A DNA stretch of 43,866 nt from Actinomycetes bacterium (lineage in GTDB: Bacteria > Actinomycetota > Actinomycetes > S36-B12 > GCA-2699445). The notes under the pieces were generated by a model, which had not been told where the DNA came from, did no database searches, and saw only the letters and a list, made by a program, of their open reading frames with translations. A program made the translations under genes and the position numbers. How positions within the stretch are numbered: the first letter of the stretch is position 1; the number at the start of each line of letters is the position of its first letter. Below, in pieces: positions 1-43,866 of the stretch. Location of the stretch: assembly GCA_022599915.1 (NCBI GenBank), contig JAHZLH010000061.1:1-43866 (forward strand), given 5' to 3'.

Positions 1-1208
1 AGTGGTCGGAAGTCGCTGAACCGTTCGGCGAGGTTAGCGAATAGTTTTTGGACCCTGGTGAAGTCGTCCCCCAGCTTTTCCAACCGTTGCGAGGTCTTAT
101 CGGTTTGCTGGATGGTGCTGTTCAGACCTTCTGACACGTCCACAATCTTGATGCCAAGATCATCGAAGAACGCGGTGAGTGCATCACCGATGTTCTGCAG
201 CGGATCACCGCCACTGGCGCGGTTGTTGGCGATGCCCTGCATCGCTTCCAAGACCTTCCCAACACCGTCGACGATCTCATTCTTGCCAGCCGACAGGTCC
301 GGGCCACCACCGCTGGGCTTGCCCAGCGTCGGCAGTCCGAAGCTACCGCCGTCGTCTTCCTTCTTGTCCTTATTCTCTTCCGGGATATACACCGGAGCGA
401 CCTGGATCAGCATGGCTGGCAACACCATGTCTTGTACGTTGGCTGCCCAGCCGAAGCAGGCCTTTCCGCCATCCTGGTTGATCGGGGTGAACGGCAGCAC
501 AATCCACTGCGCTTGCGTGTTGCCGCGACCGTCCGCGCCACCCAGGCCGGCTCCCATATTCAGGTCCACGTAGCGCTGCGGAATCAGCGTGGAAGCCTGC
601 GCCACCATCGGCACCTGTGCTTTCACCTTCTCGGTGATCTGCTGGCCACCCAGAGTGGTGATCGGCACCTCCATAGTCTTAGTGGACATGTTCTTGACGC
701 AGTACTCGGTGGTGACGAGCCCGTCCGCGCCAATCATTTCGTCAGCGGTCACCGTCTCGCCGTTCAACGTGAACTTCGTGGTCAACTCAACCGGGACCTC
801 GAAGTCCTGCGGCATCAGACCGACAGTGCGAACACTGCCCCAGGAGCCGTGATTATCTACTGGGGCGGTGACGGTGCCGTTGCCGTTGTCAGTGGGTTCG
901 GCGAAATCGTCCAGACTGCGAACCGCGACTCCCTGGTCGGGATAGGTAACCGTTTCAGGGATGTCGCCACCGGGGATGGTGATCTGGGTGACTGACCAGC
1001 GGAAATCCACCAGGTCGGAGTTTGGCGCGCCGTCAGCGTCTACACGCAACTGCACACTCTGTCCAACGTCGACCGGAGCCGTGCTCGGCTCCGTAGGGGC
1101 AGAGGCAGGCGTGCTGACGGCAGTGGCACCGCCAGCTGCCGGACCGAGGGCGATGAAGCCGGCGGTGGCAGCCGCGATGGTGGCCTTGAGAGTACGTGAG
1201 GTATTCAT
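1..1208 (-). CDS. Exported protein of unknown family, cut by the left edge
   Basis: The minus-strand frame stays open from an ATG at 1208 to the first base of the window, giving 402 codons with no stop, so the C-terminus lies outside. The first 35-40 residues form a signal peptide (basic start MNTSRTLK, then an Ala/Gly-rich hydrophobic core). The middle contains two isolated Cys (contexts TEYCVK and GKACFGW). A Lys/Asp/Gly-rich linker follows, and the last visible 100 residues are helical with coiled-coil character (GLNSTIQQTDKTSQRLEKLG). The start codon overlaps the stop of the upstream gene as TGATG, so translation is probably coupled. I do not recognise the family. The pairing with a membrane protein suggests a cell-envelope role, by inference only. 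Confidence 0.8.
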   Translation of the reverse strand, partial: MNTSRTLKATIAAATAGFIALGPAAGGATAVSTPASAPTEPSTAPVDVGQSVQLRVDADGAPNSDLVDFRWSVTQITIPGGDIPETVTYPDQGVAVRSLDDFAEPTDNGNGTVTAPVDNHGSWGSVRTVGLMPQDFEVPVELTTKFTLNGETVTADEMIGADGLVTTEYCVKNMSTKTMEVPITTLGGQQITEKVKAQVPMVAQASTLIPQRYVDLNMGAGLGGADGRGNTQAQWIVLPFTPINQDGGKACFGWAANVQDMVLPAMLIQVAPVYIPEENKDKKEDDGGSFGLPTLGKPSGGGPDLSAGKNEIVDGVGKVLEAMQGIANNRASGGDPLQNIGDALTAFFDDLGIKIVDVSEGLNSTIQQTDKTSQRLEKLGDDFTRVQKLFANLAERFSDFRP

Positions 1209-1855
1209 CAGGCGTTGCTCACATTCTTGTCGAGATTGACGTCGGATTCGGAATCGGAGATTTCTGCGGTGTCGGCGGCATCCGTGGCCCCGTCCACCTC
1301 GGTGGACTCACCGTCGGGGTTGTCGTCGCCCTTGGCAGCAGCGCGCTGTTCCTGGTACTCGTCGTCGTCGGGGAGGAGAATCCGAACGAACATGCCGAAC
1401 AGGTAACCAACCGACAGCGGCAGCAGCGCCTGGGCCATCGCGATCGGAAGCGAGGAGTTCAGGCTCTGCGGGTCCAGGTTGAACTGGTAGACGTACACGC
1501 CCGCCAGCGCCCCGGAGCCGAGGATCGCGCACAAGAACGCTGCTTCCTTGCGAGTCCAGAACGTCAGCAGCGCGATCAGTACGGTGGTGATCGTCGCGCC
1601 GAGCGCTAGACCGAAGGCGTTGTCGGTCATGGCGCTAGCACCGATGACGAAGCCCAACGCCCCGCAGATCAGACCAACCAACAGCCAGACCGACCGGGAG
1701 AAGTAGTTACCGCCAATCAAAAACGCAGCGACTACACCAGCTCCAATTGGCCCCTGAGCAGTCAACAACAGGTCGGGTCCCGTGATGTCGCCCATCATAA
1801 ATAGCAGCCATGTTGCCAGGATGATCGCTAGTGCGATGACCCAGATCCTTCCCAT
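1208..1855 (-). CDS. Multi-pass membrane protein with acidic C-terminal tail
   Basis: About 215 residues with some six hydrophobic segments in the first 165 (for example WVIALAIILATWLLFMM and ALGATITTVLIALLTFW). A cytosol-like tail rich in Asp, Glu and Ser follows (DDDEYQEQ, then EISDSESDVNLDKN). A GAGGAGA ribosome site at 1861-1867 sits six bases before an ATG at 1855. A GTG one codon upstream is possible but too close to the site. The stop overlaps the ATG of the exported-protein gene by one base, so the two form an operon. I do not recognise the family; a partner or membrane anchor for the downstream exported protein is inference. Confidence 0.8.
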   Translation of the reverse strand: MGRIWVIALAIILATWLLFMMGDITGPDLLLTAQGPIGAGVVAAFLIGGNYFSRSVWLLVGLICGALGFVIGASAMTDNAFGLALGATITTVLIALLTFWTRKEAAFLCAILGSGALAGVYVYQFNLDPQSLNSSLPIAMAQALLPLSVGYLFGMFVRILLPDDDEYQEQRAAAKGDDNPDGESTEVDGATDAADTAEISDSESDVNLDKNVSNA

Positions 1856-2047
1856 CACGTTCTCCTCACGTGTTTGGTCTGCGAAAACAGCAGTCCCGAG
1901 GATGAGATTAGGAACTCTGTTACCGATCCGTGGCCGAATTCAAAAACTGTCCGAACTTTCCTATTTGGCCGGTACAAAACTCCCAACCTGGACATGCCGC
2001 CCAGGTATCCGCAAGTCGGTCAGCCCGCACCCCCGCGGCAACGGCGC

Positions 2048-2053
2048 TACGCT
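2048..2053 (+). promoter_or_regulatory. -10 box of a leaderless promoter (ureohydrolase gene)
   Basis: TACGCT stands six bases before the ATG at 2060 and there is no ribosome-binding site. This TANNNT-N6-ATG layout is seen before several other genes here and is the known pattern for leaderless mRNAs in Actinobacteria. No good -35 is visible. Confidence 0.5.
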
Positions 2054-2059
2054 CCCCTT

Positions 2060-3139
2060 ATGGCTCGCTATGGCGCTCAATATGGCCCCAACATCACCTT
2101 CCTCGGCGTCCCCGAATGTGACGCCGCAGAACCCGACAGCTACGCCGATTCCGACGTTGTCGTTATCGGTGCGCCATTTGACGGCGGGACCTCCGCCCGT
2201 CCGGGCGCTCGATTCGGCCCCAAAGCGCTGCGGGAGTCCTGCTACCTGGCGATGGATGGTTCCCGACCCAGCCTGGCACTGCGCACTGACGGGTTGAAAG
2301 ATCTGAACGTTCGCGACGCCGGTGATGTGGAGATGTTCTCCGGGGACGCGCAGCGCTCCTGTGCTTCGTTGGAACGAGTCGTGCAACAGGTCGCGGAGAA
2401 CGGCGCCATCCCGCTAATCCTCGGTGGTGACCACACCGTCACCTGGCCGAATGTGACCGGAGTTGCGCGGGCGGTCGGCTGGGGCAAAGTCTCGATCATT
2501 CACTTCGACGCCCACGCTGACACCGGCAACATCGAGTTCGGCTCCCTGATCGGCCACGGTCAACCGATGCGACGCCTGATCGAAAGTGGTGCCGCTCGCG
2601 GCGATCGGTTCCTGCAAATCGGCTTGCGTGGCTATTGGCCGGAGCCAGAGACGCTGGACTGGATGGCCGAGCAAGACATGCGCTCGTATGAGATGACCGA
2701 GATCGGGGCCCGCGGATTCGACATGGTGCTCACCGAAGCGATGCGGATCGCCACCTCTGACTGCGATGGGGTGTTCCTGTCAGTGGATATCGATGTCGCC
2801 GACCCAGCCCACGCGCCAGGTACCGGTACCCCGGAACCCGGCGGCTTGTCTGCGCGACAACTGCTCGATGCGGTCCGCAAGATCTGCTACACCGTTCCGA
2901 TCGTGGGGATGGACATCGTGGAAGTAGCGCCGCCATATGACCAATCCGACATCACCGCGATGCTGGGTAATCGGGTGGTGCTGGAGGCGCTGTCGGCGCT
3001 GGCGCGCGCCCAAACGGATGCGGCCCGTGGCACCCACTGGGATCCGAAGATGCCGCTACTGGCCTATCGCGGTGACGACGCCTACGGCGCTGGTGAGAAT
3101 CCCGACCATGGTGACGACGACGCTGTCGTCGAAGACTGA
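2060..3139 (+). CDS. Ureohydrolase: agmatinase or guanidinobutyrase
   Basis: Binuclear manganese ureohydrolase of the arginase/agmatinase family, about 359 residues. It splits urea from a guanidino compound: agmatine to putrescine, or 4-guanidinobutyrate to GABA. All metal-binding blocks are present: GGDHT, DAHAD, and SVDIDVADPAHAPGTGTPEP. The GTGTPEPGG form is typical of agmatinase/guanidinobutyrase-type enzymes rather than arginases. The chosen start (MARYGAQYGP) has a TACGCT -10 box six bases upstream. An in-frame ATG at 1994 would add 22 residues but has no ribosome site. A GABA-type aminotransferase and aldehyde dehydrogenase lie 2-4 kb downstream on the same strand, which makes guanidinobutyrate an attractive substrate. 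Substrate choice cannot be settled from sequence alone. Confidence 0.9.
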   Translation: MARYGAQYGPNITFLGVPECDAAEPDSYADSDVVVIGAPFDGGTSARPGARFGPKALRESCYLAMDGSRPSLALRTDGLKDLNVRDAGDVEMFSGDAQRSCASLERVVQQVAENGAIPLILGGDHTVTWPNVTGVARAVGWGKVSIIHFDAHADTGNIEFGSLIGHGQPMRRLIESGAARGDRFLQIGLRGYWPEPETLDWMAEQDMRSYEMTEIGARGFDMVLTEAMRIATSDCDGVFLSVDIDVADPAHAPGTGTPEPGGLSARQLLDAVRKICYTVPIVGMDIVEVAPPYDQSDITAMLGNRVVLEALSALARAQTDAARGTHWDPKMPLLAYRGDDAYGAGENPDHGDDDAVVED

Positions 3140-3154
3140 CGTTTCGTAGCGGCC

Positions 3155-3194
3155 GACTACCGCCGCTGAACGGCGGTAGTCCCCCGTTCAGCGG
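3155..3194 (+). terminator. Terminator hairpin with a mutually exclusive alternative hairpin
   Basis: A perfect 11-bp stem (GACTACCGCCG, 3155-3165, with 3171-3181) closes a five-base loop just after the ureohydrolase stop. A second perfect 11-bp stem pairs CCGCTGAACGG (3163-3173) with CCGTTCAGCGG (3184-3194). The two share bases 3163-3173, so only one can form at a time. The first acts as a likely terminator although no long U run follows. The pair resembles an attenuator upstream of the YkvA gene. Confidence 0.7.
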
Positions 3195-3256
3195 AATACC
3201 GAGGCTGGGCACAACGTTTACCCTGAAACTGGGTGTCGTTCAGCCATCCTGCCGCC

Positions 3257-3262
3257 AGGAGG
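3257..3262 (+). promoter_or_regulatory. Strong ribosome-binding site of the YkvA gene
   Basis: A full AGGAGG stands four bases before the ATG at 3267 and fixes that start. A TACCCT hexamer at 3219-3224 could be its -10 box, placed after the hairpin pair, though no -35 is evident. Confidence 0.75.
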
Positions 3263-3266
3263 TCTC

Positions 3267-3506
3267 ATGTCTCGGTTCAGCAAAAAAGATATGGCTCTGC
3301 TTGTGCTCGCAGCGGTCTACATCGTGATGCCGGTGGACCTCATTCCCGAGCTGATCACCGGGCCGCTGGGATTGACTGATGACATGGCTGCGGTCGCGAT
3401 GATCGCCGCGGTCATTATGCGGTCGCGGCGCACCACTGCGGGTGCGGCCCCCTATGCCCCCGCCAGCGCCTACCCGCAGGCGCCCTACGGCTACCCGCAG
3501 CAGTAG
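3267..3506 (+). CDS. YkvA/DUF1232 family small membrane protein
   Basis: 79 residues. The core (VYIVMPVDLIPELITGPLG, then LTDDMAAV) is the DUF1232 signature of small YkvA-like proteins, which are widespread and of unknown function. Two short hydrophobic segments flank the motif. The C-terminal 25 residues are a Tyr/Pro/Ala-rich tail (APASAYPQAPYGYPQ), which looks disordered. The start is well supported by AGGAGG. Alternative hairpins lie between it and the ureohydrolase gene, so its expression may depend on read-through. Confidence 0.85.
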   Translation: MSRFSKKDMALLVLAAVYIVMPVDLIPELITGPLGLTDDMAAVAMIAAVIMRSRRTTAGAAPYAPASAYPQAPYGYPQQ

Positions 3507-3630
3507 CGCTCACCTATCTCGCCGGCCCAGCCGGACGCATCCGGTGGCCCCGGTCGTTGTTACCCGCGTGGCCCGCAGTAGCCGTCTCTCGAGACCGCTA
3601 CCAGCCTGCCATCGGTTCGGGTTCCGTGTC

Positions 3631-3655
3631 GGTTCCTACTGTCGAGTGAGGAACC
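3631..3655 (+). other. Hairpin in the gap before the saccharopine-dehydrogenase-like gene
   Basis: GGTTCCTACT (3631-3640) pairs with AGT and AGGAACC across a four-base loop, with a single bulged G. The 252-base gap 3507-3758 holds this hairpin, a possible -10 (TAGGCT, 3691-3696) and nothing else I can name. It may be the terminator of the YkvA gene. Confidence 0.4.
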
Positions 3656-3758
3656 CGTAGGAGGAGTGGCTCCGTGATATTGATTCCGCGTAGGCTGCTC
3701 TCATCCGGTTGTCATGGCGGTGCCGGAAATCGCGGGCGGCGCCCGCAGGAGGACCAGC

Positions 3759-4982
3759 ATGCGAATTCTGATTATCGGAGCGGGTGGAGTCGGTAGTTCA
3801 GCGGCGCTGATCGCGGCTCGACGAGACTTCTTCGAGCACATCGTGATCGCCGACTACGACGAGGCGCGCGCTCGCTCGGTGGTGGACCGGATCGACTCCG
3901 ACAAGTTCACCACCGCACGAGTGGATGCCAGCAATCCCGATGCCGTCGCCGAGTTGTGCCGAACTCATCGGATCACTCATGTGCTCAATGTGGTGGACCC
4001 ACGCTTCGTCACCGCCATCTTCGACGGGACGTTTGCCGCCGGTGCGAACTACCTCGACACCGCCATGTCGTTATCCGCACCCCACCCCAGCGACCCCCAC
4101 CAGCAGACCGGGGTGAAACTGGGCGACTATCAGTTCAAACGCAGCCAAGCCTGGCAGGACGCCGGGCTACTCGCATTGTGTGGCATCGGTGTGGAGCCAG
4201 GTCTGGCCGATGTGTTCGCCCGCTACGCCGCCGATCACCTGTTCAGCAGCATCGACGAGATCGGGGTGCGCGACGGTGCCAATCTCATGGTCGCCGGCTA
4301 CGACTTCGCGCCGTCGTTTTCGATTTGGACCACCATCGAGGAATGTCTCAACCCGCCAGTGATCTGGGAGAAGGACCGCGGCTGGTTCACCACTGCCCCG
4401 TTCAGTGAACCGGAAGTGTTCGATTTCCCTGAAGGCATCGGCCCGGTGGAATGCGTGAACGTGGAGCACGAGGAGGTGCTGCTGGTGCCGCGTTGGGTGG
4501 AGTGCAACCGGGTCACCTTCAAGTACGGCCTCGGCGAAGAATTCATCGACGTACTGCAAACTCTGCACAAGTTGGGGCTGGACCGCACCGACCCGGTGAC
4601 GGTGCGCGGCAACCAGGTCAGCCCCCGTGATGTGGTGGCCGCTTGTCTGCCGGACCCGATGACATTGGGTGATGCCATGTCCGGCAAGACCTGCGCCGGA
4701 ACCTGGGTCACCGGCACTGGCACCGACGGCAACCCGCGCGAGGTATACCTCTACCACGTCGCCGACAACGACTGGACCATGGCGGAATACGGAACCCAAG
4801 CGGTGGTGTGGCAGACCGCAATGAACCCAGTCATCGCCCTGGAACTGTTGGCCACCGGAGTCTGGTCCGGCGCGGGTGTACTGGGACCGGAAGCCTTTGA
4901 TGCGGTGCCGTTCCTCGACCTGCTCGACAACAGACTCGGCCAACAGTGGGGTCAGCAGGAGCGAACCCCCGCCCAACAATGA
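3759..4982 (+). CDS. Saccharopine dehydrogenase-family NAD(P)-binding enzyme
   Basis: 407 residues starting MRILIIGAGGVGSSAA, a Rossmann dinucleotide-binding loop (GxGGxGS). This N-terminal domain is followed by the larger C-terminal catalytic domain typical of saccharopine dehydrogenase, lysine 6-dehydrogenase and carboxynorspermidine/homospermidine synthases. AGGAGG at 3748-3753 supports the ATG at 3759. It is 78 bases upstream of the aminotransferase gene, in the same direction. The neighbours point to amino-acid or polyamine breakdown, so a role in reductive or oxidative handling of an amine such as lysine or putrescine is likely. The exact substrate is not visible. Confidence 0.8.
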   Translation: MRILIIGAGGVGSSAALIAARRDFFEHIVIADYDEARARSVVDRIDSDKFTTARVDASNPDAVAELCRTHRITHVLNVVDPRFVTAIFDGTFAAGANYLDTAMSLSAPHPSDPHQQTGVKLGDYQFKRSQAWQDAGLLALCGIGVEPGLADVFARYAADHLFSSIDEIGVRDGANLMVAGYDFAPSFSIWTTIEECLNPPVIWEKDRGWFTTAPFSEPEVFDFPEGIGPVECVNVEHEEVLLVPRWVECNRVTFKYGLGEEFIDVLQTLHKLGLDRTDPVTVRGNQVSPRDVVAACLPDPMTLGDAMSGKTCAGTWVTGTGTDGNPREVYLYHVADNDWTMAEYGTQAVVWQTAMNPVIALELLATGVWSGAGVLGPEAFDAVPFLDLLDNRLGQQWGQQERTPAQQ

Positions 4983-5018
4983 CATGCTGGCGGTAACTCA
5001 ACCACGGCCAGCAGCACC

Positions 5019-5040
5019 GCCCAGCCTCCCCCGGCTGGGC
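5019..5040 (+). other. Hairpin just upstream of the aminotransferase ribosome site
   Basis: GCCCAGCC (5019-5026) pairs perfectly with GGCTGGGC (5033-5040) around a C-rich six-base loop. It ends nine bases before the AGGAG of the next gene. It could be a weak intra-operon terminator or an mRNA stabiliser. Confidence 0.45.
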
Positions 5041-5060
5041 CCGACCGCCAGGAGTGAGCG

Positions 5061-6404
5061 ATGACGCAGCCCTTCGGACCCGACCTCGACCAGCGCCGCA
5101 ATGTGGTCACCGAAATCCCGGGACCCCGTTCGCAGGAACTGGCACAACGCCGCAAGGCGGCGGTGTCCGCCGCGCTGGGTGCTGCCGTGCCGATTTATGC
5201 GGATCGCGCCGGTGGCGGTGTGGTGCTCGACGTGGACGGCAACACCCTGATCGATATGGGATCCGGTATCGCGGTCACCAACGTAGGAAACAGCGCCCCA
5301 CTGGTGGTGGAAGGCATCACTGCGCAAGCACACTTACTCACCCACACCTGCTTCATGGTTGCTGGCTACGAGCCCTACATCCAGGTATGCGAGGAACTCA
5401 ACGAACTGACCCCCGGAGATCACGAGAAACGGTCCGCGCTGTTCAACTCCGGCGCGGAAGCGGTGGAAAACGCAGTCAAAGTGGCGCGAGCGCACACCGG
5501 ACGTAATGCGGTGGTGGCGGTGGAACATGGCTACCACGGCCGCACCAACCTGACGATGGCGTTGACCGCAAAAAACATGCCCTACAAACACAGTTTCGGC
5601 CCATTCGCGCCCGAGGTGTATCGGGTACCGACGTCCTATCCGTTGCGTGACAACCGCGACGGACCCACCGCCGCCGCGCGAGCGATCAGTCGGATTGAAG
5701 CAGAGATCTCGCCCGAGAACCTAGCAGCCATTCTGATTGAGCCAATCCAAGGCGAGGGTGGCTTCGTGGTCCCAGCAGAAGGTTTCCTGCCTGCGCTGCG
5801 CGACTGGTGTACCGAACACGATGTGGTCTTCATCGCCGACGAAATCCAAACCGGTTTTTGTCGCACCGGCGACTGGTTCGCCTGCAACCACGAAGACGTC
5901 ATCCCCGATTTGATCACCACCGCCAAAGGCATCGCTGGCGGCATGCCGTTGGCCGGTGTGACTGGCCGCGCGGAAATGATGGACAGCGTCCACGTCGGTG
6001 GCTTGGGCGGCACCTACGGCGGCAACCCGGTGGCCTGTGCGGCGGCGATTGGGGCGATCAAGACGATGCGGGAACAGGACCTGACCCGCCGGGCCCGGGA
6101 ACTGGGCGCCATCATGACCGACCGGTTGCACTCGCTGGCAGCGCAGTTGGACGTGATCGCTGATGTGCGGGGCCGAGGTGCGATGGTGGCGATCGAGTTC
6201 GCCGAGCCCGACAGTCTGGAGCCGATCGCAGACTTGCCCAAACGAATCGCGGCGGCCTGCGCCCAACAAGGTGTCATGGTGCTCACCGCCGGAACCTACG
6301 GCAACGTGATCCGGTTGCTGCCACCGCTGGTGATGTCTGACGAACTCATCACCGATGCGATGGACGTCATCACGGATGCGATTCTCACCGAGGCAGCCAA
6401 ATGA
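5061..6404 (+). CDS. gabT: 4-aminobutyrate-type aminotransferase (class III, PLP)
   Basis: 447 residues. Class III PLP aminotransferase converting GABA or a similar omega-amine with 2-oxoglutarate to the semialdehyde and glutamate. Visible features are FNSGAEAVENAVKVAR (cofactor phosphate binding), HGYHGRT, the Asp of FIADEIQTGF that contacts the pyridine nitrogen, and the Schiff-base Lys in TTAKGIAGGMPLAG. Length is normal for GabT. AGGAG at 5050-5054 supports the ATG at 5061. Its stop overlaps the start of the aldehyde dehydrogenase gene as ATGA, so the two enzymes are translationally coupled. This fits the gabT-gabD route to succinate. Putrescine or 5-aminovalerate aminotransferase is a possible alternative. 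Confidence 0.9.
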   Translation: MTQPFGPDLDQRRNVVTEIPGPRSQELAQRRKAAVSAALGAAVPIYADRAGGGVVLDVDGNTLIDMGSGIAVTNVGNSAPLVVEGITAQAHLLTHTCFMVAGYEPYIQVCEELNELTPGDHEKRSALFNSGAEAVENAVKVARAHTGRNAVVAVEHGYHGRTNLTMALTAKNMPYKHSFGPFAPEVYRVPTSYPLRDNRDGPTAAARAISRIEAEISPENLAAILIEPIQGEGGFVVPAEGFLPALRDWCTEHDVVFIADEIQTGFCRTGDWFACNHEDVIPDLITTAKGIAGGMPLAGVTGRAEMMDSVHVGGLGGTYGGNPVACAAAIGAIKTMREQDLTRRARELGAIMTDRLHSLAAQLDVIADVRGRGAMVAIEFAEPDSLEPIADLPKRIAAACAQQGVMVLTAGTYGNVIRLLPPLVMSDELITDAMDVITDAILTEAAK

Positions 6405-7840
6405 GCGCCGTTCCGTTTTGGGTGGCGGGTGAACCGCGCAGCACCGGTGACACCCAGCAGATCTCCTGCCCGTACGACGACGCCGAAGTCGGCAGTCACT
6501 ACCAGCCCAGCGCGGCTGACATTGAAGCGGCGGTGGCGGCTGCGGTGGCTGCGGTACCTGCGGCACGGGCCACTACCGCAACTCAGCGAGCAGACGCGCT
6601 CCTACACGTCTCACAACGCATCGCCGAACGAGCGGATGAGATTGCCCGACTGATTACCGGCGAAAACGGCAAGCCGCTGATGTGGGCGCGAGCCGAGGTG
6701 GGTCGCGCGGTGTCTACGTTTCGGTGGGGCGCGGAAGAGGCCCGCCGCTGGTCGGGGGAACTGCAGCGGTTGGATACTGACCCAGCCGCGGCTGGCCGGA
6801 TGGCGGTGGTGCGCCGTTTCCCGATCGGACCAGTCCTGGGCGTTGCCCCGTTCAACTTCCCGCTGAATCTGGTGGCACACAAAGTGGCGCCTGCTATCGC
6901 AGTCGGTGCACCCATCATCATCAAGCCGGCACCCGCGACACCATTGACCGCGCTGCTGCTGGGCGAGCTGCTCGCCGAAACTGATCTGCCAGCGGGCATG
7001 TGGTCAGTGTTGCCGTTGAACAACCACGACACCGCAGAACTGGTCGCTGATCCGCGACTACCAATCATTTCCTTCACTGGCTCCGACACGGTCGGCTATG
7101 AAATCCAGGCAGCTAACCCTCGCAAGCAAGTGATTTTGGAACTGGGGGGCAACGCGGCCGCAGCGGTACTGGCCGACTGGTCATCACCACAAGACTTGGA
7201 CTGGGCGGCAACACGGATCGCCACCTTCGGCAACTACCAGGCAGGACAATCCTGCATTTCGGTACAGCGAGTGTTCGTGGACGAGTCCCTACAGGAGGAG
7301 TTTCTGCCACTACTCGTCAGCAAACTCGCTGGCCTACGCACCGGCTCCCCCTGGGACGATGACGTCCTCGTCGGCCCAGTGATCAACGAGTCGGCCGCGG
7401 AACGGATCAGTACCTGGATCGACCAGGCGGTGTCGTCAGGAGCGCGTCTGCTCACCGGTGGCGTCCGGCAAGGAACGAGTGTCGCACCCACGCTGCTGAC
7501 CGATGTGCCGCCGCAAGCACCGATATCGTGTCAGGAAGTATTTGGCCCGGTTATGACCGTGGCCACCGTCGCGGGCGTTGACGAGGCGTTCGCTGCGATC
7601 AACGACTCTCGCTTTGGACTGCAAGCAGGACTATTTACCCACGATGTGCGGACAGCATTTCGGGCACAACGGGAACTGGAGGTCGGTGGCGTGATCATCG
7701 GCGACGTGCCGTCCTATCGCGCCGATCAGATGCCCTATGGCGGGCTGAAGGACTCTGGTCACGGCCGCGAAGGACTGCGTGCCGCGATGCACGAACTCAC
7801 GCAAGACCGCGTACTGGTACTGACCGGCCTCGACCTCTAG
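6401..7840 (+). CDS. Aldehyde dehydrogenase, probable succinate-semialdehyde dehydrogenase
   Basis: 479 residues. NAD(P)-dependent aldehyde dehydrogenase with the cofactor block PFNFPLNLVAHKVAPAI, Lys of IIKPAPATPL, the general-base Glu in LELGGNAAAAV, and the catalytic Cys in AGQSCISVQR. EVFGPVMTV is also present. The ATG overlaps the aminotransferase stop (ATGA, 6401-6404). With the upstream aminotransferase it most likely oxidises succinate semialdehyde to succinate. The sequence also resembles lactaldehyde- and phosphonoacetaldehyde-type dehydrogenases, so the substrate is inferred from position. The gene ends nine bases before the convergent c-di-GMP gene. Confidence 0.87.
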   Translation: MSAVPFWVAGEPRSTGDTQQISCPYDDAEVGSHYQPSAADIEAAVAAAVAAVPAARATTATQRADALLHVSQRIAERADEIARLITGENGKPLMWARAEVGRAVSTFRWGAEEARRWSGELQRLDTDPAAAGRMAVVRRFPIGPVLGVAPFNFPLNLVAHKVAPAIAVGAPIIIKPAPATPLTALLLGELLAETDLPAGMWSVLPLNNHDTAELVADPRLPIISFTGSDTVGYEIQAANPRKQVILELGGNAAAAVLADWSSPQDLDWAATRIATFGNYQAGQSCISVQRVFVDESLQEEFLPLLVSKLAGLRTGSPWDDDVLVGPVINESAAERISTWIDQAVSSGARLLTGGVRQGTSVAPTLLTDVPPQAPISCQEVFGPVMTVATVAGVDEAFAAINDSRFGLQAGLFTHDVRTAFRAQRELEVGGVIIGDVPSYRADQMPYGGLKDSGHGREGLRAAMHELTQDRVLVLTGLDL

Positions 7841-7848
7841 GCGCCAGA

Positions 7849-10407
7849 TCAGATCTGCGGCATCGTCGCGCTCGTAGCTGCCGCGATTGAAGGTACGGGG
7901 CGACTGACCAAATAACCCTGGATGTAGTCCAGCCCTAACTCCTGGACCGTACGGGCCTGCGTAGCAGTCTCCACTCCCTCACACACGCTGGTGGCACCCA
8001 GGCTGCGTGCCAACTGTGACATCCCCCGCACAATCTCACGGATCCGTTCGGACTCTTCCATCTGTGCAGTGAGGCTGCGATCGATCTTGAGCACATCGAA
8101 CTCGATACTGGACAGTCTTTGCATGTTCGAGTAGCCAACACCGTAGTCATCGACAGCCAGCCGCATACCTCGATTCTTGGCCTTTCGGATGAACTCGCCC
8201 GCCGCCGCCACATCGGAGACGAAGGCGGTTTCGGTTAGTTCCAACACCACCAGGTCCGGCGGTAGCTGGTGGCGCGCTATGCCCGTCATCAGCACATCCA
8301 AGGTCTGACTGTCGCACACTTGCGCTGCCGACAGGTTGATCCCCACTTGCAGGTCACTGTCGGGATTAACGGATCGCCATTCGGCAAGTTCGGACAAGGT
8401 GCGTTCGATTGCTGCTCGGCCCAGCGGCAGGATCCGCCGCGACCGCTCAGCTAACTCGATGAAGCGATCAGGACTGATCACCGACCCGCCTTCGAGGGGC
8501 GTCAACCGCAATAACGCCTCCAAGCCTTCGACCTGCCGGGTCGTCACATTCACCACCGGCTGATACACCATCTGGAAAGCGCCCTGCTCGATAGCCTCAT
8601 CGAGCCAGCGCAACATCTGTAGTTCGTCTTGCTTCCGCTGCTCCAACTCGTCGTCGAACCACACCACTGCACTACTCGGCTGATCCTTGGCTTGGTACAT
8701 CGCGAGGTCCGCTGCATCGAGCATCTCGCTAGCCGCCCGGCTCCCACCCGACACCAACAGCGCGCCGACACTCACGTCCACCTCTAATGACGAACCGGCG
8801 ATCTGAAAGGGCGTGGCGAGTTCGGCGAGCACTCGATCCGCCATCCGCTCTGCGGCGGCGCGATCGTCTACCAGGCCAGCGACACAGAACTCATCTCCGG
8901 CTAGTCGGCCGATCAGATCTGATTCCCGAGCCACCCGTTGCAGCCGCGCGGCCACTTCCACGAGCAGCGCGTCACCTTCCTTGTGGCCGTGCTGATCGTT
9001 GATGTCTTTGAACGAGTCCACGTCGAGGAACAACAACAGCAACTTCTCCCGCTGCCGTTGGGCTACCTCGGTCAGAATCCCCAAATCGCGCATCAAGCTG
9101 CGACGATTGGCGATTCCCGTCAACGGGTCTGCCATCGACAGTTCATGAAAGCGCTTGCGTGATGCTGTGATGATCGCCAGGTCGCGTTCAGACTCCATCC
9201 GATGGCGCCCGGAACTCCAGACGAACGCGCCCACCAATCCGGTAAGCGCCAAGCCCGCGAGTCCCAGCAGTGTGACCAGAAGAATGGCGGCAGTAGAGAG
9301 AGCAGACTGCTCGGACTCGAACTGCGCCACGGTCCAGGTTCGTCCACCTTGATAAGCCGTCCACACCTGGGCAGCTTCGGCCTCGTCCAGATTCGGGGAA
9401 GTCTCGAAGATCACCTCACCAGGCTCGGCGCGGAGAAACTCACCGGGATCGAGACGCGTATCTTCGCCGGAGTCAGCACCATTGGCCGGGGTGGTGGAGT
9501 CGTAGACCTTGAAGTCTGCCACGCCGAGATTCTGGAACACCTTGTCGAACTCGAAGACACCAATAATCAGGCCTTCAAACAACGCGCGACGCTGAGCCAC
9601 GGTGGTGGGCACCGTGGAGGTTGAGTACACCGGCAAATAGGCAACAAATCCGAGTGCCTTTTCGTCATTTTGCAATACCAGTTCGAAAGGTCCGCTGCGT
9701 ACTTGCTCGCCGGTGTCCCGGGCCCGGTTGGCGACTTCTTGCCGCCCGGGCAGCGCGGAAAGGTTCAGCCCAAATGCCTGACTATTGTTCTTGGCTGGCT
9801 CCACGTACTTGATGACGTAGTTGTTGGGTTTGTCGAGCGGGGGATGAATTTCGATCGCAGCCGGGACTTCGTGCTCTGCAACTCCCGCGGCGTGGTGATC
9901 GTTGACCGATGCCACATCCACTTTGGTCTGCTTCTCGAAAGCCTTGCCCCCATCCAGCGGCACCGTTACAGCCCATTGCACAGCCCGTACCGGAGCAACG
10001 TTCTCCAGCGCTGCCGACCCGTTGACCGCCTTATGAAAAGCCTCGGCATCGAAATCCAGATTGCTCACCACGGATCCACGCAGCCCCAGCAATACAGTGT
10101 CCAACTCTGCGATGCGCTGCTCAATCTGCCGCTTGGTCTCCTGGACTTCGACGGCTACCGTCGCTTCTCGCTGCTGCCGCTCGGCATTGATAGCCAGCCC
10201 AACAATCACCGCTGTCACCAGCAACCCCAGGATGACGACAACGACAGTGCGGGTCACCAGCCAGCGTGGTGACGACATCTCATCTCGATCCCCGGCGCCT
10301 TCGTAGCCACCCGCGGCTCCGACGTCCAGCGTCCGACCACTGCTGTTATCCGCGTCGAGGTCGCCAGCCTCTCGGTCGGAATACATATCCCGGCTTGCGT
10401 CTGACAT
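7849..10407 (-). CDS. CHASE-GGDEF-EAL c-di-GMP signalling protein
   Basis: About 852 residues. An N-terminal cytosolic stretch is followed by a membrane helix near residue 55-75, an extracellular CHASE-like sensor domain to about 365, and a second helix near 372-397. GGDEF and EAL domains complete the protein. The cyclase signature is AGDEF, with the inhibitory RxxD site (RESD) five residues upstream, so the domain may be active and product-inhibited. The EAL domain keeps EALLR, the Glu of ELTETAF, the Asp pair in DDYGVGYSN, Lys of KIDRSL, and CEGVET, so the phosphodiesterase side also looks intact. It probably turns an external signal into c-di-GMP synthesis or breakdown. The start is ATG at 10407; there is only a weak ribosome site. 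Confidence 0.92.
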   Translation of the reverse strand: MSDASRDMYSDREAGDLDADNSSGRTLDVGAAGGYEGAGDRDEMSSPRWLVTRTVVVVILGLLVTAVIVGLAINAERQQREATVAVEVQETKRQIEQRIAELDTVLLGLRGSVVSNLDFDAEAFHKAVNGSAALENVAPVRAVQWAVTVPLDGGKAFEKQTKVDVASVNDHHAAGVAEHEVPAAIEIHPPLDKPNNYVIKYVEPAKNNSQAFGLNLSALPGRQEVANRARDTGEQVRSGPFELVLQNDEKALGFVAYLPVYSTSTVPTTVAQRRALFEGLIIGVFEFDKVFQNLGVADFKVYDSTTPANGADSGEDTRLDPGEFLRAEPGEVIFETSPNLDEAEAAQVWTAYQGGRTWTVAQFESEQSALSTAAILLVTLLGLAGLALTGLVGAFVWSSGRHRMESERDLAIITASRKRFHELSMADPLTGIANRRSLMRDLGILTEVAQRQREKLLLLFLDVDSFKDINDQHGHKEGDALLVEVAARLQRVARESDLIGRLAGDEFCVAGLVDDRAAAERMADRVLAELATPFQIAGSSLEVDVSVGALLVSGGSRAASEMLDAADLAMYQAKDQPSSAVVWFDDELEQRKQDELQMLRWLDEAIEQGAFQMVYQPVVNVTTRQVEGLEALLRLTPLEGGSVISPDRFIELAERSRRILPLGRAAIERTLSELAEWRSVNPDSDLQVGINLSAAQVCDSQTLDVLMTGIARHQLPPDLVVLELTETAFVSDVAAAGEFIRKAKNRGMRLAVDDYGVGYSNMQRLSSIEFDVLKIDRSLTAQMEESERIREIVRGMSQLARSLGATSVCEGVETATQARTVQELGLDYIQGYLVSRPVPSIAAATSATMPQI

Positions 10408-10542
10408 CAACGACCATCCCTTGGCTCAACGATCACGTCGGCAGCCCACCGCCCACTAACACAGGTTATCGAAAGAATAATCGGTCAAAAACCGTCGCTT
10501 CTTTGCAGAATCGACACGGAATTCGCAAGTTTGTCATGCACA

Positions 10543-11883
10543 TCACACCCCGCTATCTGCTGGTGGCGCCGACCCGACGCCACCAGCTTGCTGTTCCTCT
10601 TGCACTACTGCTACCGGTAATAGCGCCAGCCCCAGAATCAAGCCAATCACCACTCCGACACCAGCAAGTACGGTGACTGCCGGACCGGCGGCAGCACACA
10701 GCAGCACCGCCAACAACATCGAAGAGAATGGCATCCGCAGTCCGGCTGCGGATGCTGCAGCTATTCCAGCTGCAACCATCGCGGACAGATTGACCGAACT
10801 CACCAGCACCGCGGCTGCCGTCCCCACGCCGACGCCAAGGAATACAGCCGGGAAAATTGGACCGCCGCGGTACCCGGCCCCCAGGCTTGCGGCATAGGCG
10901 AGCCCCTTGAACAACACCACCGCAATCAAGGTCCCCACCCCAGCAAGGCCTAGCAGTTCCGGCATTTGCTCCTGACCGGAGAACAGCACCAGCGACACCG
11001 ATTCACCAGTCATTGCTCGCATCAGCAGCGCGGCTGCCGCGACCACTCCGGCTCCCACCAGTAATCCAGCCAGTTGCTTGCCTTCAAATCGGTCGGCAAA
11101 TACGCCACCGAGTCGCCGCGCGATCACCACGATGAGTCCTGCCACCAGTGCTACCGGTATGGCAATCCCAAGATCGATCCACTGAACCGAGGTGTATTCC
11201 GGTAGTCCGGGGACCGCCAGGTTCAGGTCTGGCACCCCGCTCCAGTCCTCAATGCCGACTTGCAGCAGGTAGCCGGTGGTCAACGCCACAATCAGCGGGG
11301 ACAGCAGAAAGATACCCGTCTCAGGACTAGTCACTTTGCCAGAAAGCAGCAGAAGTTCGAGAAGGAGCACTCCCGACACCAGCGGGTTGCCCAGGATGGA
11401 CCCCAACGCGGCACCGGCGCCGGCCAGTGCCAACACCTGCACCGGGCCCAACTGTCCGCCGCGGCTGATGGCAATAGCGATCGCGGTGCCGAGGGCCAGC
11501 AGTGGCGCTTCTGGTCCCAACACCGCACCAAAGGACAGACTGGCAAGCGCAGCAAGCAAGACCGAGGCAACCTCCCGCGGCCCAATAGTCAGGTGAAAGC
11601 CTTTCAGTGGCCCATCACCGCCGTTGCCCGGCAACTGCAAGGCTAGGGCAACGAGCCCTGCGCCAACGAGAAGCAGCCCCACGACCAGCCACCACGGTTC
11701 TTGCTCCTGCCCGAGGAACTCCGGCAGGGTATGCCACAGCCAATGCTGCAGTTCATGCTGAACGATGTTGTACAGGGCCGATCCGATGCCGGCCAGCAGT
11801 CCGATCGGAATCGCGAGCACAATTAGCTTGATCAGCATGCGCCCAGGGTCGTTGTCCGTTATGGCGCCCGAAGGATTAGACAC
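10543..11883 (-). CDS. ClC-family chloride channel or proton/chloride antiporter
   Basis: 446 residues with about ten to twelve hydrophobic segments. ClC landmarks are seen. The gating-glutamate block is GPEAPLLALG where GREGP is usual, and the GxFxP block is GGPIFPAVFLG. The first anion-site block (normally GSGIP) appears as GNGGDGP, so the selectivity filter is atypical. The start is GTG at 11883, preceded by GGAGG. A longer upstream reading lacks a ribosome site. A 16-bp palindrome lies 26 bases before the start. The retained Glu favours a proton-coupled transporter, but this is inference. Confidence 0.85.
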   Translation of the reverse strand: MSNPSGAITDNDPGRMLIKLIVLAIPIGLLAGIGSALYNIVQHELQHWLWHTLPEFLGQEQEPWWLVVGLLLVGAGLVALALQLPGNGGDGPLKGFHLTIGPREVASVLLAALASLSFGAVLGPEAPLLALGTAIAIAISRGGQLGPVQVLALAGAGAALGSILGNPLVSGVLLLELLLLSGKVTSPETGIFLLSPLIVALTTGYLLQVGIEDWSGVPDLNLAVPGLPEYTSVQWIDLGIAIPVALVAGLIVVIARRLGGVFADRFEGKQLAGLLVGAGVVAAAALLMRAMTGESVSLVLFSGQEQMPELLGLAGVGTLIAVVLFKGLAYAASLGAGYRGGPIFPAVFLGVGVGTAAAVLVSSVNLSAMVAAGIAAASAAGLRMPFSSMLLAVLLCAAAGPAVTVLAGVGVVIGLILGLALLPVAVVQEEQQAGGVGSAPPADSGV

Positions 11884-12193
11884 GACACCTCCAACCACAC
11901 ATCGCAGCAGTTGCGCACGCAACTATCCGATCATGGCGGCTCCGCAGCTGCCATGCCACGCAAACCACGCGCATGATCCCGCCAGTATCGAACTAGCGTG
12001 TCGCTACCGGCTCATCCTTCGGATACGGATTCCGTGGATAGATCGCTACCTCCCGCCGTGATCATGCGCGCGCGAGGCTGGTGTGACCCGAACTCGCCAG
12101 AATTTGGTCGCAACTCCGTCTAAATGGCCAAATCTTCATGACTTTGTGCGACTTGCCAATCACTATGGGGCTATTGCTGGACGAGGAGCACCT
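11884..12193. other. Divergent gap between the ClC and lipase genes
   Basis: 310 bases with no convincing gene. It holds the palindrome at 11909-11924. It also holds a widely spaced inverted repeat: CGCGCATGATC at 11968-11978 and GATCATGCGCG at 12060-12070, 11 bp, perfect, 81 bases apart. A TAGCGT hexamer lies at 11994-11999. Both divergent promoters should be here, but neither -35 is clear. Confidence 0.5.
11909..11924. promoter_or_regulatory. Palindromic operator candidate before the ClC gene
   Basis: AGTTGCG-CA-CGCAACT, 7-bp arms around a two-base centre, 26 bases upstream of the ClC start codon. The size and position suit a repressor site. The regulator is not identified. Confidence 0.45.
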
Positions 12194-12940
12194 ATGCCGC
12201 TGGCTGTGCCATTTGTCGCGGGCACCGCGATCAAAGGACTGGCTGCTCACCTGATGATGAACCGGGTGCTGCAGCGGCACCCCAGCGCGTTCCTCATCAC
12301 GCTGGCGAACTTCGGTGTCACCATTCCACTGCATCGTTCCCAGGAACACATCGCGGCAGATATTCGCAAGAACTTGATGCAGCAGGGCCGACCACCCGAC
12401 TCCCCCGTTGTCATGGTGGGTCACTCACAAGGTGGTCTGGCATGCCTGCGCTACGCACTGGACCATCCCAGCCAGGTACTCCATGTCATTACCGTGGGCG
12501 TTCCGTGGCACGGTTCCCGCAGCGCTGGCGCGGTCGCCAGTTTGGTGCGCCGCACCGGGCGTGATCTCGCCCCAGCCATCACCGACATGGCCGCAGGTTC
12601 GCAGTTCCTGCGGGAACTACATGACGAAGTTCCCGACATCGCCGATCGAGTCACCAACATTTACAGCGTGCGCGAAGTAGTGATCTCGCCCTACTACCAC
12701 GCCCACATCAATGTGCCAGGGGTCAGCAATCACCTGATCAGCACAGAAGACGAGTTCAAGCGACACCTGCATACCTTTCCGGAATACCCATTGGCTGGCC
12801 ACATCGACGGCAAGGTAGGACACCTTGCCGAGATGAACAACGAACGGGTCCGGGAACTGATCTGGAGTCGGGTCGACGAGGTCACCGAGTACGCCAACCA
12901 GCTTGGCCGTGGCTCCACCGCTCAGCGATACGCCGAGTAG
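12194..12940 (+). CDS. Alpha/beta hydrolase, lipase/esterase-like
   Basis: 248 residues. The nucleophile elbow is VGHSQGGLACLRYAL (GxSxG), followed by VGVPWHGS, which is common in triacylglycerol-lipase-like and PGAP1-like hydrolases. A His near the C-terminus (LAGHIDGKVGH) could complete the triad. No signal peptide is evident, so it may act in the cytosol or at the membrane. GAGGAG at 12183-12188, five bases before the ATG, fixes the start; an upstream in-frame GTG at 12083 is less likely. It hydrolyses an acyl ester; the substrate is unknown. A WS/DGAT gene elsewhere in the window means the cell probably makes neutral lipids that such enzymes could mobilise. Confidence 0.8.
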   Translation: MPLAVPFVAGTAIKGLAAHLMMNRVLQRHPSAFLITLANFGVTIPLHRSQEHIAADIRKNLMQQGRPPDSPVVMVGHSQGGLACLRYALDHPSQVLHVITVGVPWHGSRSAGAVASLVRRTGRDLAPAITDMAAGSQFLRELHDEVPDIADRVTNIYSVREVVISPYYHAHINVPGVSNHLISTEDEFKRHLHTFPEYPLAGHIDGKVGHLAEMNNERVRELIWSRVDEVTEYANQLGRGSTAQRYAE

Positions 12941-13126
12941 CGCCACAAGCCAAGACCGGTCACCCAGCCCGAACGCAGGTCATGCGCCGGGAAGAGACCA
13001 GCAGACCAGCCTTAAGCGTTCCACAACCTCACCGAAACCACCCCTGTCCCCTGGGTGATCGACGCCCTACCCGCGACCGCTAGCCCCGACCTAGCGTCGT
13101 CTTCGTTCACACCGAGGAGGGACACG

Positions 13127-13753
13127 ATGGCGCTGGTGGCCTGGCGACGGTTAGTAGTACTGCTCGCGGCAGCTGTGGTGCTGGCAGGAATGCGGCTGAT
13201 CGGTGAGCCCTCCCCCACCGCGGCGTATGAGTTCCTGGGCTGTAAGTTCGCTGGCCGATCCCCGGTTGTGCACTATCGGGCCGAGCAACTCGGCGAATAC
13301 CAATCAGTAGTGCATGCTGCTGCCCGCGCCTGGAATCGTGCCGCCCGACTACCCATCAGGTTTACCCGCCGAGCACCGACCCGCCCGGGAGTTGCTCGTG
13401 TCGTTATCCGCCGCACCGAAAGCTTGCTAGACGTGTGGGCGTGGATCGGACGACCGGACGCGCGCCCGCCACGGTGTCTGGGCAGCCCGACGCGGACCTA
13501 TCGGGGCAACCGAACCAGCATCTACCTGAACCACACCGCATTGCAGACGCTCACGCCGCAGCAGCGCGAACTTGTGGTGATTCACGACCTCGGACATGCT
13601 CTCGGCCTGGGTCACGAGCGAGGTAACTGTCAACGGGTGCAGTCCGTGATGGTGCAAGGCCCGGCCAAATGGACTTGTGGCTGGTCGGGGCAACCACCCT
13701 GGCGCGATGATCGCCGCGGAGTGCGACGGTTGTACGCGAGCAGCCGCACCTAG
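13127..13753 (+). CDS. Exported matrixin-like metalloprotease with Asp in place of catalytic Glu
   Basis: 208 residues. A signal peptide (MALVAWRRLVVLLAAAVVLAG) precedes a small zinc-peptidase domain. The zinc motif reads HDLGHALGLGH, which is the matrixin HExxHxxGxxH pattern with the general-base Glu replaced by Asp (codon GAC). Four Cys suggest disulphides outside the cell. GAGGAGG at 13114-13120 supports the ATG, and a TAGCGT -10 candidate is at 13092-13097. The substitution may lower or abolish proteolysis while keeping zinc binding. It is only distantly related to the two larger proteases at 24785 and 43241. Confidence 0.8.
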   Translation: MALVAWRRLVVLLAAAVVLAGMRLIGEPSPTAAYEFLGCKFAGRSPVVHYRAEQLGEYQSVVHAAARAWNRAARLPIRFTRRAPTRPGVARVVIRRTESLLDVWAWIGRPDARPPRCLGSPTRTYRGNRTSIYLNHTALQTLTPQQRELVVIHDLGHALGLGHERGNCQRVQSVMVQGPAKWTCGWSGQPPWRDDRRGVRRLYASSRT

Positions 13754-13818
13754 TACCTGCATTTAGCAGCCGCGATTAGCCGCGACTAGCGGCCGAAGTC
13801 AGTGGAGACCGCTGATCG

Positions 13819-15501
13819 CTAACTGTCGGGCTTGTCCTCGGTATTCTCCCCGGCCTCGTCTTGGATCTTGCTGCGCAGATCACCAGCGAAACCTGAGCCC
13901 GCTTCGGCGTAGACGTCGAAAGCGAAGTCCACTCCGATGTCACGTAACTGATCGGCATCATCGGGATACAACGAGGTGGCTGCGATCCGCCCGCTGTAGC
14001 CGCGGTCGCGCAACCTCTTTACCGCAGCCACGTTGGCCTCTTGCGAAGAGGCCGTGAGCAACACCCACTGCAAGCCATCCACCAATCCCACCGAACGACT
14101 CCAAAAGTCGGGGTCGGTCGCGTCACCCAGCACCACTCGATGACCTTCAGCACTGTGGGCCATCACAATGTCTTCGTCCACGTCAACGCCGAGCACCCGA
14201 CCGCCAAAGTCAGCCGCCACCGCCTCATACGCGCGAGTCCCCATTCGCCCCATGCCAAAGACCACGACCTGCACCGCATACAAGTGCAGGTCTTCGTCAC
14301 CCGGCAGTCGAGCCTTCCGTTCCCAGCGCCGCAGCCCGCCGCAGTACTTGGCGAACAAATGGTCGCCACGTTCGGCGATCGGCGCCGACACCGCGAAGGA
14401 CACCGCAACCGCCACCGCAACGACGGCCAACCAGTCGTCGCCTAGATCACCGGCCTCGACTGCGACCGCAGTCACGATCAGGCCAAACTCGCTGTAGCTG
14501 GTCAAATCCAAACTGGCCTGCCAGGCCGTACGGGCCCGCAACTTGCTCCACGTGAGTAGCCGCAGATACCACAGCGTCTTCAACGGCAGCAGCAACATCA
14601 GGATCGCCGCCGCCACTAGTCCGTTGACTGTCGGCAGGACATCCAGTCCGATCTCCAAGAAGAAACCCACCAGGAACAGGTCTTTGACGCCCATCATGGT
14701 TTTATTCAATTCATCGGCTTTACCGCCACCGGCGAGCAGCATGCCCAACACCAGCGCACCCAGATCTCCTTTGATCCCGACCAGGACAAAGAGTCCGGCT
14801 CCGATCAAAGCCATCGTGATACCGAACAACAGCAGTAGTTCGCCATGGCCGCTGCGCCTCATCAGCCAACGCAACCCGGGCCGGATCGGGATCAGCAGCA
14901 ACAACAAGATCGCCCAGATGCTGGGAGCCTTGCCTTGGGCGGCGCTGAGGTACACCACGGCGATGATGTCTTGCAGTACCAAGATGCCGATGGCCACTCG
15001 GCCGTTTCTGCTGGTAATCGCCCCTTGCTCTTCCAAAACCTTGATCGCAAACACCGTGCTGGAGAAGGAAAATGCGAAGGCAATCAGAATCGCATCAGTT
15101 TGGCTCAGGCCAACAAAAGCTCCGACGTTCAACGCCGCGAGACCAAGAAAGATGGCGCCAAAGCCGGCCACGATCCCCAACATATGCAGCGCACCAGCAC
15201 CAATGACTTCAAACCGCAGCAGCGAGCGCAGATCGATTTTCAGTCCGATGGTGAACAGCAGCAGCGTCACCCCGAGATCAGCAATCTGATCCAGCAACTG
15301 CCCATACTCAGCGCCGAGGGCGTTAAGCAGGAAGCCGGTTCCCAAATAGCCGACTAGTGGTGGCAACCCCACGGTGCGGGCCAGCATTCCCGCGAAGTAG
15401 GCGATCAGCAGCCACCAGGGGTCTCCCTGGCCGACATCCAGCCAACCTTCAACCATCCGCCCACCTATCGGGTCATTGCCGAGTGTGGGTGCGGTCAGCA
15501 C
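13819..15501 (-). CDS. KefB/YbaL-type cation:proton antiporter with TrkA-N domain
   Basis: 560 residues. The first 400 or so form a CPA2 antiporter with about a dozen membrane segments (for example LLFTIGLKIDLRSLL and FSFSSTVFAIKVLEEQG). A cytosolic TrkA-N/RCK domain follows, with a nucleotide-binding loop VVFGMGRMGTRAYE and Asp of VLGVDVDED. It probably exports K+ or Na+ in exchange for protons, gated by a nucleotide. GTG at 15501 opens the longest frame; an ATG at 15456 (MVEGWLDVG) is a plausible shorter start. It is convergent with the protease gene. Confidence 0.88.
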   Translation of the reverse strand: MLTAPTLGNDPIGGRMVEGWLDVGQGDPWWLLIAYFAGMLARTVGLPPLVGYLGTGFLLNALGAEYGQLLDQIADLGVTLLLFTIGLKIDLRSLLRFEVIGAGALHMLGIVAGFGAIFLGLAALNVGAFVGLSQTDAILIAFAFSFSSTVFAIKVLEEQGAITSRNGRVAIGILVLQDIIAVVYLSAAQGKAPSIWAILLLLLIPIRPGLRWLMRRSGHGELLLLFGITMALIGAGLFVLVGIKGDLGALVLGMLLAGGGKADELNKTMMGVKDLFLVGFFLEIGLDVLPTVNGLVAAAILMLLLPLKTLWYLRLLTWSKLRARTAWQASLDLTSYSEFGLIVTAVAVEAGDLGDDWLAVVAVAVAVSFAVSAPIAERGDHLFAKYCGGLRRWERKARLPGDEDLHLYAVQVVVFGMGRMGTRAYEAVAADFGGRVLGVDVDEDIVMAHSAEGHRVVLGDATDPDFWSRSVGLVDGLQWVLLTASSQEANVAAVKRLRDRGYSGRIAATSLYPDDADQLRDIGVDFAFDVYAEAGSGFAGDLRSKIQDEAGENTEDKPDS

Positions 15502-15551
15502 CCGGCTCTAGTCTTGCAGCCTGAGCCTAGTGTCTTGACGGAACCGGTGGG

Positions 15552-16439
15552 TCAGCCTTGGGCACTAAAGACGTCCACCACGTCGGAGTGTTCCCGCTCC
15601 AACAGGTGGGCCGGTACGAAGAAGTCCATGAACGGCGGCTGCGTATCACCAGGAACCGCTGCATAGCCCGCGAAGTCCGTCACACCCTCATCGCGCAACA
15701 TCAACTCATCGATAAAGAAGTTTCCGGTGCACTCCCGCGAGGGCTTGGTCACCACCGCATGCGCAGCATCGGCCATGATCTGCGGGGTCCGACTACGTTC
15801 AGCCATCGCTTCGCCACCTAGTAGGTTGCGCACCGCAGCCGTATCAATGGTGGTCAACGGCCACAGCGAGTTCACCGCGATACCTGCCTCAGCAAATTCC
15901 GCAGCCATCCCCAGGGTGCACATACTCATCCCCATTTTGGCCATCGTGTAGGCGACATGGTTCTTGAACCATTTCGGATCGATGTCTAGCGGCGGCGAGA
16001 GAGTCAGAATGTGGGGGTTGCTGGACTCACGCAGGTGCGGTGCACATTCTTTCGACATGAGGAAAGTGCCGCGAGCATTCACCTGCTGCATCAAGTCATA
16101 GCGTTTCATGGTGGTCGCCTCGGTAGGGGTGAGGCTGATGGCGCTGGCGTTATTGACTAGGACATCGATGCCGCCGAACCGTTCCACCGCTGCGGCCACG
16201 GCTGCCTGCACCTGCTCTTCACTGCGGATGTCGGTTTGCACGGTGAGCGCCTGGCCACCGGCCTGCTCTACCTCGGCCGCGGCGGAAGCCAAGGTGCCCG
16301 GCAGGCGGGGGTCGGGATCGACGGTCTTGCCGGTGATCACGAGGTTGGCGCCATCGGCGGCAGCCCGCAGCGCGATCGCGAGGCCGATGCCCCGGGTTGC
16401 ACCCGAGATCAGCACGGTCTTGTCCTTAAGCGATGACAT
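15552..16439 (-). CDS. Short-chain dehydrogenase/reductase (HSDL2-like)
   Basis: 295 residues. NAD(P) site SGATRGIGLAIAL, NNAS motif (VLVNNASAISL), active-site Ser in TLSPPL and the YxxxK pair in YTMAK. The length, the extended C-terminus and the SPPLDIDPKWF block resemble HSDL2-type SDRs, often tied to lipid metabolism. GGAGGGGACT before the ATG at 16439 fixes the start. It is divergent from a PadR-type regulator with a perfect operator palindrome between them, so this gene is the probable target of that regulator. The substrate is unknown. Confidence 0.87.
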   Translation of the reverse strand: MSSLKDKTVLISGATRGIGLAIALRAAADGANLVITGKTVDPDPRLPGTLASAAAEVEQAGGQALTVQTDIRSEEQVQAAVAAAVERFGGIDVLVNNASAISLTPTEATTMKRYDLMQQVNARGTFLMSKECAPHLRESSNPHILTLSPPLDIDPKWFKNHVAYTMAKMGMSMCTLGMAAEFAEAGIAVNSLWPLTTIDTAAVRNLLGGEAMAERSRTPQIMADAAHAVVTKPSRECTGNFFIDELMLRDEGVTDFAGYAAVPGDTQPPFMDFFVPAHLLEREHSDVVDVFSAQG

Positions 16440-16493
16440 AGTCCCCTCCACAGGTAATCCATCCCAAACTGAACTCCAGTCCAGTTCGACTAT

Positions 16494-16511
16494 TATGCAA
16501 CTTGTTGCATA
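16494..16511. promoter_or_regulatory. PadR-type operator palindrome
   Basis: TATGCAAC-TT-GTTGCATA, 8-bp perfect arms, between the SDR and PadR genes. The TATGCA...TGCATA core matches sites known for the AphA/PadR family. A TATTAT hexamer (16491-16496, plus) and CATAAT (minus) overlap it and could be the two -10 boxes. A weaker dyad, GAACT-N7-AGTTC, lies at 16471-16487. Confidence 0.75.
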
Positions 16512-16580
16512 GTGGTCAGCGTAGGGGCTACCCGGCGGGTCTGCACCCCGACATGCTCGAACAGAAAGGGACGAGGTGAG

Positions 16581-17123
16581 ATGGCGCTAGCGGAGGCAAT
16601 CCTGGTGTGTCTGGCCGAGGAGCCACTCACCGGCTACGAGTTGGCCAAGTCCTTTGACACCTCCATTGGGTTCTTCTGGCGGGCCGATCACCAGCAGATC
16701 TACCGAGAGTTGAAGCGACTGCGGGAAAACGACTGGGTGTCTGACGAACTCGTCGTCCAACAGGGGCGTCCGAACAAGCGGCGCTACTCCATCACCGCCA
16801 CCGGCCGGGCGCACCTGATGGAGTGGTCACAGCAATCGCAAACACCGCCGCCAATCAAGGATGACCTATTGGTGAAGCTTTACAGCTTGGCGGATGTCGA
16901 CGCAATGGCGGTGCGGGAGCAGATCGCCGAACGGTTAGCCGGTCACCGCGATCGACTGCGGCTATACCAGCGGATAGCGGACACGATCTATCGCGATGTC
17001 CCCAACGATGATCCGGCGACCGTGGGTCGACTGCTGGGGTTGCGTGCGGGCCTAGCCTACGAGCAGGCGTGGATTCGATGGTGCACCGACGCCTTGCAGC
17101 GACTCGACCCGCTACTGCCGTAA
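16581..17123 (+). CDS. PadR-family transcriptional regulator
   Basis: 180 residues. The N-terminal winged helix-turn-helix has PadR hallmarks: LAEEPLTGYELAKSFD, then FFWRADHQQIYRELKRL, then GRPNKRRYSITATGR. The C-terminal helical domain (about 90-180) resembles the Vir_act_alpha_C dimerisation region of AphA-type members. The start at 16581 has GAGGTGAG directly upstream; a GTG at 16512 abuts the operator and would add 23 unrelated residues. It probably represses itself and the divergent SDR gene through the palindrome at 16494-16511, responding to a phenolic or lipid-like ligand (inference from the family). Confidence 0.88.
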   Translation: MALAEAILVCLAEEPLTGYELAKSFDTSIGFFWRADHQQIYRELKRLRENDWVSDELVVQQGRPNKRRYSITATGRAHLMEWSQQSQTPPPIKDDLLVKLYSLADVDAMAVREQIAERLAGHRDRLRLYQRIADTIYRDVPNDDPATVGRLLGLRAGLAYEQAWIRWCTDALQRLDPLLP

Positions 17124-17200
17124 TCGGACCGACCGACAGCAACAGCACCGACAGGTCGCAGCCGCCAGCCCGTAACTCGACATGCGACATGATCTACACC

Positions 17201-17827
17201 ATGACCACCCCAACCAACGAACCCCACTTGGTCGCCCTGCTGATGTTCGAGGACATGGACTTACTCGACTTCGGCGGACCCTACGAGGTCTTGCTGACCG
17301 CCAACCGTCTCGCAGAGCGGGACGGTGGGCAGCCGCCGTTTCGAGTGCTTACCGTCAGCCCCGATGGGGGGCCGGTGACTGCCTATGGCGGTGTTGGGTT
17401 GCAGCCACATGGTCGTGCCGATCAGGTTACCGACGCCGCAGCCGTAGTGATTCCTGGCGCGATCGCTATTGATCGCGTTTGCGCCGACCCGCAGATCACT
17501 ACGACAGTTGCACAACTAGCCGATACCGCTGAGATCACCACCAGCATCTGCACCGGCGCCTTCCTACTCGCGCAGGTAGGGCTTCTTGCCGACCGGGCGT
17601 GGACTACTCATTGGGAGGACATTCCCGAACTTCACCGGCGACTGGCAGGCAGCGGTCAGAATCCTCAGCCCGCGTCAGAACCGGGCGCACGCCTAGTCGA
17701 TGACGGCGACGTCATCACCGCCGGTGGACTCTCCTGCGGCCTCGATTTGGGCCTGCAGTTGGTGTCGCGACTGGTGAGCCCCGAGCTGGCTCAGGCGTGC
17801 GCGCGACAACTGGACTACGGCAGTTGA
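17201..17827 (+). CDS. DJ-1/PfpI (GATase1-like) family protein
   Basis: 208 residues. N-terminal block VALLMFEDMDLLDFGGPYEV and the nucleophile elbow ITTSICTGAFLLAQVGLL, with the conserved Cys after Ile, place it in the DJ-1/PfpI superfamily. It is closest in pattern to isonitrile-hydratase-like proteins and the sensor half of GATase1-AraC regulators. No DNA-binding domain is attached. The ATG at 17201 gives the usual N-terminus; no ribosome site is seen. It follows the PadR gene by 77 bases on the same strand. The reaction is unknown; glyoxalase/deglycase or isonitrile hydratase activity are family possibilities. Confidence 0.82.
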   Translation: MTTPTNEPHLVALLMFEDMDLLDFGGPYEVLLTANRLAERDGGQPPFRVLTVSPDGGPVTAYGGVGLQPHGRADQVTDAAAVVIPGAIAIDRVCADPQITTTVAQLADTAEITTSICTGAFLLAQVGLLADRAWTTHWEDIPELHRRLAGSGQNPQPASEPGARLVDDGDVITAGGLSCGLDLGLQLVSRLVSPELAQACARQLDYGS

Positions 17828-17836
17828 GCGTGCCGA

Positions 17837-18595
17837 CTAACCAGTCACCGGCACCGGCTCCGGTCGCTTGGCGGTTACGCCGTCACCAGAACTTCTACCC
17901 AGCAACCGCCTACCCAGCCACGGTGCGAAATGTTGGGCGGTCCATTGCACATCACCGGCTAGACGCGCTAGCAGCCTAGGGTCAGTGCTCGCCGGCAACG
18001 GCTGCCGCCAGTTCGGCGCTGCCACGCCCACCGCTTCCAGCGCCGCCCAGGCAACTCGTTGATGACCAGCAGCGTTGAGATGAAGTCGATCGTCGGACCA
18101 CAACCGCGGGTCGTCGAAAGTGTCGCTGTGCCACAAGTCGAGCACGTAGCAGTCATATGCGTTACCGACGCGTAGGATTTCGTCGCGGAACTCCGCCATT
18201 CGCTCCTGAACGACCCCCAACAATCGCGAGCGGCGGATGGGCTGGCCAAAGGTAATCATCAAAACGTCGCAGCCTTGCGCGCGAGCACGGCCCACTCCGC
18301 CCTCCAGCGCATCCGCGGTGGCCAATAGCGACCACGAGGGCCGCAATACATCGTTGACCCCGCCGACCACGCTGATGAGATCCGGTTGCAGCGCCAAGGC
18401 CTCGGGTACTTGCTCGATCAGAATGGACCTAATCCGCCGGCCCCGAACGGCAAGGTTCGCATAGTCGAGTTCATGATCATTCTCCGCCAGTCCGGCGGCA
18501 AACCGATCCGCCCAGCCACGGAGCCTTCCATCGCGCGCTTCATCACCGACGCCTTCGGTGAAGGAATCACCGACTGCAACATATCGCTGCCACAT
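17837..18595 (-). CDS. SGNH/GDSL-family hydrolase
   Basis: 252 residues. Block I is YVAVGDSFTEGVGDE (nucleophile Ser), the Asn block is GGVNDVL, and the Asp/His block is DDRLHLNAAGH. All four SGNH catalytic positions are therefore present. There is no signal peptide, so it probably acts inside the cell as an esterase or lysophospholipase. AAGGGAAAGG before the ATG at 18595 supports that start over the longer frame. It ends nine bases from the DJ-1-like gene on the opposite strand. Confidence 0.87.
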   Translation of the reverse strand: MWQRYVAVGDSFTEGVGDEARDGRLRGWADRFAAGLAENDHELDYANLAVRGRRIRSILIEQVPEALALQPDLISVVGGVNDVLRPSWSLLATADALEGGVGRARAQGCDVLMITFGQPIRRSRLLGVVQERMAEFRDEILRVGNAYDCYVLDLWHSDTFDDPRLWSDDRLHLNAAGHQRVAWAALEAVGVAAPNWRQPLPASTDPRLLARLAGDVQWTAQHFAPWLGRRLLGRSSGDGVTAKRPEPVPVTG

Positions 18596-18708
18596 ACCTT
18601 TCCCTTCGACCGCGAAATCATCGTCCACTGTAGTCAGTACCGGATAGTGGTCCATCGTGGCCCCGACTCGATCACGGTTGTCCGGGTCGATATTGGCTGA
18701 CCACTCGT

Positions 18709-18714
18709 TAGGCT
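18709..18714 (+). promoter_or_regulatory. -10 box of a leaderless promoter (Coq4-like gene)
   Basis: TAGGCT is exactly six bases before the ATG at 18721, and no ribosome site is present. A leaderless transcript is likely. Confidence 0.6.
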
Positions 18715-18720
18715 CGAACT

Positions 18721-19767
18721 ATGACGAATCCGTATGGCGAAATGTCACCGGCTGCCCAGCGGGCAACGCTGCAGGCGATGGGCACCATTGCCACCATGAA
18801 TGGAACGCGCGAGCCCAAAGACCCCACCCGACGGATGATCGAATCAGCTGCGGTGCAGTTGTTCGGGCTCACGCCGGGTGATGTTGACTACGGACCCATC
18901 ACGCCAGCGGAACTCGCGGACGAACTCGGAGTCGAGGACCCGATCAGTTGGCTGATCGATCTGATGTCCTTGGTCCCGTTTGCCGATGAGGATCTGACAC
19001 CAGCCGAAGTCCAACTAGTCGATCAGTTCGCCGCCAGTCTTGGCGTCAAACCAGCGATTGTCACTGACTTGGATCGGTTGGCTGATGAACGGTACAAACG
19101 CTTCGTCTACGACCTGGCCCGCCGCGAAACCCCGATCTTCTTGGGGACCTCCAGCAAGTGGGCGGAACTACACGAGACTGCGAGAGAACTTCGACTGCAC
19201 TTCGGCGATAAGACCGCCACCGAGCGCTACGAACAACTGGCAGAACTACCGGCGGGAACCCTGGGTAATACCTTCTACCGCTTCTACGTCGATCGTGGTT
19301 TCGCTTTTCCCGGTCAGAAGGATTCACTGGGAGAGACGATTACTCGCCACGACTGCCTGCACATTCTGTCCGGCTGCAACACCGACGCAACGGGTGAGAT
19401 CAATGTGGCTGGCGTGGAAACTGGCATGGTTCCCGGCGGCGAAGGTTCGCAGATGCTGGTGGAAGTCATGACGTTGTTGCAGGATGATGTCTCGCTGAAG
19501 ATCGATGAGCGGGAAGGCATCTCGGCGCAAACCGGTCAAATGGATCCAGAAGCGATGGTGGCGAATATTCGCAAGGGGCTAGGGATGACCAAGAATCTGT
19601 TTTCCCACCAAGACTTTGACTTCTGGGGTGCCGTGCACCGGGACCTCGAGGACGTGCGCAATGAGGTGGGGCTCCAGCAAGTCGACGGAGACATCATTCC
19701 GCCACCAGCCAGTCAAACGACCCCGACAGCGAAGTCCGATGGAGATGCCACCAGCACCGCCACCTAG
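18721..19767 (+). CDS. Coq4-like protein with an N-terminal TerB-like helical region
   Basis: 348 residues. Residues 205-230 contain HDCLH followed by 11 residues and Glu, the zinc motif HDxxH(x11)E of Coq4. The context also matches: LPAGTLGNTFYRFYVDRG before it and LSGCNTDATGE inside it, against GTLG...F and L.G.NT...GE in Coq4. Coq4 acts in ubiquinone synthesis, where it has been linked to C1 decarboxylation and hydroxylation, yet actinobacteria normally use menaquinone, so the role here is open. Residues 35-135 are helical and acidic with a TerB-like look (FADEDLTPAEVQLVDQFAAS); this part is tentative. The C-terminal 25 residues are a Thr/Pro/Ser-rich tail. The start follows a leaderless -10 box. 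Confidence 0.75.
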   Translation: MTNPYGEMSPAAQRATLQAMGTIATMNGTREPKDPTRRMIESAAVQLFGLTPGDVDYGPITPAELADELGVEDPISWLIDLMSLVPFADEDLTPAEVQLVDQFAASLGVKPAIVTDLDRLADERYKRFVYDLARRETPIFLGTSSKWAELHETARELRLHFGDKTATERYEQLAELPAGTLGNTFYRFYVDRGFAFPGQKDSLGETITRHDCLHILSGCNTDATGEINVAGVETGMVPGGEGSQMLVEVMTLLQDDVSLKIDEREGISAQTGQMDPEAMVANIRKGLGMTKNLFSHQDFDFWGAVHRDLEDVRNEVGLQQVDGDIIPPPASQTTPTAKSDGDATSTAT

Positions 19768-19783
19768 GAACTCGCACAACGAA

Positions 19784-19815
19784 GAGGGGCGCCGCAGTCA
19801 CCTGCAGCGCCCCTC
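19784..19815. terminator. Bidirectional terminator between convergent genes
   Basis: GAGGGGCGC pairs with GCGCCCCTC, then a one-base mismatch and GCAG/CTGC, closing a four-base loop. It lies between the stops of the Coq4-like gene and the Lys-rich exported-protein gene and can serve both. Confidence 0.75.
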
Positions 19816-19842
19816 ACACGTTGTTAGGAGAATCGGGAGCGA

Positions 19843-20385
19843 CTAGCTCTGCTCGTCGACCTCTTCCTCGTCAGACTCTTCATCGTCGGAATCATCAGAT
19901 TCGTCGTCCTCGGGCTCTTCCTCATCGGAATCATCGTCCTCGGAATCGCCTGACTCACCCTTGGCCGCCCGCTTGGCGTCCTCAAAGGCCTGCTTGGCCG
20001 TCCTCTTTGCATCCTTACGGATCTGCTTCAACCCTTGGACGGTTTCGCGATACGCCTGCTGCGCCGCTTCCACCTCTTCGTCGCTGGTCGCAGCCTGGAC
20101 TGCAACCTTACGCTCAGCTTGGGCTTCCTTCTTGGCTGCCTTGTAGGCCTTGCGGGCCTCCTTCTTGGCGTCCTTGAAGGCGTCACGGGCTTCCCGCAAC
20201 GCGTCCTTATCTACCTTGCCGGACTTGCCAGCCTTCTTGCCCTTATCGGCCTTCTCAACCGCGACCTGCTGGCTGCTCGCCGCTGCAGCAGAGTCGGCAG
20301 CTTGCGCCGTTCCGACTACCCCAAACGAGGCCGCCGCCAAAGCAGCTGATCCCACCAATGCGCCAATGCGCGCCGATATACTCAT
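19843..20385 (-). CDS. Exported Lys/Ala-rich helical protein with acidic tail
   Basis: 180 residues. A clear signal peptide (ending GVVGTAQA, cut before ADSAAA) is followed by about 90 residues of Lys/Ala/Glu/Arg heptad-like helix (DAFKDAKKEARKAYKAAKKE). The last 40 residues are almost only Asp, Glu and Ser (EEEPEDDESDDSDDEESDEE). No Cys and no known domain. The opposite charges of body and tail make it a polyampholyte that could bind anionic envelope polymers or DNA outside the cell, or self-assemble; this is inference. I do not recognise a family. Confidence 0.8.
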   Translation of the reverse strand: MSISARIGALVGSAALAAASFGVVGTAQAADSAAAASSQQVAVEKADKGKKAGKSGKVDKDALREARDAFKDAKKEARKAYKAAKKEAQAERKVAVQAATSDEEVEAAQQAYRETVQGLKQIRKDAKRTAKQAFEDAKRAAKGESGDSEDDDSDEEEPEDDESDDSDDEESDEEEVDEQS

Positions 20386-20531
20386 GACGGGTGTATCGGT
20401 CGGCTAATATCGCGACTTTAGCCTCCCGGTGCCAATGACAAAGCCAAGTCACGGACCGGACGGCAACAGCAACGCCGCACCGGTGACGCCCATATTGCGT
20501 ATTCAGTGGCCGGTGCGCTGTCCCGGTGAAC

Positions 20532-20537
20532 TAGCAT
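20532..20537 (+). promoter_or_regulatory. -10 box of a leaderless promoter (CPA1 antiporter)
   Basis: TAGCAT stands seven bases before the ATG at 20545, with no ribosome site. Confidence 0.5.
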
Positions 20538-20544
20538 CGCCCTA

Positions 20545-21879
20545 ATGACCTCCACCACCACTGAGGACATCCTCATCGGGATATCTCTCACCGTCGGTAT
20601 CGCTATGGTCTGTCTGTTGCTGGCGCCACGCCTTCGAGTCCCGGTACTCCTGCTGTTGCTCCCAGCCGGGTTCGTAGCTGGCGCGGTCTTCCCTCGACTC
20701 AACCCAACAACCATGTTAGGCGACTCGTTCTTCTCGCTGGTCAACATCGCCGTTGGCCTGATCTTGTTTCATGGCGGTCTCGAGCTGTTCGCCTCCCCCA
20801 TCCAAGGACGGGATCGCGGCTTGATTCGGCGGCTAGTGAGCCTCGGCGCGTTGTTGACCTGGTTCGGCACGACGGTGGTGGTGCTGCTGCTGCTAGACGT
20901 CTCGGCAGCCATGGCTCTGTTGTTGGGAGCGATTCTGATCGTGTCTGGACCCACGGTGGTGGGGCCACTGCTGGCGTACATCCGGCCAGCGCGACGAGTA
21001 CGGCACATTCTGATGTGGGAGGGAACCCTGATCGATCCGATCGGTGCACTCATCGCGGTCATGGTCTTCCAACTGGTCACCGCAGCTGATGAGCCGACAC
21101 CGATGAAGATTGCAGGGAATTTCGGCACCAGTATTGCGGTGGGAATCGGCGGCGCTGTTATCGGTTTGCTGCTCATGTGGGTGACGTTGCGGCTGGCTGG
21201 CGCCGACTCCAAACTCGGCACCATCAGCCTGCTGGGATCAGTAGTTCTGGCCACCGGACTATCTGACGCCTTCGTCGATGACTCCGGTCTGCTAGCCGCC
21301 GTGCTCATGGGTCTGGCCGCGCCGCTACTGATAAGTCGACTACGAACTCAGGATCTGGAGCGGATCACGCCATTCTTCGACGTCGTCGTCACGCTCAGCA
21401 TCGCTACGTTGTTTGTCGCCATCTCGGCTTTGGTGACACCAGCCTCGCTTACTGCCCTGATCCTGCCGTGCCTAGTCATCTTGCTGGCCATTGTCCTGGT
21501 GATCCGCCCCGCCGTCGTGTTGCTGTTGACTTGGGGCAGCACACTGTCGCTCAAAGAGCGACTCTTCATGGGTTCAATAGCGCCACGCGGCATTGTGGCG
21601 GCGGCGACTGCAGCGGGTTTCAGCGCCTCACTCAGAGACGCGTCGAACGATTCCAGTACGCCGGATGCTGAAGTTCTGCTGCCGGTCACGTTCCTGATCA
21701 TTGCGGGCACTGTCACCGTGTACAGCATCGGATCCGGTCTCATGGCGCGGTTGCTAGGGGTCGCTGAGCCCGAACCCACCGACGTAGACATAGCTACCGA
21801 TCTGGACATCGCTCGCGACACTCAGTTTGTACTCCCTGTTGAATCCCCAACACCTTCACCGCCAGATGACACAACCTAG
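20545..21879 (+). CDS. CPA1-type (NhaP-like) sodium/proton antiporter
   Basis: 444 residues with about twelve membrane segments. CPA1 marks include GLILFHGGLELF, the GPTVVGPLL segment, the acidic WEGTLIDPIGAL (EGxxxDP, ion-binding Asp region) and FMGSIAPRGIVAAA. It exchanges Na+ or K+ for protons at the plasma membrane. The C-terminal 45 residues are acidic and Pro/Thr-rich (cytosolic). Transcription is probably leaderless. Confidence 0.88.
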   Translation: MTSTTTEDILIGISLTVGIAMVCLLLAPRLRVPVLLLLLPAGFVAGAVFPRLNPTTMLGDSFFSLVNIAVGLILFHGGLELFASPIQGRDRGLIRRLVSLGALLTWFGTTVVVLLLLDVSAAMALLLGAILIVSGPTVVGPLLAYIRPARRVRHILMWEGTLIDPIGALIAVMVFQLVTAADEPTPMKIAGNFGTSIAVGIGGAVIGLLLMWVTLRLAGADSKLGTISLLGSVVLATGLSDAFVDDSGLLAAVLMGLAAPLLISRLRTQDLERITPFFDVVVTLSIATLFVAISALVTPASLTALILPCLVILLAIVLVIRPAVVLLLTWGSTLSLKERLFMGSIAPRGIVAAATAAGFSASLRDASNDSSTPDAEVLLPVTFLIIAGTVTVYSIGSGLMARLLGVAEPEPTDVDIATDLDIARDTQFVLPVESPTPSPPDDTT

Positions 21880-21943
21880 GCTGCGAAACCAGTAGTCTCA
21901 CGACAACGGCGGTTCAGACCCGTTGCAAACCTCGGAGGCATTC

Positions 21944-22363
21944 ATGTCAAACACTGATCCATCTCAGCAGCCGGAAGGCGAACAGCAGCCGCCCACAACA
22001 CCGCCCCCGCCGCCGCCGACTCCGGCACCGAGTCAACCTGCGCCACCGCCACCAGCAGCTGGTACTGGCACCCCAGACCCGAGCGCCCCGGCGCCCGCAC
22101 CGATTCCCCGGTTGCCCGACGGCAAGCCCGCAGTTGACGCCATGGGCCGTCCCGCCAGCGCCAAGAGTCGACTAGCCGCAGCGCTGCTGTGCTGGTTCTT
22201 GGGATTCTTCGGCGTCCACCGGTTCTACGTCGGCAAAATCGGCACCGGCATCTTGATGATCGTCACTCTTGGCGGACTCGGCATCTGGGTACTAATCGAC
22301 TTCATCATCATCCTGGTCGGCAGTTTCAAGGACAAGCAAGAGCGCGTGCTATCCAACTGGTAA
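21944..22363 (+). CDS. TM2-domain membrane protein with Pro-rich N-terminus
   Basis: 139 residues. The first 60 are Pro/Ala/Gln-rich and disordered, and the rest is a TM2 domain. That domain has two membrane helices joined by a short turn, with the signature WFLGFFGVHRFYVGKIGTGI and a second helix WVLIDFIIILVG. TM2 proteins are common and of unknown function. GGAGG at 21934-21938, five bases before the ATG, fixes the start. A strong terminator follows. Confidence 0.9.
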   Translation: MSNTDPSQQPEGEQQPPTTPPPPPPTPAPSQPAPPPPAAGTGTPDPSAPAPAPIPRLPDGKPAVDAMGRPASAKSRLAAALLCWFLGFFGVHRFYVGKIGTGILMIVTLGGLGIWVLIDFIIILVGSFKDKQERVLSNW

Positions 22364-22379
22364 ACACTCCACGTGCCAC

Positions 22380-22414
22380 AGCGGGGCTCCTACCGATGAG
22401 GTGGGAGCCCCGCT
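22380..22414 (+). terminator. Intrinsic terminator after the TM2 gene
   Basis: AGCGGGGCTCCTACC pairs with GGTGGGAGCCCCGCT (one G-T wobble) around a five-base loop, followed by a T-rich stretch (TTACCTTTTCCC). Confidence 0.85.
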
Positions 22415-22501
22415 TACCTTTTCCCTACCGTTCTGCCACCGGACTCTTGCATGCACTTGGCAAGGTGCTCGCATGAGCAGACACAGCGGTGGCAGCATTC
22501 C

Positions 22502-22516
22502 GGGGCAACTTGCCCC
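22502..22516. promoter_or_regulatory. Small palindrome upstream of the YHYH gene
   Basis: GGGGCAA-C-TTGCCCC, 7-bp arms, in the 264-base gap 22364-22627. A TAGCCT -10 candidate lies at 22565-22570. The palindrome could be an operator for the downstream gene; nothing else in the gap is recognisable beyond the terminator. Confidence 0.35.
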
Positions 22517-22627
22517 ACTCGGGGGAACTGATCCTGGGCACCACCTCAAGTCGCATTCCGCCCGTAGCCTGGAGTCACCTTGGCGCGCAGTTGCTCTCGT
22601 AGCCACACCAACCCGAGGAGAGACATC

Positions 22628-23983
22628 ATGAGCATCGCCACAACTGCTGTTGCGGCCGGAACCATAGCGGCACTGTCAGGTGCACTAGCCATAACCCCGG
22701 CATCGGCTCACACTTCCGACACCACTTCTGCCACCGCGCCAAGCCACGACGCCACCGCAACCGTGACCGCCGCCGCGGCCGGCGCCCCAAGCAAAGTCCG
22801 CAAACTCAAAGTCCCCAGCAAGAAAATCACCACCAGCACAGCGAAGGCGAAGTGGAAGGCCCCGAGTGACAGCGGCGATGACAAGATCAAGCGCTACCAA
22901 CACCGGATCAAGAAGGACGGCGCTTGGGGTTCGTGGAAGTCCGTTAAACCTGGGAAACTGAAGACCGGGAACAGCGGTTGGTTCGCCAAGACCTGGCAGA
23001 AACTGGCCGCCGACAGTCGATACGTGGTCAAGGTACGTGCCAAGAATTCGATCGGATCAGGCAACGCCAAGAAAATCTCATTCACCACTCACAGCAGCGC
23101 TGCGGAGCCCAACAGTGGCTCCGGGGGCAGTTCTGGTGGCGGCTCCGACAGCAACAATCCGTTGTCGGAGTACTTCATCACTTCATCGTTGTGCAACGGT
23201 GCCGACTGCGAACAACTCCCCCTCGGCGATGACAAACTCACCACGTCGACTCCGGCGGTGGACAAGATGTACGCCTGCCAAGCTGGCAACCCTGCAGCAC
23301 CAGGAAGCGACACCTCAGCCATTACTTGGATCGATTTCACCAACAACACTTGGGACCTCACCAGTAAGCCGTGGCTGCCAGCCGGGTCACCGATGACGGG
23401 CAGTTACAACGAGTCGGTGACTAGCAGCAATCGCACCATCACCAGCACTGGTCTGCCCACCAGTGGTCAGATCGGGGACTGGCCAATGACGCAGTACCCG
23501 CTGCTCACCGCCATCGATCGCAACCCCGGGGTCCCCGCGGCACAGTCGTTCTCCTACACGATCCCCCGTTATCCCACGCCAGCAGCGAATCCTGGCTGCC
23601 TACCGATGGGTGCGATCGCGATTGGTACCAACGGTGTGGTGATCTACAACGCCGTTGATGCTCGTGGTGATGACGCGGTGGCTCATGAAATCGTCGACGT
23701 CTACGGTGGCCATCCGGCCCGAGACGAGTACCACTACCACTTCGTCTCCGAGCAACTGGAGAAGGACACTGCGCGACTAGGTGACGGCCACTCCGGCATC
23801 GTTGGTTACGCCCTCGACGGGTATCCGCTGTACGGCTACTACGGCAGCGGTGGGGTGCAAATGACCAACAGCGATCTAGATGAATGCCATGGCCACGACC
23901 ACGGCTCTCTCGGATATCACTATCACGCCACGTTGACCTACCCGTACACGCTGGGTTGCTTCCGCAGTCAAGCGATCGGCTAG
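22628..23983 (+). CDS. Exported FN3-YHYH domain protein
   Basis: 451 residues. A signal peptide (to PASA) is followed by a Thr/Ala-rich stretch and a fibronectin type III-like domain (about 60-160: KVRKLKVPSKK, KAKWKAPSDSGDDKI, KVRAKNSIGSGNAK). A Gly/Ser linker leads to a C-terminal YHYH domain. That domain carries DEYHYHF, DGYPLYGYYG, CHGHDHG and LGYHYHATL; the His clusters suggest metal binding (probably copper or zinc), but the function of the family is unknown. GAGGAG before ATGAGCATC fixes the start. The domain order suggests a surface-bound or secreted metal-binding protein. Confidence 0.87.
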   Translation: MSIATTAVAAGTIAALSGALAITPASAHTSDTTSATAPSHDATATVTAAAAGAPSKVRKLKVPSKKITTSTAKAKWKAPSDSGDDKIKRYQHRIKKDGAWGSWKSVKPGKLKTGNSGWFAKTWQKLAADSRYVVKVRAKNSIGSGNAKKISFTTHSSAAEPNSGSGGSSGGGSDSNNPLSEYFITSSLCNGADCEQLPLGDDKLTTSTPAVDKMYACQAGNPAAPGSDTSAITWIDFTNNTWDLTSKPWLPAGSPMTGSYNESVTSSNRTITSTGLPTSGQIGDWPMTQYPLLTAIDRNPGVPAAQSFSYTIPRYPTPAANPGCLPMGAIAIGTNGVVIYNAVDARGDDAVAHEIVDVYGGHPARDEYHYHFVSEQLEKDTARLGDGHSGIVGYALDGYPLYGYYGSGGVQMTNSDLDECHGHDHGSLGYHYHATLTYPYTLGCFRSQAIG

Positions 23984-23992
23984 CACACCGGG

Positions 23993-23998
23993 CAGAAT
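23993..23998 (+). promoter_or_regulatory. Possible leaderless -10 box (NAD(P)-binding protein)
   Basis: CAGAAT lies six bases before the ATG at 24005. It departs from TANNNT at one base, and no ribosome site is present. Confidence 0.3.
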
Positions 23999-24004
23999 CA
24001 GATC

Positions 24005-24655
24005 ATGCGCGTAACTATTGTCGGCGGTCACGGCCAGATCGCCCAACTCCTTACCCGATTGCTGGTGTCTCGCGGAGATGAGGTGGTCGGCATTATCCGC
24101 AACCCGGCACAGTCCGAGGAGCTGCGCGATCTCGGGGCGGAGCCGCTAGTCCTGGATCTGGAAGCGACGACATTACCGGAGGCCGCGACTGCGCTCGCTG
24201 GTTCCGACGCAGTGGTTTTCGCTGCCGGCGCCGGGCCCGGTTCCGGAATCGAGCGTAAGTACACGGTAGATCAGGGTGCGGCTGACCTTTCCACTGCGGC
24301 GGCGCAAGCAGCAGGGGTGTCCCGTTTTCTGCAGATCAGTTCCATGGGCACAGATCAGCCACCGCAGGACGACGACGTGTTTTCCCATTACCTACGGGCC
24401 AAGGCGGCCGCCGAACAGTTCCTGCGCGACACCGATTTGGACTATGTGATTTTGCGGCCAGGCCGGTTGACCGACGAACCAGCCACCGGACACGTGGCGC
24501 TGGCACAACAAGTCCCCCGCAGCAGCGTGCCACGGGCGGACGTCGCGGCGGTGCTAATGGCGCTGTTGGATCGGCCAACGCTGCGCCGCAGCACACTTGA
24601 GTTGGTCTCCGGGAACGACCCCATCGCCGCCGCGGTGACGCTTCTCACCCAGTAA
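24005..24655 (+). CDS. NAD(P)H-binding atypical SDR (NmrA/YwnB-like)
   Basis: 216 residues. Rossmann start MRVTIVGGHGQIAQLL, an NADP-type Arg (GIIRNPAQ), the QISSMGTD segment and the late DYVILRPGRLTDEPATG segment are typical of single-domain atypical SDRs such as YwnB/YhfK. These may bind NADPH and act as oxidoreductases or redox sensors; the substrate is unknown. It starts 21 bases after the YHYH stop. Confidence 0.85.
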   Translation: MRVTIVGGHGQIAQLLTRLLVSRGDEVVGIIRNPAQSEELRDLGAEPLVLDLEATTLPEAATALAGSDAVVFAAGAGPGSGIERKYTVDQGAADLSTAAAQAAGVSRFLQISSMGTDQPPQDDDVFSHYLRAKAAAEQFLRDTDLDYVILRPGRLTDEPATGHVALAQQVPRSSVPRADVAAVLMALLDRPTLRRSTLELVSGNDPIAAAVTLLTQ

Positions 24656-24784
24656 TAGCCTGATGTCGGCAGCCAGCGACCGGCTTCAGAGTGAAATCGG
24701 GTGCGCTCACGGCTATCCACCTAAACTGATGCCACGGCGTATTGGCCAGTCCACACGAAAAACGTGAGCGACGAAAGGGTGGCG

Positions 24785-25816
24785 ATGTCAGACAAGTCAC
24801 CCCGAGACGAGTTCGACGAGGAACTGCCTGCTTTCGATGAGGACTGGGTGCGTTCGGCCGCCCACAGCGAGAGTAGTGCTGAAGAACGAGCGGACCGCTA
24901 CGCGCGAATTAGCGCCGGGCATCAGCGAGTACAAGACGGTGAGCAGTCGTGGCGCGGCGATAGCAAGCGCCAGCAACGCGGTGGCCTCAGCCTCGCCAGA
25001 TGGATACTGGCCATCGTCGGTATCTTGTTGCTGATCGTCTTCGTCGTGTGGCTCTTGGACTCGGGGCGGCCGCTAGTCGACGAGGGGCCAGTCGCCTACG
25101 TGGGTGGCGATGAGATCAACCAGTCACTGGAACAAAACACTGCGGTTCAACTAACGAAAGCTGACTTCCCCCCACCGGGCGCGGATGCCCAAGCCACCAG
25201 GATTCTGCCAGCGGTCCAGCCACCGGCCGTCCCCGGACAGTTCGACTTTCTTACCGAAGTTGGTGGTGAACCGGTCACCTACTCACCCTGCCGCCGACTG
25301 GAGGTAGTGGTGAATCCGCGAGGTGGTCCGCCGGGTTCCTATGAGGCGGTGGAGCAAACCGTCGAACAGATTCGCCAGGCCACCGGACTAGATATCACCG
25401 TGGCGGGTGAGACTGATGAAACCTACAGCAGCGGTCGGGATCCGGTACAGCCAGAGCGATACGGCAACAAGTGGGCGCCGATCCTGGTGACTTGGACAGA
25501 ATCTGCACTTGTTCCACAGTTCCAAGGCAGTGCTGTCGGCTTGGGTGGCAGCCTGCAGGTCACGACCAAGAAAGCCCCCGCCAGTTACGTGACCGGTGAG
25601 ATCACCCTCAATCGGGAGTACTTCAGCCAACCCACCACCGCTGGTCTACTCAAAGAAGTACTCCTGCACGAGTTCGGTCACGTTATCGGCCTTGGCCATG
25701 TCGACGATGCCGAGCAGGTAATGACAAGCGAGGCCCTGGGCGGGCGACCACTCGGCACCGGTGATCTCGCTGGCCTGGCACTGCTCGGCCAGGGCCCCTG
25801 CACGCCTAAGCTGTGA
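24785..25816 (+). CDS. Membrane-anchored matrixin-like metalloprotease
   Basis: 343 residues. An acidic cytosolic N-terminus of about 75 residues precedes one membrane helix (WILAIVGILLLIVFVVWLL), a Pro-rich spacer, and an extracellular zinc-peptidase domain with the full motif HEFGHVIGLGH. Two Cys (YSPCRR and GPCTP) probably form a disulphide. Its extracellular half is clearly paralogous to the gene at 43241 (shared PVTYS-C, QPERYG, APIL, LLHE). AAAGGG before the ATG at 24785 supports that start; a GTG at 24764 is possible. TAAACT at 24722-24727 could be its -10 box. Confidence 0.82.
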   Translation: MSDKSPRDEFDEELPAFDEDWVRSAAHSESSAEERADRYARISAGHQRVQDGEQSWRGDSKRQQRGGLSLARWILAIVGILLLIVFVVWLLDSGRPLVDEGPVAYVGGDEINQSLEQNTAVQLTKADFPPPGADAQATRILPAVQPPAVPGQFDFLTEVGGEPVTYSPCRRLEVVVNPRGGPPGSYEAVEQTVEQIRQATGLDITVAGETDETYSSGRDPVQPERYGNKWAPILVTWTESALVPQFQGSAVGLGGSLQVTTKKAPASYVTGEITLNREYFSQPTTAGLLKEVLLHEFGHVIGLGHVDDAEQVMTSEALGGRPLGTGDLAGLALLGQGPCTPKL

Positions 25817-25827
25817 GTTCAGATCGC

Positions 25828-25833
25828 TAGGGT
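25828..25833 (+). promoter_or_regulatory. -10 box of a leaderless promoter (SAHH-like gene)
   Basis: TAGGGT, then exactly six bases, then the ATG at 25840. No ribosome site. Confidence 0.55.
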
Positions 25834-25839
25834 CACACC

Positions 25840-26883
25840 ATGTCGGCTCCTCTCCTTGACGCGCTACATCGCTATCCGCCGTCGGAGCGACCCGCTCTCA
25901 CTGGTCAACTGGCGGAATGGACGACAACCCAACCACTTGCTGGCGTCTCGGTGCTGTCGGCAACTCCGGTGTTCCACAACACGGTGGCCGCTCACCACAT
26001 CCTCCTTTCCGCTGGCGCCAAACTCACTGTCGGAGTCTCCCCGGAACTCCCCCGCGACCGTGAGGCGATTGCAGTGCTACAGGCCGCTGGCGTTCCTGTC
26101 GTGGATCCCACAACCGCGAGCCAACGAATCTTCGACGTGGTGACGGACTGCGCCGGAGTTTTTCGCAGGTCGCCCAGCCGCTGCGGCTATGTTGAACTCA
26201 CGAAATCGGGCGCCGCCTATTACCGCGAGAGTTCGGCACCGGTGGTGCTCGCGGATGCCGGTCGAGTTAAGCGCATCGAAACCGAACTGGGCACCAGCGA
26301 TGGTTTTGTGCGAGCGCTCAGTCGCTTCGGCTATCCCGACGTCGCCGGGCGGCGACTAGTCGTCTTTGGCGGTGGCAAAGTTGGCTCAGGAATTGCCCGC
26401 CGCTGTCAATCAGCTGGTGCACAGGTTGCCGTCATTGACCACTCGGGCGCCGCACTATCAGCCGAGGGCTGGCAAACCGTCGATCTGGCAAATACCGACG
26501 CTGTCCGTTCTTCTATAACCGCAGCCTGGTGCATCGTGACTGCCACCGGCGAAACGAGCGCTCTGGGCCAGTGGGCACCGGACCTCCTCGACAGTTCAGC
26601 GCTGTTAACGAACATGGGGGTGGCCGATGAGTTTGGCCCAGCAGTGCCAGCAGATCGGGTTCTCCATGGCAAAGTGCCACTGAACTTCGTGCTCACGGAA
26701 CCCACGCGGATGCGCTACCTCGATCCGATCTTGGCGCTAGTCAATGCAGCCACTGTCGCACTCACTACCGGATCGGTCCCACCAGGTATGCATCCGCCCG
26801 CGGTGGATATTGAGGAGCCGATTCTGTCGTTCCTGACCGGAAGCGCCGTCGCCCGCGAGGTACCAAGTTTGCTCCGGAGCTGA
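25840..26883 (+). CDS. S-adenosylhomocysteine hydrolase-like NAD-binding protein
   Basis: 347 residues, shorter than true SAH hydrolase (about 430-490). The fold order matches: an N-terminal segment (FHNTVAAHHILLSAGAKLT), a Rossmann loop (VFGGGKVGSGIARRC with the acidic residue of AVIDHSG), and a C-terminal part with RYLDPILALVNA like the end of SAH hydrolases. The usual catalytic blocks of SAH hydrolase are not recognisable, so a different substrate or a regulatory role is likely. It could instead belong to the wider 2-hydroxyacid/alanine dehydrogenase-like group. It is followed by the NhaC gene with its own promoter. Confidence 0.6.
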   Translation: MSAPLLDALHRYPPSERPALTGQLAEWTTTQPLAGVSVLSATPVFHNTVAAHHILLSAGAKLTVGVSPELPRDREAIAVLQAAGVPVVDPTTASQRIFDVVTDCAGVFRRSPSRCGYVELTKSGAAYYRESSAPVVLADAGRVKRIETELGTSDGFVRALSRFGYPDVAGRRLVVFGGGKVGSGIARRCQSAGAQVAVIDHSGAALSAEGWQTVDLANTDAVRSSITAAWCIVTATGETSALGQWAPDLLDSSALLTNMGVADEFGPAVPADRVLHGKVPLNFVLTEPTRMRYLDPILALVNAATVALTTGSVPPGMHPPAVDIEEPILSFLTGSAVAREVPSLLRS

Positions 26884-26891
26884 TCTGAGCT

Positions 26892-26930
26892 AGTTGTCGA
26901 GGTGACAACTCGGTGTCACTGCACTAGCGT
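26892..26930 (+). promoter_or_regulatory. Promoter and overlapping operator of the NhaC gene
   Basis: -35 GTGACA (26902-26907), 17-base spacer, -10 TAGCGT (26925-26930). The -35 lies inside the inverted repeat AGTTGTC-N5-GACAACT (26892-26910), a likely repressor or activator site. The dyad could also act as a weak terminator of the preceding gene. Confidence 0.6.
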
Positions 26931-26965
26931 GCGAAATTGCCCCACCCGTGGTCATCGGAGTCAGC

Positions 26966-28546
26966 ATGGTTGTCCCCAGCGACGCGCAACCCGCGCCTAA
27001 GAAGCCGAGCCTGTTCGATGCGCTGGTGCCCGTGATCTTCCTGATGATCTCGCTGGCCTTTGCCATCGTCATCTACGGTGACAACGCTATCGGCGGGCCG
27101 GTGCAGGTCTCGCTGTTCTTGTCCGCCATCGTCGCCGGATTGATGGGCTACAAGAACAGTCACTCGATTACCCGCATGAGCAAAGCGGCAGTAGACAGTA
27201 TTGCCACCGCTATGGGGGCGATCTTCATCCTGTTTGCGGTAGGTGCGTTGATCGGCACCTGGAATATGTCTGGAACGATCGCGACCATGACTTCCTGGGG
27301 AATCCAGGTGCTCAATCCGAACTGGTTCTATCTCACCGCAGCTATCATCTGCGGCCTGATCGCTCTGGGCATCGGCAGCGCATGGACCGTGATGGGAACT
27401 ATCGGTGTCGCGCTGATCGCTATCTCTGAGGCACTCGGGATCAACTCTGCGGCTGCTGCTGGTGCCGTGATCTCCGGTGCCTATTTCGGCGACAAGATGT
27501 CACCGCTGTCCGAGACCACAAACTTGGCTCCCGCGATATCCGGTACCGACCTGTATACGCATATCCGCTCGATGATGGTCACCACGATTCCCGCCATCCT
27601 GATCGCGCTTGGGCTGTTCGCATTCTTCGGATTGAGACAGGACGCCCGCGGCGACATTCCGGTGGATACGGCCGTCGAGGCCATCGAGAAGTACTACACC
27701 ACCGGCATCATCACCCTCATACCACTGGCAGCGGTGATCTGGTTGGCGGTCAAACGCACGCCGCCGACGCTTGCCATTATCACCGGGGCCTTGCTCGGCG
27801 GCATTATCGCGATCATCTTCCAGACCGATCGTGTCATCGAGTTTGCGCAGTCCTCCCGATTGGATGCCGAGGCAGAGCCCGTCGGTAACACGCTGAACCT
27901 CATCGAAGGCGTCTGGGACGCGATGGCGATCGGCTACACGGTCGAGACCGAATTCCCAGCGTTGAACGATTTGCTGTCCGGCGGTGGCATGGAAAGCATG
28001 CTCAACACGATCTGGCTGATCATGGTGGCGCTGGCCTTCGGCGGCATTATGAATATCACCGGATTCCTCGGTCGTCTGATTGAGCCGCTGAAGAAGCGCG
28101 CGAAGACCGACCGGGGCGCCATGGTCGCCACCGGCACCACGGCCATCGGTATCAACGTCTTGGCGGCCGACCAGTACTTAGCCATCGTGCTCACCGGCAA
28201 CGTATATAAGTACGACTTTCGTCAGCGTGGCATCGCACCGCAATCGTTGTCCCGACAGATTGAGGACACTGCTACCGTCACCTCACCCCTGATTCCGTGG
28301 AATAGTTGCGGCGCCTATGCGGCGGGTGTGTTGGGTGTGGAGACGATTGCCTACTTCCCGTGGTGTTTCTTCAACTTAATCAACCCGATCCTGTCGTTCA
28401 CCTACGCGCTGTTGGGCTTCCAGATCAAGAAGATTCCCCCTGATGAGCAAGTGGCAGAAAGCCCTAAGGACACTGACTTCTACGGCGTGAGCGGCCAAGA
28501 CGGTGCGGAAGTTCCGCTGGGAGACGAGTCCAAACCTGAGCATTAG
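26966..28546 (+). CDS. nhaC: NhaC-family sodium/proton antiporter
   Basis: 526 residues with about eleven to thirteen membrane segments. NhaC marks include LIALGIGSAWTVMGTIG, SGAYFGDKMSPLSETTNLAP and the C-terminal repeat with DTATVTSPLIPWNSCGAY. It exports Na+ in exchange for protons. GGAG five bases before the ATG at 26966 fixes the start; an earlier in-frame codon at 26948 is less likely. A promoter with an overlapping dyad lies just upstream, so expression is probably regulated, possibly by salt or pH. Confidence 0.88.
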   Translation: MVVPSDAQPAPKKPSLFDALVPVIFLMISLAFAIVIYGDNAIGGPVQVSLFLSAIVAGLMGYKNSHSITRMSKAAVDSIATAMGAIFILFAVGALIGTWNMSGTIATMTSWGIQVLNPNWFYLTAAIICGLIALGIGSAWTVMGTIGVALIAISEALGINSAAAAGAVISGAYFGDKMSPLSETTNLAPAISGTDLYTHIRSMMVTTIPAILIALGLFAFFGLRQDARGDIPVDTAVEAIEKYYTTGIITLIPLAAVIWLAVKRTPPTLAIITGALLGGIIAIIFQTDRVIEFAQSSRLDAEAEPVGNTLNLIEGVWDAMAIGYTVETEFPALNDLLSGGGMESMLNTIWLIMVALAFGGIMNITGFLGRLIEPLKKRAKTDRGAMVATGTTAIGINVLAADQYLAIVLTGNVYKYDFRQRGIAPQSLSRQIEDTATVTSPLIPWNSCGAYAAGVLGVETIAYFPWCFFNLINPILSFTYALLGFQIKKIPPDEQVAESPKDTDFYGVSGQDGAEVPLGDESKPEH

Positions 28547-28553
28547 TCTGTGC

Positions 28554-29183
28554 TCAGTCAATCGAGTCCGGGTCACCGCCCAGTAATCGCATGAGTTGCA
28601 CCGCGTCCTCGGTACCTGCCTTGGTCTGCTCCAGCAGTTCCGACGTTGTGGCGACCTGCAAGAGTTTCACTCGGTCCAAATCACCAAGTGGTGCCAGTGC
28701 TGCCAGCTGCCATGCGGCGGTGACTGGATCTTCGGAGAATTCAAAATCGGCGGGAATGTCATCGCCTGACTCGGCAGCCGCTAGTTGTGCCGCCGCCCGA
28801 ACTTCCTGCTCAACCTCCTGCAGGGCTAGGCGATCCGCCTCGTCCCACGTCAGCGCGTCGAGGTCAGTCACTTCAGCTCGCGGATAGGGGTCATCCGGCA
28901 GCCACTCCTGGATACGAATTCGACGCGTTCCCAGCCCGACGATCACCATGCAATCCGCTAGTGCTTCACAGGCAATGATCCGAGCCATAGTGCCGACCTC
29001 AAACCGCTGGTCACCACCACCGACTTCACTCCCCCGCTCGATCAGGACCACGCCGAACTCTGGCTGCTCTGACTCCAAAAGTTGACCCAACATTTGCAGA
29101 TAGCGCGCCTCAAAAATCCGCAGTGGCAGTGGCGCGTGCGGCAGCAGTGCTGATCCCAGCGGAAACATCGGAACAACTGACAT
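28554..29183 (-). CDS. LON substrate-binding domain protein
   Basis: About 209 residues, starting MSVVPMFPLGSALLPHAPLPLRIFEARYL, the hallmark of the N-terminal domain of Lon protease as a stand-alone protein. EFGVVLIERGSEVGGGD is also typical. No ATPase or peptidase part is present. Such stand-alone proteins are widespread; function is unknown, with protein quality control a guess. The start is the ATG at 29183; a TTG four codons upstream is also possible. It converges on the NhaC gene with a seven-base gap. Confidence 0.88.
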   Translation of the reverse strand: MSVVPMFPLGSALLPHAPLPLRIFEARYLQMLGQLLESEQPEFGVVLIERGSEVGGGDQRFEVGTMARIIACEALADCMVIVGLGTRRIRIQEWLPDDPYPRAEVTDLDALTWDEADRLALQEVEQEVRAAAQLAAAESGDDIPADFEFSEDPVTAAWQLAALAPLGDLDRVKLLQVATTSELLEQTKAGTEDAVQLMRLLGGDPDSID

Positions 29184-29321
29184 GCTGCTAGCCAATCACC
29201 GAGCGGGCCGGGCAGCAACCGACAGCGGGATCAACAACCCGGGTGCCGGGTATACCGCTGGCTCTCCTAGCCAGTTCCGCGCAGCGCGCAGCTCACTCGA
29301 TAGTCACTCAACTAGTGGCGG

Positions 29322-30362
29322 TCAACGGCACGACACCCGCGGCTTCGGCTTCACCTTCCAGGTGCGCTGCCACGTTCTCTTGGTGTAGCCGCTGCCCTTG
29401 ACGGTGATCTTGGCGGTGTATTTCAACCCAGCGCTGCACACTGGCTTCACCATCACCCGGCCCCACTTCTTGTTGGCCTTGATGCCGCACAGCCGTTTGC
29501 TGGCCTTGCCCTTGAGTTTCTTGCCGGGCTGGGAACACCTGACCTGCACCTTGGCGATATTGGCGTTGGTCGTGACCTTACGCACCACCTTGGTTGTCTT
29601 GCCTACCTTGAGTTTCTTCTGCTTGCCCATTGCCTTGACCTTGAGCGACGCCTTCGGCGCCACGATCGGCTCGGGTGTCGGCGTGGGCGCCACGATCGGC
29701 TCAGCTGTCGGGGTCGGCGCCGTGATTGGCGGCGCCGTGGTTGGCGGCGTGACCGGCGTGGGCACTGCCTTAGTCGCTAGTTGAATCTTGCCGACCGTGA
29801 TGGGCAGGCCGGAGAACAGTTTGCTGGGTTGGGCCCCCCACACCACTGATGGCACGCTAGTTGGCGAGAACACGACGTGGGGGCCGCACATGCCGTCCCA
29901 ATCGATGCCGCCATTGTCGAAGAAGCAACTGCCTACCTGACCCGTGCTGGTCAGATCTTGCGGTGCAGCGAAAGTTTTCGAGTTCGCTGGTCGGGTCGCC
30001 GCCTGCACAGTAGCGGCACCACTTGCGGTGCGTCGCCACACCGCCGTGGTCGTGCCATCTTCACCAGCTGCTAGATCCAGCCACGGAATCTGACCCCCCG
30101 CACTCGACACCTGGGCTGCGGCACCAAAGTCAGCAGCTCCTGTCGCGCGAGTACGCACATCCACCACTGTCGAGGAACCCGAAAACTGGGTCCCACTTAT
30201 CGACGCCACCGTCAACGAACCGTCCGGCCCGTAACTAGCCACCGGCGCATAACCAACCCCGATATCCTTCACCGCCGCAAAGTTCGCTGCTCCCTTTGCT
30301 TTGGTGGCCACCTGCACCAGCTGCGGATTACCTAACTCTGCCTGAGCACTCGACAGCGTCAC
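29322..30362 (-). CDS. C-terminal part of a split exported repeat protein
   Basis: 346 residues in the frame opening with a GTG that overlaps the stop of the upstream half (GTGA, 30359-30362). It continues the beta-propeller-like repeats of the first half (VQVATKAKGAANF, VDVRTRATGAADF), then a Pro/Thr linker with repeated EPIVAPTPT units. It ends in a Lys-rich domain with Cys residues (KVQVRCSQPGKK, MVKPVCSAG, ending RVSCR). A 26-bp tandem duplication at 30335-30386 separates it from the N-terminal half. Removing one copy restores a single frame of 634 codons. Re-initiation at the GTG could still make this half, but without a signal peptide. Confidence 0.75.
   Translation of the reverse strand: MTLSSAQAELGNPQLVQVATKAKGAANFAAVKDIGVGYAPVASYGPDGSLTVASISGTQFSGSSTVVDVRTRATGAADFGAAAQVSSAGGQIPWLDLAAGEDGTTTAVWRRTASGAATVQAATRPANSKTFAAPQDLTSTGQVGSCFFDNGGIDWDGMCGPHVVFSPTSVPSVVWGAQPSKLFSGLPITVGKIQLATKAVPTPVTPPTTAPPITAPTPTAEPIVAPTPTPEPIVAPKASLKVKAMGKQKKLKVGKTTKVVRKVTTNANIAKVQVRCSQPGKKLKGKASKRLCGIKANKKWGRVMVKPVCSAGLKYTAKITVKGSGYTKRTWQRTWKVKPKPRVSCR
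29656..29721 (-). repeat. 30-bp repeats coding the Pro/Thr linker
   Basis: GGCGCCACGATCGGCTC-type units recur with a 30-base period (copies at 29656 and 29686, a degenerate one at 29716), coding ten-residue PEPIVAPTPT-like repeats. Confidence 0.6.
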
Positions 30363-30386
30363 TCTGCCTGAGCACTCGACAGCGTC
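30335..30386. repeat. Perfect 26-bp tandem duplication that breaks a gene
   Basis: The 26 bases 30335-30360 are repeated without change at 30361-30386. As 26 is not a multiple of three, the second copy shifts the reading frame. Both flanking frames end or begin with the same peptide, TLSSAQAE. Confidence 0.9.
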
Positions 30387-31249
30387 CAGACCACAGCAAC
30401 AGCCCCATCGTCACTCACCGCTAACTCCGGCCAGTCCATGTCAGCCCCAGAAACGGTTTCCGGGGCAGCAAACTTCTCCGCCCCAGCAGCCCGGGTGACC
30501 GCCTTCATCGTGGAACCCACAACGTTAAATGTCGCCACCAACAGCACCAACGAGTTATCCGGTAAATACGCAATATCGCTTGGGGCAGCCGGGTCCGCGA
30601 TCTCGCCGCCGACTGACCCGCCAACCGCTACGAAACTCGACGCACCGGCCACCCGAGTCGCCGCCTTCGCCCGATCGACAACTCCGCCACCATCGTTTTC
30701 GCTCCACGCGACCGTGGTATCCCCCGACGGTCCATACGCCGGCAACGGCACACCACACTGCAACCCCGCGTTCGGATCACACGTCCCCACAACACCCTGA
30801 GCAGAAAAACTCGACGCACCAGCCCCCCGCGTCGAATACTCAATCCTGGTCGGCGTATTACCCGAGGCATATCGTTGCCACGCCACCGTCACCGCACCAG
30901 CAGCACTCACCGCCACCCGCGGATGATTCACTTCCTCACCCGCAGCCGACACCGTCACTGGCGCAGAGAAATCACTCGCCCCGGCAGCCTTCACCGCCAC
31001 CCGAATATGAGTGTCGTTCTGAGCATCGATACCCGTACCTGCCAACCACGCAATCGCCATCGTGCCATCCGCACCAGCAGCCACACTCGGCGCGTAACCA
31101 CCCGCACTAGACACATCACTCGCCGGTAGACCCCAGTTGATGCTGTCGGCTTCGACGGCTCCTGCCGTTGCTAGTGGAGTAAGCAGCAGAGCAGCGACCG
31201 CGCCGCCGACTGCCCCTACCTTGACTCTCAGACTCCGCGTGTACCCCAT
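30359..31249 (-). CDS. N-terminal part of a split exported repeat protein
   Basis: 296 residues. A signal peptide (MGYTRSLRVKVGAVGGAVAA, cut near AGAVEA) is followed by about five 45-60-residue repeats with the pattern AGASxFSAPxxVS...G...P.VA..A.G...VAW, resembling a secreted beta-propeller. GAGGAG before the ATG at 31249 fixes the start. The frame ends at TGA (30359-30361) inside a tandem duplication, and the natural continuation is the next gene. The ancestral product was about 633 residues, probably surface-located. Whether the break is a real mutation, a reversible switch or an assembly error cannot be told from here. Confidence 0.8.
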   Translation of the reverse strand: MGYTRSLRVKVGAVGGAVAALLLTPLATAGAVEADSINWGLPASDVSSAGGYAPSVAAGADGTMAIAWLAGTGIDAQNDTHIRVAVKAAGASDFSAPVTVSAAGEEVNHPRVAVSAAGAVTVAWQRYASGNTPTRIEYSTRGAGASSFSAQGVVGTCDPNAGLQCGVPLPAYGPSGDTTVAWSENDGGGVVDRAKAATRVAGASSFVAVGGSVGGEIADPAAPSDIAYLPDNSLVLLVATFNVVGSTMKAVTRAAGAEKFAAPETVSGADMDWPELAVSDDGAVAVVWTLSSAQAE

Positions 31250-31464
31250 ACGACTCTCCTCTGCCCATCCACCTTGAGTCGCTGCTCCCTAGCCACGCCA
31301 CTAGAAATGGCCGTTCTTGAGCAAGTCTTGAGGTTCGACGCCCACTCCTCGGCTCATGAGCGCTTACCCGCCTAGGGCCCGTCGGGGTCGCCTAGTAGTT
31401 ACTGGCGAGCCAGAGTCGGTGGTCACTAGGCCACATGAGGAACTGACCACTAGCCCCCTGACTG

Positions 31465-31992
31465 CTACACCCCGATGGATGACTCCCACACGTATCGCTG
31501 GACTGTGGCGGAGTTGTAGAGCGGGTGGCGAGGATGGCCGGCTGTCGTGACTCCTTGGGACCAGCAGCGATAGGGCGCCAGCATTCGGTGAACCTGCGCG
31601 ACCCGATCAGCGAAACCTGACACTCGCTCCCCGGCTGCTCCCCAGGCCAACAGAATCTGATCCCCCTCCCGTGCCGCCGTGCGGATCGCGGCATCATTGC
31701 CCGGACCCACCGGGTCTTGTGTGGCCAGTAGCCCAGCCGGGTCAGTACTGCGGAAGCCGTAAAGATTGACCAAAACGAAACCGCCGTGACCCAACTGCTT
31801 CGCCAACCCGGTCACCCGCCTCGTGGTGGCATCCTCGCGAAACCGGTCTGCGGTGGATGGGTTCAGTCCGACCACCGCCAAGGTGCTGCCCTGCTGCCAG
31901 CGTCGAGAGAGTCGATAGCGATAGCGACGACGAGAATCATCTGCCGGGCGACTACTCACGGGTTCCCGCACATCTAGCAGTGTGACTGCCAC
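31465..31992 (-). CDS. DUF1643 family protein
   Basis: About 175 residues. The signature region is RYRYRLSRRW, LAVVGLNPSTAD, EDATTRRVTGLAKQLG, VLVNLYGFRSTDP and GPGNDAAI, typical of DUF1643, a family of unknown function often found alone or near phage-type genes. The start is uncertain: GTG codons at 31992, 31971 and 31959 are candidates, none with a good ribosome site. The open frame continues to 32244 but would overlap the acyltransferase gene. Confidence 0.75.
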   Translation of the reverse strand: MAVTLLDVREPVSSRPADDSRRRYRYRLSRRWQQGSTLAVVGLNPSTADRFREDATTRRVTGLAKQLGHGGFVLVNLYGFRSTDPAGLLATQDPVGPGNDAAIRTAAREGDQILLAWGAAGERVSGFADRVAQVHRMLAPYRCWSQGVTTAGHPRHPLYNSATVQRYVWESSIGV

Positions 31993-32129
31993 GCGGTGCT
32001 CACACCAACCGCAGACAACCAGATCTACTCGAATCTGGCCGGCCAGTACTCTGCCAAACAGCGCGCAAGCAGCCCTCGGATTGCGTAGGGTGACTAACGC
32101 TCCCAGCGGGCGCCAAGAGAGGACTTCAG

Positions 32130-33524
32130 ATGACGGACACCAAGCAGCGGCTTTCCGGTCTCGACTACCAGTTCTTGGGGATCGAAGATAAAAGTCAGAC
32201 TCACATGCACATCGGCAGTCTGCTGACTTTCGAAGGGCCGTCACCGGGTCAGCAGGAACTGCGCGACTTCATCGCTTCCCGAATCAGTTTGGTGCCCCGG
32301 TTCCGCCAGCGGATCATGTCCACCTCGGTGGACACCGGCAAGCCTTACTGGATTGATGATCCGGACTTCAATCTGGAGAATCACGTCGTGGCCGTAGCGC
32401 TGCCGGCTCCTGGTAACCGCGAGGACTTGGAAAAGCTGGCGGGTGAGTTCTTCTCCACCCGGTTGGATAGAAATCAGCCGCTGTGGCGGATGTGCTACGT
32501 CGAAGGCCTGCCAGGCGATCAGTGGGCCTTGATCATGAAAATGCATCACTGCATGGTGGACGGCCTCGGAGCCCTCGATCTTTTCGCTGCGCTGCTGGAC
32601 CTGACGCCGGAACCCCGCGAGGTCGAAGAAGCAGAAGCATTCGAACCGGAAGAGTTGCCCGGCAAGCGACAGGCTCTCGCCGAGCAAGCCAGACGAATGA
32701 TGGATCGCGCCACCGACGCCACCAAGTCGCTGAAGTCGATGATCTCCAACCCGGATGAAGCTGGCCCCAAGATTTTCGAAGTGGCCAAAGGACTGGCAGA
32801 AACTGCGCAAGCTGCGCTGCCGTTGCCCGTCGATACGCCGCTCAACGTGGAGACTGGACCGCTGCGTGGCTTCTCCGGGACATCTCATCCCCTCTCGGAC
32901 TACAAGGCCATCAAGAATGATCTGGGCGGAACAATCAACGATGTTGTTCTGACTGTGTCAGCTGATGCGTTGGGGAGGTACCTCCGGCATCTCGGTGTCG
33001 ACACCGACGGGCTGGAGTTGCGCGCTGAAATCCCGAGTTCAGTGCGACAAGACGGTCAAGGTGGTGACAAGGGCAACATTTTCGTCGTCCTGGCAGTCCA
33101 ACTTCCTGTGGGCGAGATGCTGCCCGGAGATCGCTACCGGGCGGTGAATGACTCCATGCAGACCATCAAGGGCTCTGGGATCGCCACCGCCGTCGGCACT
33201 GTACTCAAGGCCACCGACTTCTTGCCGCCCACGTTGTTGGCGCAGACATCTCGACTGGTGTTCGGCAAGACGTTGTTCAACGTCTTAGTGAGCAACGTTC
33301 CCGGTGTGCAGTTCCCGGTCTACATGAATGGCAGTCGACTACTGAGCCTTTCGCCATTGCCGTGGGTGGGCCCGCAGCAGGCGCTGTCGGTGGCGTGCAT
33401 GTCCTACAACGGCGAACTCAGCTACGGCTTCATGTTCGACCGTGAGGTAGTCACCGAAGGCCAACTGGTCGCGGACTACTTTGACGAAGCTTTCGTCGAG
33501 TTAAAGGCATCGATCGAGGGCTAA
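32130..33524 (+). CDS. WS/DGAT: wax ester synthase/diacylglycerol acyltransferase
   Basis: 464 residues. The acyltransferase motif HHCMVDG (HHxxxDG) lies in MKMHHCMVDGLGALDLF, the N-terminus is LSGLDYQFLGIEDK, and the C-terminal PGVQFPVYMNGSRLLSL and NGELSYGFMFD blocks are typical. It joins acyl-CoA to diacylglycerol or a long alcohol, forming storage lipid at the membrane. GAGAGGACTTCAG before the ATG supports the start; a possible -10 (TAGGGT) is at 32086-32091. The gene is convergent with the YibE/F gene, 11 bases apart. Confidence 0.92.
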   Translation: MTDTKQRLSGLDYQFLGIEDKSQTHMHIGSLLTFEGPSPGQQELRDFIASRISLVPRFRQRIMSTSVDTGKPYWIDDPDFNLENHVVAVALPAPGNREDLEKLAGEFFSTRLDRNQPLWRMCYVEGLPGDQWALIMKMHHCMVDGLGALDLFAALLDLTPEPREVEEAEAFEPEELPGKRQALAEQARRMMDRATDATKSLKSMISNPDEAGPKIFEVAKGLAETAQAALPLPVDTPLNVETGPLRGFSGTSHPLSDYKAIKNDLGGTINDVVLTVSADALGRYLRHLGVDTDGLELRAEIPSSVRQDGQGGDKGNIFVVLAVQLPVGEMLPGDRYRAVNDSMQTIKGSGIATAVGTVLKATDFLPPTLLAQTSRLVFGKTLFNVLVSNVPGVQFPVYMNGSRLLSLSPLPWVGPQQALSVACMSYNGELSYGFMFDREVVTEGQLVADYFDEAFVELKASIEG

Positions 33525-33535
33525 CCAAGCCAGCG

Positions 33536-34735
33536 CTATTTGTCTGATCCCCAAAACGCAGATTCCTCGTCTGCCTCGGCTGTGCTGGCCTCGTCGACAT
33601 GCTGGTGATCAGTCAGGATGGCTGCCATTAACGCCGTGGTGATGGGAACGGCGGCGATGATGCCCAGACCACCGATCAGCGCACGAACAATCTCTTGGGC
33701 AATGACTTCGTTATTGATCGATTGCAGCAAGCCCAGGTCAGACATCGTGAGCAGGATGAACGTGGGTAGCGCCGCGCCGACATAGGCCAGGACTAGGGTG
33801 TTCACGGTCGCCGCTACGTGGTCGCGACCAACTCGCATACCGGCGCCGAACAACTGCGGCCAACGAGCCGACGGATCTGCCCGCTTTACCTCAGCGACGG
33901 CTGCTGCCTGGGTGATCGTCACATCGTCCAACACACCTAACGCGCCAATGACCACCCCTGCTAAGAACAATCCGCGGAGATCAAACTCCATTCCTTGTAG
34001 ATCAAGGAAGTACGATCCCTCATCTCCCATCCCGCTCAGCGAAACGAACCCGGTAAACAACCACGCCAAGGCGAGGGTAAGGAAAAGCGCCAAAACCGTT
34101 CCGACAATCGCGACCACTGTTCCCACATGGGGACCGTGGGCAAGGAACATGGCCACGATGGCGATAGCCGCCGTGCCCACGGCCGCGATAACCACCGGAT
34201 CCTTCCCCAACAAGATCGACGGCAGAATGAACCAGATCAGCAGAGCCATCGACGACACCAGACCTGCTAGCGCCGACACACCTTTCCATCGCGCGAACAG
34301 CACCACAGCGACCGCAAACAGGCCCGCAAGCCACAGCAGGGAGGACTGCCGATCAATATCGCTGAGTGCAAATTCGCCTGGCTCTGTGTTGCTTTCCACT
34401 AGCCACACTTGGGTTCCTACAGCTATCTCTGGGGAGTTTCGCGTCTGGAATGCATCGGTTTTAACGTTCTCCCCCGCGAAGAGGCCTTCGGCAACCTCAA
34501 TGGTTAACGTCACACAATCTTCAGCGACCGGTTTACAGTCTGAAACTTCAGTGACGGTGCCTGGGGTGCGCTCGCCTAGGGGGGTGGTGGGGACCGGTTC
34601 GGAAGGCCACAGGATGATCAGTGCCGCCGCCGTGATCACGGCCAATAATCCGATGATGAACCATAACGACCGGCGGATACTGCCACCCACCAAAGTGTCA
34701 GCGGCGTCAGCACTGTGAGAATGTTCGACACTCAT
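33536..34735 (-). CDS. YibE/F-family membrane protein
   Basis: 399 residues. One N-terminal helix is followed by an extracytosolic domain of about 90 residues containing two Cys (SDCKPVAEDC). Seven or eight further membrane segments carry the YibE/F signature (GALGVLDDVTITQAAAVAE, RVGRDHVAATVNTLVLAYVGAALP). Function is unknown; transport is suspected for the family. AGGAGAAGTC before the ATG supports the start, and an ACCCTA (TAGGGT on the minus strand, 34778-34783) could be its -10. It follows the sigma factor gene on the same strand by 114 bases. Confidence 0.88.
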   Translation of the reverse strand: MSVEHSHSADAADTLVGGSIRRSLWFIIGLLAVITAAALIILWPSEPVPTTPLGERTPGTVTEVSDCKPVAEDCVTLTIEVAEGLFAGENVKTDAFQTRNSPEIAVGTQVWLVESNTEPGEFALSDIDRQSSLLWLAGLFAVAVVLFARWKGVSALAGLVSSMALLIWFILPSILLGKDPVVIAAVGTAAIAIVAMFLAHGPHVGTVVAIVGTVLALFLTLALAWLFTGFVSLSGMGDEGSYFLDLQGMEFDLRGLFLAGVVIGALGVLDDVTITQAAAVAEVKRADPSARWPQLFGAGMRVGRDHVAATVNTLVLAYVGAALPTFILLTMSDLGLLQSINNEVIAQEIVRALIGGLGIIAAVPITTALMAAILTDHQHVDEASTAEADEESAFWGSDK

Positions 34736-34849
34736 GACTTCTCCTGCCTGACTGAACGAAGACGTCTGTTGTGAACCACCCTACTTTGTCAATCGGGCAG
34801 GCAAACAGATCCGAGATTGCGTTTGGCGAAGTTGCGGCAGGGATGCGCT

Positions 34850-36436
34850 TTACTCCAAGTAATCGCGTAGTACCTGCGAGCGGCTGGGGTGCCGCAGTTT
34901 CGACATCGTCTTGGACTCGATCTGACGAATCCGCTCACGAGTGACCCCGTAAACCTTCCCGATCTCGTCAAGCGTCTTGGGCTGGCCATCGGTGAGACCG
35001 AAGCGCATCCGCACCACACCCGCCTCACGATCAGACAAGGTCACCAGTACCTGATCCAACTGTTCTTGCAGCAGTGTGAAGGACACCGCATCGGCCGGCA
35101 CGATCGCCTCAGAGTCTTCAATCAGATCACCGAACTCGCTGTCGCCGTCTTCGCCCAGGGGCGTGTGCAGCGAAATGGGCTCCCGACCATACTTTTGCAC
35201 CTCGACGATCTTTTCCGGCGTCATGTCGAGTTCGAGGGCCAACTCCTCCGGAGTGGGCTCCCGACCGAGATCCTGCAACATCTGCCGCTGCACGCGAGCA
35301 AGCTTGTTGATGACCTCCACCATGTGGACCGGGATTCGGATGGTTCGGGCCTGATCGGCCATCGCGCGCGTGATCGCCTGGCGAATCCACCACGTGGCGT
35401 AGGTGGAGAACTTGTAGCCCTTTTTGTAGTCGAACTTCTCCACTGCACGGATCAAACCCAAGTTGCCTTCTTGGATCAGATCTAGGAAGAGCATCCCGCG
35501 ACCGGTGTAGCGCTTGGCCAGTGAGACCACCAACCGCAGGTTGGCCTCCAGCAGGTGGTTCTTGGCTCGTTGGCCGACCCTTACCAGTTGCTCGAGTTCG
35601 TATTCCTGATCGCCTTTGAGTTTCTTGACGAACTTCTCATCCGCTAGTCGCTCTTCGGCGAAGAGACCGGCCTCGATCCGCTTCGCGAGCACCACCTCTT
35701 GCTCAGCGTTAAGAAGCGGAACCTTGCCGATCTGCTTCAGATAGTCCTTGACTGGATCCGCAGTAGCACCCGCCACGGTGACGGTCTGGACGGGCTCATC
35801 AGTCTCATCGGTGTCAGACAGCACCAGCACCTCGGGGCCGTCTTTCTTCTTGCCCTTGCCGTCTTTTTCTTCATCTTTCAGATCGCGCAAGGCAACTTCT
35901 AGATCCTCTTCGGCTTCCTGCTCAATCTTGGCGGCGGCTTTAAGATCCACGCCGTCTTTGTCGGCGATCGCCGGTGCGGAACCGTTGGAACTGGGGGCGG
36001 CGGCAACTTCCTCAGTCTCAGCAGCCTTCTTGGCTTTTGATTTAGTAGCAGCGGCCTTCTTGGTCGCAGGCTTCTTCGCCGTGGACTTCTTAGCCGTGGA
36101 CTTCTTGGCCGCGGGCTTGGCTTTCGAAGTAACAGCCTTCTTGCTGGTGCTCTTCGTGGCCGCGGCCTTCTTGGTCGCAGGCTTCTTCGCCGTGGATTTC
36201 TTCGCTGCCGTTTGGGACTTGGTAGCCGAACTCTTCGTCGTGCTCTTCTTTGCGGCGGGCTTGGACTTCGAAGCAGCAGCCTTCGTCTTGGCAGGCTTCG
36301 CAGCCGAACTCTTCGTGGCCGCGGCCTTCTTGGTCGCAGGCTTCTTCGCCGTGGAGTTCTTCGCTGCTGTCTTGGTCTTGGCAGCCGAAGCCTTCTTCGT
36401 GGCAGGCTTCTTTGCTGTCTTGGTCTTAGTGGTCAC
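34850..36436 (-). CDS. sigA: Primary RNA polymerase sigma factor (SigA/HrdB)
   Basis: 528 residues. The first 180 are Lys/Ala/Thr-rich repeats ([10 protein letters not shown]), as in actinobacterial primary sigma factors, followed by an acidic stretch. Region 1.2 begins [21 protein letters not shown]. Region 2 includes [29 protein letters not shown] and [15 protein letters not shown]. Region 3 follows, and region 4 ends in [20 protein letters not shown]. The start is GTG at 36436, preceded by GAGGGAGCAGA. The N-terminal repeats are also repeated at DNA level. Several -10 boxes in the window fit TANNNT, its expected target. Confidence 0.95.
36051..36355 (-). repeat. Three identical 35-bp repeats in the sigma factor N-terminus
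   Basis: The same 35 bases occur at 36051-36085, 36162-36196 and 36321-36355. The last two share 47 identical bases if extended, at a distance of 159 bases (53 codons). They could recombine without breaking the frame. Confidence 0.85.
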
Positions 36437-36493
36437 TCTGCTCCCTCTAGCGGCCGAACCCGCAGCCAGCGTCCTCCCTGGCCGACACAAAGG

Positions 36494-36526
36494 GCCCGTG
36501 TCAAGTCGAAATCGACTTGGACGGGC
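36494..36526 (-). other. Hairpin in the sigma factor mRNA leader
   Basis: CAAGTCGA/TCGACTTG arms with GCCCGT/ACGGGC outside and a bulge, about 60 bases upstream of the sigA GTG. It could be a leader element or the end of an upstream transcript. Confidence 0.45.
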
Positions 36527-36561
36527 TCGGGCGCTCTCGCGCTGCCCTATTGTGGCATGGA

Positions 36562-36611
36562 TTCCCAGTGAGGGCCTCGTTGCCCCGTCGGCGACGTGTC
36601 TCTACTGGGAA
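36562..36611. other. Inverted repeat between the HhH-GPD and sigma factor genes
   Basis: TTCCCAGTGAG (36562-36572) pairs with CTC(T)ACTGGGAA (36600-36611), one bulge. The inner sequence contains CGTC-GGC-GACG. An A run follows on the plus strand. Its role is unclear; with the hairpin at 36494 it fills most of the 220-base gap. Confidence 0.4.
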
Positions 36612-36656
36612 AAACGCCTGATCGGCCGCCCACATTCCCCCAGATGTGTGCCACAT

Positions 36657-37241
36657 CTAACCTGCTTTGGCCGCCTTTTGCGCACGTTTCCACTCCCGCA
36701 CCCGCTGCAGACTGTCCGGCCCAGTCACATCCGCCACACTCATGAAAGTCCCCGGCTCACCATAGGGGTCGCACACTTGCTGCGCATCAGCCATTTCCTG
36801 CGGCAATCGGCCACTCTTGAGCAACATCGCCAAGAATATCTTCGCCTTCTGCTCTCCGAACCCCGGTAGGGCCCGGAGTCGTTTGAGGCAGTCGCGGCCA
36901 TCGGTGGCTTCCAACCAGATTCGACTGGCATCACCGTCGTAGTCGTCGCATACCGCCCGAGCCAATGACTGAATCCGGGTGGCCATGGCTTTCGGGAAGC
37001 GATGTATCGCTGGCGACTGCGCGGCTGTTGAGACCAGGTCGTCCTCTGAGAGTTGCGTGAGGACGGCGGGATCTAAGTTGTCGGGTGACCCTAGTCGCGC
37101 TGCAAGCACATACGGGCCGGTGAACGCCCGTTCCATGGGCACCTGCTGATCGAGCAGCATCCCCACCAACAGTGCAAATGGATCGCTAGTGAGCAAATCG
37201 TTGGCTTCGGGGGTTTGGGCAACAGCAATCTGGGCGGTCAT
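36657..37241 (-). CDS. HhH-GPD family protein
   Basis: 194 residues. The start AVAQTPEANDLLTSDPFALLVGMLLDQQVPMERAF and the helix-hairpin-helix LPGFGEQKAKIFLAML match the actinobacterial HhH-GPD-type proteins related to base-excision glycosylases (uncharacterised family TIGR03252). The catalytic Asp/Lys pair of true glycosylases is not obvious, so DNA binding or repair is inferred from fold only. There is no ribosome site; TACTGT on the minus strand (37250-37255) is eight bases upstream of the ATG and might drive a near-leaderless mRNA. Confidence 0.82.
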   Translation of the reverse strand: MTAQIAVAQTPEANDLLTSDPFALLVGMLLDQQVPMERAFTGPYVLAARLGSPDNLDPAVLTQLSEDDLVSTAAQSPAIHRFPKAMATRIQSLARAVCDDYDGDASRIWLEATDGRDCLKRLRALPGFGEQKAKIFLAMLLKSGRLPQEMADAQQVCDPYGEPGTFMSVADVTGPDSLQRVREWKRAQKAAKAG

Positions 37242-37295
37242 GGCGCATGACAGTACCTGAGCCCCACAGGGTCAGCACCTCGGGGGCGGCGCTTG

Positions 37296-38468
37296 CTAGC
37301 AGGGCGATGTCGCTGTATCGGCCAGGGTCTCGGACACGATACGGCCCACCGGGTCCGCCTCAATCAGGAAGCCATCATGTCCAAAGGGTGATTCGATGAC
37401 ATCCAGCCCGCCACAGCTGCGAATGTGATCTGCCAAGTGCTGCTGCTGGGCAAGGGGATACAGCCGATCGGTATCTATTCCGGCGACGCGAACCGGAACT
37501 TCAATCCCGGCAAGCACCTGCTCCAGACCTCCACGACCCCGACCCACATCGTGGGTAGTCATGGAGTCAGTCAGCGACACATAACTTCCGGCGTCGAACC
37601 GGTACAAGATCTTGTCACCGTGGTGATCCAGATAGGACTGCACGGCAAAGCGGCCAGCATCGTCATGGCGACCCGCCACCTTGTGTTGCAGCGGCTCTTC
37701 GGCAGTCTGCGGAACCCGACCGAATCGCAAGTCAAACTCTCGCGACGTGCGGTAGGTCAAATGGGCGAACCGCCGCGCCACTCGCAAACCAGCCACGGGG
37801 CCGATCCCGTGATCGTAGTAGTCCCCGCCCAGCCAGTAGGGGTCGGCGGTAACTGCCTGGATTTGGGCAGTCTGTGTGGCAATCTGATCGCCAGAGGCGG
37901 CCGCGGTGGTAGCGAGCATGACTGCCGATTGCACTCGGTCCGGATGGGAAACCACCCATTCCAGTGCTCGCATGCCCCCCATCGAGCCGCCCACGACCAG
38001 GGCAAAAGACTGGATGCCCAGGTGATCGGCGAGCAGCCGTTCCACTTCAACCTGATCGCGAGCCGAGACACGCGGCCATCGGGAACCCCAGGGCGACCCA
38101 TCGGGATGGAGACTTGCGGGACCGGTAGTGCCCTGGCAGCCTCCCAACGTGTTGGCGCACACCACAAACCATTGATCGGTATCGATCGGGCACCCTGGGC
38201 CAATGAGGGAATCCCACCAGCCGGCCGTTGGTTGGCCAGGACCAGCCGGACCTGCGGCATGCGCGTCACCGGTCAGTGCATGTTCGATCAGCACCGCGTT
38301 GCTGCGCTGGGGGTTGAGTGTTCCCCAAGTCTCGTAGGCCACCCGCACCGCCGGCAGGCTGCCACCGAATTCCAGGTCTAGCCCCCCGACGTCGGCAAAC
38401 CGACGCCAGGCGGCTGGATCACCCTCCCGCCACGCACCGGTGGCGGGAGGACGCTGGGACCCGTTCAC
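37296..38468 (-). CDS. metX: Homoserine O-acetyltransferase
   Basis: 390 residues, alpha/beta-hydrolase fold. It transfers acetyl from acetyl-CoA to homoserine in methionine synthesis. The nucleophile Ser is in VVGGSMGGMRALEW, the Asp in AGIDTDRLYP and the His in SPFGHDGFL; ALTGDAHAAG and the ANTLGGCQGTTGP block are also typical. GTG at 38468 overlaps the metY stop (GTGA, 38465-38468), so the two are translationally coupled and share the riboswitch upstream of metY. Confidence 0.95.
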   Translation of the reverse strand: MNGSQRPPATGAWREGDPAAWRRFADVGGLDLEFGGSLPAVRVAYETWGTLNPQRSNAVLIEHALTGDAHAAGPAGPGQPTAGWWDSLIGPGCPIDTDQWFVVCANTLGGCQGTTGPASLHPDGSPWGSRWPRVSARDQVEVERLLADHLGIQSFALVVGGSMGGMRALEWVVSHPDRVQSAVMLATTAAASGDQIATQTAQIQAVTADPYWLGGDYYDHGIGPVAGLRVARRFAHLTYRTSREFDLRFGRVPQTAEEPLQHKVAGRHDDAGRFAVQSYLDHHGDKILYRFDAGSYVSLTDSMTTHDVGRGRGGLEQVLAGIEVPVRVAGIDTDRLYPLAQQQHLADHIRSCGGLDVIESPFGHDGFLIEADPVGRIVSETLADTATSPC

Positions 38469-39790
38469 GACGTGGCTTCCGCCTTTGCTGCGCGGAAGCC
38501 GGCGTCAAGGTCGGCCAAGATGTCATCGATGCTCTCGATACCTACGGCCAACCGGACCAACCCGGGAGTAACTCCTGCGGCTAGCTGCTCTTCAGGAGTG
38601 AGTTGCGAGTGGGTGGTTGACGCTGGGTGAATGACCAGGGAGCGCACATCACCGATGTTAGCGACATGGCTGTGCAACTGCAGGCCTTCGACGAAGCGCT
38701 TGCCCGCTTCGAGGCCACCGTCGATCTCGAAAGCCAGCACAGCACCGGTACCTTCGGGAGCGTACTTCTGGCCCAACTGGTACCACGGGCTGCTGGGCAG
38801 TCCGGCGTAGTTCACGCGGAGAACCTCTTCGCGGCCTTCCAGCCACTGCGCCACCTTCTTGGCGTTCGATACGTGGCGCTCGATGCGCAGCGACAACGTC
38901 TCTAGCCCTTGCGAGAGCAGCCAGGCGTTGAACGGGGCGGCTGCCGAGCCGATGTCACGTAACAGTTGCACCCGGGCCTTCATGATGAAGGACACGTTGA
39001 CGCCGAATAGTCCGTCCGTACCAAGGTCCTTGGCGTAAACCAGGCCGTGGTAACTGGGATCGGGCTGGGTGTAGTTGGGGTACTTCTCCGGGTACTTGCC
39101 GTAGTCGAAGGTGCCACCGTCAACGATGACACCAGCAACAGCGGTGCCATGTCCGCCGATGTACTTGGTCGCGGAGTGCACAACGACATCCGCGCCCCAC
39201 TTCAGCGGCTGAATCAGGTACGGGGTGGCAACGGTGTTGTCCACGACCAGCGGTACACCATTCTCATGGGCGATACCAGCCACGGTCTCGATATCCAGTA
39301 CATCGTTCTTGGGGTTCGCGATGGTCTCGGCAAAGAACAGCTTAGTGTTCGGGCGCACCGCATCCCGCCACGCCTGCGGGTCATCGGGATCACTGACGAA
39401 GGTCACCTCGATGCCCAGCTTGGGCAGCGTGTAGTGGAACAGGTTGTAGGTGCCGCCGTACAAACTCGGGCTGGACACTAGGTGGTCACCGGACTCGGCG
39501 ATATTCAGGATGGCCAGCGTTTCGGCTGCCTGGCCACTGGCAACCAGCAGCGCTCCCACGCCACCTTCCAGGGCGGCAATCCGGTCTTCGACCACGGCCT
39601 GGGTCGGGTTCATGATCCGGGTGTAGATATTGCCCAGTTCCTTCAACGCGAACAGGTTGGCTGCGTGGTTGGTGTCGTTGAACGTGTACGACGTGGTCTG
39701 GTAAATCGGCAGTGCACGCGCGTTGGTCGCCTCGTCGGGTGACTGACCCGCGTGAATCTGCTTGGTTTCGAAGCCCCATGCCTCGCTCAT
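38465..39790 (-). CDS. metY: O-acetylhomoserine sulfhydrylase
   Basis: 441 residues. PLP enzyme of the Cys/Met family that makes homocysteine from O-acetylhomoserine and sulfide. ALPIYQTTSYTF, the PLP-binding Lys in VHSATKYIGGHGT and the C-terminal SLVIHPASTTHSQLTPEEQ are clear. The start MSEAWGFETKQIHAGQ at 39790 has GGAGGAAGAG upstream. It leads the metY-metX pair and lies about 205 bases downstream of a SAM-type riboswitch, so it should be repressed when S-adenosylmethionine is plentiful. Confidence 0.95.
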   Translation of the reverse strand: MSEAWGFETKQIHAGQSPDEATNARALPIYQTTSYTFNDTNHAANLFALKELGNIYTRIMNPTQAVVEDRIAALEGGVGALLVASGQAAETLAILNIAESGDHLVSSPSLYGGTYNLFHYTLPKLGIEVTFVSDPDDPQAWRDAVRPNTKLFFAETIANPKNDVLDIETVAGIAHENGVPLVVDNTVATPYLIQPLKWGADVVVHSATKYIGGHGTAVAGVIVDGGTFDYGKYPEKYPNYTQPDPSYHGLVYAKDLGTDGLFGVNVSFIMKARVQLLRDIGSAAAPFNAWLLSQGLETLSLRIERHVSNAKKVAQWLEGREEVLRVNYAGLPSSPWYQLGQKYAPEGTGAVLAFEIDGGLEAGKRFVEGLQLHSHVANIGDVRSLVIHPASTTHSQLTPEEQLAAGVTPGLVRLAVGIESIDDILADLDAGFRAAKAEATS

Positions 39791-39994
39791 AGTTTCTCTT
39801 CCTCCATTAGTTTTACCCAGGTTTTGGGCGCCTGTAGTTTTCGTTGTGATCTTGTTTTCAGATAGGGGTCCCCATCCCAAGTGGGCGGGGGATGTCATCC
39901 GGGGAGCGCTGGAAAAGCGCCGCTCAAGCCCCGGTGACCTGCTGCATTCGACAACAACACATATCGTCCACCTTTTCCGGGGACGCAGTGTGCG

Positions 39995-40106
39995 CGTCCC
40001 GCGCTTGCCGACATTTCGACCTGGTCCTCATCCGGAGCACCCCACCGCGGTGGGAGGGTTGCTGTCCGACTAGCCGGAGCTTTCCATCGGAACTCGTGAC
40101 CTGACC
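39995..40106 (-). promoter_or_regulatory. SAM-IV-type riboswitch upstream of metY
   Basis: On the minus strand, GGTCACGAG opens the P1 stem and pairs with GACC near 40023-40027. TCCGA/TCGGA forms P2, an ACAGCAACCCTCC core and CCCACC/GGTGGG hairpin form P3, and GTGCTCCGGATGAGGACC closes the core. GGCAAGCGCGG downstream is the typical SAM-IV extension. This family is known from Actinobacteria before methionine genes. It is the only recognisable element in the 355-base gap 39791-40145. Further hairpins between it and metY (for example GGGACGC/GCGTCCC at 39980-40000, and one near 39900-39935) may be the expression platform. Confidence 0.85.
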
Positions 40107-40109
40107 AAT

Positions 40110-40115
40110 AAGGTA
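40110..40115 (-). promoter_or_regulatory. Possible -10 box of the metY-metX transcript
   Basis: TACCTT on the minus strand is placed so that transcription would begin near 40103, at the first base of the riboswitch P1 stem. No clear -35. Confidence 0.4.
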
Positions 40116-40145
40116 ACTGATGTGCCGGGCAATCGTCCAGTTTGG

Positions 40146-40556
40146 CTAAGCAGCACTTTCGGGTCGAGTGCCGTGTCGGCACTGTTCCTCGGACAAATTG
40201 GCCATGATGTCCTCCCAAACTGACGGCGGCATCCCGGCATCGAGTGCTCGACGCAAGAGTTGCGAAAGACCGTGATTTGGGTCGGTGACCAGCGCTCGCT
40301 CCACCGCTGCCGCGGCCCGTAGCCCATCCCCGAGTTGCCAAGCGGCGAGTCCGGCGACCGCCCCCATAGGGGCGATATGCGACTCTGGCCCCCGTCGCAG
40401 TGCCTCCGCGGTGCACCGCCAAACGCGCGACCACTGTTGCTGCCGAGCGGACACCGTCATTCGACGCAACCAGGTGTCGCGCACCCGAAGGTCGGCGCAG
40501 CCAGCCATCAGCTCCGCCAGCTCAGCATCCGTTGGTGCATGCTGGGCGGTGACCAA
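40146..40556 (-). pseudogene. C-terminal part of a DUF4192 gene interrupted by TAG
   Basis: About 136 residues in the same reading frame as the gene immediately upstream and separated from it by one in-frame TAG and ten sense codons. The sequence (VRDTWLRRM, then GAVAGLAAWQLGDGLRAAAAVERALVTDPNHGLSQLL) is the usual C-terminal end of DUF4192 proteins. No ribosome site or convincing start codon is present (the first possible one is a TTG), so it is probably not made on its own. See the N-terminal part. Confidence 0.7.
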
Positions 40557-40586
40557 CAGCTGTAAGCGGAGCAGGCAGTTGTCCCG

Positions 40587-41159
40587 CTACACCTCGCGAT
40601 CACCACTACTGGACGGCACCCTGATCGACCCACTGTCCGGGCCGGATTGCACTTCGGCGACGACATCTGCCCGACGGGGCAACGGTGCCGCACCAGCGAC
40701 GATGAGTTGCAGCGCTGGCTCGGAGGCAGCAACAGTAGGTAGCGGGTGAGCAGCACATCCCGCCGCAGCGCAACTGAGGCCAATCCAACTCTTGGCTGTG
40801 GCATGACCTGCCCACAACAGCCGCGGCGATTCGCCACTGGCAGCGAAACTAGCTGCCAGTTGGCCAAGTGGGTCCGTTGGGTCACCGGAACACCCAGCGG
40901 CCACCAGCACCACGGCTGCTGGATCAACCGCTGCGCACCGCTGCTGAATCGCCGCCATGGTGGCGCTGGGATGAGTGGTGGCGGCCGCCCAGTCCAATCG
41001 CAACGTCAACACCACTCGTTGATCGTCACCAATCATTACGGCCACCAGGCTGTCCTGTGGGTGGAAGCCCATCAAATACGGAATCGCAACTACTAGTGGA
41101 CCGGGGTCGAAGCCGGTTGCGCGGACATCTGGGCAGCTGTGCGGGTTCATGTCGGCCAC
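40587..41159 (-). CDS. N-terminal part of a DUF4192 protein, ends at in-frame TAG
   Basis: 190 residues. DUF4192 pattern PLVVAIPYLMGFHPQDSLVAVMIG, then VVLTLRLDW. The family is largely actinobacterial, usually about 330-400 residues, of unknown function. The frame ends at TAG (40587-40589) and continues open in the same frame for another 147 codons that carry the rest of the domain. Joined, the two parts have about 338 residues, a normal length. GTG at 41159 or ATG at 41150 may start it. A single nonsense change is the simplest explanation. Confidence 0.75.
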   Translation of the reverse strand: MADMNPHSCPDVRATGFDPGPLVVAIPYLMGFHPQDSLVAVMIGDDQRVVLTLRLDWAAATTHPSATMAAIQQRCAAVDPAAVVLVAAGCSGDPTDPLGQLAASFAASGESPRLLWAGHATAKSWIGLSCAAAGCAAHPLPTVAASEPALQLIVAGAAPLPRRADVVAEVQSGPDSGSIRVPSSSGDREV

Positions 41160-41295
41160 TGTGGTGGTGTGACCGGGGGAACAGATCGGTGACGACTCAA
41201 CTGTGAGCGGGGCCCTAATCAGCTAGTTGTGGATGCCGGCACTTTGGCGTGTCGGTCCCCCACCCTGTTTTCCGATTTCCCTAGGGTCAAGGCAG

Positions 41296-41337
41296 AGCCC
41301 GAGGTTCGACAGAGGGGAAGCTGTCGGACCTCGGGTT
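41296..41337. other. Long orphan hairpin in the gap before the DUF4192 gene
   Basis: CCCGAGGTTCGACAG (41298-41312) pairs with CTGTCGGACCTCGGG (41321-41335) across an eight-base loop, with one wobble pair and two further outer pairs. TTCTTCC follows on the plus strand. A TAGGGT hexamer at 41282-41287 precedes it on that strand. No plus-strand gene lies upstream, so it is either the terminator of the minus-strand flippase-like gene or a small RNA. The rest of the 278-base gap 41160-41437 shows a T7 run at 41423-41429 and nothing else. Confidence 0.6.
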
Positions 41338-41437
41338 CTTCCATGACCGCTCTCACTGCTGGGCCCACGAACTGTCTGGCGGCACCCGCGCACGGACGAG
41401 TTGTCAGGTAGGGGTCGTCAAGTTTTTTTCTGAATCC

Positions 41438-42646
41438 TCAATCGCCACCGGAGTCCGGCGAATCCAAGACTTCATCGGACGTGACAGCTACCGCCTTCTT
41501 GCGCTGGCGGTTGATCTCCCAACGCCAGTAGAAGATGCAGATCAATCCAATGATGATCTGTGGGATGTAGGACGAGGCCCGCCACACTAGGTCAGCGGCA
41601 GTTGCTAGTCCCGATTCGATACCGAAGCTAGTCATCAATCCGATCATGACGGCGTCTACAGTGCCCAACCCGCCCGGAGTGATGGGGATCATGATGCCCA
41701 ACTGTGAGATTGCCCAGCAGCCGTAGACCAACAGCAGTGCCGGAGCTCCGTCTTGTCCTGCGACTCCCACCATCGCGGTGTAGAGGATGGCGAACTGCGA
41801 CCACGACACCCCGATCTGCACCACGGTGATGACCAGCCAACGTTTGGAGACCAAACCGACGATGTCGTGACGAAGTTTCACCACCTGTTCGGTCATATTC
41901 ACTGAGGACTCTTTTCGGAAGAGTCGCGTAACCCAGGCCACCACACTGTCAGCCCAGCCGCCGATGCGTTGGGCATTAGCGTCCGAGCGCAAAACCAGCG
42001 CGAAGAGGATGATGGCAGCCGCCAGCATACCGATCCCCAAAAATGCTGCATTGAGGTAACTGGAGGCATCGTCGCCGGCTATCGACAACGCCACGACACC
42101 CGTCACCGGCAGGAACATGGTGACGAAGACGCTCCACACACCAGTGGCGCCAATCGCAGCGGTCGCGGCAGTAGGGGTGGTCTTGTAGGAGGTCAACTGG
42201 GCGTACTGCAAGCCCAGCCCGAAGGCACCACCAGCAGGAATACCATTCGACACCGTAAAGGCGGATTGATTGACGACGAAACCATGCTTGTAACGCAGCC
42301 CCGGAGTAGCGGCCACAAACGGCCAGCCGTAGAAGAACAGGTACCACAGTACGACCAGCACTAACCCCACGATGGCTGCGGTCGTCATCGCTTGGATGTA
42401 CTCGGCTGCCTGAGCGTAGTCACCGATCTGCGGAATCACTCGGGTGAAAACAATGGCCAAGAATACGACCGCGACAATGCCACCAATGATGCTCTTCTTG
42501 CGGTCGATCCCACCGCCAGAGACACCTAAGTGTTCTCGGGCTTCCTCGTCGCTGAGCTCCTCCCCGTCACCGACAGCCTCCGCCGCATCCACGTCGGCAG
42601 GGTCGGGTTCAACGGAATCAGCAGAACCATCATGATCTTGAGCCAT
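41438..42646 (-). CDS. Flippase-like membrane protein (LPG synthase TM-region family)
   Basis: 402 residues. An acidic N-terminus of about 50 residues is followed by eight or nine membrane segments. NQSAFTVSNGIPAGGAFGLG and PITPGGLGTVDAVMIG are the landmark segments of the lysylphosphatidylglycerol-synthase transmembrane family (UPF0104). There is no aminoacyl-transferase domain, so it is a lipid flippase candidate rather than a complete MprF. The transcript is probably leaderless: TAGGAT, six bases, ATG. Confidence 0.87.
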   Translation of the reverse strand: MAQDHDGSADSVEPDPADVDAAEAVGDGEELSDEEAREHLGVSGGGIDRKKSIIGGIVAVVFLAIVFTRVIPQIGDYAQAAEYIQAMTTAAIVGLVLVVLWYLFFYGWPFVAATPGLRYKHGFVVNQSAFTVSNGIPAGGAFGLGLQYAQLTSYKTTPTAATAAIGATGVWSVFVTMFLPVTGVVALSIAGDDASSYLNAAFLGIGMLAAAIILFALVLRSDANAQRIGGWADSVVAWVTRLFRKESSVNMTEQVVKLRHDIVGLVSKRWLVITVVQIGVSWSQFAILYTAMVGVAGQDGAPALLLVYGCWAISQLGIMIPITPGGLGTVDAVMIGLMTSFGIESGLATAADLVWRASSYIPQIIIGLICIFYWRWEINRQRKKAVAVTSDEVLDSPDSGGD

Positions 42647-42652
42647 TGCTTC

Positions 42653-42658
42653 ATCCTA
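42653..42658 (-). promoter_or_regulatory. -10 box of a leaderless promoter (flippase-like gene)
   Basis: Minus strand TAGGAT, then GAAGCA, then the ATG at 42646. No ribosome site. Confidence 0.55.
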
Positions 42659-42715
42659 GGGGTGCGCGTGATCCCTAGGGACCATTAGCCCCTCAGTTGT
42701 CTCGCTTTCGGTGAC

Positions 42716-43171
42716 TCACCGAGTTGTTTTCGCTTCGTACGTAAGCCACATCGTCCGGATCGCTACTTGGTCATACAACCGACGTGCCGGATAGTTGTCG
42801 TCACCGGTCAGCCACTGCACTCCCACCCAGTTTCGAGACTTGGCGGTATTGACGACGTCGGCGATCAGTGCCCGACCAATACCCTGGCCGCGCATCGCTG
42901 GGTCTACAAATAGGTCATCCAAAAAACCACCGTGCGCCCCCGCCAACGGCTCCGGCACTTCACGGAAATGGGCCAGTCCCACCACTTGCCCGTCACGAAC
43001 TGCAACCAGACCCTCGAGAACGTGGTCTGTGTCGTGTAGCCATCCCCACACGGTGTTGGCGAGTTCATCGGAAAAGCTCACTTGGTAGAACTCGCAGTAC
43101 TGCCGATATAAGTTCCGCCATGCCTCAAAGTCAGCGGCTGTTGGCTGCCGCAGCATCGTTTCGGCGCTCAT
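42716..43171 (-). CDS. GNAT-family N-acetyltransferase
   Basis: 151 residues. The acetyl-CoA binding loop RGQGIGRALI (motif A), the preceding LDDLFVDPAM beta strand and GVQWLTGDDNYPARRLYDQV (motif B) place it in the GNAT superfamily. The substrate is unknown; the ARRLYD ending resembles small-molecule or amino-acid acetyltransferases. Transcription is probably leaderless (TAGCCT six bases upstream of the ATG). Confidence 0.88.
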   Translation of the reverse strand: MSAETMLRQPTAADFEAWRNLYRQYCEFYQVSFSDELANTVWGWLHDTDHVLEGLVAVRDGQVVGLAHFREVPEPLAGAHGGFLDDLFVDPAMRGQGIGRALIADVVNTAKSRNWVGVQWLTGDDNYPARRLYDQVAIRTMWLTYEAKTTR

Positions 43172-43177
43172 ACCGTC

Positions 43178-43183
43178 AGGCTA
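43178..43183 (-). promoter_or_regulatory. -10 box of a leaderless promoter (GNAT gene)
   Basis: Minus strand TAGCCT, then GACGGT, then the ATG at 43171. No ribosome site. Confidence 0.55.
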
Positions 43184-43240
43184 GAGGTATGGCCAGCCGG
43201 ATACCGCCATGAATACACACTGATGTGAGCCCACAGATGA

Positions 43241-43866
43241 CTAGCCGGTGAGCCCGTTTTCTTGCGGAGCCAACGGATCAATACATTCACCGTTACCGAG
43301 GACCTTCAGTGCCTCACGCTGCTCTTGCGAAAAACCGTTGGCATCTTGCGGATCGGGACCCATGACCGAGCCCTGATCAGCGGAGTCTGCCAAACCAACA
43401 ACGTGGGCCAACTCGTGCAGCAGTACTGCCCGTAGTTCCTCGTCGCGGAGTTCACCATCGGCGTTTAGTCGGATCATCCCAGACAGATACGTCTGCTCAC
43501 CGTCTTCAGTGACGATGACGTTGGATCCGTCGTGACCGCTGACGAACGAGGGCTCTGCATCAACCCAGCCGATCAGAATCGGCGCCGGCCGGTCTCCGTA
43601 GCGCTCCGGCTGATAGACCGTCCGATCATCGCTGGGCACCTCGTCAGTGTCTTCCCCCAGGACTAGTTTCAGCCCAGTCAACTCACGAATGTCGGCGATA
43701 GCCGCCTTGACTGCTGGCCGGTAGCCGGACGAGGCACTAAACGTGTTGATGGACACCACCCACTTCTCGCACGACGAGTAGGTGACCGGAGCGCCGTTTG
43801 CCATGACATCGGCGTAGGGACTTTCCGGTGCCGCTTGCGCTTGATCGCCAGCCACCGCCGCGGGAG
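43241..43866 (-). CDS. Matrixin-like metalloprotease, cut by the right edge
   Basis: The frame is open to the last base, with sense codons above the first possible GTG (43855), so the N-terminus, probably with a membrane helix or signal peptide, is missing. The zinc motif is HELAHVVGLAD, with Asp as the third ligand instead of His. Blocks shared with the gene at 24785 are GAPVTYSSC, QPERYGDRPAPIL and LLHE, showing recent or old duplication within the genome. It is probably extracytosolic, with a Cys pair (YSSC and GEC). The substrate is unknown. Confidence 0.8.
   Translation of the reverse strand, partial: PAAVAGDQAQAAPESPYADVMANGAPVTYSSCEKWVVSINTFSASSGYRPAVKAAIADIRELTGLKLVLGEDTDEVPSDDRTVYQPERYGDRPAPILIGWVDAEPSFVSGHDGSNVIVTEDGEQTYLSGMIRLNADGELRDEELRAVLLHELAHVVGLADSADQGSVMGPDPQDANGFSQEQREALKVLGNGECIDPLAPQENGLTG

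Follow-up and report, generated by a model that had tools for sequence, protein, structure and literature searches.

The gene described here, from the genome of an actinobacterium, may encode a metal protein of the Coq4 superfamily in which a TerB-like part precedes the Coq4-like domain. Our tentative explanation is that the family it belongs to consists of Coq4-type metal enzymes acting on a prenylated, non-ubiquinone substrate, with the reaction and the substrate being those that we infer below. We favor this explanation because of the homology to Coq4, the conservation of the metal ligands, the absence of the ubiquinone markers searched and the presence of an Ebo-type operon in one sub-clade. 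Coq4 is a ubiquinone-synthesis enzyme of animals, yeast and some bacteria. For a long time no reaction could be assigned to this Coq protein, and its metal and mechanism are still unsettled. The gene lies in the window, by which we mean the whole stretch of 43,866 nucleotides that was analysed, and its parts and its divergent neighbor are as follows.

18721..19767, + strand: coding sequence of 348 amino acids with a TerB-like N-terminal part and a Coq4-like C-terminal domain (ORF list, 42-member alignment, hhalign to Coq4 99.1%)
18907..19065, + strand: TerB-like segment, residues 63-115, with D89 and E96 at TerB spacing (hhalign against 16 TerB-domain sequences, 95.6%)
19231..19695, + strand: Coq4-like domain, residues 171-325 (hhalign against 11 Coq4 proteins, E 9.7e-19; PDB 3msq, 6e12)
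19348..19398, + strand: metal-ligand motif HDxxH-x11-E formed by H210, D211, H214 and E226 (sequence; conserved in 42/42, 42/42, 42/42 and 41/42)
17837..18655, - strand: GDSL/SGNH hydrolase, the divergent neighbor 65 bp off, its link to the Coq4-like gene putative (ORF list; Pfam PF13472, E 3.2e-30)

The Coq4-like domain and the TerB-like part

The HDxxH-x11-E motif occurs a single time in the window protein (residues 210-226), and a six-frame translation of the window contains no second copy. By itself it is improbable in this protein, but it is not decisive because shuffling the protein 200,000 times produced it 100 times. We accept the Coq4-type motif as real because it is conserved across the aligned relatives: G182, H210, D211 and H214 are invariant in all 42 rows of the family alignment (A1), and E226 is found in 41 of them. 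A chance motif is ruled out by this conservation together with the profile-profile homology to Coq4. The original prediction had singled out the motif and its GTLG...F and L.G.NT...GE surroundings. Both held up, the former with exact Coq4 spacing from residue 210, the latter in the alignments to the PDB chains 3msq and 6e12. The ligand spacing is the same as that of human COQ4 (H163-E179) and of Nostoc Alr8543 (H120/D121/H124/E136), as given in the excerpted text of PMC9774615.

The alignment was built from 50 matching ORFs, with the window protein standing for L002. Near-duplicate, short or contig-cut ORFs were omitted (L001, L022, both ORFs of L027, L030, L032, L036 and L043), and long ORFs were cut to the homologous part before aligning (L003, L009, L010, L018, L029 and L049). 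The resulting profile matches 3msq with an E-value of 2.7e-11 (profile positions 171-317) and 6e12 with an E-value of 6.9e-10 (profile positions 163-318). When the family is compared by hhalign to 11 Coq4 proteins, taken from cyanobacterial and sphingomonad plasmid records with L127 among the fetched loci left unaligned, the match of 99.1% covers residues 171-325. The N-terminal part of the family gives 0.3% against Coq4, and the N-terminal half of Coq4 is unmatched. For the single window protein the Coq4 signal is borderline, because it stays under the Pfam Coq4 (PF05019) cut-off (E 2.2e-4, 21.0 bits against 22.9) and a PF05019 search of its own genome gave no match at E<=0.001. An NCBIfam scan of the window protein gave no match either, and 25 of the 42 family members match PF05019 at E<=0.01. 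The comparison to PF05019, which had been proposed as a check on the prediction, thus bears out the homology at the level of the family profile but not for the window protein alone. AlphaFold2 models generated from two-sequence alignments had pLDDT values of 42.1 and 34.1, too poor for a comparison of folds.

A maximum-likelihood tree was built from 53 rows, and in it the clade of the 11 Coq4 proteins has a support of 100 and that of the 42 family rows a support of 74. A larger tree had 27 more rows from a mycobacteria-like genus, and here 59 family rows (58 genes, since L007 and L171 represent one gene) and one Coq4 row make up a clade with a support of 1.0; the support drops to 0.40 for the family rows by themselves. 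With one Coq4 row inside the clade and this low support, we regard the family as only tentatively separate from the most divergent Coq4. Compared to the Coq4 family (PF05019; human COQ4, Nostoc Alr8543 in 6e12, and 3msq), our family has the same ligands at the same spacing, the GxLG motif and homology through residue 325. It differs in the sub-threshold Pfam score of the window protein, the TerB-like N-terminal half and the lack of a ubiquinone context, and in the trees it groups apart from most Coq4.

The N-terminal 135 residues had been called TerB-like, and this is right as a distant relation, given the hhalign match, the negative controls and the few acidic residues that are kept family-wide. 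Residues 9-150, taken as a sub-alignment, match a TerB alignment of 16 rows (16 stop-free stretches out of 23) at 95.6% over 53 columns, and the control comparison of the C-terminal domain to TerB gives 0.3%. Support at the Pfam level is weak, as the window protein reaches an E-value of 0.011 and 16.4 bits against Pfam TerB (PF05099), below the cut-off of 24.4, and the TerB profile is matched in part only. D89 and E96 are putative metal-site acids, with their spacing taken from the TerB sequences of the hhalign comparison. They are invariant in the close clade of 4 members, whereas across the family D is found at position 89 in 6 of 42 rows and E at position 96 in 4 of 42.

Distribution of the family and quinone genes of the host

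From these comparisons the window protein appears to be a member of a distinct divergent family, often multicopy, and no oddity of one genome. Both the protein search and the family profile match 14 of 396 genomes of the phylum, whereas the Pfam Coq4 model matches just 2, and at the order level the window protein finds matches in 20 of 166 genomes. The distribution is patchy. Some genomes have three or four copies, the window's own genome has one, and all but one of the 42 aligned rows have an N-terminal part. The closest named relative, 75% identical, comes from a MAG labelled Candidatus Nanopelagicales. No relatives were found in the viral contigs or in the plasmids searched, and a viral or plasmid origin was rejected on these grounds.

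The host had been expected to make menaquinone and lack ubiquinone, and its genome (98.65% complete) agrees with this. Matches to menD (331.5 bits, cut-off 244.2) and menA (261.7 bits, cut-off 102.15) lie on the same contig, which is not the contig of the window gene. The search for COQ7 in this genome gave no match, and no UbiA equivalog was found above cut-off, with the best ubiA_proteo match scoring 79.3 against 275.45 bits. That match, a member of the UbiA superfamily, lies on contig C66, again a different contig from that of the window gene, and our guess from its neighbors is that it is a haem O synthase. Since COQ7 is absent, no UbiA passes the cut-off and both menD and menA are present, ubiquinone synthesis is unlikely in this genome as judged by the COQ7 and ubiA_proteo searches.

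Gene neighborhoods and an Ebo-type operon

Around the window gene are the divergent GDSL hydrolase, a Na/H exchanger and a protein of unknown kind that matches no Pfam family. Across the family loci no conserved neighbor was found, and among 89 neighbor proteins any one Pfam family has at most 3 members. These proteins were mostly taken from 151 candidates, with a few ORFs picked afresh and doubtful overlapping ORFs removed by eye; since neighbor ORFs were chosen by length, and in part also by codon GC, some of the calls may be wrong. Both the window gene and L102 have a GDSL hydrolase next to them, a promising lead that was rejected as the two hydrolases are only weakly alike (E 4e-4). An FMN-dependent dehydrogenase gene adjoins the family gene in L088, L105 and L111, three loci from two bacterial families. 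In both congeners a Rieske-type ferredoxin gene is directly upstream of the family gene (L072:5599-5958 and L073:1326-1736), and it is absent beside the window gene.

Elsewhere in the window, a small putative secreted protein (13055-13753, + strand) has the sequence HDLGHALGLGH, which we take to be a matrixin-like zinc motif with Asp replacing the usual catalytic Glu, and has no Pfam match at E<=1e-4. A matrixin-like protein with HEFGHVIGLGH (24764-25816, + strand) matches Pfam Peptidase_M10 with an E-value of 1.4e-5, and another protein (22580-23983, + strand) combines a fibronectin III part with a YHYH domain.

The genus of genome G150, which we consider mycobacteria-like because it carries PPE genes, has matches in 26 of 198 genomes at E<=1e-6. 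Of the loci taken from it, 17 have a TerB-Coq4 gene and 10 belong to a second type that is described below; G640/L198, which has fragments only, is counted in neither. All 17 TerB-Coq4 members, one of which is the same gene as a row of the family alignment, have the HDxxH-x11-E motif. At L171 the gene order is an INO1-like gene, an EboC-like prenyltransferase of the UbiA type (NF045897, 271.4 bits, cut-off 260), a TIM barrel fused to an EboA domain (138.7 bits, cut-off 50), a TatD-like gene, EboE (367.8 bits, cut-off 250), a type I phosphodiesterase and then the family gene, whose likely ATG is 38 bp past the phosphodiesterase stop. L181 has the same gene order with a gap of about 5 bp before the family gene, and at both loci the family gene is apparently the last gene of the operon. 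At L179 and L180 the ebo-protein matches lie some kb from the family gene on the opposite strand.

Ebo-type genes are thus found at 4 of the 17 loci, several other contigs being short, and this linkage probably stems from one or two evolutionary events. Among the 40 loci fetched outside the set from this genus, Ebo genes were found only at L082, which is the same gene as L171. Neither the window nor the two other stretches of its own genome that were searched, including the one with the ubiA_proteo match, had matches to the L171 Ebo proteins. The 53-row tree joins the window clade to the ebo-linked gene L007 with a support of 100. The larger tree places the ebo-linked genes together with other genes and gives a support of 0.854 to the clade that includes the window.

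The operons at L171 and L181 share the EboC-like, EboA-domain, EboE, TatD-like and phosphodiesterase genes with the Ebo (EDB) cluster, which was not found beside the window gene. In both (L171:7059-14082 and L181) an INO1-like (inositol-1-phosphate-synthase-like) gene is located where the sugar phosphate cyclase EboD is expected, unlike in the known Ebo cluster, and COQ4 was not found in the excerpted text of PMC5133447. The fusion of EboA to a TIM barrel, seen in both operons, is noted for Actinobacteria in that text, and an isoprenoid-cyclitol compound is proposed there as the product of the ebo pathway. An EboC homologue, Ubi-297, farnesylates 8-hydroxyquinoline-2-carboxylic acid (PMC9235831). 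In cyanobacteria the ebo genes have a role in moving the scytonemin precursor to the periplasm and not in its synthesis, according to the excerpt of PMC6282210, and this assignment to transport disfavors a simple biosynthetic role.

The second type in this genus (L188-L197, 10 loci) is Coq4 proper. One of the ten, L193, was scanned against PF05019 and scores 69.8 bits, and the other nine were assigned by clustering with it. As in the TerB-Coq4 family, the motif is HDxxH-x11-E and the lineage is expected to use menaquinone and to lack ubiquinone. Unlike that family, these proteins match only positions of about 206-332 of the family profile and have no match to the TerB-like part, form a clade of their own with a support of 1.0 and have a different conserved neighborhood. 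Most of the genes lie in a conserved place between a zinc-type alcohol dehydrogenase gene and a TetR regulator gene, with NUDIX, glycosyltransferase, acyltransferase and threonyl-tRNA synthetase-like genes nearby. A Coq4 annotation in Mycobacterium abscessus is also in print (PMC11925935, excerpt), so Coq4-like proteins in menaquinone-type actinobacteria are already known.

Accessory Coq4 proteins were also seen on sphingomonad plasmids (L124, L125 and L126, the last with two copies). Their neighbors in one cluster are genes for AtuA (acyclic terpene utilisation), an FAD oxidoreductase and a TonB receptor, and in the other clusters SDR, NTF2-like and sulfotransferase genes or a nitronate monooxygenase gene, suggesting that these accessory relatives act in catabolism.

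Possible functions of the family

In the explanation that we favor, the TerB-Coq4 protein would bind a metal together with an aromatic or cyclitol carboxylic acid that carries a prenyl group and is no ubiquinone precursor. The metal site would then replace or remove the ring carboxyl, as human COQ4 does as a C1 oxidative decarboxylase that swaps the C1 carboxyl for a hydroxyl in one step (PMC11495197), and the TerB-like part would probably dock the protein to partners or the membrane. The suggestion in the original prediction that the protein may modify another quinone or lipid gains genetic support in one sub-clade, where the family gene closes an Ebo-type operon that also encodes a UbiA-type prenyltransferase, and stays conjecture beyond that. 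Extending it to the window's species is a further step, as the pathway partners do not adjoin the window gene. The points against an enzyme of this kind are that the Ebo linkage is confined to 4 of 17 loci of one genus, with two of the four on the opposite strand several kb away, and that the neighbors are otherwise unconserved. A more specific version, which we consider unlikely, is an undescribed actinobacterial isoprenoid pathway in which the product of the Ebo-type UbiA prenyltransferase would be oxidatively decarboxylated by TerB-Coq4 and the window gene would be a dispersed single-copy version.

A scaffold role was once proposed for yeast Coq4, and a non-catalytic, lipid-binding scaffold is an alternative that we find doubtful but worth keeping in mind. 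The Coq4-like domain would hold a prenylated intermediate while the TerB-like part organises the partner enzymes; nearly every family row has an N-terminal part. The structure of Alr8543 with oleic acid and two Mg ions bound, and the failure of the synthome to form in a yeast Coq4 motif mutant, both in the excerpt of PMC9774615, are consistent with such a role. However, the near-complete conservation of the four ligands seems to exceed what a scaffold requires, and human COQ4 is catalytic (PMC11495197). A catabolic enzyme that helps to degrade isoprenoid or aromatic compounds we rate as distinctly unlikely for this family. The apparent catabolic clusters on the sphingomonad plasmids favor that reading for other lineages, and the FMN-dependent dehydrogenase genes next to three family genes, the several copies per genome and the patchy distribution would fit it as well, but the window gene has no clear catabolic neighbors and the ebo-linked copies point to biosynthesis.

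The two readings that stay within respiratory quinones fare less well. A menaquinone-modifying enzyme could draw on the menD and menA genes of the genome, yet we think it improbable, as the family occurs in so few genomes of the phylum, is multicopy in some and does not share a contig with menD and menA in the window's own genome. True ubiquinone synthesis in this actinobacterium has the Coq4 resemblance alone in its favor, is hardly credible and was rejected on the gene content for the two markers searched, COQ7 and ubiA_proteo.

No paper was found in the open literature by the terms Coq4 in actinobacteria or Coq4 with TerB. In these Coq4 searches we did not find the TerB-fused family and its Ebo link described. 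The occurrence of such a family in apparent menaquinone makers suggests that Coq4-type chemistry extends to other lipid-like molecules. The metal site is kept in bacteria that apparently lack ubiquinone, which would separate Coq4 chemistry from the ubiquinone pathway, and the position at the end of the Ebo operon, seen in one sub-clade, points to a class of substrates that can be tested. The Ebo link thereby joins two questions, namely which product the Ebo cluster yields and by what mechanism Coq4 acts.
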